From Pseudomonadota bacterium (GTDB lineage Bacteria; Pseudomonadota; Gammaproteobacteria; Burkholderiales; Thiobacillaceae): a DNA stretch of 64,000 bases. Positions 1-64,000 of this stretch are shown piece after piece. The stretch is taken from contig JAKADY010000004.1 in NCBI GenBank assembly GCA_021826065.1, forward strand, positions 1 through 64,000, written 5' to 3'. Numbering within the stretch: position 1 is the stretch's first letter; each line of letters opens with the position of its first letter. A program made the position numbers and the translations under genes. Below the pieces are notes generated by a model, which did not search any database, was not told the DNA's origin, and saw only the letters and a list, made by a program, of their open reading frames with translations.

Positions 1-718
1 CCTCCGGCGTCTTGTCGAGGTCGAGCAGCGCCTGCTTGAGTTTGGCCGCCGTGGCCTCGGTCACCTTGGGCGAGACGATGACCGACCAGAAGGGCAGCTT
101 GTCCTGGGTGTGGAGGAAGCGCCCCCACTCCTTTTCCCATTCCTTCGCCACCTTGGAGTAGGAGATCACCACACCGACGTCGGCCAGGCCCTCCCTGACG
201 GCATAGCCCACCGCCTCCTGCCGGTCCATCAGCTGCAGCCGTCCCGGTTTGATACCGGCGTCGCGCAGGATGGCGTTGGCCAGGTTGGTGGGGTAGGCCG
301 ATTTCTCCGGCATGACCACGAACTGCCCCTGGACGTCCTTCAGCGTCTTGAGGGGTGAGTCCTTCTTCACCAGGAAATGCACCTTCGACTCCCCCTTGGC
401 CGCCACCAGCAAACGATAGCCGTGGTCGCGCATGGCCTTTGCCGAGATGTGGCTCGGCCGGATCAGCAGCACGTCATAGCGCTGCCGCTCCAGATTGCGG
501 ATGACGATGCTCAGGATGTTCGAGGTCTCCATCTTCACGTTCTTGCCCACCCGCGTGCTCAGATAACGGGCCAGGTCGGCGTACTTGTCGGTGCGGAAGA
601 CGGCGTCGGTGGAACTGGAGGTCCCCTCGTTGACCGCGAACAGGATGGTGTCGGGCGCGGCCGCAGCAGCACCCGAGAGCAGCAGCGAAAAGAGCCATAC
701 AAAAGCGCGTTGCATCAT
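1..718 (-). CDS. PhnD-type ABC transporter substrate-binding protein (3' end beyond window)
   Basis: Minus-strand reading frame open from an ATG at 718 to the window edge, about 239 codons, so the C-terminus is missing. The product starts with a signal peptide (MMQRAFVWLFSLLLSGAAAA) and is probably periplasmic. Family features of phosphate/phosphonate-type binding proteins follow: an early DTILFAVNEG strand, a central YDVLLIRPSHISAKAM block, then VVMPEKSAYPTN and ADVGVVISYSK. The start has a good ribosome site (AAGGAGA about 6 bases upstream). No permease or ATPase is visible here. In many proteobacteria such orphan proteins belong to sensory or unknown systems rather than phosphonate uptake, so the ligand cannot be named. 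Confidence 0.8.
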   Translation of the reverse strand, partial: MMQRAFVWLFSLLLSGAAAAAPDTILFAVNEGTSSSTDAVFRTDKYADLARYLSTRVGKNVKMETSNILSIVIRNLERQRYDVLLIRPSHISAKAMRDHGYRLLVAAKGESKVHFLVKKDSPLKTLKDVQGQFVVMPEKSAYPTNLANAILRDAGIKPGRLQLMDRQEAVGYAVREGLADVGVVISYSKVAKEWEKEWGRFLHTQDKLPFWSVIVSPKVTEATAAKLKQALLDLDKTPE

Positions 719-842
719 CTCGTCTCCTTCCTCTCTTTGATGACCCAGGGGCTAGGCGGGTGCAGTATGCCTCAGGAGCGGCCAGCCGCCCCGGAACCCG
801 GCGCCGGGATGGCATAATCCCAGCCTTGGCATCGCCCCCATC

Positions 843-1403
843 ATGAAACACTGGCACAGCACGCTGGTCGGACGACAGCCCTACCGCCCCTGGTTGACTG
901 ATAACGGCTCTTTGACCGCGGCACTTAAATCCCGCTGTCCGGCCCTGCAGGTCAAGCGCCTGCGGCAGGGCCTGGCCCGTCCCCATGCGGACGAACGCAC
1001 CCTGCTCGGGCTGGCACCCAAGGCGTACGCCTTGATCCGCGAGGTCATTCTGCTGTGTGACGAACGCCCCCTGGTCTTCGCGCACAGCGTGATCCCCCGC
1101 GCCGGGCTTGCCGGCCCTTGGCGGAGCCTGTCGCGACTGGGCAACCGTCCCCTGGGCGAGGCCTTGTTCGCTGATCCCCGCATCGTGCGCCGCCCCCTCC
1201 AGTACCGGCGTCTGGACCGGCGCCATCCGCTCTACCGCTGTGCGGTGAGCCAGCTCACCATGCGCCCGCGCTGCCTCTGGGCGCGGCGATCCGTCTTTTG
1301 CCGCGACGGATATCCTATCCTGGTGACCGAGGTCTTCCTGCCGGAGGTCCTGCATCTGAACGACAAAACCCACGCCCTGGTGCAACGCCATGACCTTGAC
1401 TGA
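843..1403 (+). CDS. ubiC: Chorismate lyase (chorismate--pyruvate lyase)
   Basis: 186 aa. Cleaves chorismate to 4-hydroxybenzoate and pyruvate, the first committed step of ubiquinone synthesis, in the cytoplasm. Family landmarks are an N-terminal [18 protein letters not shown] block, a central [11 protein letters not shown] strand and a C-terminal [10 protein letters not shown] strand, whose Glu corresponds to the catalytic Glu of E. coli UbiC (LLLTELFLP there). Slightly longer than E. coli UbiC (165 aa). It overlaps ubiA by 14 bases, so the two are almost certainly co-transcribed and possibly translationally coupled. The divergent neighbour is the PhnD-type protein. Confidence 0.93.
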
Positions 1404-2268
1404 GCGCCTCAATGCCTATGAAAAGCTGATGCGGCTGGACAAGCCGATCGGCATCCTGCTGCTGGCCTGGCCGACCCTGTGGGGGCTTTGGCTGTCCTCG
1501 GGCGGGCGGCCGGACTGGATCGTCCTGTGGGTCTTCGCCCTGGGCGTGGTGCTCATGCGCTCGGCGGGCTGTGTCATCAACGATTATGCCGACCGCCATT
1601 TCGACCCGCATGTCGAGCGCACACGCAACCGGCCCCTGGCGAGCGGCCTGGTCAAGCCGCGCGAGGCCCTGTGGCTGGCGGCGGGGCTCGCCCTGCTCGC
1701 CCTGCTGCTGATCCTACCCCTGCGCAACGGGCTGCTCGTTCAACTCGCCGTGGTCGCCGCCTTTCTCGCCGCCAGCTACCCGTTCACCAAGCGCTTCTTC
1801 GCCATCCCCCAGGCCTATCTGGGCATCGCCTTCGGCTTCGGCATCCCCATGGCCTATGCCGCCCATGTCCATGCCGTGCCGTCGATCGCCTGGTGGCTGC
1901 TGGCCGCCAACGCCTTCTGGGCCATCGCCTACGACACCGAATACGCCATGGTGGATCGCGACGACGACCTCAAGATCGGCATCAAGACCTCGGCCATCAC
2001 CTTCGGTCGCTACGACGTGCTGGCGGTCATGCTCTGCTACGCGGCAAGCCTCGGCCTGCTCGCCTATGTCGGCTGGCGTCTGCACCTAGGCTGGGTCTAT
2101 TACGCCGGACTGGCGGCGGCGGCGGGAGTGGCCGCCTATCACTACACCCTCATCCGGGAACGCGACCGCGCCCGTTGTTTCAAGGCCTTCCAGCACAACA
2201 ACTGGTTCGGTGCGGCGGTGTTCGCCGGCATCGCCCTGGAGCTGTATCGCTTGAACCAGGCCGGCTAG
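1390..2268 (+). CDS. ubiA: 4-hydroxybenzoate octaprenyltransferase
   Basis: 292 aa multi-span inner-membrane protein. Transfers a polyprenyl chain to 4-hydroxybenzoate, the product of the overlapping upstream gene ubiC. Both Mg-diphosphate binding motifs are visible: [15 protein letters not shown] at about residues 64-78 and [19 protein letters not shown] at about 180-198. Length matches the family. It ends at TAG and is followed 10 bases later by the convergent dsbC stop. With ubiC it forms a two-gene ubiquinone operon. Confidence 0.96.
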
Positions 2269-2278
2269 TTTGGCTGGG

Positions 2279-2980
2279 TCAGGACCCGGCCTTGAGCAGG
2301 GCCTCGATCTCGCGCGCGGGGATGAAGCCGTCCACCCGCCGCCCGTTGCCGAAGATCAGGGCGGGGGTGCCCTCGATCCCGAGCCGCGCGGCCAGCTCGG
2401 CGATCTGTTGGATGGGCGCCTCGCAGTCCTGGGTCTTGTCCGGCGCCTTGCCCTCCAGCATGTAGGCCCTCCAGCTCTGCGCCCGGTCCGCCGCGCACCA
2501 GACGTTGCGGGCGATCTCGGGGGCGTTCGGGTGCAGCCCCGGCAGGGGGTAGAGGAAGACGTGGACGGTCAGGTTGTCGATCTGGTCGAGCTCTCTCTCC
2601 AGCCGACGGCAGAAGGGGCAGTCTGGGTCGGTGAAGACGGCGAGTCGTCGCTCGCCCTTGCCCTTGACCACGGTGAAGGACTGCTCCAGGGGCAGGCTGT
2701 CGAACGGCACAGCACGCAGCGCATCCAGGCGTTGCCGGCTCAGATTGGTCTTGCTGCGCGTCTCCACCAGGCTGCCGACGATGAGATACTCGGCGGCAGC
2801 ATCCGTATAGACCAGCTGGCTGCCGGTCCAGACCTCCCACAGGCCAGGAATGGCCGTTGGGCTCACGGATTGAACGGTGACCCCCGGATAACGCTCGGCC
2901 AGGGTCTTGCGGATGACGGCCTCGTCCGCCTGGGCGGCGAGGCCCAGCACGGCGAGGGTTGTGAGGATCATTCGCTGCAT
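2279..2980 (-). CDS. dsbC: Periplasmic disulfide isomerase, DsbC/DsbG family
   Basis: 233 aa from the ATG at 2980, chosen because it opens a signal peptide (MQRMILTTLAVLGLAAQA); an in-frame start 27 bases upstream is possible but adds nothing typical. After the N-terminal dimerisation domain (to about residue 85) comes a thioredoxin fold with CPFC at residues 121-124 (context TDPDCPFCRRLE) and the cis-Pro segment EGTPALIF near 200. Expected to reshuffle wrong disulfides in the periplasm and to be kept reduced by DsbD, encoded at 46.5-48.8 kb. Convergent with ubiA. Confidence 0.9.
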   Translation of the reverse strand: MQRMILTTLAVLGLAAQADEAVIRKTLAERYPGVTVQSVSPTAIPGLWEVWTGSQLVYTDAAAEYLIVGSLVETRSKTNLSRQRLDALRAVPFDSLPLEQSFTVVKGKGERRLAVFTDPDCPFCRRLERELDQIDNLTVHVFLYPLPGLHPNAPEIARNVWCAADRAQSWRAYMLEGKAPDKTQDCEAPIQQIAELAARLGIEGTPALIFGNGRRVDGFIPAREIEALLKAGS

Positions 2981-3035
2981 GGTTGTGCCCGTCTTGGTCT
3001 GGTACACCGGACGCTGAAGTCTAGCGCAACAACCG

Positions 3036-3791
3036 TCAAAGGTTGCAGAAGGTCAGGTCGAACGGCACGTCCTCCTCGCAGGTGCGCGGCTTGTGCCCCT
3101 TGTCGAGGACGATGAAGCGGATGTTGATGGCGTACTTGTTGGCGCTCACCTCGGGCGCGCAGCGCGCCGCGTCGCTGAGGCTCACCCGGACCATGTGGGC
3201 GCTGCGGCCACCCAGCATGAGCTGGAACTGCCCCTGGCTCGCCTCGTGATGGCTGGTCTGGCCACTCTTGCGCAGGAGGTCGAGAACGACGTCGACGGCC
3301 GACTTCAGCGGCAGGAAGGGGGCGAGCCATTGCATGAGGTCATCGCTGTGCTGTGCCTGCGCGCTGTAGAGCCAATAATGATAGCTGGGCAGGTCGAAGC
3401 TGCAGACCCCGCCCGGGATGCCCGACCGGCCCTTGATCAGCATCAGCCACTCGTTGTCGCGGATGTGCTGGCCGATCTTGCCGGTCATCGCATAGAGCTC
3501 GGTGAGCGCGTGGTTGACGCGGGCGAGTGCCCCGTTCAGGCGCTGGGCATCGACGGCCGGGTTGTCGCGCAGGCCCTCCAGGGCATTGCGCTGGCGCTCT
3601 AGCTCCTGGATCAGCTCCGACTTCATCTCTGCCCGCGCGGTCACGTCGACCAGCTCGAAGATCCCCAACAGCGCGGCATGATGCGAGCGCGGATCCTGCG
3701 CACGGATGAAGAACAGGGCCTTGTCGAACAGGTCCTCGAGACGCAACCAGGTGCGGATGCGCTCGTGTAGGGGGTATTCGTAGACGATCAC
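3036..3791 (-). CDS. zapD: Cell division protein ZapD
   Basis: About 251 aa. ZapD cross-links FtsZ filaments at the division site. The conserved family start (YEYPLHERIRTWLRLEDLF) appears right after two tandem GTG codons at 3794 and 3791; the second has a better-spaced GAGG ribosome site, so it was chosen. A longer frame to an ATG at 3881 exists but its first 30 residues look non-coding. Central features include RDNEWLMLIKGRSGIPGGVCSFDLP and the C-terminal ANKYAINIRFIVL. It lies 180 bases downstream of coaE on the same strand, the pilD-coaE-zapD order seen in many proteobacteria. Confidence 0.9.
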   Translation of the reverse strand: MIVYEYPLHERIRTWLRLEDLFDKALFFIRAQDPRSHHAALLGIFELVDVTARAEMKSELIQELERQRNALEGLRDNPAVDAQRLNGALARVNHALTELYAMTGKIGQHIRDNEWLMLIKGRSGIPGGVCSFDLPSYHYWLYSAQAQHSDDLMQWLAPFLPLKSAVDVVLDLLRKSGQTSHHEASQGQFQLMLGGRSAHMVRVSLSDAARCAPEVSANKYAINIRFIVLDKGHKPRTCEEDVPFDLTFCNL

Positions 3792-3971
3792 CACCGACCT
3801 CAGCCGTCGGCTGGCTTGCCCGGTACCTGCCATGCCCCCCCATGCTCGCCGCTGCGCGCGGCACGGACGGGCATGGCGCACAGTTGATCGGGCGCGTCCG
3901 ACATCGCTAGCGAGAGTGTAGCAACGCGCATAGGGGGCAGGTTCGGGATGTCTAGCCCCGATTCTGCAGGA

Positions 3972-4610
3972 TCACCCCGCGTGTGGCAATGGATTGCCTC
4001 GCGCCGCGGCGAGTTTCAGGTAGCGGCCGTGCAAGGCCTCGACCTGGCGCGCGAGCGCGTCCAGATCGCCGCGGTTGTCGATCACGTCATCGGCCAAGGC
4101 CAGCCGTTGCTGGCGTGTCGCCTGGGCGGCCAGCATACGCCGGGCCAGGTCGGCGTCGATGCCATCGCGCGCCATCACCCGCCGGATCTGGTCCGCCTCA
4201 TCGCAGTCCACCACCAGGACACGGTCCACCAGGGGGCGATAGTCCGCCCAGGCCTCCGCCAGGAGTGGGACGACCACCACGGCGTAGGGGGCCTGCACGG
4301 CAGCGAGCAGCTCGCGCACCCGCTCGCGGATCATCGGATGGAGGATGGCCTCGAGCTGCCTCCGGGCCTGCGCGTCTTGGAACACCCGGGCCCGCATCGC
4401 CGCCCGGTCGAGCGCCCCCGCCGAATTGAGACAATCTGGCCCGAAGGCCGCGACAATCGCCGGCAGGGCCGCACCCTGCGGGCCGGTCAGCTCGCGGGCG
4501 ATGGCGTCGGTGTCGATCACCGCCGCCCCCAGCCGGGCAAAGACCTCGGCCACGGCGCTCTTGCCTGCGGCCAGCCCGCCGGTGAGCCCTACGCAAAAGG
4601 GATGGGTCAC
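3972..4610 (-). CDS. coaE: Dephospho-CoA kinase
   Basis: 212 aa. Last step of coenzyme A synthesis: phosphorylates the ribose 3'-OH of dephospho-CoA. P-loop GLTGGLAAGKS at residues 8-18; DTDAIARELT follows; the lid/CoA region contains LEAILHPMIRERV; RVLVVDCDEADQIRRVMARDG is typical of the C-terminal half. The start overlaps the end of pilD by 4 bases, indicating one transcript with the pilus genes. Confidence 0.95.
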   Translation of the reverse strand: MTHPFCVGLTGGLAAGKSAVAEVFARLGAAVIDTDAIARELTGPQGAALPAIVAAFGPDCLNSAGALDRAAMRARVFQDAQARRQLEAILHPMIRERVRELLAAVQAPYAVVVVPLLAEAWADYRPLVDRVLVVDCDEADQIRRVMARDGIDADLARRMLAAQATRQQRLALADDVIDNRGDLDALARQVEALHGRYLKLAAARGNPLPHAG

Positions 4611-5461
4611 GGGCCCAGATAGAGACGCAGCAGCCCCTCACCCCAGAGCAGCGCGATCACACCGCCCAGGGCGAGCCAGGGGCCGAACGGGATGGGGCGG
4701 GCGCGGTCATGCCCGGCCAGGGCGATCAGGGCGATACCGACGATGGCCCCGGTCAGGCTGGCGGCCAGGATCACCAGGGGCAGCATCTGCCAACCCAGCC
4801 AGGCCCCCAAGGCCGCCAGCAGCTTGAAGTCCCCATAGCCCATGCCCTCCTTGCCGGTGGCGAGTTTGAAGGCGTGATAGACCAGCCACAGGGCGAGATA
4901 GCCCGTCACCGCGCCGATCAGGGCGTCCTCGAGCGGGACGAAAAGGCCCTGCCAGTTGACCAGCATACCGGCCCAGAGCAATGGCTGGGTGATGCGGTCG
5001 GGCAGCAGATGCGTGTCGAGGTCGATGACGGTCAGCGCGATGAGCGCCCACAGCAGCACGACGGCCGCGGCGGCCTGGGGCGTGGCGCCGAAGTGCCAGA
5101 CGGCCAAGAGGGCGGCAGCAGAACTCACCGCCTCGACGATGGGATAGCGCCAGCCGATCGGCTGGCCGCAGGCCGCGCAGCGCCCCCTGAGCCAGGCGAA
5201 GCTCAGCAGCGGAATGTTCTCGTACCAGCGGATCTTGTGCCCGCAATGCGGACAGGCCGAGCCTGGCGTCAGCAGGTTGTAGGCCGGTGTCTGTGCCGGC
5301 TCCCGTCCGGCCAGGGCCTCGCACTGCGCCTGCCACTCGCGCTCCAGCATGCGCGGCAGCCGGTGGATGACGACATTGAGGAAACTGCCCACCAGCAACC
5401 CGAGCAGCGCGGCCAACGCCAGCCAGGCCTCGGTGGGCAGAGAAGCAAGCGGCGGGGTCAT
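4607..5461 (-). CDS. pilD: Type IV prepilin peptidase / N-methyltransferase
   Basis: 284 aa polytopic inner-membrane aspartyl protease that cleaves and N-methylates type IV prepilins and pseudopilins. The cytoplasmic zinc loop keeps all four Cys (C70, C73, C95, C98: CPHC and CAAC). Catalytic aspartates are in IDLDTHLLPD (about D149) and GMGYGDFK (about D211). Length is normal. It follows pilB and pilC on the same strand and overlaps coaE. No pilin gene lies in this window. Confidence 0.95.
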   Translation of the reverse strand: MTPPLASLPTEAWLALAALLGLLVGSFLNVVIHRLPRMLEREWQAQCEALAGREPAQTPAYNLLTPGSACPHCGHKIRWYENIPLLSFAWLRGRCAACGQPIGWRYPIVEAVSSAAALLAVWHFGATPQAAAAVVLLWALIALTVIDLDTHLLPDRITQPLLWAGMLVNWQGLFVPLEDALIGAVTGYLALWLVYHAFKLATGKEGMGYGDFKLLAALGAWLGWQMLPLVILAASLTGAIVGIALIALAGHDRARPIPFGPWLALGGVIALLWGEGLLRLYLGP

Positions 5462-5484
5462 GGGGTGGGCGTACAGTCCTCTGT

Positions 5485-5579
5485 CCTCAGTCTTCCGTCC
5501 TCAGAGGCGTACCCCCCGCCGGCGCGCGAGCGCCGGCGCTTAGAAGACTGTCCTCAGACCTCAGTCTTCTGTCCTCAGA
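5485..5579 (-). repeat. Short direct and inverted repeats between pilC and pilD
   Basis: Two 21-base direct repeats (5485-5505 and 5559-5579) with one mismatch, core CTCAGTCTTC then GTCCTCAGA, 74 bases apart. Between them is a strong hairpin, GCCGGCGC with loop GCGA (5519-5538), and an inverted octamer GAAGACTG (5543-5550) complementary to CAGTCTTC in each repeat. The repeat block abuts the pilC stop codon, so the pilC mRNA would carry structured RNA before pilD. No function is known to me; it could modulate pilD expression or be a small mobile repeat. Confidence 0.7.
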
Positions 5580-5580
5580 C

Positions 5581-6804
5581 TCACACCACGCTCCCCATCT
5601 TGAAGATGGGCAGATACATGGCGATGACGATGGTGCCGATGATGGTACCCAGCACGACCATGATGAGCGGCTCCATGAGGCTGGACAGGGCCGCCACTGC
5701 ATCGTCCACCTCGCGCTCATAGTAGTCCGCCACCTTGGTCAGCATGGTGTCGAGCGAGCCCGACTCCTCGCCGATGGCCACCATCTGGATGAGCATGTTG
5801 GGGAAGACCCGCGCGGCCTGCAGCGAGGCGGCCAGGCTCGCGCCGGTCGCCACTTCGTTGCGGATCTTCTGCGTGGCCTCGGCGAAGACGGCGTTGCCGC
5901 TGGCCCCGGCCACCGAGTCGAGCGCCTCCACCATGGGCACGCCGGCGGCGAACATGGAGGAGAAGGTGCGCGACCAGCGCGCCACCGTTGCCTTCTCGAT
6001 GAGCGGTCCGAACACCGGTAGCTGCAGCGACCAGCGGTCCACCATGGCGCGCAGCTTCGGGGAACGCCTGAGCGCCTGGATGCTGCCCACCACCAGGGCG
6101 ATCAGTCCGCCGAAGATGAAGTACCAATAGGCGACGAACAGGTCGGAGATGTGCAGCACCAGCGCGGTCAGGGCCGGCAGGTCGGCGCCGGACTTGCCGT
6201 AGAGGTCCTTGAAGGCGGGGATCACGAACAGCATGATGCCGGCCGTGATGATGAAGGCGATGACGATGACGATGGCCGGGTAGAACAGGGCCGATTTGAT
6301 CTTGCCCTTGAGCGCCAGCATCTTTTCCTTGTAGGTGGCGATACGGTCGAGCACACCGTCGAGGATGCCGGCCTGTTCCCCGGCGTAGACCAGGTTGCAG
6401 TACAGCCCATCGAAATATTTCGGATGCTTGCGGAAGGCCTGGCTCATACTGGTGCCGGACTCCACATCGCTCTTGATCTCGCCCAGGAGCCTCTGCAGCG
6501 CGGGGTTGGCGTGGCTGCGCGCGGCGATGTCGAAGGCCTGCAGCAACGGCACGCCGGCCTTGAGCATGGTGGCGAGCTGCCGCGTGAAGACGGTCACGTC
6601 CTTCTCGGTGATGCTTTTGCTGCGGGCGAACATGCTCTGCTTGCGCACCTTCTGCACCGTGATGCCCTGCCGGCGCAGGATCTGGCGGACCATCGCCTCG
6701 CCGCCGGCCAGCATCTCGCCCTTGACCTTCTTACCCGTCTTGTCCACCCCCTCCCAGAGGAAGGGGGTCTCTTTGACCATGGTGGCTGTGCGCGCGACTG
6801 CCAT
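5581..6804 (-). CDS. pilC: Type IV pilus inner-membrane platform protein PilC
   Basis: 407 aa with two tandem GspF/T2SSF domains. Platform protein that works with the ATPase PilB to assemble pilin. Seen in the sequence: N-terminal FLWEGVDKTGKKVKGEM, RRQGITVQKVRKQ, then TRQLATMLKAGVPLLQAF and the repeated partner SRTFSSMFAAGVPMVEAL, with membrane segments near 180-220 and at the C-terminus (VVLGTIIGTIVIAMYLPIF). It starts 14 bases after pilB. A second in-frame ATG 24 bases inside is an alternative start. Confidence 0.95.
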   Translation of the reverse strand: MAVARTATMVKETPFLWEGVDKTGKKVKGEMLAGGEAMVRQILRRQGITVQKVRKQSMFARSKSITEKDVTVFTRQLATMLKAGVPLLQAFDIAARSHANPALQRLLGEIKSDVESGTSMSQAFRKHPKYFDGLYCNLVYAGEQAGILDGVLDRIATYKEKMLALKGKIKSALFYPAIVIVIAFIITAGIMLFVIPAFKDLYGKSGADLPALTALVLHISDLFVAYWYFIFGGLIALVVGSIQALRRSPKLRAMVDRWSLQLPVFGPLIEKATVARWSRTFSSMFAAGVPMVEALDSVAGASGNAVFAEATQKIRNEVATGASLAASLQAARVFPNMLIQMVAIGEESGSLDTMLTKVADYYEREVDDAVAALSSLMEPLIMVVLGTIIGTIVIAMYLPIFKMGSVV

Positions 6805-6818
6805 AACGTTTCAGAACC

Positions 6819-8543
6819 TCATTCGTTGGTGACCGACAGGACTTCCTCGAGCGAGGTCAGCCCGGCCTTGACCTTGAGCAGGCCGGCCTGACGCAGGTCG
6901 AGGATGCCCTCGCGTTTCGCCTGGGCGGCGATATCCATGTTGGAGCCGCCCTTGAGGATGATGTGGTTGATCTCCTCGCTGATCGGCATGACCTGATATA
7001 TACCGATGCGGCCCTTGTAGCCGGTGTTCTTGCAGACCTCGCAGCCGACGGCGGTATAGGCCTGCCAGGAGCCGTCCAGGTCGGCCTCCTGAAAGCCGGC
7101 ATCGAGCAGTGCCTCGGGGGGGATGTCCACCGGCTGTTTGCAGTTGGGGCAGAGCCGCCGGGCCAGGCGCTGGGCAGTGATCAACAACACCGAGGCGGCC
7201 ACGTTGTAACTGGGCACCCCCATGTTGAGCAGGCGGGTGAGCGTCGAGGGGGCATCGTTGGTATGCAGGGTGGACAACACCAGGTGACCGGTCTGCGCCG
7301 CCTTGATGGCGATCTCCGCCGTCTCCAGGTCGCGGATCTCGCCCACCATGATGATGTCCGGGTCCTGCCGCAGGAAGGCGCGCAGCGCGCTGGCGAAGTC
7401 GAGCCCCGCCTTCTCGTTGATGTTGACCTGGTTGATGCCGTTCAACTGGATCTCGACCGGGTCCTCGACGGTGGAGATGTTGATGCCCGGCTTGTTGAGG
7501 ATGTTGAGGCATGAGTAGAGCGACACCGTCTTGCCGCTGCCGGTCGGGCCGGTTACCAGGATCATGCCGTAGGGGCGCTGGATCGCCGCCAGCAGGGCCT
7601 TCAACTGCTCCGGCTCGTAGCCCAGCTCGTCGATCTTCTTCTGCAGCGCCGTGGTCGAGTCCAGGATCCGCATGACGATCTTCTCGCCATACAGGGTGGG
7701 CAGCGTGGAGATCCGGAAGTCCACCGATTTGTTGCGCGAGACCACCAGCTTGAGGCGCCCGTCCTGGGGAATGCGCTTCTCGGAGATGTCCAGCTTGGAG
7801 ATGACCTTGATGCGTGAGGCGAGCTTCTCCTTGATCGCCAGGGGGGGTGAGGCGACCTCGTAGAGCACACCATCCATGCGGAAGCGGATGCGGTAATGCT
7901 TCTCGTAGGGCTCGAAGTGGATGTCGGAGGCGCCGCTGTTGATCGCATCCAGCATGATCTTCTGCAGATAGCGCACCACCGGCGCGTCATCGACATCGGC
8001 CGCCGCGGCGGTGTCGAGCGAGGCCTGGGCCTCCTCGTCGCTGAACTCGAGGTTGAGATCCTCCGTCTCGATCTTCTTGAGGATGTCCTCCTCGGGCGCC
8101 TCGCCGTATTGGTCGAGCAGCCGCCCCAGCTTGTCGTCCTCGACGACGATGGGCTCCACCGTGAGACCGGTCTGGAACTTGACGTCGTCCAGCGCCTGGA
8201 TGTTGCTCGGGTCGGAGAGGGCGACGAAGAGCTTGTTGCCGCGCTGACCGATGGGCAGGATGCGGTTCTTCTGGACGATCTTGGGGTCCACCACGCCCTT
8301 GGGCAGGACATGGGGATCGAGCGCATCCAGATTCAGATAGGGGATGCCGAAGGTGACCGAGGCGAAGGCGGCGATCTGGTCGGCACGAAAGCGGCGCGTG
8401 CGCAAGAGATGCCCGAGAAAGCTCTCGCGCGCGCTCTTGGCCTGATCCTGTAGATTCTCGCCCTCTTCCGGGCTGAGCAGGCCCTGCTGGACCAGGGCCC
8501 TGCACAGACCTGTCAGATTGGCACCGACGTTGACCGCGACCAC
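6819..8543 (-). CDS. pilB: Type IV pilus assembly ATPase PilB
   Basis: 574 aa. Hexameric cytoplasmic ATPase that powers pilus extension. N-terminal MshEN-type domain (to about 150), then the GspE core: Walker A GPTGSGKT at 332-339, Asp box, Walker B region DPDIIMVGEIRD, His box TGHLVLSTLHTNDA, and the zinc-binding CPNC / CEVC pair near 480-520 followed by KNTGYKGRIGIYQV. First gene of a pilB-pilC-pilD-coaE transcript. The start is a GTG, with no strong ribosome site; later in-frame starts are possible. Confidence 0.95.
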   Translation of the reverse strand: MVAVNVGANLTGLCRALVQQGLLSPEEGENLQDQAKSARESFLGHLLRTRRFRADQIAAFASVTFGIPYLNLDALDPHVLPKGVVDPKIVQKNRILPIGQRGNKLFVALSDPSNIQALDDVKFQTGLTVEPIVVEDDKLGRLLDQYGEAPEEDILKKIETEDLNLEFSDEEAQASLDTAAAADVDDAPVVRYLQKIMLDAINSGASDIHFEPYEKHYRIRFRMDGVLYEVASPPLAIKEKLASRIKVISKLDISEKRIPQDGRLKLVVSRNKSVDFRISTLPTLYGEKIVMRILDSTTALQKKIDELGYEPEQLKALLAAIQRPYGMILVTGPTGSGKTVSLYSCLNILNKPGINISTVEDPVEIQLNGINQVNINEKAGLDFASALRAFLRQDPDIIMVGEIRDLETAEIAIKAAQTGHLVLSTLHTNDAPSTLTRLLNMGVPSYNVAASVLLITAQRLARRLCPNCKQPVDIPPEALLDAGFQEADLDGSWQAYTAVGCEVCKNTGYKGRIGIYQVMPISEEINHIILKGGSNMDIAAQAKREGILDLRQAGLLKVKAGLTSLEEVLSVTNE

Positions 8544-8672
8544 CCTGTTTCGACTCCGCTAGCGACTCGTCCTATAACGGCTGGATACCGTCGACGCTTT
8601 AGTAAACCATCATACCCCAGACGTCTGTGGTCCGGGTCACACCCCCCTTGATCCCCAACCCACCGGCCGGCC

Positions 8673-9941
8673 TCAAGGCCGGGGCGGTAAGATGCGCGCC
8701 GTCTTCACCATGCGGTCCTGCACCTGCACGATCTCGACCGGGATGCCGGCAATCTTGAGACTCACCCCCGCCTCGGGGATGTCCTCCAGTTGTTCCAGGA
8801 TAAGCCCGTTCAGGGTGCGGGGGCCTTCGAGTGGGAAGGCGAGGTTGAGCTTGCGGTTGAGCTCGCGCAGGCTGGCCCGTCCCTCGACCAGGTAGCTCCC
8901 GTCCGGCTGCGGCTGCCAGCGGCTCACCGGCAGCGGGGTGACCGCGGCGAACTCGCCGACGATCTCCTCCAGGATGTCCCCCAGCGTGATCAAGCCCAAG
9001 AGCTCGCCGTACTCGTCCACCACCAGGCCCAACGATTGCCGGTTGTTCTGGAAATGGGTGAGTTGGGTGAGCAGCGGGGTGCCGGAAGGGATGTAGTAGG
9101 GCTCGCGCAACAGCTCCCGCAGCGCCGCCTGGTCGAGCGGTTCCTCGAGTTGGCGCGCCAGCGCCCGGCGCACCTCGAGGATGCCCTGCACGTTGTTGAG
9201 CTCCCCGGCATAGACGGGCAGCCGGTCGTGGTGACTGGTCTGGATCTGTTGGCGGATCTCGCTCTCGTCGAGCTCCAGGTCGATCGCCTCGATGTGGCCG
9301 CGCGGACACATGACGTCGTCCACCGTGATCTTCTCCAGCTCGAACAGATTCATGAGGATGCCGCGGTGCGCCTTGGGCAGGAAGTTACCCGACTCGGCCA
9401 GCAGGGTACGCAGCTCCTCCACGCCCATGGGCTCGGCAGAGAGCTCCTTGGGCGACTTCAGGCGCAGCAGGCGGATCTGGGCGCGCACGAACAGGTTGAT
9501 GAACCAGATCACCGGGCTGGCCAGTTTCAGCAGCACGGCCAGGACGTAGCTCACCACCGGCACGATGCGCTCGGCATAGCTGGCCCCCAGGACCTTGGGG
9601 GTCACCTCGGAGAAGACCAGGATCAGAAAGGTGACGCTGACCGTGGCGAGCGACAGGACCACCTCGTTCTCGCCGAACAGGCGGAAGGCGATCACGGTCA
9701 CCAGCGCCGCCGCTGCGGCGTTGACCAGGTTGTTGCCGAGCAGGATTACCGACAACAGCCGATCGGTCTGCGCCAGCAGCCATTCCGCCAAGCGCGCGCC
9801 ACCATGGCCCGAGCGGGCCAGATGGCGGAGCCGATAGCGGTTGACCGCCATCATGCTCGTCTCGGAGCAGGAGAAGAACGCAGATAGGATAAGGAGCAGG
9901 GCGAGCGCGGCGAGCAGCGCGCCTAAGGGGATCTCGTCCAA
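8673..9941 (-). CDS. CNNM/CBS-domain membrane protein (HlyC/CorC, YfjD-like)
   Basis: 422 aa. Four segments of a CNNM (DUF21) membrane domain in residues 1-190 (FFSCSETSMMAVNRYRL and NNLVNAAAAALVTVIAF are typical), a CBS pair at about 200-335 (VMCPRGHIEAIDL ... GLVVDEYGELLGLITLGDI) and a C-terminal CorC/HlyC transporter-associated domain (DGSYLVEGRASLRELN). Families of this architecture are implicated in Mg/Co efflux. It lies next to the CcsA-like gene on the same strand, as often seen near ffh. The substrate is not determined by sequence. Confidence 0.9.
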   Translation of the reverse strand: MDEIPLGALLAALALLLILSAFFSCSETSMMAVNRYRLRHLARSGHGGARLAEWLLAQTDRLLSVILLGNNLVNAAAAALVTVIAFRLFGENEVVLSLATVSVTFLILVFSEVTPKVLGASYAERIVPVVSYVLAVLLKLASPVIWFINLFVRAQIRLLRLKSPKELSAEPMGVEELRTLLAESGNFLPKAHRGILMNLFELEKITVDDVMCPRGHIEAIDLELDESEIRQQIQTSHHDRLPVYAGELNNVQGILEVRRALARQLEEPLDQAALRELLREPYYIPSGTPLLTQLTHFQNNRQSLGLVVDEYGELLGLITLGDILEEIVGEFAAVTPLPVSRWQPQPDGSYLVEGRASLRELNRKLNLAFPLEGPRTLNGLILEQLEDIPEAGVSLKIAGIPVEIVQVQDRMVKTARILPPRP

Positions 9942-9995
9942 GCGGAAACCGAGCGCATACTGACGGAGATAGTCTCGGCCGCCCCCCAGCGGGTG

Positions 9996-10802
9996 TCAAG
10001 CACGCCCGAGAATGACCTCCAGCACGAATTTGACCCCCACATAGGCCAGCAGCAGGAAGACGAAGCCGGCTAGGGTCCAGGTGATGGCCGTGCGGCCGCG
10101 CCAGCCGTAGACGCGCCGGCCGATGAGGAGCCCAGCGAAGACCAGCCAGGAGGTGATGCCGAAGACCGTCTTGTGATTGAACGGCAAGGGCTTGCCGAAG
10201 ACCTCCTCGGAGAAGACGATGCCGGAGGCGAGGGTCAGGGTGAGCAAGACGAAACCCACACCGATCAGGGTGAAGAGCAGGCGCTCCAGGGTGAGCAGCG
10301 GCGGCAGCGCAGTGACCAGGCGGGGCGGCACCGGCTTGTGCAGATGCTTTTCCACCACCGCCATGAGCAGGGCATGCAGGGCGGCGATGGTGAACAGGCT
10401 ATAGGCGGTCATCGCCATCAGCAGGTGCGCGGTGAAGGCCGGCAGGTCGCTGTGCGGCACCGGGCTCGCGTCGCGCATGACGCCATGCAGTGCGACCATC
10501 GCCCCGGCAAAGCCCATCACCAGCGCCTGCAGCCCGGCCAGGGGATAGCGCCAGGCGGCCAGGCTGTGCACCAACACGGTCAGCGCCGCCACGGCGGACA
10601 GCGACACGGCGAAGCCCAGGGCGATGCCGGGGCCGACGAAGACGTCGCGATACAGGAGGTAGACGTGAAGCAGGAAAGGCAGCAGGGGCAGGGCGCGTGC
10701 CGCGACCGCACTCTTGCAACAAACCCCGCGCCCCGGCCAGAGGAGCACGGCAAGGCCGAGATAAGCGACCGCGCAGATGAGGAAGAGCCAGCCCTGGGCC
10801 AT
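9996..10802 (-). CDS. ypjD: CcsA/YpjD-like inner membrane protein
   Basis: 268 aa with about eight predicted membrane helices. Belongs to the cytochrome c assembly (CcmC/CcsA) superfamily branch commonly encoded upstream of ffh. Conserved His residues are present (HAFLAHLLMAM-like region FTAHLLMAMTAY, and PFNHKTVFGITSW near 215). No WWD motif is obvious, so a direct haem-handling role is doubtful. Divergent from ffh with 68 bases between start codons. Confidence 0.85.
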   Translation of the reverse strand: MAQGWLFLICAVAYLGLAVLLWPGRGVCCKSAVAARALPLLPFLLHVYLLYRDVFVGPGIALGFAVSLSAVAALTVLVHSLAAWRYPLAGLQALVMGFAGAMVALHGVMRDASPVPHSDLPAFTAHLLMAMTAYSLFTIAALHALLMAVVEKHLHKPVPPRLVTALPPLLTLERLLFTLIGVGFVLLTLTLASGIVFSEEVFGKPLPFNHKTVFGITSWLVFAGLLIGRRVYGWRGRTAITWTLAGFVFLLLAYVGVKFVLEVILGRA

Positions 10803-10870
10803 GGTGAGATGGGGATGTTTGTTAGACTTGTGGACCGGATCAGTTTATCGCAACGAAGCGCGCCCCAACC

Positions 10871-12220
<1,350 letters not shown>

Positions 12221-12232
12221 CGGGCGTCATGC

Positions 12233-12402
12233 CCAGGAGCCTGTCGGACTTAATCCCCCGTCCCTTCGGGTTTCCCCGACAAAGCGCGTCTGCGGCGTTG
12301 TCGGGCTCGGCAATGGAATGACCATTGCCTTCGCCCTCCGCCTTGCATCCATCGCTTTGTCGGGGCAACGCGCATGGGGTGTTAAGTCCGACAGGCTCCT
12401 GG
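12233..12402. repeat. 170-bp nested palindromic element (MITE-like) between ffh and rpsP
   Basis: Perfect 21-base terminal inverted repeats at 12233-12253 and 12382-12402 (core CCTGTCGGACTTAA). Nested inside are a perfect 13-base inverted pair CCCCGACAAAGCG / CGCTTTGTCGGGG (12274-12286, 12353-12365) and a central hairpin GCAATGG / CCATTGC (12310-12316, 12322-12328). No open reading frame of transposase size fits. Size and ends resemble a miniature inverted-repeat element or large REP-like structure. It could also act as a transcription barrier between ffh and the rpsP operon. Confidence 0.85.
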
Positions 12403-12419
12403 TTAACAAAAACAACGGC

Positions 12420-12448
12420 TTGCATAGCCGCACCGCGCCCGCTATCAT
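12420..12448 (+). promoter_or_regulatory. Sigma-70 promoter for rpsP-rimM-trmD-rplS
   Basis: -35 TTGCAT (12420-12425), 17-base spacer, -10 TATCAT (12443-12448). It sits just after the palindromic element and about 50 bases before the rpsP start, so the ribosomal operon probably has its own promoter independent of ffh. Confidence 0.65.
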
Positions 12449-12500
12449 TTGCAGTTCCCCGAAGGCCGGCGACGGCCCAGACTAGAGGACACGAATTGTT

Positions 12501-12746
12501 ATGGTGACGATCAGACTTGCCCGTGGCGGCGCCAAAAAGCGCCCCTTCTACAACATCGTGGTGGCCGATTCGCGCTGCCGTCGCGACGGCCGCTTCATCG
12601 AGCGCATCGGCTTCTACAACCCGGTCGCCGCCGAGCACGAGGAAAACCTTCGCATCAATCGTGAGCGCCTGGCCTACTGGCAGGGCGTCGGCGCCCAGGT
12701 GAGCGACACCGTCGCCAGGCTGGTGCGTGCCCAGAAGGCGGCCTGA
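12501..12746 (+). CDS. rpsP: 30S ribosomal protein S16
   Basis: 81 aa. Small-subunit assembly protein. Typical start [21 protein letters not shown] and core [16 protein letters not shown], with [20 protein letters not shown] near the end. A ribosome site (AGAGGA) lies about 11 bases upstream of the ATG. First gene of the rpsP-rimM-trmD-rplS operon. Confidence 0.98.
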
Positions 12747-13257
12747 GGCGGAGACGACCGCCGAGGACCTGGTGGTCATGGGGCGGATCGCCGCCCCCTA
12801 CGGTGTGCGCGGCTGGGTCAAGGTCCAGCCCTACACCGAGTGGTTGGACAGTCTGCTCGACTACCCGCTCTGGCGCCTGGGTGCCAAGGGTGTGTGGCAG
12901 GCGAAGGAACTGTTGCAGGGGCGGCCGCACGGGCGCTATCTCCTCGTGCAACTCGCCGGGGTGGAAGACCGGGATGCGGCCGAGCGTCTGCGCGGCATGG
13001 AGATCGCGGTGGCGCGTGCCGAGCTGCCGCCCCCTGCCGCGGATGAATACTACTGGGACGATCTGATCGGCCTGGAGGTGGTGAACGTCGCCGGCGAGAT
13101 GCTGGGGCGCGTGGAGGGTCTGCTGGAGACCGGTGCGCACGACGTGCTGCGGGTGGTGGCCGAACGCGAACGCCTGATCCCCTTCACCGCCCCCATCGTC
13201 GTGGTGGTCGACCTCGAGGCGGGGGTAATCCGCGTCGACTGGGAAGCGGACTACTGA
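12727..13257 (+). CDS. rimM: Ribosome maturation factor RimM
   Basis: 176 aa from a GTG at 12727 that overlaps the rpsP end by 20 bases. Needed for 30S 3'-domain maturation and binds S19. RimM domain begins [23 protein letters not shown]; the PRC-barrel half contains [13 protein letters not shown] and [23 protein letters not shown]. The start is uncertain: a GTG at 12772 or an ATG at 12778 have a closer GAGGA ribosome site and would leave the conserved domain intact. Confidence 0.95.
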
Positions 13258-13259
13258 GT

Positions 13260-14033
13260 GTGACGCCGAGCTACCACGTCGTCACGCTCTTCCCGGCGAT
13301 GTTCGCCGCGCTCACCGACTTCGGGGTGAGCGGCCGGGCGGTGAAGAGCGGCCGGGTGCGGTTGCGCTGCTGGGACCCGCGCGACTTCACCTGCGACAAC
13401 TATCGCACGGTGGACGACCGGCCCTTCGGCGGCGGCCCGGGCATGGTGATGCTGGCCGAGCCGCTCGACCTGACGCTCACCGCCGTAAAGACGGCGCTCG
13501 CCTGGGAGGGCGTGACGAAGCCGCGCATGCTGCATCTCTCGCCGCAGGGGCGGGTGCTGGATCATGCGCTGGTTTGCGAGTTGGCGCGCGAACCTGCCCT
13601 GGTGCTGCTGGCGAGCCGCTATGAGGGCATCGACGAGCGCCTCTTTGAGCGCCACGCGCTGGAGGAGGTGTCGATCGGCGACTATGTCCTCTCCGGCGGC
13701 GAGCTGCCGGCCATGGTGCTGCTCGACGCGGTCATCCGCCAGCAGCCCGGCGTGCTGGGGCACGAGGACTCGGCGGCGCAGGACTCCTTCGCCGACGGGC
13801 TGCTGGACTACCCGCACTACACCCGGCCGGAGGACTACCTGGGGTTCAAGGTGCCCGAGGTGCTGCGCAGCGGCGACCACGCCGCCATCGCCCGCTGGCG
13901 CCTGAGAGAGGCCCTGCGCCGCACCCTCGCGCGGCGGCCGGAGTTGCTCGCGCACCGGCGCCTGAGCGCGGAGGAGCAGGTTTTGCTGGACGAAATCCGT
14001 TCAGAAGGTGTCCCGGAGGCATTCGGGGCGTGA
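13260..14033 (+). CDS. trmD: tRNA (guanine-N1)-methyltransferase TrmD
   Basis: 257 aa, GTG start 3 bases after the rimM stop. SAM-dependent SPOUT enzyme that makes m1G37 in tRNAs with G36. Seen: N-terminal [31 protein letters not shown], the knot region [27 protein letters not shown], then the C-terminal domain with YTRPEDY. Standard length. Confidence 0.98.
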
Positions 14034-14096
14034 TCGTGAAAACGGCGTCATGTCTGTCCGACAGACCTCTGGGGCCAACAAGACGAAAGGAAGACC

Positions 14097-14471
14097 ATGA
14101 ACCTGATCGAGCAGTTGGAAAAGGAAGAGATCGCCCGCCTGGGCAAGACCGTGCCGGAGTTCGGCCCCGGCGACACCGTGGTGGTGCAGGTCAAGGTCAA
14201 GGAGGGCAACCGCGAGCGCCTGCAGGCCTACGAGGGCGTGGTGATCGCCAAGCGCAACCGGGGCCTGAACTCCTCCTTCATCGTGCGCAAGATCTCCGCC
14301 GGCGAGGGCGTGGAGCGGACCTTCCAGACCTACTCCCCGCTGGTCGCTTCGATCGAGGTCAAGCGGCGCGGCGACGTACGCCGGGCCAAGCTCTACTACC
14401 TGCGCAGCCGCTCCGGCAAGTCGGCGCGCATCAAGGAGAAGCTCACCGCCGCCAAAGGCCGGGCGGAGTAA
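14097..14471 (+). CDS. rplS: 50S ribosomal protein L19
   Basis: 124 aa; L19 sits at the subunit interface. Typical [12 protein letters not shown] start, [27 protein letters not shown] core, [32 protein letters not shown] ribosome site AAAGGAAG precedes the ATG. Last gene of the rpsP operon; slightly longer than E. coli L19 (115 aa) through its C-terminal tail. Confidence 0.98.
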
Positions 14472-14514
14472 TCCGTTCAAGGGCCTGTGCACGACCGGGC
14501 CGTCATCACCGGCC

Positions 14515-14566
14515 GTTGCAGCGACCAGTCGTGGCCCCGGCTCGGGGTCGCGTCTATCGCTGCAAC
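14515..14566. terminator. Possible bidirectional terminator hairpin between rplS and tesA
   Basis: Perfect 10-base inverted repeat GTTGCAGCGA / TCGCTGCAAC (arms 14515-14524 and 14557-14566) around a GC-rich loop that can fold further. The right arm overlaps the last tesA codons (LLQR-stop). No T-run follows, so intrinsic termination is only plausible; the convergent location favours it. Confidence 0.4.
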
Positions 14567-15165
14567 AACGGCGCCAGGGCCTTCCACACCTGCTCGAGCA
14601 TGAGCGGCTGGGCGGCGGCCGTCGGGTGGATGCCGTCAGGCAGAAAATACTCGGGACGGTCGGCGAACCCCTCCAGCAGGAAGGGCACATAGGCCGTGCG
14701 GTGCCGGCGTGCGAGCTCTTCATAGACGGCGGCGAACGCGCGCGTATAGGCCGGCCCGAAGTTGGGCGGCATGCGCATGCCGACCAGGACGACGTGGGCA
14801 CCGCGGGCCTTGGCCGCGCGGATGGTGCGGTCCAGGTTCTGGCGCAACTGCTCGATCGGCAGTCCGCGTAGCCCGTCGTTGCCGCCCAGGGCGAGGATCA
14901 GCACGACAGGCTTGTGCTGTTCGAGCAAGGGGCCGATGCGACTCGCCCCGCCGGCGCTCGTCTCGCCGCTCACGCTCGCGTTGACCACGCGGTGGTTGAA
15001 CTTTTGCGCGCGCAGCCGCTCCTCCAATAGCGCGACCCAGCCGGCCCGAGCCGGCAGCCCATAGGCCGCAGAGAGACTGTCACCCAACACGAGGATGGTA
15101 TTGCCGGCCGCCTGCGCAGCGGCGGTCAGCCACCCGAACAATAACGCGAACAGGAAGATACGCAT
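14554..15165 (-). CDS. tesA: Arylesterase / lysophospholipase-type SGNH hydrolase
   Basis: 203 aa. Periplasmic TesA/TAP family esterase. Signal peptide MRIFLFALLFGWLTAAAQA, then block I GDSLSAAYGL with the nucleophile Ser, block III GGNDGLRG (oxyanion Asn) and block V DGIHPTAAAQ with catalytic Asp and His. The start at 15165 was chosen because it opens the signal peptide; longer frames upstream run over the ABC transporter gene. Its ATG overlaps the ybbA ATG on the other strand. The tesA-ybbA-ybbP divergent layout matches E. coli. Confidence 0.93.
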   Translation of the reverse strand: MRIFLFALLFGWLTAAAQAAGNTILVLGDSLSAAYGLPARAGWVALLEERLRAQKFNHRVVNASVSGETSAGGASRIGPLLEQHKPVVLILALGGNDGLRGLPIEQLRQNLDRTIRAAKARGAHVVLVGMRMPPNFGPAYTRAFAAVYEELARRHRTAYVPFLLEGFADRPEYFLPDGIHPTAAAQPLMLEQVWKALAPLLQR

Positions 15166-15853
15166 GGATCTAGGAGCGCCGGACACCGCGATCGTTCGCA
15201 CCGCAGGGCTCACCAAGCGAGTGACGAGCGGCGAGGCGACCCTCACCATCCTGGAGGATATCAACTTCAGCGCCCATGCGGGCGAGGCCGTGGCCATCGT
15301 CGGCGCCTCCGGCTCGGGCAAATCGACCCTGCTGGGCCTCATGGCCGGACTGGACCTACCCAGCGCCGGCGAGGTCTGGCTGGATGGCACCCCCCTCACC
15401 CCACTGGACGAGGACGGCCGCGCCCGGCTGCGTGCCCGGCTGCTCGGATTCGTCTTCCAGTCCTTCCAGCTCCTACCGGCCTTCACCGCCCTGGAAAACG
15501 TCATGCTGCCGCTCGAGTTGCTCGGCGCCGAGGATGCCGGCGCGCGTGCGCGGCAGATGCTTGCCCGCGTGGGCCTGGCGGAGCGTCTAGCCCACTACCC
15601 CAAGCACCTGTCCGGGGGCGAGCAGCAGCGCGTGGCGCTGGCCCGCGCCTTCGTCGTACGCCCGCGGCTGCTGCTGGCGGACGAACCCACCGGCAATCTC
15701 GATGCCGCCACCGGCGCGGCGGTGATCGACCTCATGTTCGAGCTCAATGCCGAGGCCGGCACCACCCTCATCCTGGTCACGCACGACGAACACCTGGCGC
15801 GCCGCTGCGGCCGCCAGGTCCACCTCATCGCCGGCCGGCTCGCCGCGGACTGA
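15164..15853 (+). CDS. ybbA: ABC transporter ATP-binding protein, YbbA type
   Basis: 229 aa from the ATG at 15164, which has an AGGAAGA ribosome site. LolD-like ATPase: Walker A GASGSGKST, Q-loop FVFQSFQLLP, signature LSGGEQQRVALARAF, Walker B LLLADEPTGNLD, H-loop LVTHD. Pairs with the FtsX-type permease that follows 3 bases after its stop. In E. coli the YbbAP pair is next to tesA; its substrate is not firmly known (lipid or membrane-related by family). Confidence 0.93.
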   Translation: MDLGAPDTAIVRTAGLTKRVTSGEATLTILEDINFSAHAGEAVAIVGASGSGKSTLLGLMAGLDLPSAGEVWLDGTPLTPLDEDGRARLRARLLGFVFQSFQLLPAFTALENVMLPLELLGAEDAGARARQMLARVGLAERLAHYPKHLSGGEQQRVALARAFVVRPRLLLADEPTGNLDAATGAAVIDLMFELNAEAGTTLILVTHDEHLARRCGRQVHLIAGRLAAD

Positions 15854-15856
15854 GCG

Positions 15857-17695
15857 ATGGGGCTGACCCTGCGTTTCTTCCTGCGCGACCTGCGCGCCGG
15901 TGAGCTCACCGCCTTGTTCCTGGCCTTGCTCGTGGCGGTGGCCAGCATCACCAGTGTGAGTTTCTTCGCCGATCGCGTGCGCCAGGCCCTGGTCCTCAAC
16001 GCCCACCAGCTCCTGGGGGCCGACCTCCTGGTGAGTGCCGACCACCCGCTCCCGGCCGAATACCTCGAAGCGGCCCGTGCGCGCGGGCTCGCCACGGCGC
16101 AGAGCCTCTCCTTCGTCAGCATGGCACGCACCGCCGACGGGGCCCAGCTCGCCGCCGTCAAGGCGGTGGGTCCCGGCTATCCCCTGCGCGGCAGCCTGCG
16201 CATCGCCAGCCACGCCGGGGTGACCGTAGTGCGGCACGGACCGCCGCGCGGCAGCGTCTGGGTCGATCCACGCTTCGCGAGCCTCACGGGGGTCTCGCGC
16301 GGCGAGCGCCTCGAACTCGGCGATGCGTCTTTTGCGATTGCCGCCAGCCTGGAACACGAGCCCGACACGGGCTTGTCCATCCTCAACCTCGCCCCCCGCG
16401 TGATGATGCACCTCGACGATGTCGCCGCCACCGGCCTCGTCCAGCCGGGCAGCCGCATCCGCTACCAGCTCCATGTCGCCGGCGATGCGACTGCGGTGGG
16501 GGCCTATCGCGCCTGGCTCGAGCCCCGCCTGACCCGTGGCCAGCAGCTCCAGGGCCTGGAGGACGCGCGCCCGGAAGTGCGCGAAGGCCTGGATCGTGCG
16601 CAGACCTTTCTTGGGCTCACGGCGTTCCTGGCCGTCATCCTGGCGGCGGTCTCCGTCAGCCTGGCCACCCGACGCTACGTCGAGCGCCATTACGACGGCT
16701 ACGCCATCATGCGTTGTCTCGGCGCAGGCCAGGGGCAACTGGTGCGGCTCTTCGGCGGGCAGTTCATCGTCCTGGGCGCGGTCGCCGGCTTGCTGGGCTG
16801 TGCGTCCGGGTATCTCGCACAGGCGCTGATCGGGCGGCTCCTCGACGACCTGATCGGCACGCCGCTGCCGCAGCCCTCCGCCCTGCCGGCGCTGCAGGGC
16901 GTCATCACCGGCTACGTACTGCTGCTCGGCTTCGCCCTGCCGCCGCTCATGCAACTCAAGCGCGTACCCGCTCTGCACGTCCTGCGCCGCGAGGCCGGCA
17001 GACCCCGCGCCCGGCCGCTTCTCGCCTATGCCGCCGGTCTCATCGCACTGACCGCCCTCGTCGTCTGGCAAACCGGCAATGCCAAACTGGCCGCCTATGC
17101 CTTGGGCGGCTTTGCCGCCGCCGCAGCCCTCTTCGCCCTGGCCGGTCTAGCCAGCCTGCAACTGGCGGCCCTGGCCGGCCACCGTTCGAGCTTCGCCTGG
17201 CGCTACGGCCTGGCCAACCTGCGCCGGCGCGGTCATGCCAATACCCTGCAGATCGTCGCCCTGGCCCTGGGTTTGACCGCCATCCTGCTGCTCGCCTTCA
17301 CCCGCGGCGACCTGATCGAGGCCTGGCGCGCCAAGACCCCGCCGGACGCGCCCAACCGCTTCATCATCAACATCCAGCCCGAGCAGCGCGAGGCCCTGCT
17401 CGACTTCTTCCGCGCCAACGGCCTGCCCGAACCGACCCTCTACCCGATGGTGCGCGGACGCCTGATGGCGATCAACGAACGCCCCGTGCGCCCCGAGGAC
17501 TATGCCGAGGAGCGCACCCGCAACCTGGTCGAGCGCGAATTCAACCTCTCCTTCATGCGGACGCTACCCGGCCACAACCGCCTGAGTCAGGGCCAGTGGT
17601 TCACACCCACGGATTTCGAGCGCGGAGCCCTGTCCATCGAAGCGGGTATCGCCAGGACGCTGGGCGTTAAGATCGGCGACCGCCTCACATGGTAA
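15857..17695 (+). pseudogene. ybbP: FtsX/MacB-like permease YbbP, N-terminal part, cut by an in-frame TAA
   Basis: 612 codons encoding the first membrane helix, a periplasmic domain, a membrane block near 255-380 (FtsX-type), and the second periplasmic domain up to GVKIGDRLTW. There a TAA at 17693-17695 interrupts the frame; the same frame continues with GTG and the rest of the protein. The two parts together give about 825 residues, the expected full YbbP length. One base change (for example CAA or GAA to TAA) would restore it. Either a real nonsense mutation or a sequencing error. Confidence 0.85.
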
Positions 17696-18337
17696 GTGGA
17701 CGGGCAGACCTTCAGCGCCCCGGTGACCAACGTGCGCGAGCTCGACTGGGACTCCATGCAGGTCAACTTCTTCGTCATCACCACCCCCGGCCTCCTGGCG
17801 GGCTTTCCTGCCAGCTACATCACTAGCTTCCGCCTCGAAGCGGACCAGGCCGGCCGCATGACCGATCTGGTGCGCGCCTTTCCCAACCTCAGCGTGATCG
17901 ACACCTCGGCCATCCTGCAACAGGCACTCGACCTCATGGACCGCATGATCGCCGCCGTGCAGCTCGTCTTCCTGTTCGCCCTCGGCGCCGGGGTGCTGGT
18001 CCTCTACACCGCGCTCCTGAGCAGCCAGGGCGAACGCCTGCGCGAGGCCGCCCTGATGCGCACCCTGGGCGCCAGCCGCAGCCAGGTCGTGGCCTCGCAA
18101 CGCACAGAGTACCTAGCCATCGGCCTCCTCGCCGGCCTGCTCGCCGCCGGGGCGGCCGCGGCGATTGGCTGGGTCCTGGCCGCCCAGGTCTTTGAATTCG
18201 CGCGCTACGCCCCCGACCCCTGGCTCTTCGCCGCCGGTCCGGCGCTGGGTCTGCTGTGTGTTGCCATCAATCTGTGGATGAGCACCCGCACCGCCCTGGC
18301 AGCGCCACCCATGGCGGTGCTGCGGGAAGAAACCTGA
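17696..18337 (+). pseudogene. ybbP: YbbP permease, C-terminal part, with GTG directly after the stop
   Basis: 213 codons in the same frame as the upstream part. Starts with GTG immediately after the TAA, so reinitiation is conceivable. Contains the end of the periplasmic domain (PGLLAGFPASYITSF) and the second FtsX-type membrane block with three helices (LVFLFALGAGVLVLYTALL, LAIGLLAGLLAAGAAAAIGW, GPALGLLCVAINLW) and the typical LREAALMRTLGASRSQV stretch. No other damage is visible, arguing that the interruption is recent, or artefactual. Confidence 0.82.
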
Positions 18338-18441
18338 CTGGGGCCACCCTGGCCCAGCAGCCGCAGCCGGTCCCGGCGCGACCGCCTACTCCGGCTGCGC
18401 CTATCGCCCCCGGTCGCATGGACTTATGAAGGGGGTGATGT

Positions 18442-18519
<78 letters not shown>

Positions 18520-18521
18520 GT

Positions 18522-18541
18522 GGGGCGGGATACCCCGCCCC
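18522..18541 (-). terminator. GC hairpin between rpoD and the tRNA
   Basis: GGGGCGG / CCGCCCC arms (18522-18528, 18535-18541) directly after rpoD. No T-run follows before the tRNA, so it may be a weak terminator or a processing structure in a joint rpoD-tRNA transcript. Confidence 0.35.
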
Positions 18542-18547
18542 GGGTGA

Positions 18548-20665
<2,118 letters not shown>

Positions 20666-20707
20666 TGCTCAACTGACTCGCGTTAGAGGTTCGAGGAAAA
20701 ACGTTTG

Positions 20708-20735
20708 ATTATACACCAGGAAAACGACGTTTCAC
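20708..20735 (-). promoter_or_regulatory. Promoter for rpoD at the end of dnaG
   Basis: Minus strand: -35-like GTGAAA (20735-20730), 16-base spacer, perfect -10 TATAAT (20713-20708), about 40 bases before the rpoD start. Overlaps the dnaG stop codon, so rpoD can be transcribed independently of the upstream genes. Confidence 0.6.
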
Positions 20736-22477
20736 GCATCAGGCCCTTTGACATCCGCCGCGCTGACCGGTTTCCTGCCGCGCAGGGAGGCACGCAGGCG
20801 TTGTTGCTCCTCCGGGGACAGTTCGGCCAGGGGTTTGCGACTCAACAACTCAACTTCGCGACGGCGGGCCTGCTGCCTGATTCGCTCGAGCGCCGCCCGC
20901 AGATCGGCAGCGGCGTCATAGCCCTCGCCCAATGCCAACAGCTCGGCGGCCAGGCGCTGCAAAGCCGGCTGTTCGGGCCGACCGCGAAAGGCCTCGATGA
21001 CATCGCGGGTAGACGCAAGATGGGGATTGGCCTGCAGGATATCAAGCACGGCCTGCAGAAGTTGGGCCTCGGTGTTGGGGCCCTCCGGGGTGACGTCGAC
21101 ATTGGAGGCGAGCCCGGGGTCATGCAGTACGGCCAGCAGGGCGGTTCGCCACGGCGAAGGGCGCACCCTGGGCGGACGCGCCGGTGACGGCGTGGGGCCT
21201 GTCCTGGCAGCATACCCCCGGCTGCCGGCCGGCAGGCCGGTGAGCTCGGCCAGACGCCGGCGCAGAGCGCCGGCGAGCAGCGGGGCCTGTGTCATCTGCC
21301 GTAGATAGGGCTCAGCCAGTTTGATCAGTTTCACCCGCCCCTCCTGCGAGCCGAGCTCGGTACGGCGCGACAGGGTATCCACCAGGTAATCGGACAACGG
21401 GATGGCGTCCGCGAGCAGTTGTCGCCAGGCGGTGGCACCGTGGCGGCGCACATAGCTGTCCGGATCCTCGCCCTCGGGCAGGAACAGGAAGGCGACCCGC
21501 TTGCCGTCCGGGAGCTGCGCCAGGCTGTTCTCCAAGGCCCGCCAGGCGGCCTTGCGCCCGGCGGCGTCGCCGTCGAAGGCGAAGACGATGCTGTCGGCCA
21601 GACGCATCAGACGCCTGACCTGCTCGTCCGTGACGGCCGTGCCCAGGGTGGCGACTGCGTTGTCCACCCCCTGCTGCGCCAGCATGACCACGTCCATGTA
21701 GCCCTCGACCACCACCACTTCCCCGGCCTGCTGGATGGCGCGTCGCGCCTCGTGCAGACCGTAGAGTTCGCGCCCCTTGGCGAAGACGGGCGTCTCCGGT
21801 GAGTTGAGGTACTTGGGCTCGCCCACCCCGACGACGCGACCACCAAAACCGATCACCTGGCCGCGTTCGTTGCGGATGGGGAACATCACCCGGCCGCGGA
21901 ATCGGTCGTAGCGCCGCCCCTGCTCGCCGACGATGACCAACCCCGCCGCCTCCAGCAGCGGGTCCTGGTAATCGGTGAAGGCACGGGCGAGCCCCTGCCA
22001 CTCGTCCGGGGCGTAGCCCAGCCCGAAGCGGGCCGCGCTCTTGCCCGTCAGCCCACGCCCTTTCAGGTAGTCGATCGCCTGTACGCTCGACCGCAGCGTC
22101 TGACGGTAGAACTGGTCCGCCTGCGCCAGCACCGCCAGGAGCCGCTCCCGGCGGTCGTCCTCGGGGCGCGCGGGCGCCGCCTCCTCCGGCACGCGCAGGC
22201 CGACCCGCCCGGCCAACTCGTGCACCGCGTCGACGAAGCTCAGGCCGGCGTGTTCCATCAGGAAGGTCAGCGCCGTGCCATGCGCGCCGCAACCGAAACA
22301 GTGGTAGAACTGCTTGGTCGGCGAGACGGTGAAGGAGGGGGTCTTTTCGTTGTGGAAGGGGCAGCGCGCCAGGTAATTGGCGCCGGCCCGGCGCAGGGGG
22401 ACGTAGCCCTCGATCACGCCGACGATGTCGGTGCGGTCGAGCAGCTCACGGATGAACGCCTCGGGAATCCTGGCCAT
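20732..22477 (-). CDS. dnaG: DNA primase DnaG
   Basis: 581 aa. Makes RNA primers at the replication fork. Zinc-binding CHC2 domain at residues 38-64 (CPFHNEKTPSF, then FYHCFGCGAHG), RNA-polymerase core with Toprim block (VVVVEGYMDVVML, VFAFDGDAAGRKAAWRAL) and a divergent C-terminal helicase-binding domain. Length is typical. Between yqeY and rpoD on the minus strand. Confidence 0.97.
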   Translation of the reverse strand: MARIPEAFIRELLDRTDIVGVIEGYVPLRRAGANYLARCPFHNEKTPSFTVSPTKQFYHCFGCGAHGTALTFLMEHAGLSFVDAVHELAGRVGLRVPEEAAPARPEDDRRERLLAVLAQADQFYRQTLRSSVQAIDYLKGRGLTGKSAARFGLGYAPDEWQGLARAFTDYQDPLLEAAGLVIVGEQGRRYDRFRGRVMFPIRNERGQVIGFGGRVVGVGEPKYLNSPETPVFAKGRELYGLHEARRAIQQAGEVVVVEGYMDVVMLAQQGVDNAVATLGTAVTDEQVRRLMRLADSIVFAFDGDAAGRKAAWRALENSLAQLPDGKRVAFLFLPEGEDPDSYVRRHGATAWRQLLADAIPLSDYLVDTLSRRTELGSQEGRVKLIKLAEPYLRQMTQAPLLAGALRRRLAELTGLPAGSRGYAARTGPTPSPARPPRVRPSPWRTALLAVLHDPGLASNVDVTPEGPNTEAQLLQAVLDILQANPHLASTRDVIEAFRGRPEQPALQRLAAELLALGEGYDAAADLRAALERIRQQARRREVELLSRKPLAELSPEEQQRLRASLRGRKPVSAADVKGPDA

Positions 22478-22503
22478 ACCAGGATTCTAGACCGTGGGGT
22501 GAA

Positions 22504-22947
22504 TTAGCCCAGGGCCGCCTTGACCTGGGCGGAGACCGCGGTCATGTCGGCACGGCCCGCCAGCCTGGGCTTGAGCCAGGCCATGACCTTGCCCATGTCG
22601 CGCGCCCCCGCCGCCCCGGTCTCGGCAATGGCCTGGCGGACGAGGTCATCCACCTCGGCGGCGCTCAGCGCCTGGGGCAGATAGGCGGACAGGACGTCGA
22701 TCTCCGCCTGCTCCCTGTCGGCCAGGTCCTGCCGGCCGGCGGCGGTGTATTGGGCCACGGAATCGCGCCGCTGCTTGATGAGCTTGTCGACGACGGCCAC
22801 CACACCGGCGTCGTCGAGCTCCGTGCGCGTGTCGATCTCGCGCTGCTTGATGGCCGCGACCAGCAGGCGTATGGCGGACAGGCGCTCGGTCTCCCGCGCA
22901 CGCAGGGCCGCCTTCATGTCCTCATTGATGCGGGCCTTGAGCGACAT
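22504..22947 (-). CDS. yqeY: GatB/YqeY domain protein
   Basis: 147 aa. All-helical YqeY family protein resembling the tRNA-binding tail of GatB. Typical MSLKARINEDMKAALRARE start, RLSAIRLLVAAIKQREID, DKLIKQRRDSVAQY, and C-terminal RDMGKVMAWLKPRLAGRADM. Located 26 bases upstream of the dnaG start codon, in the rpsU-yqeY-dnaG order common in proteobacteria. Cellular role is unclear. Confidence 0.95.
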   Translation of the reverse strand: MSLKARINEDMKAALRARETERLSAIRLLVAAIKQREIDTRTELDDAGVVAVVDKLIKQRRDSVAQYTAAGRQDLADREQAEIDVLSAYLPQALSAAEVDDLVRQAIAETGAAGARDMGKVMAWLKPRLAGRADMTAVSAQVKAALG

Positions 22948-22971
22948 GCGGCCGGTGCGGTCGGACGCGTA

Positions 22972-23184
22972 TCAGTACAGCTTGGGGGGGAGTTGCTGGC
23001 TGCGCAGTCGCTTGTGCTGGCGCTTGATGGCGGCGGCCAATTTGCGCTTGCGCTCCTGGGTGGGCTTTTCGTAGTACTCGCGGGCCCGCAGCTCGGTGAG
23101 CAGGCCCGTCTTCTCGATCGTGCGCTTGAAGCGGCGCAGGGCCACCTCGAACGGCTCGTTTTCCTTGACGCGTACGCTAGGCAT
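22972..23184 (-). CDS. rpsU: 30S ribosomal protein S21
   Basis: 70 aa. Start ATG at 23184 was chosen because [21 protein letters not shown] is the standard S21 N-terminus and an AAGGAA ribosome site precedes it; an upstream in-frame ATG would add 11 atypical residues. The C-terminus is basic ([16 protein letters not shown]). First gene of the macromolecular synthesis operon, divergent from tsaD as in E. coli. Confidence 0.97.
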
Positions 23185-23215
23185 GCGATTCCTTCGGTGA
23201 TTCGGTAAAGAGAGC

Positions 23216-23245
23216 AATATATCTCAGAGCCAGTCTGTGTTTCAA
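23216..23245 (-). promoter_or_regulatory. Promoter for rpsU operon
   Basis: Minus strand: -35 TTGAAA (23245-23240, five of six consensus), 18-base spacer, -10 TATATT (23221-23216, five of six). It lies about 32 bases upstream of the rpsU start, in the 90-base divergent gap to tsaD. Confidence 0.6.
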
Positions 23246-23274
23246 TATCCCGGAATTCTGATCATCCACCCGAC

Positions 23275-24294
23275 ATGCTGGTACTGGGTCTGGAAACCTC
23301 CTGTGACGAAACCGGGGTCGCCCTGTATGACACCGACCGCGGCCTGCTCGCCCAAGCGCTGCACTCCCAGGTGGCGATGCACGCCGAGTACGGTGGCGTC
23401 GTGCCGGAGCTCGCCTCCCGCGACCACGTCCGCCGCGCGCCCCGGCTGATCCGCCGGGTCCTCACCGAGGCCGGGCTGACCCTGGAGGACCTCGACGCGG
23501 TGGCCTACACCCAGGGGCCTGGCCTGGCCGGCGCGCTGCTGGTGGGGGCGGGCCTGGCCAGCGGCCTGGCCTTTGCACTCGCCATACCGGCCATCCCCGT
23601 GCACCACCTGGAGGGGCATCTGCTCTCCCCCATGCTCTCAGTGCCGCAGCCGGACTTTCCCTTCGTCGCCCTGCTGGTGTCCGGCGGCCACACCCAACTG
23701 ATGCGCGTGGACGGGGTCGGCCGTTACACCCTCTTGGGCGAGACCCTGGACGATGCCGCCGGCGAGGCCTTCGACAAGACGGCACAGCTCCTGGGGCTCG
23801 GCTATCCCGGCGGCCCGGCCGTGGCCCAGCTCGCCACGCATGGCGACCCTTACAAACACCGCCTGCCGCGTCCCATGCTCGCAAGCGGCAATCTGGATTT
23901 CAGCTTCGCCGGCCTGAAGACCGCGGTCCTGACCCTCTACAACCGGCTCGGTCCGGATTCTGCTGCCGATATCGCCGCCGCCTTCCAGCTGGCCGTGGTG
24001 GACGTGCTTACCGAGAAGGCGCTGGCCGCGCTCAAGACGACGGGGCTCAGACGGCTGGTGGTGGCGGGCGGTGTGGGTGCCAACCAGGCGTTGCGTACCC
24101 GGCTGACGGTCGAGGCGCAAAGGCACGGCTTTACGGTGTTCTACCCGCCCCTGTCGCTGTGCACCGACAACGGCGCCATGATCGCGTATGCCGGTGCCCT
24201 GCGTCTGGCGCAGGGCGTCACGGACGGGGGCTTCAGCGTGCGGCCGCGCTGGGAGCTGGACGCGCTCGCGCCAATTACGATGAAAGTCGCGTAG
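23275..24294 (+). CDS. tsaD: tRNA N6-threonylcarbamoyladenosine (t6A) synthase subunit TsaD
   Basis: 339 aa. Transfers threonylcarbamoyl to A37 of ANN-decoding tRNAs with TsaB and TsaE. ASKHA fold: [19 protein letters not shown], metal-ligand His pair H111/H115 in [55 protein letters not shown] and the third metal site [10 protein letters not shown]. The last codons (KVA-stop) lie inside the left end of a dispersed repeat, so the C-terminus may be repeat-derived. Confidence 0.97.
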
Positions 24295-24410
24295 CGACTC
24301 TCGAATCTCCCCTCGCCCGCGTGCGGGAGAGGGGTTGGGGGTGAGGGAACCGTTCATGGCCGGCATGTGCTTTTTCGTCGGTAGGGTGACCCATCGGCCA
24401 TGAACGGTCA
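24284..24410 (+). repeat. Dispersed palindromic element, copy A
   Basis: Plus orientation. Order: GAAAGTCGCG...GCGACT hairpin, CTCGAATCTC, a GC hairpin CCCCTCgCCCGC / GCGGGaGAGGGG, GGGGGTGAGG, then a 13-base inverted pair CCGTTCATGGCCG (24350-24362) and CGGCCATGAACGG (24395-24407). Two other copies are at about 25799-25931 and 52333-52524, both reversed. The left end contains the tsaD stop and the right end abuts the stop of the convergent gene. CCCTCTCCCG...CGGGAGAGGG hairpins are common in proteobacterial intergenic repeats; the composite is the point of interest. Confidence 0.85.
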
Positions 24411-25181
24411 ACGCGCCAGCGGCCACTTGAAGCCCAGCCAGCCCGCCACCTGCTCGGGGAAGGCGAGCAGCAGGAGCACGATCGCCGCCAGGACGAGCAT
24501 GACGAAGGTGCCGAACAGACTGGTCGGTCGCAACACGCCCCAGTAGCGGGCGGCCAGGAAGAGCATATCCTTGCGGTGCTCGGACAGGCGCAGCCAGCGG
24601 GTGAGCAGGTTGACCGCCAGATAGACCCCGTAGCCACCGGTGAGCGCCGCGAGTACGATGCGGAAGACGGTGAACATGTCCACCTCCGCACCGCCAATGA
24701 TGCCCTTGTACCACAGCCCCACCACGGCGACGGCGAGCGAGGCGGCCAGGGCCAGCGCGATGTTGAGCACCATGCGCCGGCGCTCGCGGGCGAGGTCCTG
24801 CTGGCGCTGGATGAAGAAGGCATCGACCTCGGCCTTGAAATACTCGGTCTTCTCCCGCACCAGCTCCGAGATCTCCCGCTTCATCACGGCGATGCGCTCG
24901 TCGAGCACATTGGAGAGCCGCTCGGCGGCATAGTCGACCAGCTCGCGCACGTCGTCCTTGGTGAACTGACGCTGGCTGTGCAGCTCCTCGGAGATCTTGT
25001 CCAGCTTGGCGTCGATCTCGCGGCTGGCGCTCTCCACCACCTCGCGCAGCTCGCGGCCGGCCAGGCGCACCCCCTCGCCCATGACCTCGGAGAGCTTCTC
25101 GCCGGCGCGGTCGATGGCGGCCTGTGAGGCGGCGGCCAGGCTCTCCCTGGCGTAGTCCATCTCCTTCTGGAACCAGGCCAT
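24408..25181 (-). CDS. Unknown coiled-coil protein with three membrane segments
   Basis: 257 aa, function not recognised. Residues 1-130 form an amphipathic, charged, likely coiled-coil or apolipoprotein-like stretch (EKLSEVMGEGVRLAGRELREV, AERLSNVLDERIAVMKREI). Three probable membrane helices follow: about 136-158, 168-192 and 222-248. No catalytic motif is seen. The stop codon abuts repeat copy A. It starts 9 bases after the plsY stop on the same strand, so it may be co-transcribed with plsY and have a membrane-related job (inference). Confidence 0.75.
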   Translation of the reverse strand: MAWFQKEMDYARESLAAASQAAIDRAGEKLSEVMGEGVRLAGRELREVVESASREIDAKLDKISEELHSQRQFTKDDVRELVDYAAERLSNVLDERIAVMKREISELVREKTEYFKAEVDAFFIQRQQDLARERRRMVLNIALALAASLAVAVVGLWYKGIIGGAEVDMFTVFRIVLAALTGGYGVYLAVNLLTRWLRLSEHRKDMLFLAARYWGVLRPTSLFGTFVMLVLAAIVLLLLAFPEQVAGWLGFKWPLAR

Positions 25182-25190
25182 GGCAGCGTG

Positions 25191-25796
25191 TCAGGTCTTG
25201 CGGCCGAAGCCGGCCTCTTCGCCGCGCAGGAGCTTGCGGATGTTGTCCTTGTGCCGCCAGTAGATGAGCACGGCCAGCCCCACCAAGGCGGCGACCACCG
25301 CCGCGTCGCGCACGATCCACCAGGCATAGAGGGGGGCCAGGGCGGCAGTCACCAGGGCGGCGAGCGAGGAGATCCTGCCCAGCGCGAACACCGTGAGCCA
25401 GGTGGCGAGACAGGCCAGCCCCAGCCAGGGGTTCAAGGCCAGCAGGATGCCCAGCGCCGTGGCCACCCCCTTGCCGCCGCGGAAGCCAAAGAAGACCGGC
25501 CAGACGTGGCCGGCGAACACGGCCAGGGCCGCGGCCGCCGGGGTCCACGCCGGCAGCCCGTAGAGCTGCGTGGCCCACAGGGCCAGGGCGACCGCAACGG
25601 CCCCCTTGGCCGCATCGCCCAGCAGGGTCAACGCTGCGGCCGTCTTGCGCCCGGTGCGCAGGACGTTGGTGGCGCCGGGGTTGCCGGAGCCGAAGCTGCG
25701 CGGGTCGGGCAGGCCATAGAGACGGCTCACCAGCACGGCGAAGGCGACCGAGCCGATCAGGTAGGCCGCGGCGACGAGCAGCAGACTCATTAGCAT
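25191..25796 (-). CDS. plsY: Glycerol-3-phosphate acyltransferase PlsY
   Basis: 201 aa polytopic membrane enzyme that acylates glycerol-3-phosphate from acyl-phosphate, the first step of phospholipid synthesis. Motif 1 [26 protein letters not shown], motif 2 [20 protein letters not shown] and motif 3 ([15 protein letters not shown]) are all visible. An in-frame ATG two codons in is an alternative start. Divergent from folB with repeat copy B between them; plsY next to tsaD is common. Confidence 0.95.
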
Positions 25797-25798
25797 GG

Positions 25799-25931
25799 GC
25801 TAACCGTTCATGGCCGATGGCCGATCCCTGCCTATGAAAGCGCTCGTGCCGGCCATAAACGGCCCCTCACCCCCCACCCCTCTCCCGCCTGCGGGAGAGG
25901 GGAGTGTCGTGAGTCGCGGCACGACTTTCAC
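25799..25931 (-). repeat. Dispersed palindromic element, copy B
   Basis: Reverse orientation relative to copy A. Contains CCGTTCATGGCCG (25804-25816) with imperfect partner CGGCCATAAACGG (25850-25862), a perfect 12-base hairpin CCCCTCTCCCGC / GCGGGAGAGGGG (25877-25888, 25891-25902), and the terminal GACTTTCAC block. It fills the divergent plsY-folB gap, so it separates or shapes two promoters. Confidence 0.82.
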
Positions 25932-25965
25932 GCTAGAATGGCCGGCTTTCCCGGCGACGCAGGCG

Positions 25966-26322
25966 ATGGACATACTGTTTTTGCGGGACTTCCGTCTCGA
26001 GTTGATTATCGGTCTATACGAATGGGAGCGCAAAGCGCCCCAGCCGGTGCTGATCGACCTGGAGATCGGGCTCTACGACCACAAGGCCGGCCACAGCGAC
26101 GACGTGCGCGACACCATCGACTACGGCCGTGTGGCCGAGCGCATCCGCGAGAGCACGGCGCAGCGCGCCTTCCACCTGGTCGAGGCCCTGGGCGAACACA
26201 TCGCCGAGATCGTCCGCGGCGAGTTCGGCGCCCCCTGGGTGCGGGTGACGGTTCGCAAGCTCGCCATCCTGAGGGGGGTGAAAGACCTGGGCATCATCAT
26301 CGAGCGCGGCAGCCGGATCTGA
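25966..26322 (+). CDS. folB: Dihydroneopterin aldolase
   Basis: 118 aa. Folate pathway: converts 7,8-dihydroneopterin to 6-hydroxymethyl-dihydropterin. Start ATG at 25966 gives the family N-terminus MDILFLRDFRLELIIGLYEWER; a longer frame upstream runs into the repeat and is not family-like. Catalytic region TIDYGRVAERI, and VEALGEHIAEIV, then VTVRKLAILRGVKDLGIIIER. Convergent with the HDOD gene. Confidence 0.95.
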   Translation: MDILFLRDFRLELIIGLYEWERKAPQPVLIDLEIGLYDHKAGHSDDVRDTIDYGRVAERIRESTAQRAFHLVEALGEHIAEIVRGEFGAPWVRVTVRKLAILRGVKDLGIIIERGSRI

Positions 26323-26325
26323 TTT

Positions 26326-27159
26326 TCAGACGGGCGCGGAGAGTTCGCGCTCGAGCGCGGCGAGGCTGGCCTCGTCCTCGACCAACCGACCCAGCACCAA
26401 GGGCCGCCAACGCGCCCACTCGGCGTCTTCGTCGCCGCGGCGAAGGTTGCACAGGTGCAGGGCGAACTGGAGCAGGACCACCAGCGTCCCCTCCGGCTGG
26501 GGCAAGGCGGCCGGGTTGGTCGTGTGATGCCAGCGGATGGCCTGGACGATCACCGGTGGTAGCTGCCAGTTGCGCGCCACCATCTGGCCGATGACCGCGT
26601 GGTCGGTCTGGTGGGCGCGGTCTAAAGACGTGAGATCAGGCCACCGCGCGGCCTTGGCCAGGGCCTCGGCATAGCTGGGGTAGCGGCGGCAGGCCACGGC
26701 CACCCCGCAATCGTGGAACAGGCCCAGCATCATGGCCTGGTCCTGGCTCACGCTGCGCAGGCGCAGGGCCCGTTGCACGACAACCATGGTTTCGGCCACC
26801 TTGGCGGCGCGCTGCCATAGTGCGGCCAGCACCGACTGCAGGCCTGGATCGTTGAAGCCCTGGCGCAGCGCTTCGCCATAGGCCACGGCCAGGGTGGTCC
26901 TGACACCCAGCAGGGTGACGGCCTTATCCAGCGTATCGGCCTTGGCACGCAGGCCAAAGACCGGCGAGCCGGCGACACGGAACACGGCGCCCGCCAGCCC
27001 CGGATCACGACCGATGACGCGTGCGTACTCCCGGGGCCCGGCCTCTGCGTCCTTGTCAAGGTCCGCCAGTTCGAACAGTGCTTTGGGCAGGGGCGGCAGC
27101 TTCACGCCACCGGCCAGGATGGCCTCCAGGATGAGTTGGTCGTGCTGTGTGTCGGTCAC
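26326..27159 (-). CDS. HDOD domain protein
   Basis: 277 aa. One HDOD domain (about 15-215), a degenerate HD-type fold used in signalling proteins. Start of the domain KLPPLPKALFELADL, then DPGLAGAVFRVAGSP, DTLDKAVTLLGVRTTLAVAYG, GLFHDCGVAVACRRYPSY and HAVIGQMVARNWQLPPVIVQAIRWHH. HD-like His/Asp residues are partly kept. No output domain is present. It lies 8 bases downstream of the xerD stop on the same strand. The role is unknown; similar proteins link to c-di-GMP or motility control. Confidence 0.87.
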   Translation of the reverse strand: MTDTQHDQLILEAILAGGVKLPPLPKALFELADLDKDAEAGPREYARVIGRDPGLAGAVFRVAGSPVFGLRAKADTLDKAVTLLGVRTTLAVAYGEALRQGFNDPGLQSVLAALWQRAAKVAETMVVVQRALRLRSVSQDQAMMLGLFHDCGVAVACRRYPSYAEALAKAARWPDLTSLDRAHQTDHAVIGQMVARNWQLPPVIVQAIRWHHTTNPAALPQPEGTLVVLLQFALHLCNLRRGDEDAEWARWRPLVLGRLVEDEASLAALERELSAPV

Positions 27160-27167
27160 CGCCTGCC

Positions 27168-28067
27168 CTAGCCGCGTGGATGATGACGTGCGTGCAACTG
27201 CTTGAGCCGCTCGCGCGCCACGTGGGTGTAGATCTGGGTGGTGGAGATATCGGCATGGCCCAGCAACATCTGTACCACCCGCAGGTCGGCACCGTGGTTG
27301 AGCAGGTGGGTGGCGAAGGCATGGCGCAGGGTGTGCGGCGAGGGGGTGTGAGAGAGCCCGGCGCGCCGGGCGTAGACCTTGATCAGGTGCCAGAACATCT
27401 GCCGCGTCATGCCACGGCCGTGGCGAGTCACGAACAGGGTGTCGCTCACCTGCCGTCCCAGCAGATGCGGGCGGGCCTCGCGCAGGTAGCGTTCGAGCCA
27501 GTCCTGCGCGACCTCGCCCATCGGGACCAGACGCTCCTTGGCCCCTTTGCCGAGCACCTTGACCACCCCCATGTCCAGGCTCACTGCCGGCAGCGAGAGG
27601 GCCACCAGCTCGGAGACACGCAGACCACAGGCATAGAGCAGCTCCAGCATCGCCCGGTCGCGCAGGCCCAGAGGGGTCTCGGTGTCCGGCGCGTCGAGCA
27701 ACGCCTCCACATCCGCCTCGGACAGCCCCTTCGGCAGCGGGCGCGGCAGACGCGGTGGGTCGATGGCCAGCGTCGGGTCATCCGGCCGCCGCCCCTGGCG
27801 GTTGAGCCAGCGGTAGTAGCGCTTCAGCGCCGAGAGTTGCCGGGCGATGCTGCGCGCGGCGATACCCTGCTTGAGACCGCGCTCGCCAAGGAATTGCTGC
27901 AGCTCGCCGGCCCCGGCCGTGGCGAGCCCCTGTCCATGCCGCTGCAACCACTGGGCGAACTGGGCCAGATCGCGGCGATAGCTCTCGAGGGTGCGCGGGC
28001 TCAAGCCCTCCTCCAGCCAGAGGGCGTCGCAGAAGGCGTCGAGCTCAGCGTCCCAGGGCGCCTTCAT
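27168..28067 (-). CDS. xerD: Site-specific tyrosine recombinase XerD
   Basis: 299 aa. Resolves chromosome dimers at dif with XerC and FtsK. Start ATG at 28067 gives a family N-terminus (DAFCDALWLEEGLSPRTLESYRRDL). Catalytic residues visible: Arg in ACGLRVSEL, Lys in GKGAKERLVP, HxxR in PHTLRHAFATHLLNHGADL, His in LLGHADISTTQIYTH and the Tyr nucleophile there. The ending LKQLHARHHPRG matches XerD rather than XerC. The start overlaps ogt by 23 bases. Confidence 0.95.
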   Translation of the reverse strand: MKAPWDAELDAFCDALWLEEGLSPRTLESYRRDLAQFAQWLQRHGQGLATAGAGELQQFLGERGLKQGIAARSIARQLSALKRYYRWLNRQGRRPDDPTLAIDPPRLPRPLPKGLSEADVEALLDAPDTETPLGLRDRAMLELLYACGLRVSELVALSLPAVSLDMGVVKVLGKGAKERLVPMGEVAQDWLERYLREARPHLLGRQVSDTLFVTRHGRGMTRQMFWHLIKVYARRAGLSHTPSPHTLRHAFATHLLNHGADLRVVQMLLGHADISTTQIYTHVARERLKQLHARHHPRG

Positions 28068-28533
28068 GGCGCAGGAGCCAGCGCTTGATGTCGAGCATGC
28101 CGCCATCACCGGCATGCGCGAACCCCCCCAGGCCCCGATGGCCGACCACGCGATGACAGGGGATGAGAATGGGCAAGGGGTTGTCGCCCACGGCCTGGCC
28201 CACCGCGCGCGGGGCGCTGCCGAGGGTTGCCGCCAGCTCGCCATAGGTGCGCGTCTCGCCACAGGCGATCGCGCGGATGGCACCCCAGACGCGCAGGCGG
28301 AATGGGGTACCCGCAAGCGCGATGGGGAGATCGAAGATCACCCTGGCATCCTGGAAATAGGCTGCCAGTTGCTCTGCCGCCTGCCGCGCCAGGTCCGAAC
28401 ACGGGGGCCGCAGGGTGGCGCCGGCGGGCAAGAAGTCGATGCCCGTGAGGCACCCGGAGTCGATGCGCAGCCCCAGGGCGCCGAAGGGCGCGGGGATCAC
28501 GGCGTGGTGGTTGACCGGATGCACGGCAGACAT
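28045..28533 (-). CDS. ogt: Methylated-DNA--protein-cysteine methyltransferase
   Basis: 162 aa from the ATG at 28533, chosen for its GGGAGA ribosome site and family-like start; a frame extends 14 codons further. Suicide repair of O6-methylguanine. Active-site motif IPCHRVVGHRGLGGFAHAG, and the recognition helix GETRTYGELAATLGSAPRAVGQAVGDNP. A short N-terminal domain as in Ogt. Overlaps xerD. Confidence 0.93.
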   Translation of the reverse strand: MSAVHPVNHHAVIPAPFGALGLRIDSGCLTGIDFLPAGATLRPPCSDLARQAAEQLAAYFQDARVIFDLPIALAGTPFRLRVWGAIRAIACGETRTYGELAATLGSAPRAVGQAVGDNPLPILIPCHRVVGHRGLGGFAHAGDGGMLDIKRWLLRHEGALGR

Positions 28534-28611
28534 GGTGCGATTCTCCCGCAACCCAGGTCGTCCACCAACTCTCACTCCCGCCTACAGGCCGGGGGTTCCG
28601 ATGGGCCAGGC

Positions 28612-29160
28612 TCAGGGTGTCGGCTGCGTCGCCGCCATTTTGACCGGCTGGCGCCGGCACGGCACCAGATCGGCATCCAGGAGGTGTTCAATGCGGGAGA
28701 AGACCTCGGAGCGCGAGAAGGGCTTCTTCATGAAGTCGTCGGCGCCGATGCGGGTCCCGAAGAATTGTTCCGTCGCCTTTTCGTTGCCGCTCATCATGAT
28801 GACAGGGATCTCCCGTGTTTGCGGGTCGCGGCGCAGAGCGCGCAGGGCGGCGAAGCCGTTCATGCCGGGCAGCACGATGTCCAAGAAGATGAGGTCGGGC
28901 CGTTCCGTGCGCGCGATCTCCAGTCCCTTCTCCGCGTCGGGCGCGTGCAGGGTGAGGAACCCCACCGAGCCCAGCATCTTGCGCAAGGCCAGACCTATGG
29001 TGGGCGAGTCGTCGATGACCAGTATCCGCGTGCCGTCACACGCATTGACCCGTGGCCGGTGGCGGCGCTCGACGAACGTGGTGGCCGTGCCAGCGACCTC
29101 CGCGCTCGTCGCATGCCCACCCTTGGCGACGAGGGATTTGAGATACCCGAACAACCCCAT
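28612..29160 (-). CDS. Single-domain response regulator with N-terminal extension
   Basis: 182 aa. REC domain at about 44-165: acidic pair in RILVIDDSPTI, phospho-acceptor Asp in LIFLDIVLPGMNGF, Thr/Ser site MMSGNEKA, Lys in GADDFMKKPFS. PilG-like in sequence. Preceded by a 40-residue extension (MGLFGYLKSLVAKGGHATS) and followed by a short basic tail; no DNA-binding or enzymatic output. No histidine kinase is adjacent. The partner cannot be named; a twitching-motility role is only a guess from resemblance. Confidence 0.88.
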   Translation of the reverse strand: MGLFGYLKSLVAKGGHATSAEVAGTATTFVERRHRPRVNACDGTRILVIDDSPTIGLALRKMLGSVGFLTLHAPDAEKGLEIARTERPDLIFLDIVLPGMNGFAALRALRRDPQTREIPVIMMSGNEKATEQFFGTRIGADDFMKKPFSRSEVFSRIEHLLDADLVPCRRQPVKMAATQPTP

Positions 29161-29280
29161 GTTTTTGTTCTTGTGATGTCGGTTATGCGACCCGGGCAGT
29201 ATGCCACGTTCGTCGGCCGTTACGCCCCCCAGACGACGGGCGGGCGGCGGCGTGCGCCGCCGTCACCCGCGCGGTATGGC

Positions 29281-30399
29281 TCAGAGGTGCGGCTCGATCT
29301 GCCGGCGCAGCCACTCGTGGAAGTGGACCATGCCGTCTTCCATGGGCGACTGGTAGGGGCCCATCTGGTTGAGGCCTTGTTGCCACAGGGCCTTGCGGCC
29401 GCGGTGCATGCCGTAGCAGATGTCGTCGTCCTCCACCGCCGTTTCGCGATAGGCCGCCTGCTCGGCCGCCTTGTACTCCTCCTCGAACAGGGCGATGTCC
29501 TCCGGATAGTAGAACTCGACCACGTTCAGGCAGCTCTCCACGCCGGTGGGGACGATGTGGCTCACCACCAGGGTGTGCGGATACCACTCCACCATCACGT
29601 TGGGGTAATAGGTGAGCCAGATGGCGCCATGCTCGGGCGGCCGGCCCTCGCGGTAGCGCAAGACCTGCTCGTGCCAGCGGCGGTAGACCTCGCTGCCGGG
29701 CTTGGCCAGCGCGCTGTTCACGCCGACGGTCTGCACCGAGTACCAGTCGCCGTACTCCCACTGGAGCTGGTCGCAGTCGACGAAGTGGCCCAGCCCCGGG
29801 TGGTAGGGCACGACGTGGTAGTCCTCCAGATAGACCTCGATGAAGGTCTTCCAGTTGAAGTCGTATTGGGTGACGACCGTCTTGTCGTAGACGTAGCCGC
29901 TGAAATCGAGCGCCTGCGCGGCCTTCATCCCGGCGAGGTCCGCGTGTACGTCGCGCGGGCCCGAGAACAGCAGGCCATGCCAGCTCTGCAGGGTGGAGCG
30001 GTCCAGATTCAGACAGGGATTGCCGGGAAAGTGGGGTGCGCCGAGCAGGGTGCCGTTCAGGTCGTAGGTCCAGCGGTGGAAGGGACAGACGATGTTGTTG
30101 GCCGTGTTACGGGTGTTGCCACGGCCCTTCAGCATGATCGCCTGGCGATGGCGGCAGACGTTCGACATCAGCGCCACACCTTCGGCGTTGCGCACCAGCA
30201 TCTTGCCGCCACCATGCAGCCAGTCCAGGACCTGGTAGTCGCCGAGCTCAGGCACCATCAGCTCATGGCCGACATAGCCCGGCCCCAGCCGGAACAGGAG
30301 CTCCATCTCCAGCTCGTAGATCCGGGGATCGAAATACCAGTCCACCGGCAACGCGGGGCTGACCTTAGTGAGAACAGAACTGCCCGCCAGATCCGACAT
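29281..30399 (-). CDS. Rieske non-haem iron oxygenase, large subunit
   Basis: 372 aa. Rieske 2Fe-2S ligands C82/H84 (CRHR) and C105/H108 (CPFH). Catalytic iron site: His195 and His200 in EVYLEDYHVVPYHPGL, third acidic ligand likely in VEDDDICYGMHRG. Resembles the choline/carnitine monooxygenase-like branch of ring-hydroxylating oxygenases. No small subunit, ferredoxin or reductase gene adjoins it, so electrons must come from elsewhere. Substrate unknown. Monocistronic, between the response regulator and ompA. Confidence 0.9.
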   Translation of the reverse strand: MSDLAGSSVLTKVSPALPVDWYFDPRIYELEMELLFRLGPGYVGHELMVPELGDYQVLDWLHGGGKMLVRNAEGVALMSNVCRHRQAIMLKGRGNTRNTANNIVCPFHRWTYDLNGTLLGAPHFPGNPCLNLDRSTLQSWHGLLFSGPRDVHADLAGMKAAQALDFSGYVYDKTVVTQYDFNWKTFIEVYLEDYHVVPYHPGLGHFVDCDQLQWEYGDWYSVQTVGVNSALAKPGSEVYRRWHEQVLRYREGRPPEHGAIWLTYYPNVMVEWYPHTLVVSHIVPTGVESCLNVVEFYYPEDIALFEEEYKAAEQAAYRETAVEDDDICYGMHRGRKALWQQGLNQMGPYQSPMEDGMVHFHEWLRRQIEPHL

Positions 30400-30528
30400 G
30401 GCCCATTCCCTCTAAAAATCAACGAAAAGCAAGGTAAGCAGACAATTATCCCCCCGCCTGACGGTCGGGGCAAGCGGAATTGTGCATTTCGATATCCGAA
30501 ATACCCCCACGGTTCCGCATGCAGGCAC

Positions 30529-30556
30529 AAAAAAGCCGCATCCCGCAGGATGCGGC
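30529..30556 (-). terminator. Intrinsic terminator of the OmpA-like gene
   Basis: Minus strand: GCCGCATCC, loop TGCG, GGATGCGGC, then six T. It begins 21 bases after the stop of the OmpA-like gene. Confidence 0.88.
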
Positions 30557-30576
30557 CTTTGGCGCTGAGCGGCGGG

Positions 30577-31632
30577 TCAGGGCAGGATGCGCAGCTCCAC
30601 GCGCCGGTTGCTGGCGCGGCCCTCGACTGTCGCGTTGTCGGCAATGGGCTGGGACTCGCCGTACCCCTTGGCGCTCAGGCGGCCGGCCTCGATCCCCATC
30701 TGCACGAAATAGTCCACCACCGCCTGGGCCCGACGTTGCGACAGGTCGAGGTTGTAGGCCTCGCTGGCGCGGCTGTCGGTGTGGCCGGCGACCTCCACCT
30801 TGAGCTGTGGGTAACGCTTGAGCGTGGCCACCGCCTCGTCCAGGATCGGGCGGGCATCGGCGCGGATCTCGGCGGAGTCGTTGTCGAAGTTCACACCGCG
30901 CAGGATGATGCTGCTCGCCAGGGTGCAGCCACGCGCATCGACCTTGTCACCTTTGGGGGTGTCGGGACACTGGTCGAGGGCATCGACCACGCCATCACCG
31001 TCGCTGTCCAGTTCGCAACCCTGGGCATCGACCTTGCGGCCGGGCGGCGTGCCGGGGCAGCGGTCGAGACGGTCCACGACCCCGTCGCCGTCGCTGTCCA
31101 GTTCGCAGCCCTGGGCATCGACCCGAGCGCCACGCGGTGTGCCGGGGCAGCGGTCGAGACGGTCGACCACCCCATCGCCGTCGCTGTCCAGCTCACAGCC
31201 CTGCGCGTCGACCTTGGCGCCGGCCGGGGTGTTGGGACATTTGTCCAGACGGTCGACCACGCCGTCGCCATCGCTGTCCAGCTCGCAGCCCTGGGCGTCG
31301 ACCTTGGCGCCGGCCGGGGTGCCAGGGCAGCGATCCTTGTCATCCGGCACGCCGTCGCCGTCGCTATCCTTGACGGCAGGTGCCGGTGTGGCGGCCGGCT
31401 TGGCGGCGACCGGAGGCTCAGGACAGGGGGTGCCAAGCAATTGCTGCCCGGGACAGCCGATGGTGCGATAGAGCTCATAGCCCGTGGTGTTGCCGCTGGG
31501 ACTCGCCACGTTGCTGGGGTCGTAGAAACGGGCCTGAGCGACGGCGACCTGCGCCAGGCCAGCGGCGAGGAGACCGAGGCCGATGGCGGCCAGATGCTTA
31601 AGGCGCGCGGGTGGGCGGGTATGGGTTCGCAT
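30577..31632 (-). CDS. OmpA-family outer membrane protein with five thrombospondin type 3 repeats
   Basis: 351 aa. Signal peptide (LAAIGLGLLAAGLAQVAVA), a short Cys-containing region, then five 30-residue repeats at residues 89-238 of the form DSDGDGVVDRLDRCPGTP...VDAQGCEL, which bind calcium in the thrombospondin type 3 family and each carry two Cys. C-terminal OmpA peptidoglycan-binding domain (GVNFDNDSAEIRADARPILDE, VAGHTDSRASEAYN, SQRRAQAVVDYFV). Likely periplasmic, anchoring the cell wall; it lacks an OmpA-type barrel. Confidence 0.92.
   Translation of the reverse strand: MRTHTRPPARLKHLAAIGLGLLAAGLAQVAVAQARFYDPSNVASPSGNTTGYELYRTIGCPGQQLLGTPCPEPPVAAKPAATPAPAVKDSDGDGVPDDKDRCPGTPAGAKVDAQGCELDSDGDGVVDRLDKCPNTPAGAKVDAQGCELDSDGDGVVDRLDRCPGTPRGARVDAQGCELDSDGDGVVDRLDRCPGTPPGRKVDAQGCELDSDGDGVVDALDQCPDTPKGDKVDARGCTLASSIILRGVNFDNDSAEIRADARPILDEAVATLKRYPQLKVEVAGHTDSRASEAYNLDLSQRRAQAVVDYFVQMGIEAGRLSAKGYGESQPIADNATVEGRASNRRVELRILP
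30919..31368 (-). repeat. Five 90-bp tandem repeats inside the OmpA-like gene
   Basis: DNA encoding the five calcium-binding repeats; units are nearly identical at the DNA level, so the copy number can change by recombination or slippage without losing frame. Confidence 0.9.
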
Positions 31633-31694
31633 GGTTCTCTCCTGGGGACTGGATGAAAGTCGAGCGGCTGCCGCTGGCGTAACGGCAACCGATT

Positions 31695-32105
31695 TTATTT
31701 CTTGAGTGCGTCGCGGATCTCGCGCAGCAGCACGATGTCCTCGGGTGGGGCGGCGGGCGCGGGCGGCTGCTCGCGGCGCAGCTTGTTGATGGCCTTGATG
31801 GCGACGAAGATGGCAAAGGCGATAATCAGGAAGTCCACTGCGGTGTTGATGAAGGCCCCGTATTTGATGAGCGGCGCGCCGGCCTTCTCGGCCGCCTCAA
31901 GGGTCTCATACTCCACATTGCTCAGATTGATATAGAGGTGCTTGAAATCCACCCCGCCGAGAAGCAGCCCGATGGGGGGCATGATCACGTCCTTGACCAG
32001 CGAGTCGATGATCTTGCCGAAGGCGCCGCCGATGATGATGCCCACGGCCATGTCCACCACGTTGCCGCGCATGACGAATTCTTTGAATTCCTGGGCGATG
32101 CTCAT
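31695..32105 (-). CDS. mscL: Large-conductance mechanosensitive channel MscL
   Basis: 136 aa. Opens on membrane tension to release solutes on osmotic downshock. N-terminal helix [20 protein letters not shown], pore helix [31 protein letters not shown], second membrane helix [20 protein letters not shown], and the C-terminal helix bundle after a Pro-rich linker ([22 protein letters not shown]). Standard length. Divergent from the fumarase gene. Confidence 0.96.
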
Positions 32106-32295
32106 GCTGCTCTCCTCCCGAGACGGGGTTGGGGACTTGATTAAGCTTAGCAGGCCCGCACTGCGCGTCTGTGACCTGTTTCACAGCTTGATTTTTTTGC
32201 CTCTAAGCCAGCGAACGACGCACCGCGGCATCAGGCCGCACCAAGTCCTGGGCTTGGCGTACACTTGCAAGGGGACATACGCATCGAACCCGGAA

Positions 32296-33816
32296 ATGAG
32301 CGTCATACGTGCGGCGGATCTGATCGAAAGTATCAGGGCCGCCTTCCAGTACATCTCCGTCTACCACCCGCCCGACTTCGTCGAGGCCCTCAAGGCGGCC
32401 TACGAGCGCGAGCAGTCGCCGGCCGCCCGCGACGCCCTGGCGCAGCTCCTGGTCAATTCCCGCATGAGCGCCGAGGGCCATCGGCCCATCTGCCAGGATA
32501 CCGGGATCGCCGTGGTCTTCCTCAAGGTCGGCATGGCGGTGCGCTGGGACGGCGACATGAGCCTGCAGGCGATGATCGACGAGGGCGTGCGCCGGGCCTA
32601 CACCGACCCGCTCAACCCGCTGCGCGCCTCGGTCCTGGCCGATCCCGCCGGGGCGCGGCGCAACACCGGCGACAACACCCCCGCCGTGGTCCACGTGGAA
32701 TTGGTGCCGGGCGACCGTGTCGAGGTCAAGCTGGCAGCCAAGGGGGGCGGCTCGGAGAACAAGGCACGCTTCGCCGTGCTCAATCCGAGTGACTCCATCG
32801 TCGACTGGGTGCTCGAGCAGGTCCCGCAGATGGGGGCCGGCTGGTGTCCACCCGGCATCCTTGGCCTGGGCATCGGCGGCACCCCGGAGAAGGCCCTGCT
32901 GATGGCCAAGGAGGCGCTGTTTGAGCCGATCGACATCCACGAATTGCGCGCCCGCGGCCCCAGCAACCGGGTCGAAGAGCTACGCCTGGAGCTGATGGAC
33001 AAGGTCAATGCCCTGGGCATCGGCGCTCAGGGTCTGGGCGGGCTCACCACCGTGCTCGACGTCAAGATCCGCGATTATCCGACCCACGCCGCTTCGCTGC
33101 CGGTGGGCTTGATCCCCAACTGCGCGGCGACCCGGCATCTGCACTTCACCCTGGACGGCAGCGGGCCGGCACGGTTCGAGCCGCCGCCGCTGTCGCTCTG
33201 GCCGGAGATCGCCTGGGAGGGGGCGGTAGGCGCCCGGCGCGTGAACCTCGACACCCTCACCCGCGCCGAGGTGTCGCAATGGCGTGCCGGCGAACGCCTG
33301 CTGCTCACCGGCCGGCTGCTGACCGGCCGCGATGCGGCGCACAAGCGCCTGATCGACCTCATCACCCACGGCGAGCCCCTGCCGGTGGACCTGAACAATC
33401 GCTTCATCTATTACGTCGGGCCGGTGGACCCGGTCGCGGGCGAGGCCGTGGGTCCTGCCGGCCCCACCACCGCCACCCGCATGGACAAGTTCACCGAACC
33501 CCTGCTCGCGCACACCGGCTTGATCGGCATGATCGGCAAGGCCGAGCGGGGCCCCGAGGCGATCGAGACCATCCGCCGGCACGGCGCCGTCTACTGCATC
33601 GCCGTGGGCGGCGCCGCCTATCTGGTGTCCAAGGCCATCACCTCGGCGCGTGTGGTCGCCTTCCCGGAGCTCGGTATGGAGGCCATCTACGAGTTCGAGG
33701 TACGCGACATGCCGGTCACCGTGGCGGTCGACAGCCAGGGCCATTCCGTGCATGAAAGCGGGCCACGCGAGTGGCGCATCAACATCGAGCGGCTGCGCCG
33801 GGCGCATCAGAGTTAA
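32296..33816 (+). CDS. fumA: Class I fumarate hydratase ([4Fe-4S])
   Basis: 506 aa from the ATG at 32296 (an upstream frame exists but overlaps the mscL promoter). TCA cycle: fumarate to malate. The three cluster Cys are C66 (RPICQDTG), C184 (GAGWCPPG) and C276 (LIPNCAATRH), spaced as in E. coli FumA. Fe-S alpha domain first, beta domain after about residue 290 (RMDKFTEPLL, GKAERGPEAIETIRRHGAVY, GGAAYLVSKAI). Oxygen-sensitive class. Transcribed alone. Confidence 0.93.
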   Translation: MSVIRAADLIESIRAAFQYISVYHPPDFVEALKAAYEREQSPAARDALAQLLVNSRMSAEGHRPICQDTGIAVVFLKVGMAVRWDGDMSLQAMIDEGVRRAYTDPLNPLRASVLADPAGARRNTGDNTPAVVHVELVPGDRVEVKLAAKGGGSENKARFAVLNPSDSIVDWVLEQVPQMGAGWCPPGILGLGIGGTPEKALLMAKEALFEPIDIHELRARGPSNRVEELRLELMDKVNALGIGAQGLGGLTTVLDVKIRDYPTHAASLPVGLIPNCAATRHLHFTLDGSGPARFEPPPLSLWPEIAWEGAVGARRVNLDTLTRAEVSQWRAGERLLLTGRLLTGRDAAHKRLIDLITHGEPLPVDLNNRFIYYVGPVDPVAGEAVGPAGPTTATRMDKFTEPLLAHTGLIGMIGKAERGPEAIETIRRHGAVYCIAVGGAAYLVSKAITSARVVAFPELGMEAIYEFEVRDMPVTVAVDSQGHSVHESGPREWRINIERLRRAHQS

Positions 33817-33834
33817 AGCAACTTCTAAAGTTTT

Positions 33835-33862
33835 TTGGATAATTGGCGATATTTGCTAAAGT
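33835..33862 (+). promoter_or_regulatory. Putative promoter for the PBP7-like gene
   Basis: -35-like TTGGAT (33835-33840), 16-base spacer, -10-like TAAAGT (33857-33862) in an AT-rich gap unusual for this region, about 34 bases before the start codon. Moderate match only. Confidence 0.4.
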
Positions 33863-33895
33863 AGTTCTAGGTCAATTTAACTCCGCGCCACCCCC

Positions 33896-34993
33896 ATGCA
33901 AAGAGCGTTCGCCCTCGCATTGACCCTTCTGGCCCTCCTCGTCCTCCCCGTCACCGGCTTCGCGCGCGAGACCTCGCCGGGTACCGCGGCAAGCGCCAAG
34001 CCGGCGGCGGTCAAGTCCGCAACCAAGAAAAAGGCTGTCGCCAGCAAGAGCAAAAAGGCCACGGCGAACAAGAAAAAGACCTCTGCCAAGACGGTGAAGA
34101 AGACGGTCCTCAAGGCCAAGCAGAATAGAGGGATCAAGGCCAGGCGCGTCGCCGCTCGGCCCGTGTCGCTGCAGGAAATGATGGGCGAACCCTATAACGG
34201 CGGCGAGCTAGTCCTGCGCTCGTCCTCCGTACTGGTGGTCGACCAGGGCACGGGCGAGCCCCTATACGCCAAGAACCCACAGAAGCCGGCCCCCATCGCC
34301 TCGATCACCAAGCTGATGACGGCCATGGTCACGCTCGATGCGGGGCTGCCACTCAATGAGGAGATCACCATCGGCCCGGAGGACGTCGATCGGATCAAGG
34401 GCACGAGCTCGCGGCTGGCGCTGGGCTCCACCCTGACGCGCGAGGAACTGTTGCATCTGGCCCTGATCGCATCGGAGAACCGGGCGGCGGCCGCCTTGAC
34501 CCGTGCCTACCCCGGGGGTCGCCCCGCCTTCATCGAGGCCATGAACCGCAAGGCGCGCGAGCTGGGCATGACCCACACCCGTTTCGTCGACGGCACCGGG
34601 CTGTCCAGCGAGAACCAATCCACTGCAGCGGATCTGGTCAGGCTGGTCGATGCGGCCTACCGCTACCCCCTCATACGTCGCATCTCCACCACCGGCAGCT
34701 ACGACCTGATCGTGCCCACCAGCAAACAGGTGCGCCATCTGGCCTTCAACAACACCAACCTGCTCACCCGCCGGGACGATTGGGAGATCGGCGTGTCCAA
34801 GACCGGCTATATCAATGAGGCCGGTCACTGTCTGGTGATGCAGGCCAAGATCGCCGAGCAGAAGGTGATCATCGTGCTGCTCGACTCCTGGGGCAAGCTC
34901 TCACGCATCGGTGACGCCAACCGCATCCGCAAGTGGCTGGAATATGGCGGCACCGGGCGACTGGCCAGTCGCACCGGCAAGGCATCGGCATGA
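33896..34993 (+). CDS. pbpG: D-alanyl-D-alanine endopeptidase, PBP7 type (S11 family)
   Basis: 365 aa. Periplasmic murein hydrolase cutting DD cross-links. Signal peptide (LALTLLALLVLPVTGFA), then a Lys/Ala-rich segment at about 33-85 that resembles histone-like tails and may bind anionic polymers. Catalytic domain: SxxK S136-ITK139, SEN-type ASENRAA, KTG in GVSKTGYINEAGH. Lacks the long C-terminal anchor of PBP5. Followed by a strong terminator. Confidence 0.93.
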   Translation: MQRAFALALTLLALLVLPVTGFARETSPGTAASAKPAAVKSATKKKAVASKSKKATANKKKTSAKTVKKTVLKAKQNRGIKARRVAARPVSLQEMMGEPYNGGELVLRSSSVLVVDQGTGEPLYAKNPQKPAPIASITKLMTAMVTLDAGLPLNEEITIGPEDVDRIKGTSSRLALGSTLTREELLHLALIASENRAAAALTRAYPGGRPAFIEAMNRKARELGMTHTRFVDGTGLSSENQSTAADLVRLVDAAYRYPLIRRISTTGSYDLIVPTSKQVRHLAFNNTNLLTRRDDWEIGVSKTGYINEAGHCLVMQAKIAEQKVIIVLLDSWGKLSRIGDANRIRKWLEYGGTGRLASRTGKASA

Positions 34994-35020
34994 TTTGACT
35001 TCGGTTGGAGAGGGTTGACA

Positions 35021-35044
35021 GGCGGCCTCAGGCCGCCTTTTTTT
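35021..35044 (+). terminator. Intrinsic terminator after pbpG
   Basis: GGCGGCC, loop TCA, GGCCGCC, then seven T. 27 bases after the pbpG stop. Confidence 0.9.
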
Positions 35045-35141
35045 GTGCCGCACAGGCGGGCACAGGCGGATGTCTTGACCTGCGTTGGCATGACGGCGGC
35101 GGCCGATAACCGGATACGTCGGTATGGAATGCGGCCAATCA

Positions 35142-35155
35142 TTGACGTGGGTCAA
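35142..35155 (+). promoter_or_regulatory. FNR/Anr-like binding site upstream of fccAB
   Basis: Perfect palindrome TTGAC-GTGG-GTCAA, matching the TTGAT-N4-ATCAA consensus of FNR/Anr/Dnr regulators in eight of ten positions. It lies 166 bases upstream of the fccA start, in a 280-base gap after the terminator where nothing else is recognised. Confidence 0.5.
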
Positions 35156-35321
35156 GGTTTCCACCCCCCGGACAAAAGTACCATGCCGAACAGCGGCCGG
35201 GTCCGGCGTTCACATGCCGGCGGCCGTCGAGACCACGGATCGAGCGCTCACCCTGTCGGTAGATGGCGGGGCAACCCTGATTGGGGCTGGGGCGACTCAC
35301 AACTCAACGAAGGAGAATGGC

Positions 35322-35891
35322 ATGCATCGAGGAGTCTGGTACGCCCTCGCCGTCGGGGGCCTCGCGGTGGCGGGCATCGCGCACGCATCGGGCACGATCG
35401 AGGCCCTGGCCCGCACCTGCAACAACTGTCATGGCGTCAACGGGGTGAGCGCCGGCGACGGCATGCCCTCCATCGGCGGGCTGCCGGAGGGTTATCTGAA
35501 AACGGTGATGATGGAGTGGAAGGAGGGCAAGCGATACTCCGCCACCATGGGCCGGCTGATCAAGGGTTATACCGAGGAGGAGATCGCGGGTCTCGCCGCC
35601 TATTTCAGCAAGCTGCCATGGACCCCCGTGGCGCAGAAGACCGATTCCAAGCTGGTCGAACGCGGCAAGCAGGCGACCCAGTCCTGCGTGAGCTGCCATG
35701 GGCCCACCGGCAAGGCGGCCATGCCCACGGCGCCGAACCTGAACGGCCAGAACGCCAAATACCTCGAGATGGAGATGCGCAAGTATCTGGATGACAGCAT
35801 ACCCATGCCGGCCATGATGCGCATGATGGCAAAACAGGTGAAGCCGGAGGACCTGGAGGCCGTCGCCCACTTTTACGCCAGCCAGAAATGA
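35322..35891 (+). CDS. fccA: Dihaem cytochrome c subunit of flavocytochrome c sulfide dehydrogenase
   Basis: 189 aa from the ATG at 35322 (ribosome site AAGGAGA; longer frames upstream are not family-like). Signal peptide MHRGVWYALAVGGLAVAGIA. Two haem-c sites: CNNCH (C33, C36, H37) and CVSCH (C122, C125, H126); Met-rich ends supply the distal ligands. Cytochrome c4-like. Takes electrons from the FAD of FccB. It precedes fccB by 14 bases. Confidence 0.92.
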   Translation: MHRGVWYALAVGGLAVAGIAHASGTIEALARTCNNCHGVNGVSAGDGMPSIGGLPEGYLKTVMMEWKEGKRYSATMGRLIKGYTEEEIAGLAAYFSKLPWTPVAQKTDSKLVERGKQATQSCVSCHGPTGKAAMPTAPNLNGQNAKYLEMEMRKYLDDSIPMPAMMRMMAKQVKPEDLEAVAHFYASQK

Positions 35892-35905
35892 CGAGGAGAC
35901 CGTTC

Positions 35906-37246
35906 ATGAACCCAATCGATCGTCGCAGTTTCATCAAGGCCCTGGCTGCCGCCCCTGCGGCCTCCGTCCTCGCCGTCCCGGCTCACGCCCAGGGCAAGCC
36001 CAAGGCGCGGGTGGTGGTCATCGGCGGCGGCTTTGGCGGGGCGACCGCCGCCAAGTATGTGAAGATGCTCGATCCGGCCATCGAGGTGACCATGATCGAG
36101 CCGAACAAGATTTACACCTCCTGCCCGCTCTCGAACGAGGTGATCTCCGGCCACCGCGACCTGGCCAGCCTGCAGGTGGGCTACGACAAGATCGCCGCGC
36201 GCGGGGTCAACGTGCTACACGACCTGGTCGAGAGCGTCGATCCGATGAAGAAGACCGTGCGGACCAAGGGGGGCAAGACCCTGTCCTATGACGCCCTGAT
36301 CATGTCGCCCGGCATCGACTTCAAGTACGACAGCGTCGAGGGCTATGACGAGAAGGTGGCCGAGATCCTGCCACATGCCTACAAGGCCGGGCCACAGACC
36401 ACCCTGCTCAAAAAGCAGTTGGAGGCCATGCCCGACGGCGGGGTGTTCATCATCAGCGTGCCGCCGCGCCCCATCCGCTGCCCGCCCGGCCCCTATGAGC
36501 GCGCCGCCCAGGTCGCCTGGTACTGCAAGACCCACGGTAAGCCCAAGGCCAAGGTGCTGATCCTCGACGCCAACGACTCGCACTCCAAGCAGGCCCTCTT
36601 CCGCCAGGCCTGGCGTGAACTCTACGGCTACGGCAAGGGGGAGATGATCGAATGGGTGCCTGCCGCCGAGGACGGCAAGGTCGTGCGGGTGGACCCGAAG
36701 ACGCGTACCGCCTACACCAACTTCGGCGAGCACAAGGCCGATGTGCTGAACCTGATCCCCTTGCACCACGCCGGCCACATCGCCCTCAAGACGGGACTTG
36801 CCAACGAGCGCGGCTGGTGCGAGGTGGTGCCGATGACCATGGAGTCGGCCGTGCACAAGGACATCTACCCGGTGGGGGATGCCTGCATCGCCGGCGAGCT
36901 GCCAGTGTACGACATGCCCAAGAGCGCGCACATGGCCAACACCCAGGCCAAGGTGGCGGCCGGCGCCATCGTCGCCAAGATCAATGGGCTGCCGCCGCCC
37001 ACGCCCTGGTATGTCAACACCTGCTACAGCCTGGCGGGTGAGAACTATGGCTTCTCGGTCGTCCACATCTACCGCGTGGAGAACAACAAGTTCGTCTACA
37101 TCACCGCCGCCGGCGGCGTCTCCCCGGCCGATGCGCCGGCACAGGGCGACAAAGCTGCCGTCAAGGTGCCGCGCGTCCAGTATGCGCTGGAGGCGCAGTA
37201 CCTCATGGGCTGGTGGCGCAACATCATGGCGGATGCCTTTGCCTGA
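35906..37246 (+). CDS. fccB: Flavocytochrome c sulfide dehydrogenase, flavoprotein subunit
   Basis: 446 aa from the ATG at 35906. Oxidises sulfide in the periplasm and passes electrons to FccA. Twin-arginine signal (DRRSFIKALAAAPAASVLAV), FAD-binding VVVIGGGFGGATAAKYV. After removal of about 30 residues, Cys73 (CPLSNEV) aligns with the Cys that holds FAD covalently, and C192 (RCPPGPYER) and C373 (NTCYSL) with the redox disulfide of the Allochromatium enzyme. All key Cys are present, so the enzyme looks functional. Confidence 0.94.
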   Translation: MNPIDRRSFIKALAAAPAASVLAVPAHAQGKPKARVVVIGGGFGGATAAKYVKMLDPAIEVTMIEPNKIYTSCPLSNEVISGHRDLASLQVGYDKIAARGVNVLHDLVESVDPMKKTVRTKGGKTLSYDALIMSPGIDFKYDSVEGYDEKVAEILPHAYKAGPQTTLLKKQLEAMPDGGVFIISVPPRPIRCPPGPYERAAQVAWYCKTHGKPKAKVLILDANDSHSKQALFRQAWRELYGYGKGEMIEWVPAAEDGKVVRVDPKTRTAYTNFGEHKADVLNLIPLHHAGHIALKTGLANERGWCEVVPMTMESAVHKDIYPVGDACIAGELPVYDMPKSAHMANTQAKVAAGAIVAKINGLPPPTPWYVNTCYSLAGENYGFSVVHIYRVENNKFVYITAAGGVSPADAPAQGDKAAVKVPRVQYALEAQYLMGWWRNIMADAFA

Positions 37247-37377
37247 GGACAGGCGAGGGCCGACATCGATCGTCCACGCTCAAACGCTGGCCGCTGCGAC
37301 CATTGGGCGGCCGGCGTTGTCGTATCTGCGCCGGCTTTGTGCCGATCTGCTAAGCTTAAACTTTTTGACCTCTGCAC

Positions 37378-38049
37378 GTGCACGAACCCGTCCTCAGCGT
37401 GACCGATCTGGCCTGCGCCCGTGGCGACCGCCAGCTCTTCCGGGGCATGAGTTTCCAGGTCCATCCCGGCGAGATCCTGCTCGTACAGGGCGGCAATGGC
37501 CGCGGCAAGACCAGCCTGTTGCGGCTGTTGACGGGGCTTTCCACTCCCCTTCAGGGCGAGATCCGCTGGCGTGGCGAGCACATCCAGCGTTGTCGGGAGC
37601 GCTATCATGCCGAGATGGCCTATATCGGTCATGTCAATGGCATCAAGGACGATCTCACACCGCTGGAGAATCTGCGCATGGCGGCTGGCCTGGCCGGCCG
37701 CAGGCTCGACGAATCCCTGGCGGAACAGACGCTCGGCCGCCTGGGGCTCGCCAGCTGCCTGGACCTACCCGCGCGCGTGCTCTCATTCGGGCAGCGCCGT
37801 CGCGTCGCCCTGGCCGGGGTGCTCACGGCCGGCGCCCTGCTCTGGATCCTCGACGAGCCCCTGACGGGGCTGGACGTGCATGGTGTAGCCCTGCTGGAGA
37901 ATCTATTGCACGAACACACCGCGCAGGGTGGGCTGGTGGTGATGACCACCCACCAACCCCTGTCTCTCACCGGCGCTCGCATCCGGCCGCTGCGTGTGGG
38001 CGATGCCGACGTCACCCCGCCGCCGGAACTCACCGATCAAGGGCAATGA
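37378..38049 (+). CDS. ccmA: Cytochrome c maturation ATPase CcmA
   Basis: 223 aa, GTG start. ATPase of the CcmABCD complex that releases holo-CcmE. Walker A GGNGRGKTS, signature LSFGQRRRVALAGVL, Walker B LLWILDEPLTGLD, H-loop VVMTTHQ. First gene of a complete ccmABCDEFGHI order 130 bases after fccB. Confidence 0.95.
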   Translation: MHEPVLSVTDLACARGDRQLFRGMSFQVHPGEILLVQGGNGRGKTSLLRLLTGLSTPLQGEIRWRGEHIQRCRERYHAEMAYIGHVNGIKDDLTPLENLRMAAGLAGRRLDESLAEQTLGRLGLASCLDLPARVLSFGQRRRVALAGVLTAGALLWILDEPLTGLDVHGVALLENLLHEHTAQGGLVVMTTHQPLSLTGARIRPLRVGDADVTPPPELTDQGQ

Positions 38050-38055
38050 CCGCCG

Positions 38056-38724
38056 ATGCTGCGTTTTACTCTCACGGTCATCCGCCGCGACCTGCTACTC
38101 GCCGCCCGGCGCCGCGGCGACTGGCTCACCTCACAGTTCTTCTTCGTCATGGTGGTGAGCATGTTCCCGCTGGGGATCGGCGCCGATCCCAACATGCTGC
38201 GCATGATCGGCCCCGGTGTGGTCTGGGTGGCCGCCCTGCTCGCCTCGCTGCTGTCGCTCTCGCGCCTCTTCGCCGACGATCATCGCGACGGGAGCCTGGA
38301 GCAGATGCTGCTCTCGCCCGAGCCCACGGTCCTGCTCACCCTGGGCAAGGCCCTGGCACACTGGCTGATCTATGGCATTCCGCTCCTCATCATCACGCCG
38401 GTGCTGGGCATCCAGTTCGCCCTGCCGGGCGAGGCCATCCTGATCCTGGTCGTCTCGCTGTTGATCGGCACCCCCATCCTGTCCCTGCTGGGCAGTGTCG
38501 GGGCGGCGCTGACCCTGGGGCTGCGCGGCGGCGGTGTGCTCTTGACCTTGCTGATCCTGCCTCTGTATGTTCCGGCCTTGATCTTTGGCGCCAGCGCGGT
38601 GGATGCCACGCTCGCCGGAACCGGGGCCGAGGCGCACCTGTCTCTTCTAGCGGCGTTTTTGGTGATGTGTCTGCTCATCTCCCCCTGGGTTGCGGCCGCG
38701 GCCCTGCGTGTCTCTGTTGACTAG
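38056..38724 (+). CDS. ccmB: Haem exporter membrane protein CcmB
   Basis: 222 aa with six predicted helices; membrane partner of CcmA. Family features: RRDLLLAARRRGDWLTSQFFFVMVVSMFPLGIG, DDHRDGSLEQMLLSPEP, LPLYVPALIFGASAVDA. Starts 6 bases after ccmA. Confidence 0.95.
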   Translation: MLRFTLTVIRRDLLLAARRRGDWLTSQFFFVMVVSMFPLGIGADPNMLRMIGPGVVWVAALLASLLSLSRLFADDHRDGSLEQMLLSPEPTVLLTLGKALAHWLIYGIPLLIITPVLGIQFALPGEAILILVVSLLIGTPILSLLGSVGAALTLGLRGGGVLLTLLILPLYVPALIFGASAVDATLAGTGAEAHLSLLAAFLVMCLLISPWVAAAALRVSVD

Positions 38725-38756
38725 TATGAAACGACCCCCGACTCACTGCGTTCGTC

Positions 38757-38771
38757 GCCCCCCTAGGGGGC
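38757..38771. repeat. GC palindrome in the ccmB-ccmC gap
   Basis: GCCCCCCTAGGGGGC, a near-perfect palindrome within an 83-base gap; may act as an attenuating hairpin inside the ccm transcript. No T-run follows. Confidence 0.6.
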
Positions 38772-38807
38772 GGTCAGTACGCTTGGGGCGGCCCGGCGCT
38801 TATTGAC

Positions 38808-39539
38808 ATGGCCTTCAACCTCTATTACTACGCCGCCCCCGCCACCTTCTACGGCCTCGCCGGCAGGTTGATCCCCTGGTTCGCCTGGGGCGCGGCGGTG
38901 CTCGCCGTGATCGGCCTGTATATCGGTTTTTTCGTGGCGCCGACCGACTTCCAGCAGGGCGAGGCCTACCGCGTCATCTTCATCCATGTGCCGGCGGCCT
39001 GGATGGGCATGTTCATCTATCTGGTCATGGCCTTCTGGTCGGCCATCGGGCTCGCCTTCAAGACGCGGCTCTCCTTCATGATGGCGCGCGCCCTCGCCCC
39101 CACCGGGGCGCTGTTCACCTTCATCTCCCTGTGGACCGGGGCGCTTTGGGGCAAGCCCATGTGGGGGGCCTGGTGGGTGTGGGACGCGCGCCTGACCTCG
39201 ACGCTGATCCTGCTCTTCCTCTACATCGGCATCATGGCCCTTTGGGCCGCCATCGACGACCGCAACCGCGGCGACAAGGCCGGCGCACTGCTAACGCTGA
39301 TCGGGGCGGTCAACGTGCCGATCATCTACTTCTCCGTGCAGTGGTGGAACACCCTGCACCAGGGGGCCAGCATCAAGCCCTCGGGCACCAGCATGGACGA
39401 GATCATGCTGACCGGTATGCTGATCATGGCCTTCGCCGCCTGGTTCTACGCCATCGCCGCCGCGCTCACGCGGGTGCGCACGCTGATCCTGGAGCGGGAG
39501 CGGCACACCGACTGGGTCAAACGCATCCTGGAGCCGTGA
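38808..39539 (+). CDS. ccmC: Haem handling protein CcmC
   Basis: 243 aa, six helices. Loads haem on CcmE. Trp-rich loop WGAWWVWDARLTS (WWD-type motif) with flanking His residues (VIFIHVPAAWMG and WNTLHQGASIKPSG). Normal length. Ends one base before ccmD. Confidence 0.96.
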   Translation: MAFNLYYYAAPATFYGLAGRLIPWFAWGAAVLAVIGLYIGFFVAPTDFQQGEAYRVIFIHVPAAWMGMFIYLVMAFWSAIGLAFKTRLSFMMARALAPTGALFTFISLWTGALWGKPMWGAWWVWDARLTSTLILLFLYIGIMALWAAIDDRNRGDKAGALLTLIGAVNVPIIYFSVQWWNTLHQGASIKPSGTSMDEIMLTGMLIMAFAAWFYAIAAALTRVRTLILERERHTDWVKRILEP

Positions 39540-39540
39540 C

Positions 39541-39714
39541 ATGCAGTGGGCAAGCTGGAGCGACTTCTGGGCCATGGGCGGCTATGGCCTCTATGTGTGG
39601 GGCTCTTATCTGGTCACCTTCGTCGCCATCGTCCTGGAAATTATTCTGCTCCGGCACGGTCGTAAGGACACCCTGAAACGCCTGCGCCGCATGCGTCGCT
39701 GGGAAGAGCAGTGA
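39541..39714 (+). CDS. ccmD: Small membrane protein CcmD
   Basis: 57 aa. Start ATG is one base after the ccmC stop. Sequence begins MQWASWSDFWAMGGYGLYVW, one helix (YLVTFVAIVLEIILL), then a basic tail RRMRRWEEQ, the standard CcmD layout. Needed for release of holo-CcmE from CcmABC. Confidence 0.9.
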   Translation: MQWASWSDFWAMGGYGLYVWGSYLVTFVAIVLEIILLRHGRKDTLKRLRRMRRWEEQ

Positions 39715-39747
39715 GAGCCGTGCAACCAAACGTCTGATCGATCGACC

Positions 39748-40197
39748 ATGAAACCCCGACACAAGAAACTCCTCGCCATTGCCCTTTCGGTCGCCGGTCT
39801 GGGCGTGGCCGTCGCCCTCATCCTCAACGCCTTTCAGAACAACCTGGTGTTTTTCTTCAGCCCAAGCCAGGTGATGCGCGGCGAGGCGCCAATCGACCGC
39901 ACCTTCCGCATCGGCGGCATGGTCGAGGAGGGCAGCGTCAAGCGCGAGGCCGACGGGCTCACCGTGCGCTTCGTCGTCACCGACACCGCGCACACCATGC
40001 CGGTCGTCTACAAGGGCGTACTGCCCGACCTGTTCAAGGAGGGCAAAGGCGTGGTCGCCGAGGGCCGGCTGGGCCCGGATGGCCTGTTCACCGCCACGCA
40101 GGTCCTCGCCAAGCATGATGAAAACTACATGCCGCCTGAAGCGGCGCATGCCATCGAGCAGGCGCAGAAGGCCCAGCAAACGGTGGTTAGACCATGA
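39748..40197 (+). CDS. ccmE: Haem chaperone CcmE
   Basis: 149 aa, one N-terminal membrane helix then an OB-fold. Carries haem covalently through His123 in [12 protein letters not shown], the same motif as E. coli. The last 26 codons (from the haem motif on) are tandemly duplicated after the stop codon, see the repeat at 40119-40391. Confidence 0.96.
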
Positions 40198-40391
40198 TGC
40201 GTCATACCGACGCCTGTAGGAGCGGCGAAAGCCGCGACCCAACAGCGCCTGCAACTGAAAACTACATGCCGCCTGAAGCGGCGCATGCCATCGAGCAGGC
40301 GCAGAAGGCCCAGCAAACGGTGGTTAGACCATGATGCGTCAGACGACGCCTGTAGGAGCGGCCAAAGCCGCGACCCAACAGCGCCTGCAAC
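40119..40391 (+). repeat. Tandem duplication of the ccmE 3' end plus a palindrome
   Basis: Copy 1 at 40119-40255 (137 bases) holds the last ccmE codons from ENYMPPE onward, the stop and a TGTAGGAGCGGC palindrome; copy 2 at 40256-40391 (136 bases) repeats it with only a few differences. The duplicated coding piece is identical in sequence but has no start, so copy 2 is not expected to be translated. Confidence 0.93.
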
Positions 40392-40419
40392 TGAAGGTCG
40401 CGACTTACGTCGCTCCTAC
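40352..40419. repeat. REP-like inverted pair before ccmF
   Basis: GTAGGAGCG (40352-40360) and CGCTCCTAC (40411-40419) with inner GC stems (GGC-caaa-GCCGCGACC and GGTCGCGAC). Looks like REP elements arranged as an inverted pair, as known in pseudomonads. Lies 26 bases before the ccmF start. Confidence 0.7.
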
Positions 40420-40445
40420 GCCACGGTATCGAGGAGTCTCACACG

Positions 40446-42425
40446 ATGATCCCTGAACTCGGTCACTTCGCCCTCATCGTCGCCCTCATGCTGGCCCTGG
40501 TGCAGGGGGTGCTGCCCATCGTCGGCGCCCATCGTGGCAATGCCACGCTGATGGCGGTGGCGCGACCGGCCGCGCACGGGCAGTTCGTCTTCGTGCTGCT
40601 GGCCTTCGCGGCCCTGGCCTATTCCTTCCTGGTCAACGACTTCTCGGTGGAGAACGTGGCGCGCAACTCCTACTCAAAACTGCCCGAGATCTACCGCTTC
40701 ACCGCCACCTGGGGATCACACGAGGGGTCGCTGCTGCTGTGGACCCTCACGCTGTCCGGTTGGACGCTCGCCGTCACCGTGTTCTCCCGCCACCTGCCCG
40801 AGGACATGGCCGCGCGCGTGATCGGGGTCATGGGCCTGGTGAGCGTGGGCTTCCTCGCCTTCATGCTGTTCACCTCCAATCCCTTCCTGCGCCTCACCCC
40901 GGCGGTGCCGGAGGGCAACGACATGAACCCCCTGCTGCAGGACCCTGGCATGGTGATCCACCCGCCCATGCTCTACATGGGCTATGTGGGTTTCTCGGTG
41001 GCCTTCGCCTTCGCCGTGGCGGCCCTGCTCTCGGGCAAGCTGGACGCCGCCTGGGCGCGCTGGTCGCGGCCCTGGACCACGGTGGCCTGGATGTTCCTGA
41101 CCATCGGCATCGCCCTGGGTTCCTGGTGGGCCTATTACGAGCTGGGCTGGGGCGGCTGGTGGTTCTGGGACCCGACCGAGAACGCCTCCTTCATGCCCTG
41201 GCTGGCCGGCACCGCCCTGATCCACTCCCTGGCGGTCACCGAGAAGCGCGGCGCCTTCAAGACCTGGACGGTGCTGCTCGCCATCACCGCCTTCTCGCTG
41301 TCGCTTTTGGGCACCTTCCTGGTCCGCTCCGGGGTGCTGTCCTCGGTGCACGCCTTTGCCACCGATCCGGGCCGCGGCGTGTTCATCCTCGCCTTCCTTG
41401 GCGTGGTGATCGGCGGCTCCCTGCTGCTCTACGCCTGGCGCGCCCCGCGGCTCGCGAGCGGCGGCAGTTTCACCTGGTTCTCGCGCGAGGCCCTGTTGCT
41501 CGGCAACAACGTCTTCCTCATGGCGGCCATGGGCACTGTGCTCCTGGGTACGCTCTACCCCCTGTTCATGGACGCCATGGGCTTGGGCAAGATCTCGGTC
41601 GGCCCGCCCTACTTCAACGCCGTGTTCATCCCCTTGATGACACCCGTGCTGTTCCTGGCCGCCATCGGTCCGCTCACGCGCTGGAAGGGCGACGACCTGC
41701 CGGCCCTGGCGCTACGCATGAAATGGGCCTTCGCCGTGGCCCTGGTGACGGCGGCGCTGCTGCCGCTGACCCTGGATGGCATGAATCTCTGGGCCAGCCT
41801 GGGGCTGTTCCTGGCGCTGTGGATCCTGTTTGGGGTGCTGACCGGCTTCATCGAGCGGCTCAAGCACTCGCAAGGTGGGCTGCTCGCCAAGCTGGCCAGC
41901 CTGCCGCGCGGCTTCTGGGGCATGCAGGTCGCCCATGCGGGGCTCGCCGTAGTGGTCATCGGCGCGACGGTGGTGTCCAACTATGAGGCGCACCGCGACG
42001 TGCGGATGAACATCGGCGACCACGTCGACCTGGCCGGCTATCGCTTTCTCTTCCTGGGCACGCAACCGGTGGAAGGGCCCAACTATTCGTCCATGCGCGG
42101 TAGCGTGGAGGTCTTCCGCAACGAGCGCAAGGTCGCCACAGTGTACCCCGAGAAGCGGCGCTACCACGCCTCCGGCATGGTCATGACCGAGGCGGGGATC
42201 GACTACGGGGTCTTCCGCGACGTCTATGTCTCGCTGGGTGAGCCGCTCAGCGACACCGAGTGGGTGGTGCAGGTCTATTACAAACCCTTCGTCGGCTGGC
42301 TCTGGGGCGGTGCCTTCCTGCTCGCCCTGGGCGGGGCGCTCGCCGCCTCCGACCGGCGCTACCGTATCGCCCTCAGGCGCGAGACCGAAGCGGCGGCCGC
42401 CAGGGCACAGGGGGCCAGGGCATGA
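40446..42425 (+). CDS. ccmF: Haem lyase subunit CcmF
   Basis: 659 aa, about 13-15 helices. Haem-attachment component with CcmH/I. Trp-rich motif GWGGWWFWDPTENASFMPWL at about residues 230-250, family start MIPELGHFALIVALMLAL. A C-terminal periplasmic domain precedes the last helix. The stop overlaps the ccmG start (ATGA). Confidence 0.97.
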   Translation: MIPELGHFALIVALMLALVQGVLPIVGAHRGNATLMAVARPAAHGQFVFVLLAFAALAYSFLVNDFSVENVARNSYSKLPEIYRFTATWGSHEGSLLLWTLTLSGWTLAVTVFSRHLPEDMAARVIGVMGLVSVGFLAFMLFTSNPFLRLTPAVPEGNDMNPLLQDPGMVIHPPMLYMGYVGFSVAFAFAVAALLSGKLDAAWARWSRPWTTVAWMFLTIGIALGSWWAYYELGWGGWWFWDPTENASFMPWLAGTALIHSLAVTEKRGAFKTWTVLLAITAFSLSLLGTFLVRSGVLSSVHAFATDPGRGVFILAFLGVVIGGSLLLYAWRAPRLASGGSFTWFSREALLLGNNVFLMAAMGTVLLGTLYPLFMDAMGLGKISVGPPYFNAVFIPLMTPVLFLAAIGPLTRWKGDDLPALALRMKWAFAVALVTAALLPLTLDGMNLWASLGLFLALWILFGVLTGFIERLKHSQGGLLAKLASLPRGFWGMQVAHAGLAVVVIGATVVSNYEAHRDVRMNIGDHVDLAGYRFLFLGTQPVEGPNYSSMRGSVEVFRNERKVATVYPEKRRYHASGMVMTEAGIDYGVFRDVYVSLGEPLSDTEWVVQVYYKPFVGWLWGGAFLLALGGALAASDRRYRIALRRETEAAAARAQGARA

Positions 42426-42940
42426 AGCGTTTCATCCCCTTCCTGGTCTTCATCGTCCTGGCGGTCTTCCTCTACCTGGGGCTCTACCTCAACCCCCGCG
42501 AGGTGCCCTCACCCTTCATCGGCAAACCGGCACCCGCCTTCACCCTGCCGGTGCTCGGCCAGCCCGGCCAGACCTTCTCCCCCGAGCAGGCCAAAGGCAA
42601 GGTCTGGCTGCTCAACGTGTGGGCCCCGTGGTGCGTGTCCTGCCGGCAGGAGCACCCGGTGCTCATGCAACTGGCCGCCTCGGGCGTGGCCATCTATGGC
42701 CTCAACTGGAAGGACAAGGACGGCGAGGCCGAGGCCCTGCTGGCGCGACAGGGCAGCCCCTATGTTCTCACCGTGGACGACCGTGACGGGCGCGTCGGCA
42801 TCGACTACGGCGTGACCGGCACACCGGAGACCTTCGTCATCGACAAGGAGGGCATCATCCGCATGAAACACATCGGCCCCATCAGCCCCGAGGTCTGGCA
42901 GAAGAAATTCGTGCCCCTGCTCAAGGAACTGGAGACATGA
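42422..42940 (+). CDS. ccmG: Thiol-disulfide protein CcmG/DsbE
   Basis: 172 aa. Membrane-anchored periplasmic thioredoxin fold. N-terminal anchor (FIPFLVFIVLAVFLYLGLYL), active site WAPWCVSC (C71, C74), GTPETFVID cis-Pro loop. Reduces apocytochrome CXXCH Cys; itself reduced by DsbD. Start ATG in the 4-base overlap with ccmF; overlaps ccmH by 4 bases. Confidence 0.96.
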   Translation: MKRFIPFLVFIVLAVFLYLGLYLNPREVPSPFIGKPAPAFTLPVLGQPGQTFSPEQAKGKVWLLNVWAPWCVSCRQEHPVLMQLAASGVAIYGLNWKDKDGEAEALLARQGSPYVLTVDDRDGRVGIDYGVTGTPETFVIDKEGIIRMKHIGPISPEVWQKKFVPLLKELET

Positions 42941-43398
42941 CACGAACCCTGGCCCTCCTCCTGGGCGTCCTGGCCATCCCCGCCCTGGCCGGCGAGGCCA
43001 GGCCCAATGCCGAGAACCCCGAGATCGAGGCGCGGCTCAACCGTCTGGCCGAAGACCTGCGCTGTCTGGTCTGCCAGAACGAGTCCCTGGCCGGCTCGCG
43101 CGCCGACCTGGCGGAGGACCTGCGCCGGGAGATCCGCGAGCAGATGCTGCAGGGCAAGAACGACCAGGAGGTTATCCAATACCTGACCGATCGCTATGGC
43201 GACTTCGTGCTCTATCGCCCGCCGGTCAAGCCGGTCACCTATCTGCTCTGGGGCGCGCCCGTCCTGTTCCTACTCATCGGCGGCACTGCCTGGTATGTCG
43301 TCCTGCGCCGGCGCCGTGCGCTTCAAGCCGAGCAAACGGTCAGCCCGGATGAACTGCAGCGCGCCGCCCGCCTGCTCGAAAGCGAAGAAAGCCGATAA
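42937..43398 (+). CDS. ccmH: Apocytochrome thiol oxidoreductase CcmH
   Basis: 153 aa. Signal peptide, then LRCLVCQNESLAGS (C43, C46), helix EDLRREIREQMLQGKNDQEVIQYLTDRYGDFVLYRPP, and a C-terminal membrane helix. Corresponds to the N-terminal half of E. coli CcmH; the other half is the separate ccmI. Overlaps both neighbours. Confidence 0.95.
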   Translation: MTRTLALLLGVLAIPALAGEARPNAENPEIEARLNRLAEDLRCLVCQNESLAGSRADLAEDLRREIREQMLQGKNDQEVIQYLTDRYGDFVLYRPPVKPVTYLLWGAPVLFLLIGGTAWYVVLRRRRALQAEQTVSPDELQRAARLLESEESR

Positions 43399-44645
43399 TG
43401 GATCCCACTCTGTCCATCACCCTGTTCTGGGTGCTTGCCACCCTGTTTGCGCTCGCTGCCGGCTACTGGGTCCTGCGCCCGCTGTTCCAGCGCCAGGCGG
43501 CTGTCAGCGCCCACGATCGCCGCGCCCTCAACATCGCCGTCTACCGGGACCAGCTGCGGGAACTCGAACGCGATCGCGACAACGGCCTGCTCAGCGCCGA
43601 CCAGTTCGAGGCCGCCAAACGCGAGCTGGAGGCGCGTCTGGCCGAGGATGCCCTGCGCGAGACCGAGACCCGGATCGAGAGCCGGGGCGGCCGTCGGCTG
43701 GGCTATGCGCTCGGCGTGGCCATCCCCGCCGCGGCCCTCGGGCTATACATGCTGCTGGGCAATCCGGCGGCCATCAACCAGCCCAAGGTCACGCCGGGCA
43801 TGGCGGCGCACGACCTGGAGGCCATGCTGCGCTCGGTGGAGGAGCGGGCGCGCGCCAATCCCCAGGATCCACGTCCTGTCATCCTGCTCGCCCGCACCTA
43901 CACCGCCATGGAGCGCTGGCCCGAGGCCATCGCCGCTTATGAAAAGGCGGTCAAGCTGCTGCCCGAGGACGCCGCCGTCTGGGCCGGCTACGCCGAGGCC
44001 ATGGCGCTCAGCCAGGACCGCGACCTGCGCGGCAAGCCTATGGAGCTGGTGCGCAAGGCATTGTCGCTCAACGGGGATGAACCCACCGCGCTCAACCTCG
44101 CCGGCATCCATGCCTTCATGGAGGGGGATTACGCCCAGGCGGTGACACACTGGCAGCGTCTGCTCAAGCAGATGCCGGTCGGGTCCGAGGAAGCGCAGGC
44201 CATCCAGGATGCCATCCGCGAGGCACGCGGCCGCGCGAGCGCCGCTGGCATCAAGCTGCCCGAGGCCGAGGCGCAGCCCCAAAGCAATGCTGCCACAGCA
44301 GGCGCCGTCATCCGCGGCAGAGTGGTGCTGAGTCCTCAGCTCAAGGATCGTCTGCCCGAAGGGGCCACGCTGTTCGTCGTTGCCCGGCCGGCCGGCGGCG
44401 GCGGCGCACCAGTCGCCGTTTTGCGCGCCGCCGCACGCGAACTGCCCTATGCCTTCGAACTGAATGACAGCCTGGCAATGAACCCGGACAACCGACTGTC
44501 GGCCCATTCCGAGGTCGACCTCGTCGCCCGCATCTCCCGCTCCGGCCAGGCCATGCCCGCCAGTGGCGACCTCGAGGGCAGCCTCGCCCGGGTCAAGCTG
44601 GGCAGCACTGACGTCAACCTGATCATCGACACGGTACGGCCCTGA
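43398..44645 (+). CDS. ccmI: Cytochrome c biogenesis protein CcmI
   Basis: 415 aa. Two N-terminal helices with a cytoplasmic loop (LNIAVYRDQLRELERDRDNG), then TPR repeats at about 130-290 (ILLARTYTAMERWPEAIAAYEKAV) that hold apocytochrome C-termini, and a C-terminal beta domain (GRVVLSPQLKDRLPEGATLFVVAR). The start shares one base with the ccmH stop. Last gene of the ccm operon. Confidence 0.94.
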   Translation: MDPTLSITLFWVLATLFALAAGYWVLRPLFQRQAAVSAHDRRALNIAVYRDQLRELERDRDNGLLSADQFEAAKRELEARLAEDALRETETRIESRGGRRLGYALGVAIPAAALGLYMLLGNPAAINQPKVTPGMAAHDLEAMLRSVEERARANPQDPRPVILLARTYTAMERWPEAIAAYEKAVKLLPEDAAVWAGYAEAMALSQDRDLRGKPMELVRKALSLNGDEPTALNLAGIHAFMEGDYAQAVTHWQRLLKQMPVGSEEAQAIQDAIREARGRASAAGIKLPEAEAQPQSNAATAGAVIRGRVVLSPQLKDRLPEGATLFVVARPAGGGGAPVAVLRAAARELPYAFELNDSLAMNPDNRLSAHSEVDLVARISRSGQAMPASGDLEGSLARVKLGSTDVNLIIDTVRP

Positions 44646-44660
44646 GCACCGGCACCTGGC

Positions 44661-45408
44661 TCAGGGCACCCCGGCGATTTCCTCCGCCGACGCCCCCGCT
44701 GATGTTCCAGAAGCGGTCTGAACCCCCATCAACGGCCGCATCGCGCTGAGCAGGTTGGCAAACAGCTGCGGATGCTCCTGCTCCAGCTCGGCCAGTAGGC
44801 GTTTCATCCGAAATCGCTGCTGCGGTGCGGCGAAACACGCCGGGCATTTTGGCTCCGGCCGCCCGCTCGCGCGGGCTTAACCTGCCTGACGGCAGGTTAA
44901 CCTACGCCGAAACCCGACCTGCCTTCGGTGGGCCGCGTTCATAGCAGATACCCCTGTAGCTTCGTCTCGATCATCCTCGGGTTTTGGCTCCGGCCGCCCG
45001 CTGGCGCGGGCTTAACATCCGCTGCGCGGATGTTAGCCTCCACCGAAACTGCCCGGCTCGTCCTCAACCTGCCCCAGCAACGGCCGCATCGCGCTCAACA
45101 GATTGGCAAACACCCGCGGATACTCCTGCTCCAGCTCCGCCAGCAGGCGTTTCATCCGAAATCGCTGCTGCGGTGTGGCGAAACACGCCGGGCAGTTTTG
45201 GCTCCGGCCGCCCGCTGGCGCGGGCTTAACATCCGCTGCGCGGATGTTAGCCTCCACCGAAACTGCCCAGCTCGTCCTCAACCTGCCCCATCAACGGTCG
45301 CATCGCGCTCAACAGATTGGCAAACAGTCGCGGATGCTCCCGCTCCAGCTCCGCCAGCAGGCGCTTCATGCGAAATCGCTGCTGCGGTGCGGCGAAACAC
45401 GCCGGGCA
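44661..45408 (-). repeat. Three tandem copies of the ttcA 3' end with palindromic spacers
   Basis: Reading on the minus strand, ttcA ends with the segment from its second CxxC to the stop. That piece recurs twice more downstream. Units 45195-45408 (inside and just after ttcA) and 44981-45194 are exact-length 214-base tandem repeats; a third coding copy is at about 44661-44846. Each keeps an open frame from CPACF to a stop. Spacers hold hairpins such as TAACATCCG / CGGATGTTA; the third spacer has a different but equally paired hairpin (TTAACCTGCC / GGCAGGTTAA). Copy 3 ends in a different tail (VQTASGTSAGASAEEIAGVP). Confidence 0.92.
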
Positions 45409-46008
45409 GTTTTCCTGGACGACAGGGAGTCCTGCGCGGGTGGCGAAGTCGCGGGTCTGGCGTTCGCGCACGTAGACGAAGGGGCGGATGACGTGGATGT
45501 CGCCGGCGTCGTTCAGATAGTGCGCCCGCATGGTCCTCAGCTTGCCACCGAAGAAGGCGCTCATGAGGAAGGTCTCGACCAGGTCGTCCAGGTGTTGCGC
45601 CAGGGCCAGCACGTTGTAGCCCTGCTCGCGCGCCACCCTGTAGAGGATGCCGCGGCGCATGCGTGAACAATAGGCGCAGAAGGAGTCCCCGCGCATGTGC
45701 TCGCCGGCCTGCGCGACGATGGGCTGACTCTCGTAGAAATACGGCACGCCGAGCGCGTTCATGTAGGGGATGAGCGGCGCCGGGTCGTAGTCGGGCGATT
45801 GCGGGTCCACGGTGCAGGCCGCCAGCTCGAAGCGGATGGGCGCGCGCGCCTTGAGGTGCAGCAGCACGTGCAACAGCGACAGGCTGTCCTTGCCGCCGGA
45901 AAGACCCAGCAGCACCCGGTCGCCGGCGCGGATCATGCCGTAGTCGCCGATCGCCTTGCCGGCGGCCGTGACCAGCGGGCGCGGAGGCTTGACGGGACCG
46001 GGATTCAC
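45247..46008 (-). CDS. ttcA: tRNA 2-thiocytidine synthetase TtcA
   Basis: 253 aa. Makes s2C32 in tRNA with a [4Fe-4S] cluster. PP-loop LSGGKDSLSLL near 35-45; first Cys pair CAYC in DSFCAYCSRMRRG; second Cys pair CPAC near 200. Shorter than E. coli TtcA (311 aa), mostly at the ends. Everything after the second Cys pair is the piece repeated downstream. Overlaps the TlpA-like gene by 4 bases. Confidence 0.94.
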   Translation of the reverse strand: MNPGPVKPPRPLVTAAGKAIGDYGMIRAGDRVLLGLSGGKDSLSLLHVLLHLKARAPIRFELAACTVDPQSPDYDPAPLIPYMNALGVPYFYESQPIVAQAGEHMRGDSFCAYCSRMRRGILYRVAREQGYNVLALAQHLDDLVETFLMSAFFGGKLRTMRAHYLNDAGDIHVIRPFVYVRERQTRDFATRAGLPVVQENCPACFAAPQQRFRMKRLLAELEREHPRLFANLLSAMRPLMGQVEDELGSFGGG

Positions 46009-46535
46009 AACAACGGACGGACGATGGCTTCCAGTCGCCGCTCGCTCACCGCCCCGAGCAGGCTGGCAACGGGTTGGCCCGTACGGTCGAGGACCAGGGT
46101 GTAGGGCAGACCGCCCTGCGGGTTGCCAGCCGCCTGGCCGAGAAAGGCGCCCTCATAACCCCCCAGCAGGATGGGATAGTTGATGCCGGCCTGCCGGACG
46201 TACTCATGCACGGCCTCCACGCTGTCGAGGGCGACGCCCACGAACTGCAGGCCCTGCATCCCGAAGCGTTCCTGCAGGCGGATGAAGCCGGGGATCTCGT
46301 GCCGGCAGGGCGGGCACCAGGGGGCCCAGAAGTTGAGCACCACCACCTTGCCCCGCCACTGCGACAGGGCTTGTGTCCGACCGGCAAGGTCCGGGAGCGC
46401 CGCGGCCCAGACGCGCTCAGCCTGGACCGCATCGAGCGATCGGCTCTGACCCCCGTCGATGAAACGGCCGACCAGCACGCCCACCAAGCCGAAACCCAGG
46501 GCCACGGCGAGCATGACCCAGTGCTGGCGTTTCAT
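46005..46535 (-). CDS. TlpA-like thioredoxin family protein
   Basis: 176 aa, N-terminal membrane anchor (WVMLAVALGFGLVGVLVG), thioredoxin fold with WAPWCPPC (C74, C77), the TlpA-type insertion, and cis-Pro GGLPYTLVLD. Likely a periplasmic thiol reductase. Starts 9 bases after dsbD, so DsbD is probably its electron donor. Confidence 0.9.
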   Translation of the reverse strand: MKRQHWVMLAVALGFGLVGVLVGRFIDGGQSRSLDAVQAERVWAAALPDLAGRTQALSQWRGKVVVLNFWAPWCPPCRHEIPGFIRLQERFGMQGLQFVGVALDSVEAVHEYVRQAGINYPILLGGYEGAFLGQAAGNPQGGLPYTLVLDRTGQPVASLLGAVSERRLEAIVRPLL

Positions 46536-46544
46536 CGCGCAGGG

Positions 46545-48818
46545 TCAGGGGATGGCCTTGTCGAGGCTGGCGAGGAACTTGTCCGGTGGCTCGAAGCCGA
46601 TCACCCGGTAGGGGACCTCGCGCCCCTCCTTGTCGAAGAAGATGATGCCCGGCGGACCGAACAGGGTGAAGCGCTTGAGCAGCTCCTTGTCCTCCGGCCG
46701 GTTGGCGGTGACATCGGCCTTGAGCAGTACCACGTCCTTGAGCCGCGCCTGCACGCGCGGGTCGGTGAAGGTGAAGCGCTCCAGCTCCTTGCAGGACACA
46801 CACCAGTCGGCGTAGAAGTCGAGCATGACATAGCGCCCTCGGGCCGCCTGGATGGCCGCGTCGAGGGCTGCCATGTCCTTGACCACGGTGAAGTCGAGCT
46901 TGGGCTGCCCGGCCTGGGCCGCGCCCTCACCGCCCTTGTACACCTGCAGCGGCTGCAGCAGGTCGCGGCTGCCGCCCATGGCGCCCAGCAGCAGGCCGAT
47001 ACCCGCCACCAGGGCCATGATGCCGACCCCTTTCCAGAAGCGCTGCCAGCCGCTGGCATGCGGCGGCAGCGAATCCATGGCCTTGAGGTAGATAGAGGAG
47101 ATGATCAGCAGCGCCGCCCACAACATCATCTGCAAGATGTCGGAGATGAGCGGCGAGATCAGCCAGATGGCCACCGCGATCATCAGCACGCCGAAGAACT
47201 TCTTCACCGCATCCATCCAGCCGCCGGCCCGTGGCAGCAGGGTGCCGGCCGACACCCCGATCAACAGCAGCGGCACCCCCATCCCCAGGGCCAGCACGAA
47301 AAGCGCAGTGCCACCGAGGACGAGGTCGCCCGTCTGGCCGATGTAGAGCAGGGCCCCGGCGAGCGGCGCCGCCACACAAGGGCCGACGATGAGGGCGGAG
47401 ATCACGCCCATGGCGAACACCCCCGGCAGGTTACCGCCCTTGATGCGGTTGCTCGCCTCGGTGAAGCGGCTTTGCAGGAAGGAGGGCAGTTGCAGCTCGT
47501 AGAAGCCGAACATCGACAGGGCCAGGGCGACGAAGATGGCAGCACCGAAACCCAGGGCCCAGGGGTTTTGCAGGGCGTTGGAGATCAGGGTCCCCGACAG
47601 CCCGGCCAGCACGCCGGCGATGGCATAGGTGATGGCCATGCCCAGGACATAGGCGAGCGAGAGCATGAAACCGCGTGTCTTGGTGATGTCCTTGCCCTGA
47701 CCGACGATGATGCCGGAGAGGATGGGGATCATGGGGAAGACACAGGGGGTGAGCGACAGGCCCAACCCGAGCAGGAAGAAGGTACCGATCACCACCCAGT
47801 AGTTGCCGCCTTTGAGCAGGGCCTGGATCTGCCCGGCCTCGGAGGTGTCCTCGGCAACAGGCGCGGGTGTGGTGGCCGGTGCTGCCTCTTCGGCCGACGC
47901 CTCGGCCGGGGCGGTACCGACCACCTCGACGTAAAGTAGCTTCTCGATGGGCGGGTAGCACACCCCCTGCTTTTCGTTGCAGCCCTGATAGACCGCCTCC
48001 ACGGCCAGGCGTGTCGTCCCTTCGGGCAGGCCCAGCAGGCGGGCGCTGGCGGTGAAAGACTCGTGGTAGACGAAGGTCTTGCCGAAGGCCGGGTCGTCCT
48101 TTTCGTCGGCCTTGGGCAGCCGCAGGGTATCCAGGGCCACCCCCGCGGGTTCGCGGATGCGCAGGGTGAGCTTGTCGCGATACAGGTAATAGCCCGGGGC
48201 GATGGTGTAACGCGCGACCAGGGTGTTGTCCGGCCCCGGCTCCAGACTCAGCTTGAAGGCCTCGTCCGGCTGCAGGAGCGGCTCTTCGCCCGATTTGCCG
48301 GTGAGGTCGGTGGCGAGCTGTTTCAGCCGGGCGATGAGGCCGGGGTCCTGCACCCCGCCCGTAGCCGGCGGCTCGGCCGCTGCAGGTGCCGCCGGGGCGG
48401 CAGCGGCGATCGGCTGGATCTGCACCCGGGCGCTCTGTGGCGGGTAACACACCCCCACATCGGCACAGCCCTGGAAGTTGGCATTGAGCGCGAAGGGCTT
48501 GGTCGCCCCGCGCACGGGGATGCGGATGCGCAGGTCGCCGCGATAGGTCTCGACGCGGCCGAAGAACTCATCCTCCTTGATCTTGCCCGCGGGCATGGCG
48601 GGCTGACCCAGCTGCACGCCGCCCTCGGCGCTGAAGCTGATCTTGTCGCGGTAGAGGTAATAACCCGGTGCGACCTGGAAGCGGGCCTCGAGCTGGTTCG
48701 CATCCAGCATGCGGGCGGAGAACACGAAGGCCTTCTCCGGCTCCAACAGGTCTTCCTGCGCACGTGCCGTGAGGGTGGCACACAGCAGCAGCAAAAATAG
48801 GGTCAGGTATCGCGTCAT
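46545..48818 (-). CDS. dsbD: Thiol:disulfide interchange protein DsbD with two N-terminal domains
   Basis: 757 aa from the ATG at 48818 (signal peptide LTLFLLLLCATLTARA). DsbD carries electrons from cytoplasmic thioredoxin to periplasmic partners. Two tandem nDsbD (alpha) domains: about 22-138 with C118/C124 and about 180-300 with C280/C287; each has the PGYYLYRDK motif. Membrane domain about 340-600 with its Cys pair (SLTPCVFPM and GPCVAAPL), then cDsbD with DWCVSCKEL. Usual DsbD is about 570-600 aa, so this one carries an extra alpha domain. Confidence 0.94.
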   Translation of the reverse strand: MTRYLTLFLLLLCATLTARAQEDLLEPEKAFVFSARMLDANQLEARFQVAPGYYLYRDKISFSAEGGVQLGQPAMPAGKIKEDEFFGRVETYRGDLRIRIPVRGATKPFALNANFQGCADVGVCYPPQSARVQIQPIAAAAPAAPAAAEPPATGGVQDPGLIARLKQLATDLTGKSGEEPLLQPDEAFKLSLEPGPDNTLVARYTIAPGYYLYRDKLTLRIREPAGVALDTLRLPKADEKDDPAFGKTFVYHESFTASARLLGLPEGTTRLAVEAVYQGCNEKQGVCYPPIEKLLYVEVVGTAPAEASAEEAAPATTPAPVAEDTSEAGQIQALLKGGNYWVVIGTFFLLGLGLSLTPCVFPMIPILSGIIVGQGKDITKTRGFMLSLAYVLGMAITYAIAGVLAGLSGTLISNALQNPWALGFGAAIFVALALSMFGFYELQLPSFLQSRFTEASNRIKGGNLPGVFAMGVISALIVGPCVAAPLAGALLYIGQTGDLVLGGTALFVLALGMGVPLLLIGVSAGTLLPRAGGWMDAVKKFFGVLMIAVAIWLISPLISDILQMMLWAALLIISSIYLKAMDSLPPHASGWQRFWKGVGIMALVAGIGLLLGAMGGSRDLLQPLQVYKGGEGAAQAGQPKLDFTVVKDMAALDAAIQAARGRYVMLDFYADWCVSCKELERFTFTDPRVQARLKDVVLLKADVTANRPEDKELLKRFTLFGPPGIIFFDKEGREVPYRVIGFEPPDKFLASLDKAIP

Positions 48819-48834
48819 GCTGTGCTCCAGGGGT

Positions 48835-49152
48835 TCACGCGCGGGTCTGCGCGCGCACCCAGTCGAGGTATTCAGGCAGGCCCTGCGCGATGGGCAGGGC
48901 GATGATCTCGGGCAATTCGTAGGGATGCTGCTGGCGCAAAAAGGTTTCCAGGTCCGCATAACGGTCCTGCGCCGTCTTGATCACCAGTACCGTCTCGGAC
49001 GCCTCCTCCACAGTGGCCTGCCAGCGGTAGACCGAGGAGCAGCCCTCCAGCACGTTCACACAGGCCGCGAGCCGCGCCTCCACCAGACGGCGTGCCAGTT
49101 GCCGAGCGGTGGCCGGGTCGGGCAAAGTGGTGAGGATGCACACGAACGACAT
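48835..49152 (-). CDS. cutA: Divalent-cation tolerance protein CutA
   Basis: 105 aa from the ATG at 49152 (family start FVCILTTLPDPATARQLA). Trimeric CutA1 fold: ARLAACVNVL, SVYRWQATVEEASETVLVIKT, HPYELPEIIALPI. Upstream of dsbD on the same strand, the cutA-dsbD order of E. coli. Confidence 0.95.
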   Translation of the reverse strand: MSFVCILTTLPDPATARQLARRLVEARLAACVNVLEGCSSVYRWQATVEEASETVLVIKTAQDRYADLETFLRQQHPYELPEIIALPIAQGLPEYLDWVRAQTRA

Positions 49153-49173
49153 GGAAGACTCGGGGCTGCACGG

Positions 49174-49566
49174 ATGCGCGCGGGATTTTGGATTATAGCT
49201 TTCGCTCTGCCGGCGCTGGAACTCGTCGGTATCTACCAGATCTGGCAGTCGATCGGCGCCTGGACGCTGGTCTGGCTGGCGCTGGCAGCGGCGGCCGGCG
49301 TCTGGCTGCTGCACCGGGAGCAGCGCGCCTTTCTGCCCCAACTCATGCAGGCCATGGCCAACGGCCATACCCCTTTGGTCGTGCTGCTGGCCAGCTTCCG
49401 CCGCATCATCGCCGCCCTGCTGCTGATCTTCCCCGGCATCGTCAGCGATGGGCTGGCCTTGGTGCTCCTCGCCTGGCCGGGTGGCCGGCCGCCCAGGCCG
49501 CGAGGCGACGGTCCGCGCCCCGCCGCGGATGACGTGATCGAGGGCGAATACCGCCGCATCGACTGA
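49174..49566 (+). CDS. fxsA: FxsA family membrane protein
   Basis: 130 aa from the ATG at 49174. FxsA cytoplasmic-membrane family with helices at about 4-20, 25-45 and 70-100; core VWLLHREQR and ASFRRIIAALLLIFPGIVSDGLALVLL. The E. coli homologue alters exclusion of phage T7 by F plasmids. Divergent from cutA with 21 bases between starts. Confidence 0.9.
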   Translation: MRAGFWIIAFALPALELVGIYQIWQSIGAWTLVWLALAAAAGVWLLHREQRAFLPQLMQAMANGHTPLVVLLASFRRIIAALLLIFPGIVSDGLALVLLAWPGGRPPRPRGDGPRPAADDVIEGEYRRID

Positions 49567-49573
49567 GTGGAAA

Positions 49574-50626
49574 CTAGACCTCGTCGAGGCCTGCACGCAA
49601 ATGGCGCAGCACCACCAGGGTGGCCGCGGCGGCGGGGATGGCGAGGAGGATGCCGAGAAAACCGAATAGCTGCCCAAAGGCCATAAGCGCGAAGATGACC
49701 GCCACCGGATGCAGCCCCAGGCGCTCGCCCACGAGCCAGGGCGTGATGACCATGCCCTCCAGGAGCTGCCCCAAGGCGAACACCGCCCAGACCTGGATCA
49801 ACGCGGTGAATTCGCCGAACTGGGTCCAGGCGGCCAGGCTACCCAGCGTCACGCCGACGATGAGCCCCAGATAGGGGACGAAGACCAGGACCCCGGACAC
49901 CACGCCCACGGCGAGCGCATAGTCGAGACCGATCAGCCACAGGCCCAGGCTGTAGATCAGGGCCATCAGCACGATCACACCGAGCTGGGCGCGCACGAAC
50001 TGCGCCAGGACCGCGTCGATCTCGCCCAGGATGGTGAGCATACGCGGACGGACGGGGCGGGGGATCCAGTCGGCCAGGTGCGTGAGGATCCGATCCCAGT
50101 CACGCAGGAGGTAGAACATCACCACCGGGACGAGCAGCAACCCGGCCAGGAAGCCGACCAGGGCGAGGCCACGGTCGGCCAGTTGCGGCAGGCTGGCACT
50201 GAGCCCGCCCAGGTCTTTCAGGTGCTCGCGCAACCAACCGCCGAGGAGTGCGCGATCGGTCGGCAGATCGAGGCCCAGCGTCTGCTTGAGCCAGGGCAGC
50301 AGGGTCTGCTCTGCCCAGCCGAGGAGTGCCGGGAGCTGTTGCAGGAGCAGCTCGAACTGGGCGCCCACCAAGGGGGCCAGGAGGAGGATTAGGGCAACGA
50401 CGGCCAGCAACAGGGCCAGCATCACGAGCAGGGCGGCGAGGGCCCTGGGCACGCGCAGGCGCTGTAGACGGTCAACCCAGGGATCGCCGAGATAGGCCAG
50501 GGCGATGGCCAGCAGAAACGGGGTGAGGATGGGCGAGAGCAGATAGACGAGGTAAGCGAGGGCCGCAGCCAGGACCAGATAGGTCAGCGGCCGGACCAGG
50601 TTGGGCGGGGCGGTGGGGGCGGTCAT
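49574..50626 (-). CDS. AI-2E/PerM family permease
   Basis: 350 aa from the ATG at 50626; an ATG 15 bases upstream is equally possible, neither has a clear ribosome site. Eight-helix AI-2E transporter-like family: LSPILTPFLLAIALAYLGDPWVD start, VMFYLLRDWDRI, YLGLIVGVTLGSLAAW, LLEGMVITPWLVGERLGLHPV. PerM-type genes next to purM are common in betaproteobacteria. Substrate unknown. Confidence 0.9.
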   Translation of the reverse strand: MTAPTAPPNLVRPLTYLVLAAALAYLVYLLSPILTPFLLAIALAYLGDPWVDRLQRLRVPRALAALLVMLALLLAVVALILLLAPLVGAQFELLLQQLPALLGWAEQTLLPWLKQTLGLDLPTDRALLGGWLREHLKDLGGLSASLPQLADRGLALVGFLAGLLLVPVVMFYLLRDWDRILTHLADWIPRPVRPRMLTILGEIDAVLAQFVRAQLGVIVLMALIYSLGLWLIGLDYALAVGVVSGVLVFVPYLGLIVGVTLGSLAAWTQFGEFTALIQVWAVFALGQLLEGMVITPWLVGERLGLHPVAVIFALMAFGQLFGFLGILLAIPAAAATLVVLRHLRAGLDEV

Positions 50627-50667
50627 ATGGGTTAGAATCATAACTTTCCTGACCCAAGATCAGCATC

Positions 50668-51699
50668 GTGCCCCCCACACTCTCCTACCGCGATGCCGGC
50701 GTGGACATCGATGCCGGCGACAGCCTGGTCGAGCGCATCAAACCCTATGCGCGCCGTACCCTGCGGCCCGAGGTTTTGGCCGGCATCGGCGGGTTCGGCG
50801 CCCTGGTGGAACTGCCCCGGCGCTACCGTCACCCCGTCCTCGTCTCGGGCACCGATGGGGTGGGCACCAAGCTGAAGCTCGCCTTCGCCCTGGGCCGCCA
50901 CGACACCATCGGCATCGACCTGGTGGCGATGAGCGTGAACGACATCCTGGTCCAGGGGGCCGAGCCGCTGTTCTTCCTGGACTACTACGCCTGCGGCCGG
51001 CTGGACGTGGACGTGGCCGAGCAGGTGGTGGCCGGCATCGCCCGCGGCTGTGAACTGGCGGGCTGCGCCCTGATCGGTGGCGAGACCGCGGAGATGCCGG
51101 GCATGTACCCGATTGGCGAATACGACCTGGCCGGCTTCGCCGTCGGCGTGGCCGAACGCGACCGCTTGATCACCGGCGCCGACATCCGCGCCGGCGACGT
51201 CCTGCTGGGGCTCGCCTCCAGCGGCCCGCACTCCAACGGCTATTCGCTCATCCGCAAGATCGTCGAGGTGACCGGGGCCGATCTCGCCGCCGACTTCCAC
51301 GGCCGCAGCCTGGGCGAGGTGCTGCTCGAACCCACCCGGATCTACGTCAAGCCCCTGCTCGCCTTGATGCAGGCCCTGCCGGTCAAAGGCCTGGCCCACA
51401 TCACCGGCGGGGGGCTCACCGGCAACATCCCGCGCATCCTGCCCGAGGGGCTCGCCGCCCGGCTCGATGCGCAGGCCTGGACCTGGCCCGCGGTCTTCCG
51501 CTGGCTCATGGAGGCCGGCGGCGTGAGACTCGAGGAGATGCACCGGACCTTCAATTGTGGCATCGGCATGGTGGTGGTGGTGGACGCCGCCGAGGCCGAC
51601 AGGGCGGAACAGATCCTGCGCGAGCAAGGCGAGACGGTCCATCGGCTGGGACGCGTCGAGCCGCTCGAGGCCGGACAACCGCGCGTCGTCATCGCTTGA
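50668..51699 (+). CDS. purM: Phosphoribosylformylglycinamidine cyclo-ligase (AIR synthetase)
   Basis: 343 aa, GTG start. Purine pathway step 5. [21 protein letters not shown] start, [17 protein letters not shown]-type [65 protein letters not shown]. Followed directly by purN. Confidence 0.97.
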
Positions 51700-51701
51700 G
51701 C

Positions 51702-52337
51702 GTGCGCGCCGTCATCCTCATCTCCGGCCGCGGCAGCAACATGGAGGCCCTGCTGCGGGCGAACCTCCCCGTCGACTTCGCCGCGGTGATCAGCAACCGG
51801 CCGCAGGCCGCCGGGCTCGACATCGCACGAGGCCTGGGCGTGGACACCGTGGTTCTCGATCACCGGGTCTACGGTGCCGACCGTGCCGCCTTCGATGCGG
51901 CGCTCGCGGCCGAGATCGACCGTGTGGGGGCCGATCTGGTATGCCTTGCCGGCTTCATGCGCGTGCTGACCGACGCATTCGTCATGCGCTATCGCGGCCG
52001 CATGCTCAACATCCACCCCGCCCTGCTGCCCGCCTTCCCGGGCCTTAACACCCATGCGCGCGCACTCGCCGCCGGCGTCAAGATCCACGGCTGCACGGTG
52101 CACTTCGTCACCCCCGAGGTGGACGCTGGCCCCATCGTCGTACAGGCCGCCGTGCCCGTGCTCGAGGACGACACCCCCGAGCGCCTGGCCGCGCGGGTGC
52201 TCGCCCAGGAACACCGCATCTATCCCATGGCCGTGCGCTGGTTTGCCGAGGGCCGCCTGCATTGGGGTGAGGACGGTCGCGTCCGTGTGGATGCGGCCTG
52301 CGCTGCCGAAGGCGTCCTCATCTCACCGACCGGCTAA
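51702..52337 (+). CDS. purN: Phosphoribosylglycinamide formyltransferase
   Basis: 211 aa. Purine pathway step 3. GTG at 51702 gives the exact family N-terminus RAVILISGRGSNMEALL; a TTG overlapping the purM stop is the alternative. Catalytic region GFMRVL..., NIHPALLPAFPGLNTHARAL, GCTVHFVTPEVDAGPIVVQ. The TAA stop lies at the edge of dispersed repeat copy C. Confidence 0.97.
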   Translation: MRAVILISGRGSNMEALLRANLPVDFAAVISNRPQAAGLDIARGLGVDTVVLDHRVYGADRAAFDAALAAEIDRVGADLVCLAGFMRVLTDAFVMRYRGRMLNIHPALLPAFPGLNTHARALAAGVKIHGCTVHFVTPEVDAGPIVVQAAVPVLEDDTPERLAARVLAQEHRIYPMAVRWFAEGRLHWGEDGRVRVDAACAAEGVLISPTG

Positions 52338-52524
52338 CCATTCACGGCCTGTGGGCCACTCCCGCCGATCGCCGTCTTGGTGCCGGCCATGAACGGTTTC
52401 CTCACCCCCGTCCCCTCCAGCCTGGTCACCGGCGCCAGCCGCTCGAAGCTCCCCTCCCTCGCGTGCGGGGGAGGGGCTGGGGGTGAGGGAGGGGAGATTC
52501 GAGCGTCGCTGACGCGACTTTCAC
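52333..52524 (-). repeat. Dispersed palindromic element, copy C
   Basis: Reverse orientation, longest copy. From left: GGCTAACC with degenerate TTCACGGCC, CCGGCCATGAACGG (52383-52396), an extra segment around 52397-52450, CCCCTCC ... GGGGGAGGGG hairpin with GGGGGTGAGG, GAGATTCGAG, and the GCGTCGC / GCGAC hairpin ending GCGACTTTCAC. It fills the purN to DUF3108 gap and its first bases provide the purN stop codon. Confidence 0.8.
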
Positions 52525-52533
52525 ATTAAGCCG

Positions 52534-53577
52534 ATGTCTGAGGGCGGCGCACGCGGTCGATTGTCCATTGCCCTGCTGCTGTCGGCCCTCATCCACCTGC
52601 TCGCCGGCGGCGGTCTGACCTGGCCGACGGCGCAGACACCGGAACTGCCCGGCCCACCCATCGCCGCCGTCCTCACGCAGCCGCCAGCGCCACCCTCGGT
52701 GGCGGCGCCCGCACCAGCCCCGATCGAACGCCCGCCGGCCGATCTCAAACCACCCGTACCCGCCTCCGGCCCCGCGCCCACCGCCGCCCAGACCCCCGAG
52801 GCCACCCCGACGGCCGTGACGCCGGCCGTTGCCGAGCCCACGGTCGCGGCGCCGGAGACCGCGCCGACCGGGGCAGCCGCGGAGACGACAGGCGAGCCCG
52901 CGCCCGAACCACCCGCCCCACCGCCCCAGCGGCCGACCGTACCCACCGGCTTCACCATACGCTATGTCGTGCAAGGCAGCGAAGGCGGCTTCACCCTGGG
53001 GCGGCTCGACCACATCTGGCAAAGCGATGGGCGGCGCTATGCCCTCTCCGCCGTGGCCCAGGCAAGCGGCATCCTGCGCCTGATCTACTCGGGCCTGCTC
53101 ACTCAGACGAGCTTCGGTGAGATCACCGCCGAGGGACTCCGACCCGAGCACTACTGGCTGCAGCGTGGCCGACGCCAGCTTGAGGTCCACTTCGACTGGG
53201 TGCAGATGCAGGCCGACCTCGGTCCCGGCCGCCCGCCGCAACCCCTGCAGCCAGGTACCCAGGACCTTTTGAGCGTGCTGTACCAAGTGAGCCTGTTTCC
53301 GCCGCCGGCGGAGGGACGCATCTGGGTGCTGGACGGCAAGCGGCAGCGCGAATACGGCTACCGCGAGCTCACGCGCGAGACCCTGGAGCTGCCCATAGGC
53401 CGGGTGCCGACGCGGCATCTGCGGGTGGCCGCCGAGGGCGCGGAGGAGTCCTTTGAACTCTGGCTGCGCGAGGCCCACCCGCAGCTGCCGGTCAAGATCC
53501 GCATGCTCGGCAATCGCCAGGGCGATGCGGTGCTGCTGGCCGAATCCATCCGCGGTCTGGCCGACATGGCAGACTAG
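52534..53577 (+). CDS. DUF3108 domain protein with Pro/Ala-rich linker
   Basis: 347 aa. One N-terminal helix (LSIALLLSALIHLLAGGGLTW) as anchor or uncleaved signal, a TonB-like Pro/Ala linker at about 35-140, and a DUF3108 beta-domain to the end (GFTIRYVVQGSEGGFTLGRL, YRELTRETLELPIGRVPTRHLRV). Probably periplasmic. DUF3108 genes follow purN in many betaproteobacteria; function unknown. Its TAG stop overlaps the purK stop on the other strand (CTAG at 53574-53577). Confidence 0.87.
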   Translation: MSEGGARGRLSIALLLSALIHLLAGGGLTWPTAQTPELPGPPIAAVLTQPPAPPSVAAPAPAPIERPPADLKPPVPASGPAPTAAQTPEATPTAVTPAVAEPTVAAPETAPTGAAAETTGEPAPEPPAPPPQRPTVPTGFTIRYVVQGSEGGFTLGRLDHIWQSDGRRYALSAVAQASGILRLIYSGLLTQTSFGEITAEGLRPEHYWLQRGRRQLEVHFDWVQMQADLGPGRPPQPLQPGTQDLLSVLYQVSLFPPPAEGRIWVLDGKRQREYGYRELTRETLELPIGRVPTRHLRVAAEGAEESFELWLREAHPQLPVKIRMLGNRQGDAVLLAESIRGLADMAD

Positions 53578-54740
53578 CCGATCCCCATGGCCCGTCGCGT
53601 CTCCAGGGCCAGGGCCAGGGCCTCCTCGAGCGTGGGGGCGAGACAGTTGTAATGCCCCATCTTGCGGCCCGGCCGCGCCTCGACCTTGCCGTAGAGGTGC
53701 AGTTTGACGCCCGGGTGTTTGAGCAGCGCCTCCCAACGCGGCCCCTGCGCCCAGAGGTCGCCCAGCAGGTTCACCATCACCACCGGGCTGAGCAGGCGCG
53801 TGTCACCCAGCGGCAGACCGCACAACGCCCGCACCTGCTGTTCGAACTGGTCGGTCACGCAGGCATCCAGGGTGTAGTGGCCGCTGTTGTGCGGCCGCGG
53901 CGCCATCTCGTTGAACACCACCCGCCCATCGGCGAGCAGGAAGAACTCCACCGCCAACACCCCCACGTAGCCCAGCCCCTCGGCGATGCGCCGCGCCATC
54001 TGCCGCGCCTGCTCGGCCACGCTCTCCGGCAGCCGCGCCGGCACGATGCTCATGTCCAGGATGCCCTGCCGGTGCACGTTTTCGGCCAGCGGGAAGAAGG
54101 CGATCCCGCCCTGCGCATTACGGGCCAGGACCACCGAGAACTCCCGCTCGATGGCTAGCAGGCCCTCGAACAGGCAGGGCACCCCACCCAGGGCGGCATG
54201 GGCCGCGACCAGGGCGTCGAGGTCGTCCGCCCGCATCTGCCCCTTGCCGTCGTAGCCCATGCGGCGGGTCTTCAGCAGGCCGGGGGCGGACAGTTGCGAC
54301 CAGGCATGCACCAAGTCGCCCGCGTCCTCGACGTTGGCGTAAGGGGCGGTCTCACAGCCGAACTTGCTGGCGCAGACCTTTTCGTGCAGGCGGTCCTGTG
54401 CCAGTTGCACGATGTGGGGGGCGGGGGCGACACGCGTGCGCCGCGCCAGCATCTCCAGGCTGCTGGCCGGGACGTTCTCGAACTCCGTGGTCACCGCCTG
54501 GCAGAGCTCGCCCATGCGCATGAGGGCCACGGCGTCGGTATAGGGGGCCTTGAGATGCACGTCCGCCACCTGCCCGGCCGGACACTGCGGATCGGGGTCG
54601 AGGACCACCACGCGGTAGCCCATCACCCGCGCGGCCAGGGCGAACATGCGCCCGAGCTGCCCGCCGCCCAGCACGCCCAGGGTGGCCCCGGGCAGCAGCA
54701 TATCGGGCGTTTGCGCCGTCGTCCCGCTGCCTGTGGTCAT
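53574..54740 (-). CDS. purK: 5-(carboxyamino)imidazole ribonucleotide synthase
   Basis: 388 aa. ATP-grasp enzyme making N5-CAIR from [23 protein letters not shown] start, [50 protein letters not shown] little longer than E. coli PurK through an N-terminal extension. The start overlaps the purE stop by 4 bases. Confidence 0.96.
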
Positions 54741-55234
54741 TCGCCGGCTTCCGGCAGCCTCGCCGCCAGGACCGCCTCGGTCTGACTGCGCCGGAATTCG
54801 AGCAGCCGCGCGCGGATGTCGGCAAACTCATGCGACAGAATCGCCGCCGCGAACAAGGCGGCATTGGCCGCCCCGGCCGGCCCCACGGCGAAGGTCGCCA
54901 CCGGTACCCCCTTGGGCATCTGGGCGATGGACAGCAGGGAGTCCAAACCTGTCAAAAATTTCGACATCACCGGCACGCCCAAGACCGGCAGATGGGTCTT
55001 GGCCGCCACCATGCCGGGCAGATGCGCCGCCCCGCCCGCGCCGGCGATGATCAGCCGCAACCCGCGCGCCTCGGCGCTCGCGGCGTACTCGAACAGCAGG
55101 TCCGGCGTGCGGTGTGCCGAGACCACCCGACGCTCATGCGGGATCGCCAGACTGTCGAGCAGTTCGGCGGCATGGCGCAGGGTCTCCCAGTCGCTAACAC
55201 TGCCCATGATCAGGCCGACAAGCGGAGCGTTCAT
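54737..55234 (-). CDS. purE: N5-CAIR mutase
   Basis: 165 aa. Converts N5-CAIR to [86 protein letters not shown]. First gene of purE-purK. Confidence 0.97.
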
Positions 55235-55602
55235 GCCAGCAGCTTATCCATGAAGACAACCCGCATGATAGCGGCTGGGACGCACTCCCAAAAGGGAGGG
55301 GTGAAAGCGAGCGCTGGAGGTGGTGCAACCGAGTCCCCCACGCCAACACGCGCGACGGCCCAGGCCCCTGTAAGGGCTGAAGTCAAAAACAGGTTTATGA
55401 GTCTCACCCGTCGTCGGGATCGGCAGCAGTGTGGCCGGAAATGGCGATGGCAAGGTTGTCGGCTTGTTCAGGGGAGACGGCGGTAGGCTTGCGCCTTCCG
55501 CCGGGCGATCATCCCTTTCCGGTCAGCAACGCCGTCCGCCGGATGAATGAGAACAGGCTGTCAGGCTCACTTATTGAGCCTGTGACGCTGCAAAATGCGC
55601 CC
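55235..55602. other. Intergenic stretch upstream of purE without a convincing gene
   Basis: 368 bases. Overlapping frames here give no recognisable protein. A hairpin CAGGCTCA-cttat-TGAGCCTG is at 55562-55582. The purE promoter is expected near the left end. The start of the accessory region; it may hold remains of decayed genes. Confidence 0.5.
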
Positions 55603-55989
55603 ATGCCCGAAGCTCTTGGCTGGCTGCTCTTCCTCCTCCTGTTGGCGCGCTATCCCGTGCAGACGCTGATCGGCCTGGCGGCGATCTTCGTCGTGGCCTG
55701 GGTCTTCCGCAAGCCGTCAGGCGACACGAGCACGAGTAGAGGCAACGCAATGACAGTCACACCAGCTGCCATGGATGCCAGAACCGCCGACGGGCGTTTT
55801 CCGCTGCTCAACGAAGACTGGGCGGGTGAAATCGTGCTTGCCATCGATGACGAGGAGGTGCCGGATGTGATCCGCGTCCACGGCGCGCGCTTCAAAAACC
55901 CGGCGCGCTACGTGATCGATCTAGGGCATGGAGAGTATTTGCTTTACGGCAGCGACGGCGAGCTGCTCGATCTGTGTTACCTGCGCTGA
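55603..55989 (+). CDS. Unknown small protein with one membrane segment
   Basis: 128 aa, not recognised. One N-terminal helix (LGWLLFLLLLARYPVQTLIGLAAIFVVAWVF), then a soluble part with an acidic beta-like region (EIVLAIDDEEVPDVIRVHGARF, YVIDLGHGEYLLYGSDGELLDLCYLR). Start uncertain: ATG 55603 keeps the helix but lacks a ribosome site; ATG 55750 has a GAGG nearby and would remove it. Followed by the interrupted ORF 56013-56234. Confidence 0.5.
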   Translation: MPEALGWLLFLLLLARYPVQTLIGLAAIFVVAWVFRKPSGDTSTSRGNAMTVTPAAMDARTADGRFPLLNEDWAGEIVLAIDDEEVPDVIRVHGARFKNPARYVIDLGHGEYLLYGSDGELLDLCYLR

Positions 55990-56012
55990 TGGGATGAGAC
56001 GAGGAGCAGGCA

Positions 56013-56234
56013 ATGGATACATACGACCAGACGTTCAAGGCGCTGCCCGAAGGCGGGAGCCGCAGGGTGCTGGATGCGCCGCTGTGGATGCGATAGCAGC
56101 GCATCGCCTGGTTCTCTCCATGGGACGCCTGGCTGCAAAATCTGGCTCCAGACCCCACGCCGGAGGCAGTCTGGCGGCGCTGGAACCGCTGGCGGGCCCG
56201 CCCGCGCGAAAAGGAGGGCGACGATGATGTCTGA
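56013..56234 (+). pseudogene. Small ORF interrupted by an in-frame TAG
   Basis: ATG at 56013 after a GAGGAG ribosome site. 27 codons (MDTYDQTFKALPEGGSRRVL...) to TAG at 56094-56096, then the same frame continues 45 codons (QRIAWFSPWDAWLQNLAPDP, Trp/Arg-rich) to TGA at 56232. The second part overlaps the next gene by 11 bases. Good ribosome site and a smooth junction suggest a former gene of about 73 codons. Function unknown. Confidence 0.5.
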
Positions 56235-57117
56235 ACCGACCGCATCCCAATGGCGCGCCTATCTGCGCCACCGCTTCCGCGCCCATGCGCAGGGCTGGCT
56301 TGCCGTGGCGGTGGGCCTGTTGTGGGGCTATTACACCGACCTTTATTGGCACGAGCCATGGTGGATCGTCCTGCCGACGGCCTACCTCGCCGCCTTCCTC
56401 GTCGTCGCCGTGGGGGTGGCCGTGGCCGCCGTGCTGCGCTTTCCGTGGTGGGGGCTGGCGCCTTTGTGCCTCGTTTCAATGGCCTGTGAATGGGCTTTGC
56501 GGCGGCTTTTCAAGCGCCCCTGGGTGAGATCGCCGCAGCCGCGCGAGCGCTTCCTGAGCAACCCGTTCGCGCTGTGGCAGGGTTGGCGGGCAAGGCGGCG
56601 CAGACGGCACCCGTCGAGGCCCCAGGTCAGCCTTCCAGCGACGGCCAATGTCATCCCCTTTCCCGCCCGCGGCTTGTCGCATCGAATGCGGGCACGCCCG
56701 GCGCGCGCCGAAGCCTCATGGGACGGCATAGGCGAATACATCTCCGTGGCGTTCGAGGGGCACTGGAAATTCTGGTTCTATTCCTCGCCCATCTGGCTGT
56801 GGCTGTGGTTCTGGCTCGTCGAGGACACGGGCTTCTGGGCCTCGCTCGTCGTCGCTTTCGTCGTGGCCTGGGTTTTCTCGCTGCTGCTCGTCATTCCGCT
56901 CGCGGCGGCGCTATTGGCGCTTGCCTCCACGCTGCTGTTCGCGGCGGGGATGACGCCCCAGCAAAGACGCGATGCCGCTGCTACCTTGCGTGAGATTCAG
57001 GCCGCCGCACCCCAGCCAGAGGGCCCAGCGCCCCAGCCGGCGGCGCAAAAGTCCGATTGGATCTGGCCGCTGCTCATCGGCCTGTGGATCGGCGAGGCCC
57101 TGGGGGATGACCAATGA
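56224..57117 (+). CDS. Unknown membrane protein
   Basis: 297 aa from the ATG at 56224 (ATG at 56227 equally possible). Two clusters of membrane helices: about 22-80 (GWLAVAVGLLWGYYTDLYW, IVLPTAYLAAFLVVAVGVAVAAVLRF) and about 180-240 (FWFYSSPIWLWLWFWLV, SLVVAFVVAWVFSLLLVIPLAAALLAL), joined by a basic Arg-rich loop. Not recognised. Third in a small cluster with the two preceding frames. Confidence 0.6.
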   Translation: MMSEPTASQWRAYLRHRFRAHAQGWLAVAVGLLWGYYTDLYWHEPWWIVLPTAYLAAFLVVAVGVAVAAVLRFPWWGLAPLCLVSMACEWALRRLFKRPWVRSPQPRERFLSNPFALWQGWRARRRRRHPSRPQVSLPATANVIPFPARGLSHRMRARPARAEASWDGIGEYISVAFEGHWKFWFYSSPIWLWLWFWLVEDTGFWASLVVAFVVAWVFSLLLVIPLAAALLALASTLLFAAGMTPQQRRDAAATLREIQAAAPQPEGPAPQPAAQKSDWIWPLLIGLWIGEALGDDQ

Positions 57118-57150
57118 CTGAAAACGGATCACGTGTTGGAAGGCCATGGC

Positions 57151-57921
57151 ATGAACATTGAGGCGAGGATGGCGCGAACCTTGGCGGCGATCGAGTCCGA
57201 ACATGGCGTGCGCATCCTCTATGCCTGCGAGTCCGGCAGCCGGGCGTGGGGCTTTGCCTCGGCGGACAGCGACTACGACGTGCGTTTCCTCTACGTCCAT
57301 CCCCTGGACGGGTATGTCTCGGTCGATACCCCGCGCGAGGTGATCGAGCGCCCCATCACCGATGATCTCGACATCAACGGCTGGGAGTTGCGCAAGGCGC
57401 TGCGCCTGATGCGCAAGAGCAATCCCGTGCTGCTGGAATGGCTCCATGCGCCGATCACTTACCGCTGCGACGACGGCTTTCTATCCGACATGCGCGACCT
57501 CGCCCGCACCTACTACCGCCCTGCGGCGTGTTTCCACCACTATCTGCACATGGCCCAGGGCAACCGGCGCGACTATCTGCGCGGCCCCATCGTCTGGCTC
57601 AAGAAATACCTTTATGTCCTGCGACCGCTGTTGGCCTGCCGCTGGATCGAAATGGGGCGGGGCATTCCGCCCGTCGCGTTCGATCATCTGGTCGAGGCCA
57701 CGGTGGATGAAGCGCCCTTGCAGCACGCCATCGCGGAGTTGCTCGCCGCCAAGCGCGGCGGCGATGAATTGGCGCGGGGCCCGGCGATACCCGTGATCGA
57801 TGCCTTCATCGACCGCGAATTCCAGCGCCTGGAAGCGGTTGCGCATGGCCTGCCGTCGCCGCAGCTGCCTGATGACGAAGGCTTGAACAGGTTATTGCGC
57901 CGATTCGTCTACAGGACATGA
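57151..57921 (+). CDS. Nucleotidyltransferase, RlaP/YcgL type
   Basis: 256 aa from the ATG at 57151 (a GTG 18 bases upstream is possible). DNA polymerase beta-type nucleotidyltransferase fold: ESGSRAWGFASADSDYDVRFLYV gives the GS motif and DxD-type metal residues; NPVLLEWLHAPITY and GPIVWLKKYLYVLRPLLACRWI follow. I place it in the RlaP (RNA repair) / COG3541 group. No RNA ligase is visible nearby, so the RNA-repair label is by family only. Could also be an antitoxin-like or defence accessory gene given its neighbours. Confidence 0.82.
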   Translation: MNIEARMARTLAAIESEHGVRILYACESGSRAWGFASADSDYDVRFLYVHPLDGYVSVDTPREVIERPITDDLDINGWELRKALRLMRKSNPVLLEWLHAPITYRCDDGFLSDMRDLARTYYRPAACFHHYLHMAQGNRRDYLRGPIVWLKKYLYVLRPLLACRWIEMGRGIPPVAFDHLVEATVDEAPLQHAIAELLAAKRGGDELARGPAIPVIDAFIDREFQRLEAVAHGLPSPQLPDDEGLNRLLRRFVYRT

Positions 57922-57940
57922 CTGCAAGCCTGCAACCATC

Positions 57941-58345
57941 ATGGATTCGAGAAAACTCAATGATAGAGAGGTTCGCCATGGCTGGCGTGCTCTGACAACG
58001 TTTCGCCCACATCCAAAAAACCATTCGTTTCTCGGCTTCTACGACGTGATCGTGCAAGACGATGCGGAGCGCTACACGTTCGATCTGGACTGGACACTGC
58101 ATCTACGCTCGGCCTACGAGGTGGGGCGCGAGCAAGGTTTGCTGGTACCGACGGCGGTGGCCGAGCTTGCCGAGATCGATGCCTTCTGGCGCGCCCATCC
58201 GCAGGCCTTCGATGCCGCGTTTGGCGACCTGATTCCGCGCATTAACCCCTTGACGGAGTTGGCCGGCTGGGTGGAGGACGAGGCCGGACAACCCATGCCG
58301 ATCCCGCCCTCTCACTGGTGGTGGAGGCTGTCCAGGGATTGGTGA
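57941..58345 (+). CDS. Unknown protein downstream of the nucleotidyltransferase
   Basis: 134 aa, not recognised. Soluble, with [20 protein letters not shown] and [20 protein letters not shown]. Starts 19 bases after the nucleotidyltransferase gene on the same strand, so co-expression is likely. No signal peptide or membrane segment. Confidence 0.55.
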
Positions 58346-58468
58346 CGTCGCCCGCCGCCGCTGGCCTAAGCCCGCTGTCAGACGGGAGGCCGCGCCTTCG
58401 GCTGGGCGCGGGGGACTCTGCCGGTTTGGACGCCGCCTATGTGTCATGACAAGGCGCGCCCAGCCCCT

Positions 58469-58511
58469 GTTTGATATATGCTGTATATCAAACCTATCAA
58501 ACACATCAAAC
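58469..58511 (+). promoter_or_regulatory. Palindromic operator and promoter of the hsd operon
   Basis: Perfect inverted repeat GTTTGATATA-TGCTG-TATATCAAAC (58469-58493), then two further half-sites TATCAAAC (58495-58502) and ATCAAAC (58505-58511), spaced about 9-10 bases and ending exactly at the hsdM ATG. A possible promoter overlaps: -35 TTGATA (58471-58476), 18-base spacer, -10 TATCAA (58495-58500), giving an almost leaderless mRNA. The N-terminal HTH of HsdM is the natural candidate to bind it. Confidence 0.7.
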
Positions 58512-60336
<1,825 letters not shown>

Positions 60337-60350
<14 letters not shown>

Positions 60351-61578
60351 TACCGCGCTTGGAGATGGCCGCCGTTGGGTTCGTGTGGGCGACTACTTTG
60401 AAGTTACGCGCAAGCCACGAGGACTGAAGGTGGCTGATTATGGGGCGGTGCCCTTTGTGCCGATGGAAGCCATTCCCCAAGGAGGGCCCTATGAACCGCG
60501 ATATGACGCAAAACCTGGCCCGGAGATCACCAGCGGAACCTACTTTGAACGAGGCGATCTCCTGATTGCGAAGATCACCCCATCTTTCGAAAACGGCAAA
60601 CAGGCGTTGGCCAAAGGACTCCCAGCTCCGTTCGGATACGCAACGACAGAAGTCATCCCGCTGCGCCCGACTGCATTAGGCATTGATAAACGATTGCTGT
60701 TTTTCTACCTGCTCCATCCAGAAATTCGCTCCTATGTCGCGGAACGAATGGAGGGCTCGACCGGGCGGCGGCGTGTACCAGAACAGGTGCTGCTAGACCT
60801 GCCCTACCCGGAATTTCCCCCCGAGAATCAGCAGGCCATCGCTGACACACTTGAATTTATCACCCGGCAAATCGAATTCGAAGAGCGAAGCGCGCGGACC
60901 ACAGAGGAACTCAAACGTTCCGCCATGCGAGAGCTGTTCACGCGCGGGCTGCGCGGCGAGCCGCTGAAGGACACCGAGATCGGGCCGATGCCGGAGAGTT
61001 GGGGGATTAGAACTGTCGCCGAATCGGTTCATCCTTTCCGCTTTAATCGCAGCAAGCAGGTTCCGAAGTCGGCGTACCAAAAGGTTGGGCGCTGGCCTGT
61101 TATTGATCAGGGACAGGAAGATGTCGCCGGATACACCAACGACTCAGAAAAGGTCATTACTCCCGATCGGCCAATCATCATTTTCGGTGACCATACGCGC
61201 ATCTTTAAGTTCGTTGACTTCCCCTTTGTGCTCGGTGCTGACGGGACGAAACCCCTCCTGGCCAGAGACGAATACATTCCAAAGTTCTTGTTTTATGTGC
61301 TGAGTGCCCTCGAAATACCGGCAAGAGGATACAACCGCCATTTCACGGTCTTGAGTGAGATGTGTGTGCCACATCCGGCACTAGACGAACAACGCGAAAT
61401 CGTCGCCATCCTCGACGCCATCGACCGCAAGATCGAGTTGCACCGGCGCAAAAAGCAGGTGCTCGAAGAGCTCTTCAAGGCCCTGCTGCACAAGCTGATG
61501 ACAGGCGAGATCCACGTCGATGCGCTCAACCTGTCGGCCCTTGGCGCCACGGGTGATGGAGACCAGGTAAGCCGGTGA
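60337..61578 (+). CDS. hsdS: Type I restriction specificity subunit HsdS
   Basis: 413 aa. Two target recognition domains (about 12-150 and 215-370), each followed by a helical spacer ([40 protein letters not shown] and [39 protein letters not shown]). [12 protein letters not shown] is the typical linker. Codon use in 61000-61380 is more AT-rich than around it, as usual for exchanged recognition domains. Overlaps fic by 4 bases. Confidence 0.93.
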
Positions 61579-62687
61579 ACTATCACGTAAGCCGGTTTCC
61601 GCCTGCCGATCTGAACTGGCGCCAGTTGATTCCGTTCATCGGCAGGGCCAATGCGGCCTTGGCGCGCTATGACGCCTTGCTGACGGCGATTCCCAACGCG
61701 CAGGTGCTGCTTTCCCCTCTGGTCACTCAGGAAGCGGTGCTGTCCTCCAGGATCGAGGGCACACAGGTGACGATGGGAGAAGTGCTCGAGGTGGAAGCGG
61801 GCGGCGAACCGGAGGGCTTGACCCAGACGCGGCGGGATGACATCGAGGAGGTGCTCAACTACCGCGAAGCGCTGACTTTCTGTGCCAAATCGCTGCTCGA
61901 GCGTCCCCTGTCCCTGTCGCTCATCAAGGAAGCCCATGCCCTGCTGATGCGCGGAGTGCGTGGCAGCGAGCAGGATCCAGGCCGTTTCCGCGTCGAGCAA
62001 AACTGGATCGGACCAAAGGGTTGCTCGCTCGAGGCGGCGAGCTTCGTTCCCATCGCGCCCGAGCACCTGCAGGCCGGCATGGAAGCGTGGATGGCTTACG
62101 TGAATGACACGGACCAGCCCGATCCTCTGGTGCAGCTTGCGCTGATGCACCTGGAGTTCGAGGCGTTGCATCCCTTCAAGGATGGCAACGGCCGCCTTGG
62201 CCGCATGTTGATTCCCCTCTTCCTATACCAGCGGCGGCTGCTGTCCAGCCCCAATTTCTACATGAGCGCCTATCTGGAAGCCCACCGCGAGCGCTATCAA
62301 GAGCGGCTGCGCGCGGTATCGCGGGATGGCGCCTGGACTGAGTGGGTCGCGTTTTTCCTCGAAGGGGTCATCGAGCAGGCATCGGATAACGAGCACAAGG
62401 CGCGGGCGATCCTCACCCTGTACGAGCGCGTCAAGGAGCAGGTGGTCGAGCTGACCCACTCCCAGCATGCCATTCGCGCGACGGACTTTATCTTTCGCCA
62501 GCCCATTTTCGCGGCGCCGCATTTCATCGCGGCGGCGCAGATCCCCAAGCCGACCGCCATGCGCATGCTCAACCTGCTGCGGGAAGGCGGGCTGCTCGCC
62601 ACGTTGCGTGAAGGGCGTGGCCGCCGCTTCGGCGTCTATGCCTTTCGCGAGCTGCTGAACCTGGCGGAAGGGCGGCCCATCCTTTGA
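61575..62687 (+). CDS. Fic family protein (AMP transferase-like)
   Basis: 370 aa, GTG start in a 4-base overlap with hsdS. Fic core HPFKDGNGRLGR at 199-210, complete. An N-terminal inhibitory helix SSRIEG (57-62, Ser-x3-Glu-Gly) marks it as self-inhibited class II. A winged-helix-like C-terminal domain (PTAMRMLNLLREGGLLATLREG) is at about 315-365. Expected to AMPylate protein targets; it sits inside the hsd operon, a recurrent context. Confidence 0.92.
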   Translation: MNYHVSRFPPADLNWRQLIPFIGRANAALARYDALLTAIPNAQVLLSPLVTQEAVLSSRIEGTQVTMGEVLEVEAGGEPEGLTQTRRDDIEEVLNYREALTFCAKSLLERPLSLSLIKEAHALLMRGVRGSEQDPGRFRVEQNWIGPKGCSLEAASFVPIAPEHLQAGMEAWMAYVNDTDQPDPLVQLALMHLEFEALHPFKDGNGRLGRMLIPLFLYQRRLLSSPNFYMSAYLEAHRERYQERLRAVSRDGAWTEWVAFFLEGVIEQASDNEHKARAILTLYERVKEQVVELTHSQHAIRATDFIFRQPIFAAPHFIAAAQIPKPTAMRMLNLLREGGLLATLREGRGRRFGVYAFRELLNLAEGRPIL

Positions 62688-62923
62688 GTCTCACCCATGA
62701 GCAATTCCTGCAACAATGTCTCATCTATATTGCTATGTGAGACTTTATTGCCGTATTGGCTCACGGGCGAGACCTACCGGAGCGTCGGCATGACGGGGTC
62801 GTACATGAAAACGGCCGCCCCTGGTTACACCAGGAGACGACCGCCGAACGGGCATTCCCGTTCCCGCGTTGAACATAGCACAACCCGCTTTGCCTTGACA
62901 GCTCTCCGGCAGGAGGAACCGGC
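62688..62923 (+). other. Gap between fic and hsdR with inverted GTCTCA motifs
   Basis: 236 bases without a gene. GTCTCA at 62688-62693 and 62718-62723, its complement TGAGAC at 62738-62743, and CGAGAC near 62768-62773. AT-rich compared with the surroundings, so a promoter for hsdR is possible. The hsdR ribosome site AGGAGG ends the gap. Confidence 0.5.

Positions 62924-64000
<1,077 letters not shown>

Follow-up and report, generated by a model that had tools for sequence, protein, structure and literature searches.

Integrative elements and prophages (e14/icd, ssrA islands) provide their target gene with a new 3′ end, the old one being left at the far junction; they are kilobases long and encode an integrase. 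The units described below are similar in that they lie near the end of a conserved gene or a tRNA gene and would supply a replacement end, whereas they are mostly about 150 nt long, do not encode a protein and are matched to many different genes within one genome. MITEs are small, non-autonomous and dispersed, and so is the palindromic element of these units, termed X, which also occurs inside MITE-like repeats (G005, G056). In contrast to MITEs, X shows no short fixed target duplication, and its outer arm varies with the target, whereas the terminal inverted repeats of MITEs are fixed. The foot of X, which covaries with the target pentamer, and an arm, termed E, that pairs with the beginning of the unit, termed S, might correspond to the guide pairing of IS200/IS605 elements, but copying could explain them as well. 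REP, BIME and REPIN sequences share with X the extragenic palindromes, the many dispersed copies and the single-strand folding, and the G-N-A-G foot of X may correspond to their tag. They are arranged as inverted pairs, while X copies stand head-to-tail with gene ends between them, and, unlike in the REP/RAYT systems, the abundance of X does not track Y1 genes. In the accessible part of a paper on REP sequences the string "tandem" occurs 8 times and "duplicat" never (PMC3733652). The Rickettsia palindromic elements are short palindromic repeats that lie in frame within protein genes and encode a peptide, as far as the available part of their description goes (PMC10969869). X likewise lies in frame in genes for Mpl and an RND pump; compared by description, the Rickettsia elements differ in that this part of the source presents them neither as carrying or duplicating a host 3′ end nor as having a target-complementary arm (PMC10969869). 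No account of the pattern reported here was found in the literature searched, mainly abstracts and open papers.

The repeated 3′ end of ttcA

The window, i.e., the whole stretch of 64,000 nucleotides that was analysed, contains a ttcA-like gene (Table 1). Its product has a PP-loop domain (PF01171, above cut-off), and its top NCBIfam match is PRK10696 TtcA (E 5.8e-67), at 226 bits below the cut-off of 272. As the preliminary description stated, the 3′ end of this gene is present three times in the window (copies 1, 2 and 3, counted from the assembly sequence), and the homologous frame is open in all three. Copies 1 and 2 with their tails constitute a 214-base tandem repeat with 95% identity, and the copy 3 stretch lies 348 positions further along, with 63% identity across the same 214 ungapped bases. 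The shared bases reported earlier were also recovered: CGGATGAAA is common to copies 2 and 3, where copy 1 has CGCATGAAG. Copies 1 and 2 terminate with ...GSFGGG and a stop inside element X, and the distinct tail and stop of copy 3 (...SAEEIAGVP) were found as described. This tail is probably the native end of ttcA, since it resembles the tail of the last copy in a relative (L028). The 5′ part of ttcA is not joined to copies 2 and 3. The copies are separated by multi-hairpin elements X of 68–69 nt, and between copies 2 and 3 there is an extra unit with the 3′ end of a foreign gene, that of a MotA-type flagellar motor protein.

Table 1. Features of the ttcA array and of the ccmE repeat, in window positions
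Feature	Position	Strand	Remark
ttcA-like gene, PP-loop tRNA thiolase family	45247..46008	-	open reading frame, read 46008..45247; last codons ...GSFGGG and stop extend into X
Copy 1, ttcA 3′ end	45274..45413	-	begins at G|AAAAC target site between 45414 and 45413
Arm E, unit 1	45259..45273	-	11/13 complementary to copy 1 start
Element X1	45195..45263	-	outer stem and two hairpins
Copy 2, ttcA 3′ end	45060..45199	-	repeat comparison
Arm E, unit 2	45045..45059	-	12/15 match to copy 2 start
Element X2	44981..45049	-	X match
Foreign unit start, MotA-type gene 3′ end (NPRMIETKLQGYLL and stop)	44914..44985	-	
Element X3	44846..44913	-	HP1 stem sequence differs, complementarity kept
Copy 3, ttcA 3′ end with own tail and stop	44661..44850	-	
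ccmE	39748..40197	+	repeat 40119-40207 and 40256-40344, 137 apart

An assembly error is unlikely as a general explanation of the copies, since a genome closed in a single contig shows this architecture, as do other genomes. Many X matches lie near contig ends of draft genomes, as if the repeats break assemblies. Both the element and the duplication also occur at other genes, and ttcA is not unusual in this respect.

Element X, its targets and its target-complementary arm

According to an alignment of 24 copies from the own genome, X is about 69 nt long and has a T-shaped fold composed of an outer stem and two hairpins. In 7 of the 17 predicted pairs both sides are altered, yet still paired, in at least one sequence, and in the stem of the first hairpin (HP1) up to 10 of the 24 copies carry a compensatory change at one pair. 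Six single copies were tested and all fold better than their shuffles (z from -2.8 to -4.4). The foot is G-N-A-G with a variable N (GTAG in many copies), to which a second hairpin and the outer stem are added. In some copies one frame is open through the whole element (69 nt). A known structured RNA family was rejected as the identity of X in the stretch 44600-45500 of the window, where Rfam gave no more than two matches, scoring 19.9 and 19.6 bits and thus below the gathering score of 45. Carriage by plasmids or phages was set aside as well, after collections of both, searched at a sensitivity meant for distant sequences, returned no match to the same stretch; the boxes of attC sites or integron cassettes, inspected by eye, did not fit.

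The own genome holds 24 strong matches to the X of ttcA, and 37 matches with a covariance model. With this model X was found in 39 of 61 genomes and, at a stricter limit, in 4 of 369 genomes of the class, the own genome being included in both counts and weak matches being lost to the stricter filters of both searches; X is therefore a lineage-restricted repeat. Two of the 61 genomes have at least 81 matches each, and a closed genome of the same family (G005) has 64. Apart from gene ends, one genome has X repeated in tandem about every 69 bp without an intervening gene end (L151-L153, G003), and an X whose left hairpin is minimal occurs within dispersed MITE-like repeats of two families of the order (L203-L213 in G056; L221 and L223-L225 in G005).

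The architecture seen at ttcA recurs over many genes and in several genera. In the own genome X stands behind duplicated ends of acs, argF, a motA-type gene, ftsW, accB, dapD, recR and one tRNA-Ser gene, and in relatives behind those of ccmE, glmS, cheY, nrdB, folE2, an alanine transaminase gene and tRNA-Ser genes. The loci of G005 comprise all 64 X matches of that genome, while those outside G000 and G005 are mostly the best-scoring X matches among those listed. Above the NCBIfam cut-off the target products are acetate-CoA ligase, ornithine carbamoyltransferase, FtsW, BCCP, DapD, RecR, the MotA-type protein, GlmS, CheY, PstB, FolE2, CcmE, aspartate kinase, Mpl, the RND pump and alanine transaminase; NrdB is named only below it, from a fragment of 128 aa, and the proteins of L013, L131 and L149 received no NCBIfam name. 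Two further genes we take to be norD-like and NDUFA12-like, names to which profile searches gave no support. At pstB the gene end is followed by a paired arm and X, and no second copy was recognised there. The duplicated stretches range from tens of nt to more than 100 nt. In G005, 10 of the 64 X lie within a dispersed MITE-like repeat; among the other 54, the similarity of left and right flank exceeds 95% of the mismatched-flank null in 30, in 19 of which the right copy starts at most 8 nt from the end of X, and in the last 24 no duplication of the flanks exceeds this level.

X is also found in frame inside genes, i.e., those of Mpl (L102) and of a CzcA-type RND pump (L139), with the open frame running through X and the best models matching in three and two stretches, respectively. 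The in-frame insertions add about 25–30 residues (VSAQANMREAHVKPQSGGRSQN-like). Similar in-frame insertions were recognised by eye at L100 and L112. An aspartate kinase (L130) ends with ...ELENEVSVKA and a stop, a tail that is read from X. Annotators should note that in these bacteria several genes have a C-terminal tail that derives from the element. X-type insertions are present in tRNA genes as well, with duplicated 5′ tRNA fragments (L011, L108, L134, L153, L247) and an insertion point that was placed by eye in the anticodon-loop region. ARAGORN called tRNA-Ser tga in L011, L134 and L153, tRNA-Ser gga in L108 and tRNA-Phe gaa in L247, and no tRNA in L123 and L148.

A G|AAAAY-like site, in many cases an in-frame Glu-Asn pair, marks the start of the first copy; among the 74 distinct S/E pairs kept, the preceding base is G in 62. 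Besides AAAAC, AAAAT and AAAAG, the site may be a variant such as ACTAC or ACAAC, and later copies begin directly after the ...GCC-like end of X. Arm E lies directly before X and is complementary to the first ~13 nt (S) of its own unit: at least 12 of 15 positions match in 53 of 121 X, as against 7 of 605 shuffled-arm controls, the best site being picked by match for observed and shuffled arms alike. The outer arm of X varies with the target (GTTTC with AAAAC, GTTGC with ACAAC, GTAGC or GTAAC with ACTAC, GTATC with AATAC, CTTTC with AAAAG), and within a gene the same site recurs across several genera, in comparisons of outer arm with target and of the same site whose control set contained related X copies. 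The GTTT-type foot varies together with both the target pentamer and the right end of X.

When the own S was compared with the S to the right of X, the two differed at 164 positions, of which E followed the own S at 142, the right-hand S at 4 and neither of them at 18 (65 X, out of 110 with a good own S and 176 examined); the own S was selected by best match, which biases the agreement upward. In argF and ccmE, E covaries with its own S between species, the orthologue pairs being read by eye. The argF codons AAT CGA CTG, AAC CGC CTG and AAC AGG CTC, found in different species, each stand with a matching arm. When arms were swapped between species, the own arm of argF matched at 12.29 of 13 positions and the swapped one at 10.14, which 144 of 20000 permutations reached; for ccmE the values were 10.25 and 9.14, reached by 68 of 20000. 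Only these two of the eight genes were significant in a test whose script took several acs, norD-like and ccmE arms out of register. Differences for ftsW (12.50 own, 9.83 swapped) and an unnamed gene (L121/L131/L138; 12.67 and 9.00) come from too few distinct sequences, three or four; the difference was small for acs, the norD-like gene and ttcA, and recR showed no own-arm advantage (7.33 own, 8.00 swapped).

Unit length is clustered. In 26 of the 38 loci chosen out of those fetched (the spurious L125 copy being left out) the spacing from the first to the next copy is 141–152 nt, regardless of the gene, and in 12 it falls outside this range, as in ttcA (214, 332, 210) and one unnamed gene (191, 327, 176). 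From site to X the median distance over 74 distinct pairs is 84 nt; a second class is shorter, at 18–51 nt, and genes in which the stop is more distant from the site, ttcA among them, have longer values.

Divergence, alleles and movement of the copies

The recognisable copies differ mostly synonymously. In the same 38 loci, the 38 last copies differ from the first ones by 158 synonymous and 73 amino-acid-changing codons (synonymous fraction 0.68), and 22 internal copies by 74 and 23 (0.76). Random change would give a fraction of 0.19, and about 0.32 was calculated for a constrained first copy and a free second one at equal mutation rates. Only copies above an alignment score or with at least 62% identity were counted, so that decayed ones are under-represented; last copies are visibly decayed at L009, L010 and L014, and no second copy above threshold was found at L257, L261, L265, L296, L297 and L232. 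The extremes are ccmE at L105 (11 synonymous, 0 replacement), glmS at L145 (6/0) and the last copy of recR at L019 (6/0). Copies are identical at L127 and L136 (0/0), L095 and L013, and one codon apart at L146. The preliminary description had proposed, as one reading, that the copies decay after repeated duplication driven by a palindrome. It is right about the palindrome, but free decay of the recognisable copies does not fit synonymous fractions so far above the neutral 0.19, and a plain duplication with subsequent neutral loss is thus insufficient as an explanation. Either the units come already diverged from an orthologous gene, or the copies alternated in use.

Mutagenic copying of the first copy, as a source of its unusual codons, was considered and rejected: GC3 is 0.811 in first copies, 0.801 in last copies and 0.908 in gene bodies (totals that include the one spurious copy, L125), and with first and last so close the first copy shows no bias of its own. 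Beyond the site, synonymous divergence appears raised in ccmE, argF, the norD-like and the motA-type gene, a comparison made without formal control and not relied upon; it is not raised in recR, ftsW and one unnamed gene. For no first copy was a donor allele found. The only hint comes from distances among ccmE sequences, by which the first copy may not be native in G005 and G001.

Two further MAGs have X at the same ttcA site (L028, L032). One of them holds, on two contigs, an X-filled (L028) and an X-free ttcA end (L058), whose flanks are nearly identical (73/73 and 264/265 aligned bases). Over 135 bases compared, L058 agrees with copy 1 only at three sites, with the last copy only, including its tail, at six, and with neither at three; it is either a recombinant or deletion allele or an older empty allele. 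None of the other 13 ttcA relatives listed (among 33 loci) has X behind ttcA. Free decay of copies that never exchange with ttcA is thus not what the relatives display, in view of the synonymous excess and the L058 allele.

The MotA-type unit is present at its own locus (L014), in the ttcA array of the window and, diverged, in a further array (L013). Foreign loci thus acquire entire units, either through transposition or because one X copy recombines with another.

Possible routes of duplication

We give about an even chance to the reading in which a small non-autonomous mobile element, with X as its structured end, lands at gene 3′ ends. The unit would consist of AAAAY, the 3′ end of the target with its stop, arm E and the T-shaped X ending with GCC, and would land directly behind a G|AAAAY-like site, close to where a conserved gene ends. 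The gene would then read into the copy of its own end provided by the unit and so keep its function, while the displaced original end would remain downstream of X and decay, and repeated events or exchange between X copies would build arrays. On this account the first copy may be the newcomer, pairing of S with E may matter for movement, and units may move as wholes, as the motA-type unit inside the ttcA array suggests. In favour of the reading are the recurrence of X over many genes and genomes, the compensatory changes in HP1, the complementarity of S and E with its covariation in argF and ccmE, the flank duplications of G005, the clustered spacing and the synonymous excess. The motA-type unit could also have entered by homologous recombination between X copies, which counts against a mobile element, as do the identical copies at some loci, such as plain duplication would give. 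Other points against it are that no enzyme family tested tracks X, that 24 of the 54 X in G005 lack a flank duplication above the null, that six of the eight permuted genes gave no significant difference, that no first copy has a donor allele found for it, and that 12 of the 38 spacings fall outside the common range. If the reading is true, small DNA elements colonise essential genes without killing the host and layer old gene ends behind them; should the arm guide insertion, mobile DNA without any protein-coding capacity would be choosing its targets by a new principle.

A stronger version, which we regard as doubtful, is a true guided homing by units of about 150 nt that encode no protein of their own. 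Arm E would serve as a replaceable guide that pairs with conserved codons of one target gene; the unit would insert at G|AAAAY and supply a complete, synonymously different end, leaving the host unharmed, and such units would spread between lineages gene by gene. It would mean target-specific mobile DNA that carries its own address together with the repair of the damage it causes.

The main rival, in our view rather unlikely, is template switching at the palindrome during replication, with no dedicated transposase. The nascent strand would fold back and make E from S, jump into X by GTTT/AAAAC microhomology and return to the AAAAC site, which would result in a duplication flanking X, and later quasipalindrome correction would keep E equal to S. 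Template switching accounts for E following its own S, and it gains from the search for machinery, in which none of the three enzyme families tested, i.e., resident Y1, reverse transcriptase and Y2 genes, tracks X. Y1 (PF01797) was not found in G002, G016, G030 and G056 despite their 22, 46, 28 and 45 X; conversely, G004, G006, G017, G031 and G055 have Y1 but no X at E 0.01, and seven other X-bearing genomes searched have 1–3 Y1 genes each, with no link to X shown. Mobilisation of IS200/IS605 or RAYT type by a resident Y1 was thus rejected, although the guide geometry fits. The start of the duplication at AAAA, next to an element end in ...AAAA, would fit target-primed reverse transcription, which was discarded with RVT_1 found in 6 of the 17 genomes searched and not found in 9 of the 12 X-bearing ones (G000-G003, G016, G023, G030, G036, G056). 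IS91-type rolling-circle mobilisation was dismissed as well, Y2 (PF04986) being present in 1 of 9 X-bearing genomes, the own one. Beside what appear to be other repeat families, not X, a gene for a Y1 transposase of 163 aa was noticed (L061, C74:47636), perhaps a RAYT of another REP family.

Template switching is further favoured by ccmE of the window. A stretch of 89 nt is repeated there with 99% identity from a TGAAAAC site (40119-40395), i.e., at a GAAAAC-type site, with a GTAG-type palindrome in place of X and a joint apparently made at TGAA microhomology; a clear X occupies the same ccmE site in six relatives (G001, G005, G012, G013, G016, G030). Mismatches between S and E of G.T and A.C type number 15 and 12, and the absence of a clear excess in this wobble-asymmetry strand test is expected if copying, and not pairing, maintains E. 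Template switching, however, predicts neither the near-constant spacing of 141–152 nt (26/38 loci), nor the recurrence at the same site of the same gene across genera, nor the mostly synonymous difference between copies. Even with an enzyme-free origin, these loci would record template switching in nature, reproducibly and with products of nearly constant size.

Quite improbable is a long target-site duplication made by a conventional transposase, with survivorship of those insertions near the stop that duplicate the whole gene end. The loci with identical copies (L127 and L136, each 0/0) agree with it, as do the median of 84 nt from site to X, longer where the stop is further away, and the in-frame insertions in Mpl and the RND pump, which need no copy of a gene end. 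Under such a mechanism, however, the downstream copy decays from birth, so that a synonymous fraction of about 0.32 is expected against the 0.68 of the last copies, and the match of E to its own S, not the right-hand S, is left unexplained.

That the copies are silent 3′ cassettes that switch C-termini, as first supposed for ttcA, is very improbable, for all the open frames kept and the mosaic end of L058 with its downstream tail, because the alternative ends mostly encode nearly the same peptide and the genes involved are housekeeping enzymes and tRNAs. The analysis, directed at transposases and reverse transcriptases, brought no switching machinery to notice. With the pattern spread over many unrelated housekeeping genes the cassette idea is not needed, and what persists of it is a possible exchange between copies (L058); the idea of a palindrome comes closer, although the system is more orderly than it implies. 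The ttcA gene of another MAG (L029) carries, free of X, an in-frame tandem duplication of about 66 nt within its 3′ end.
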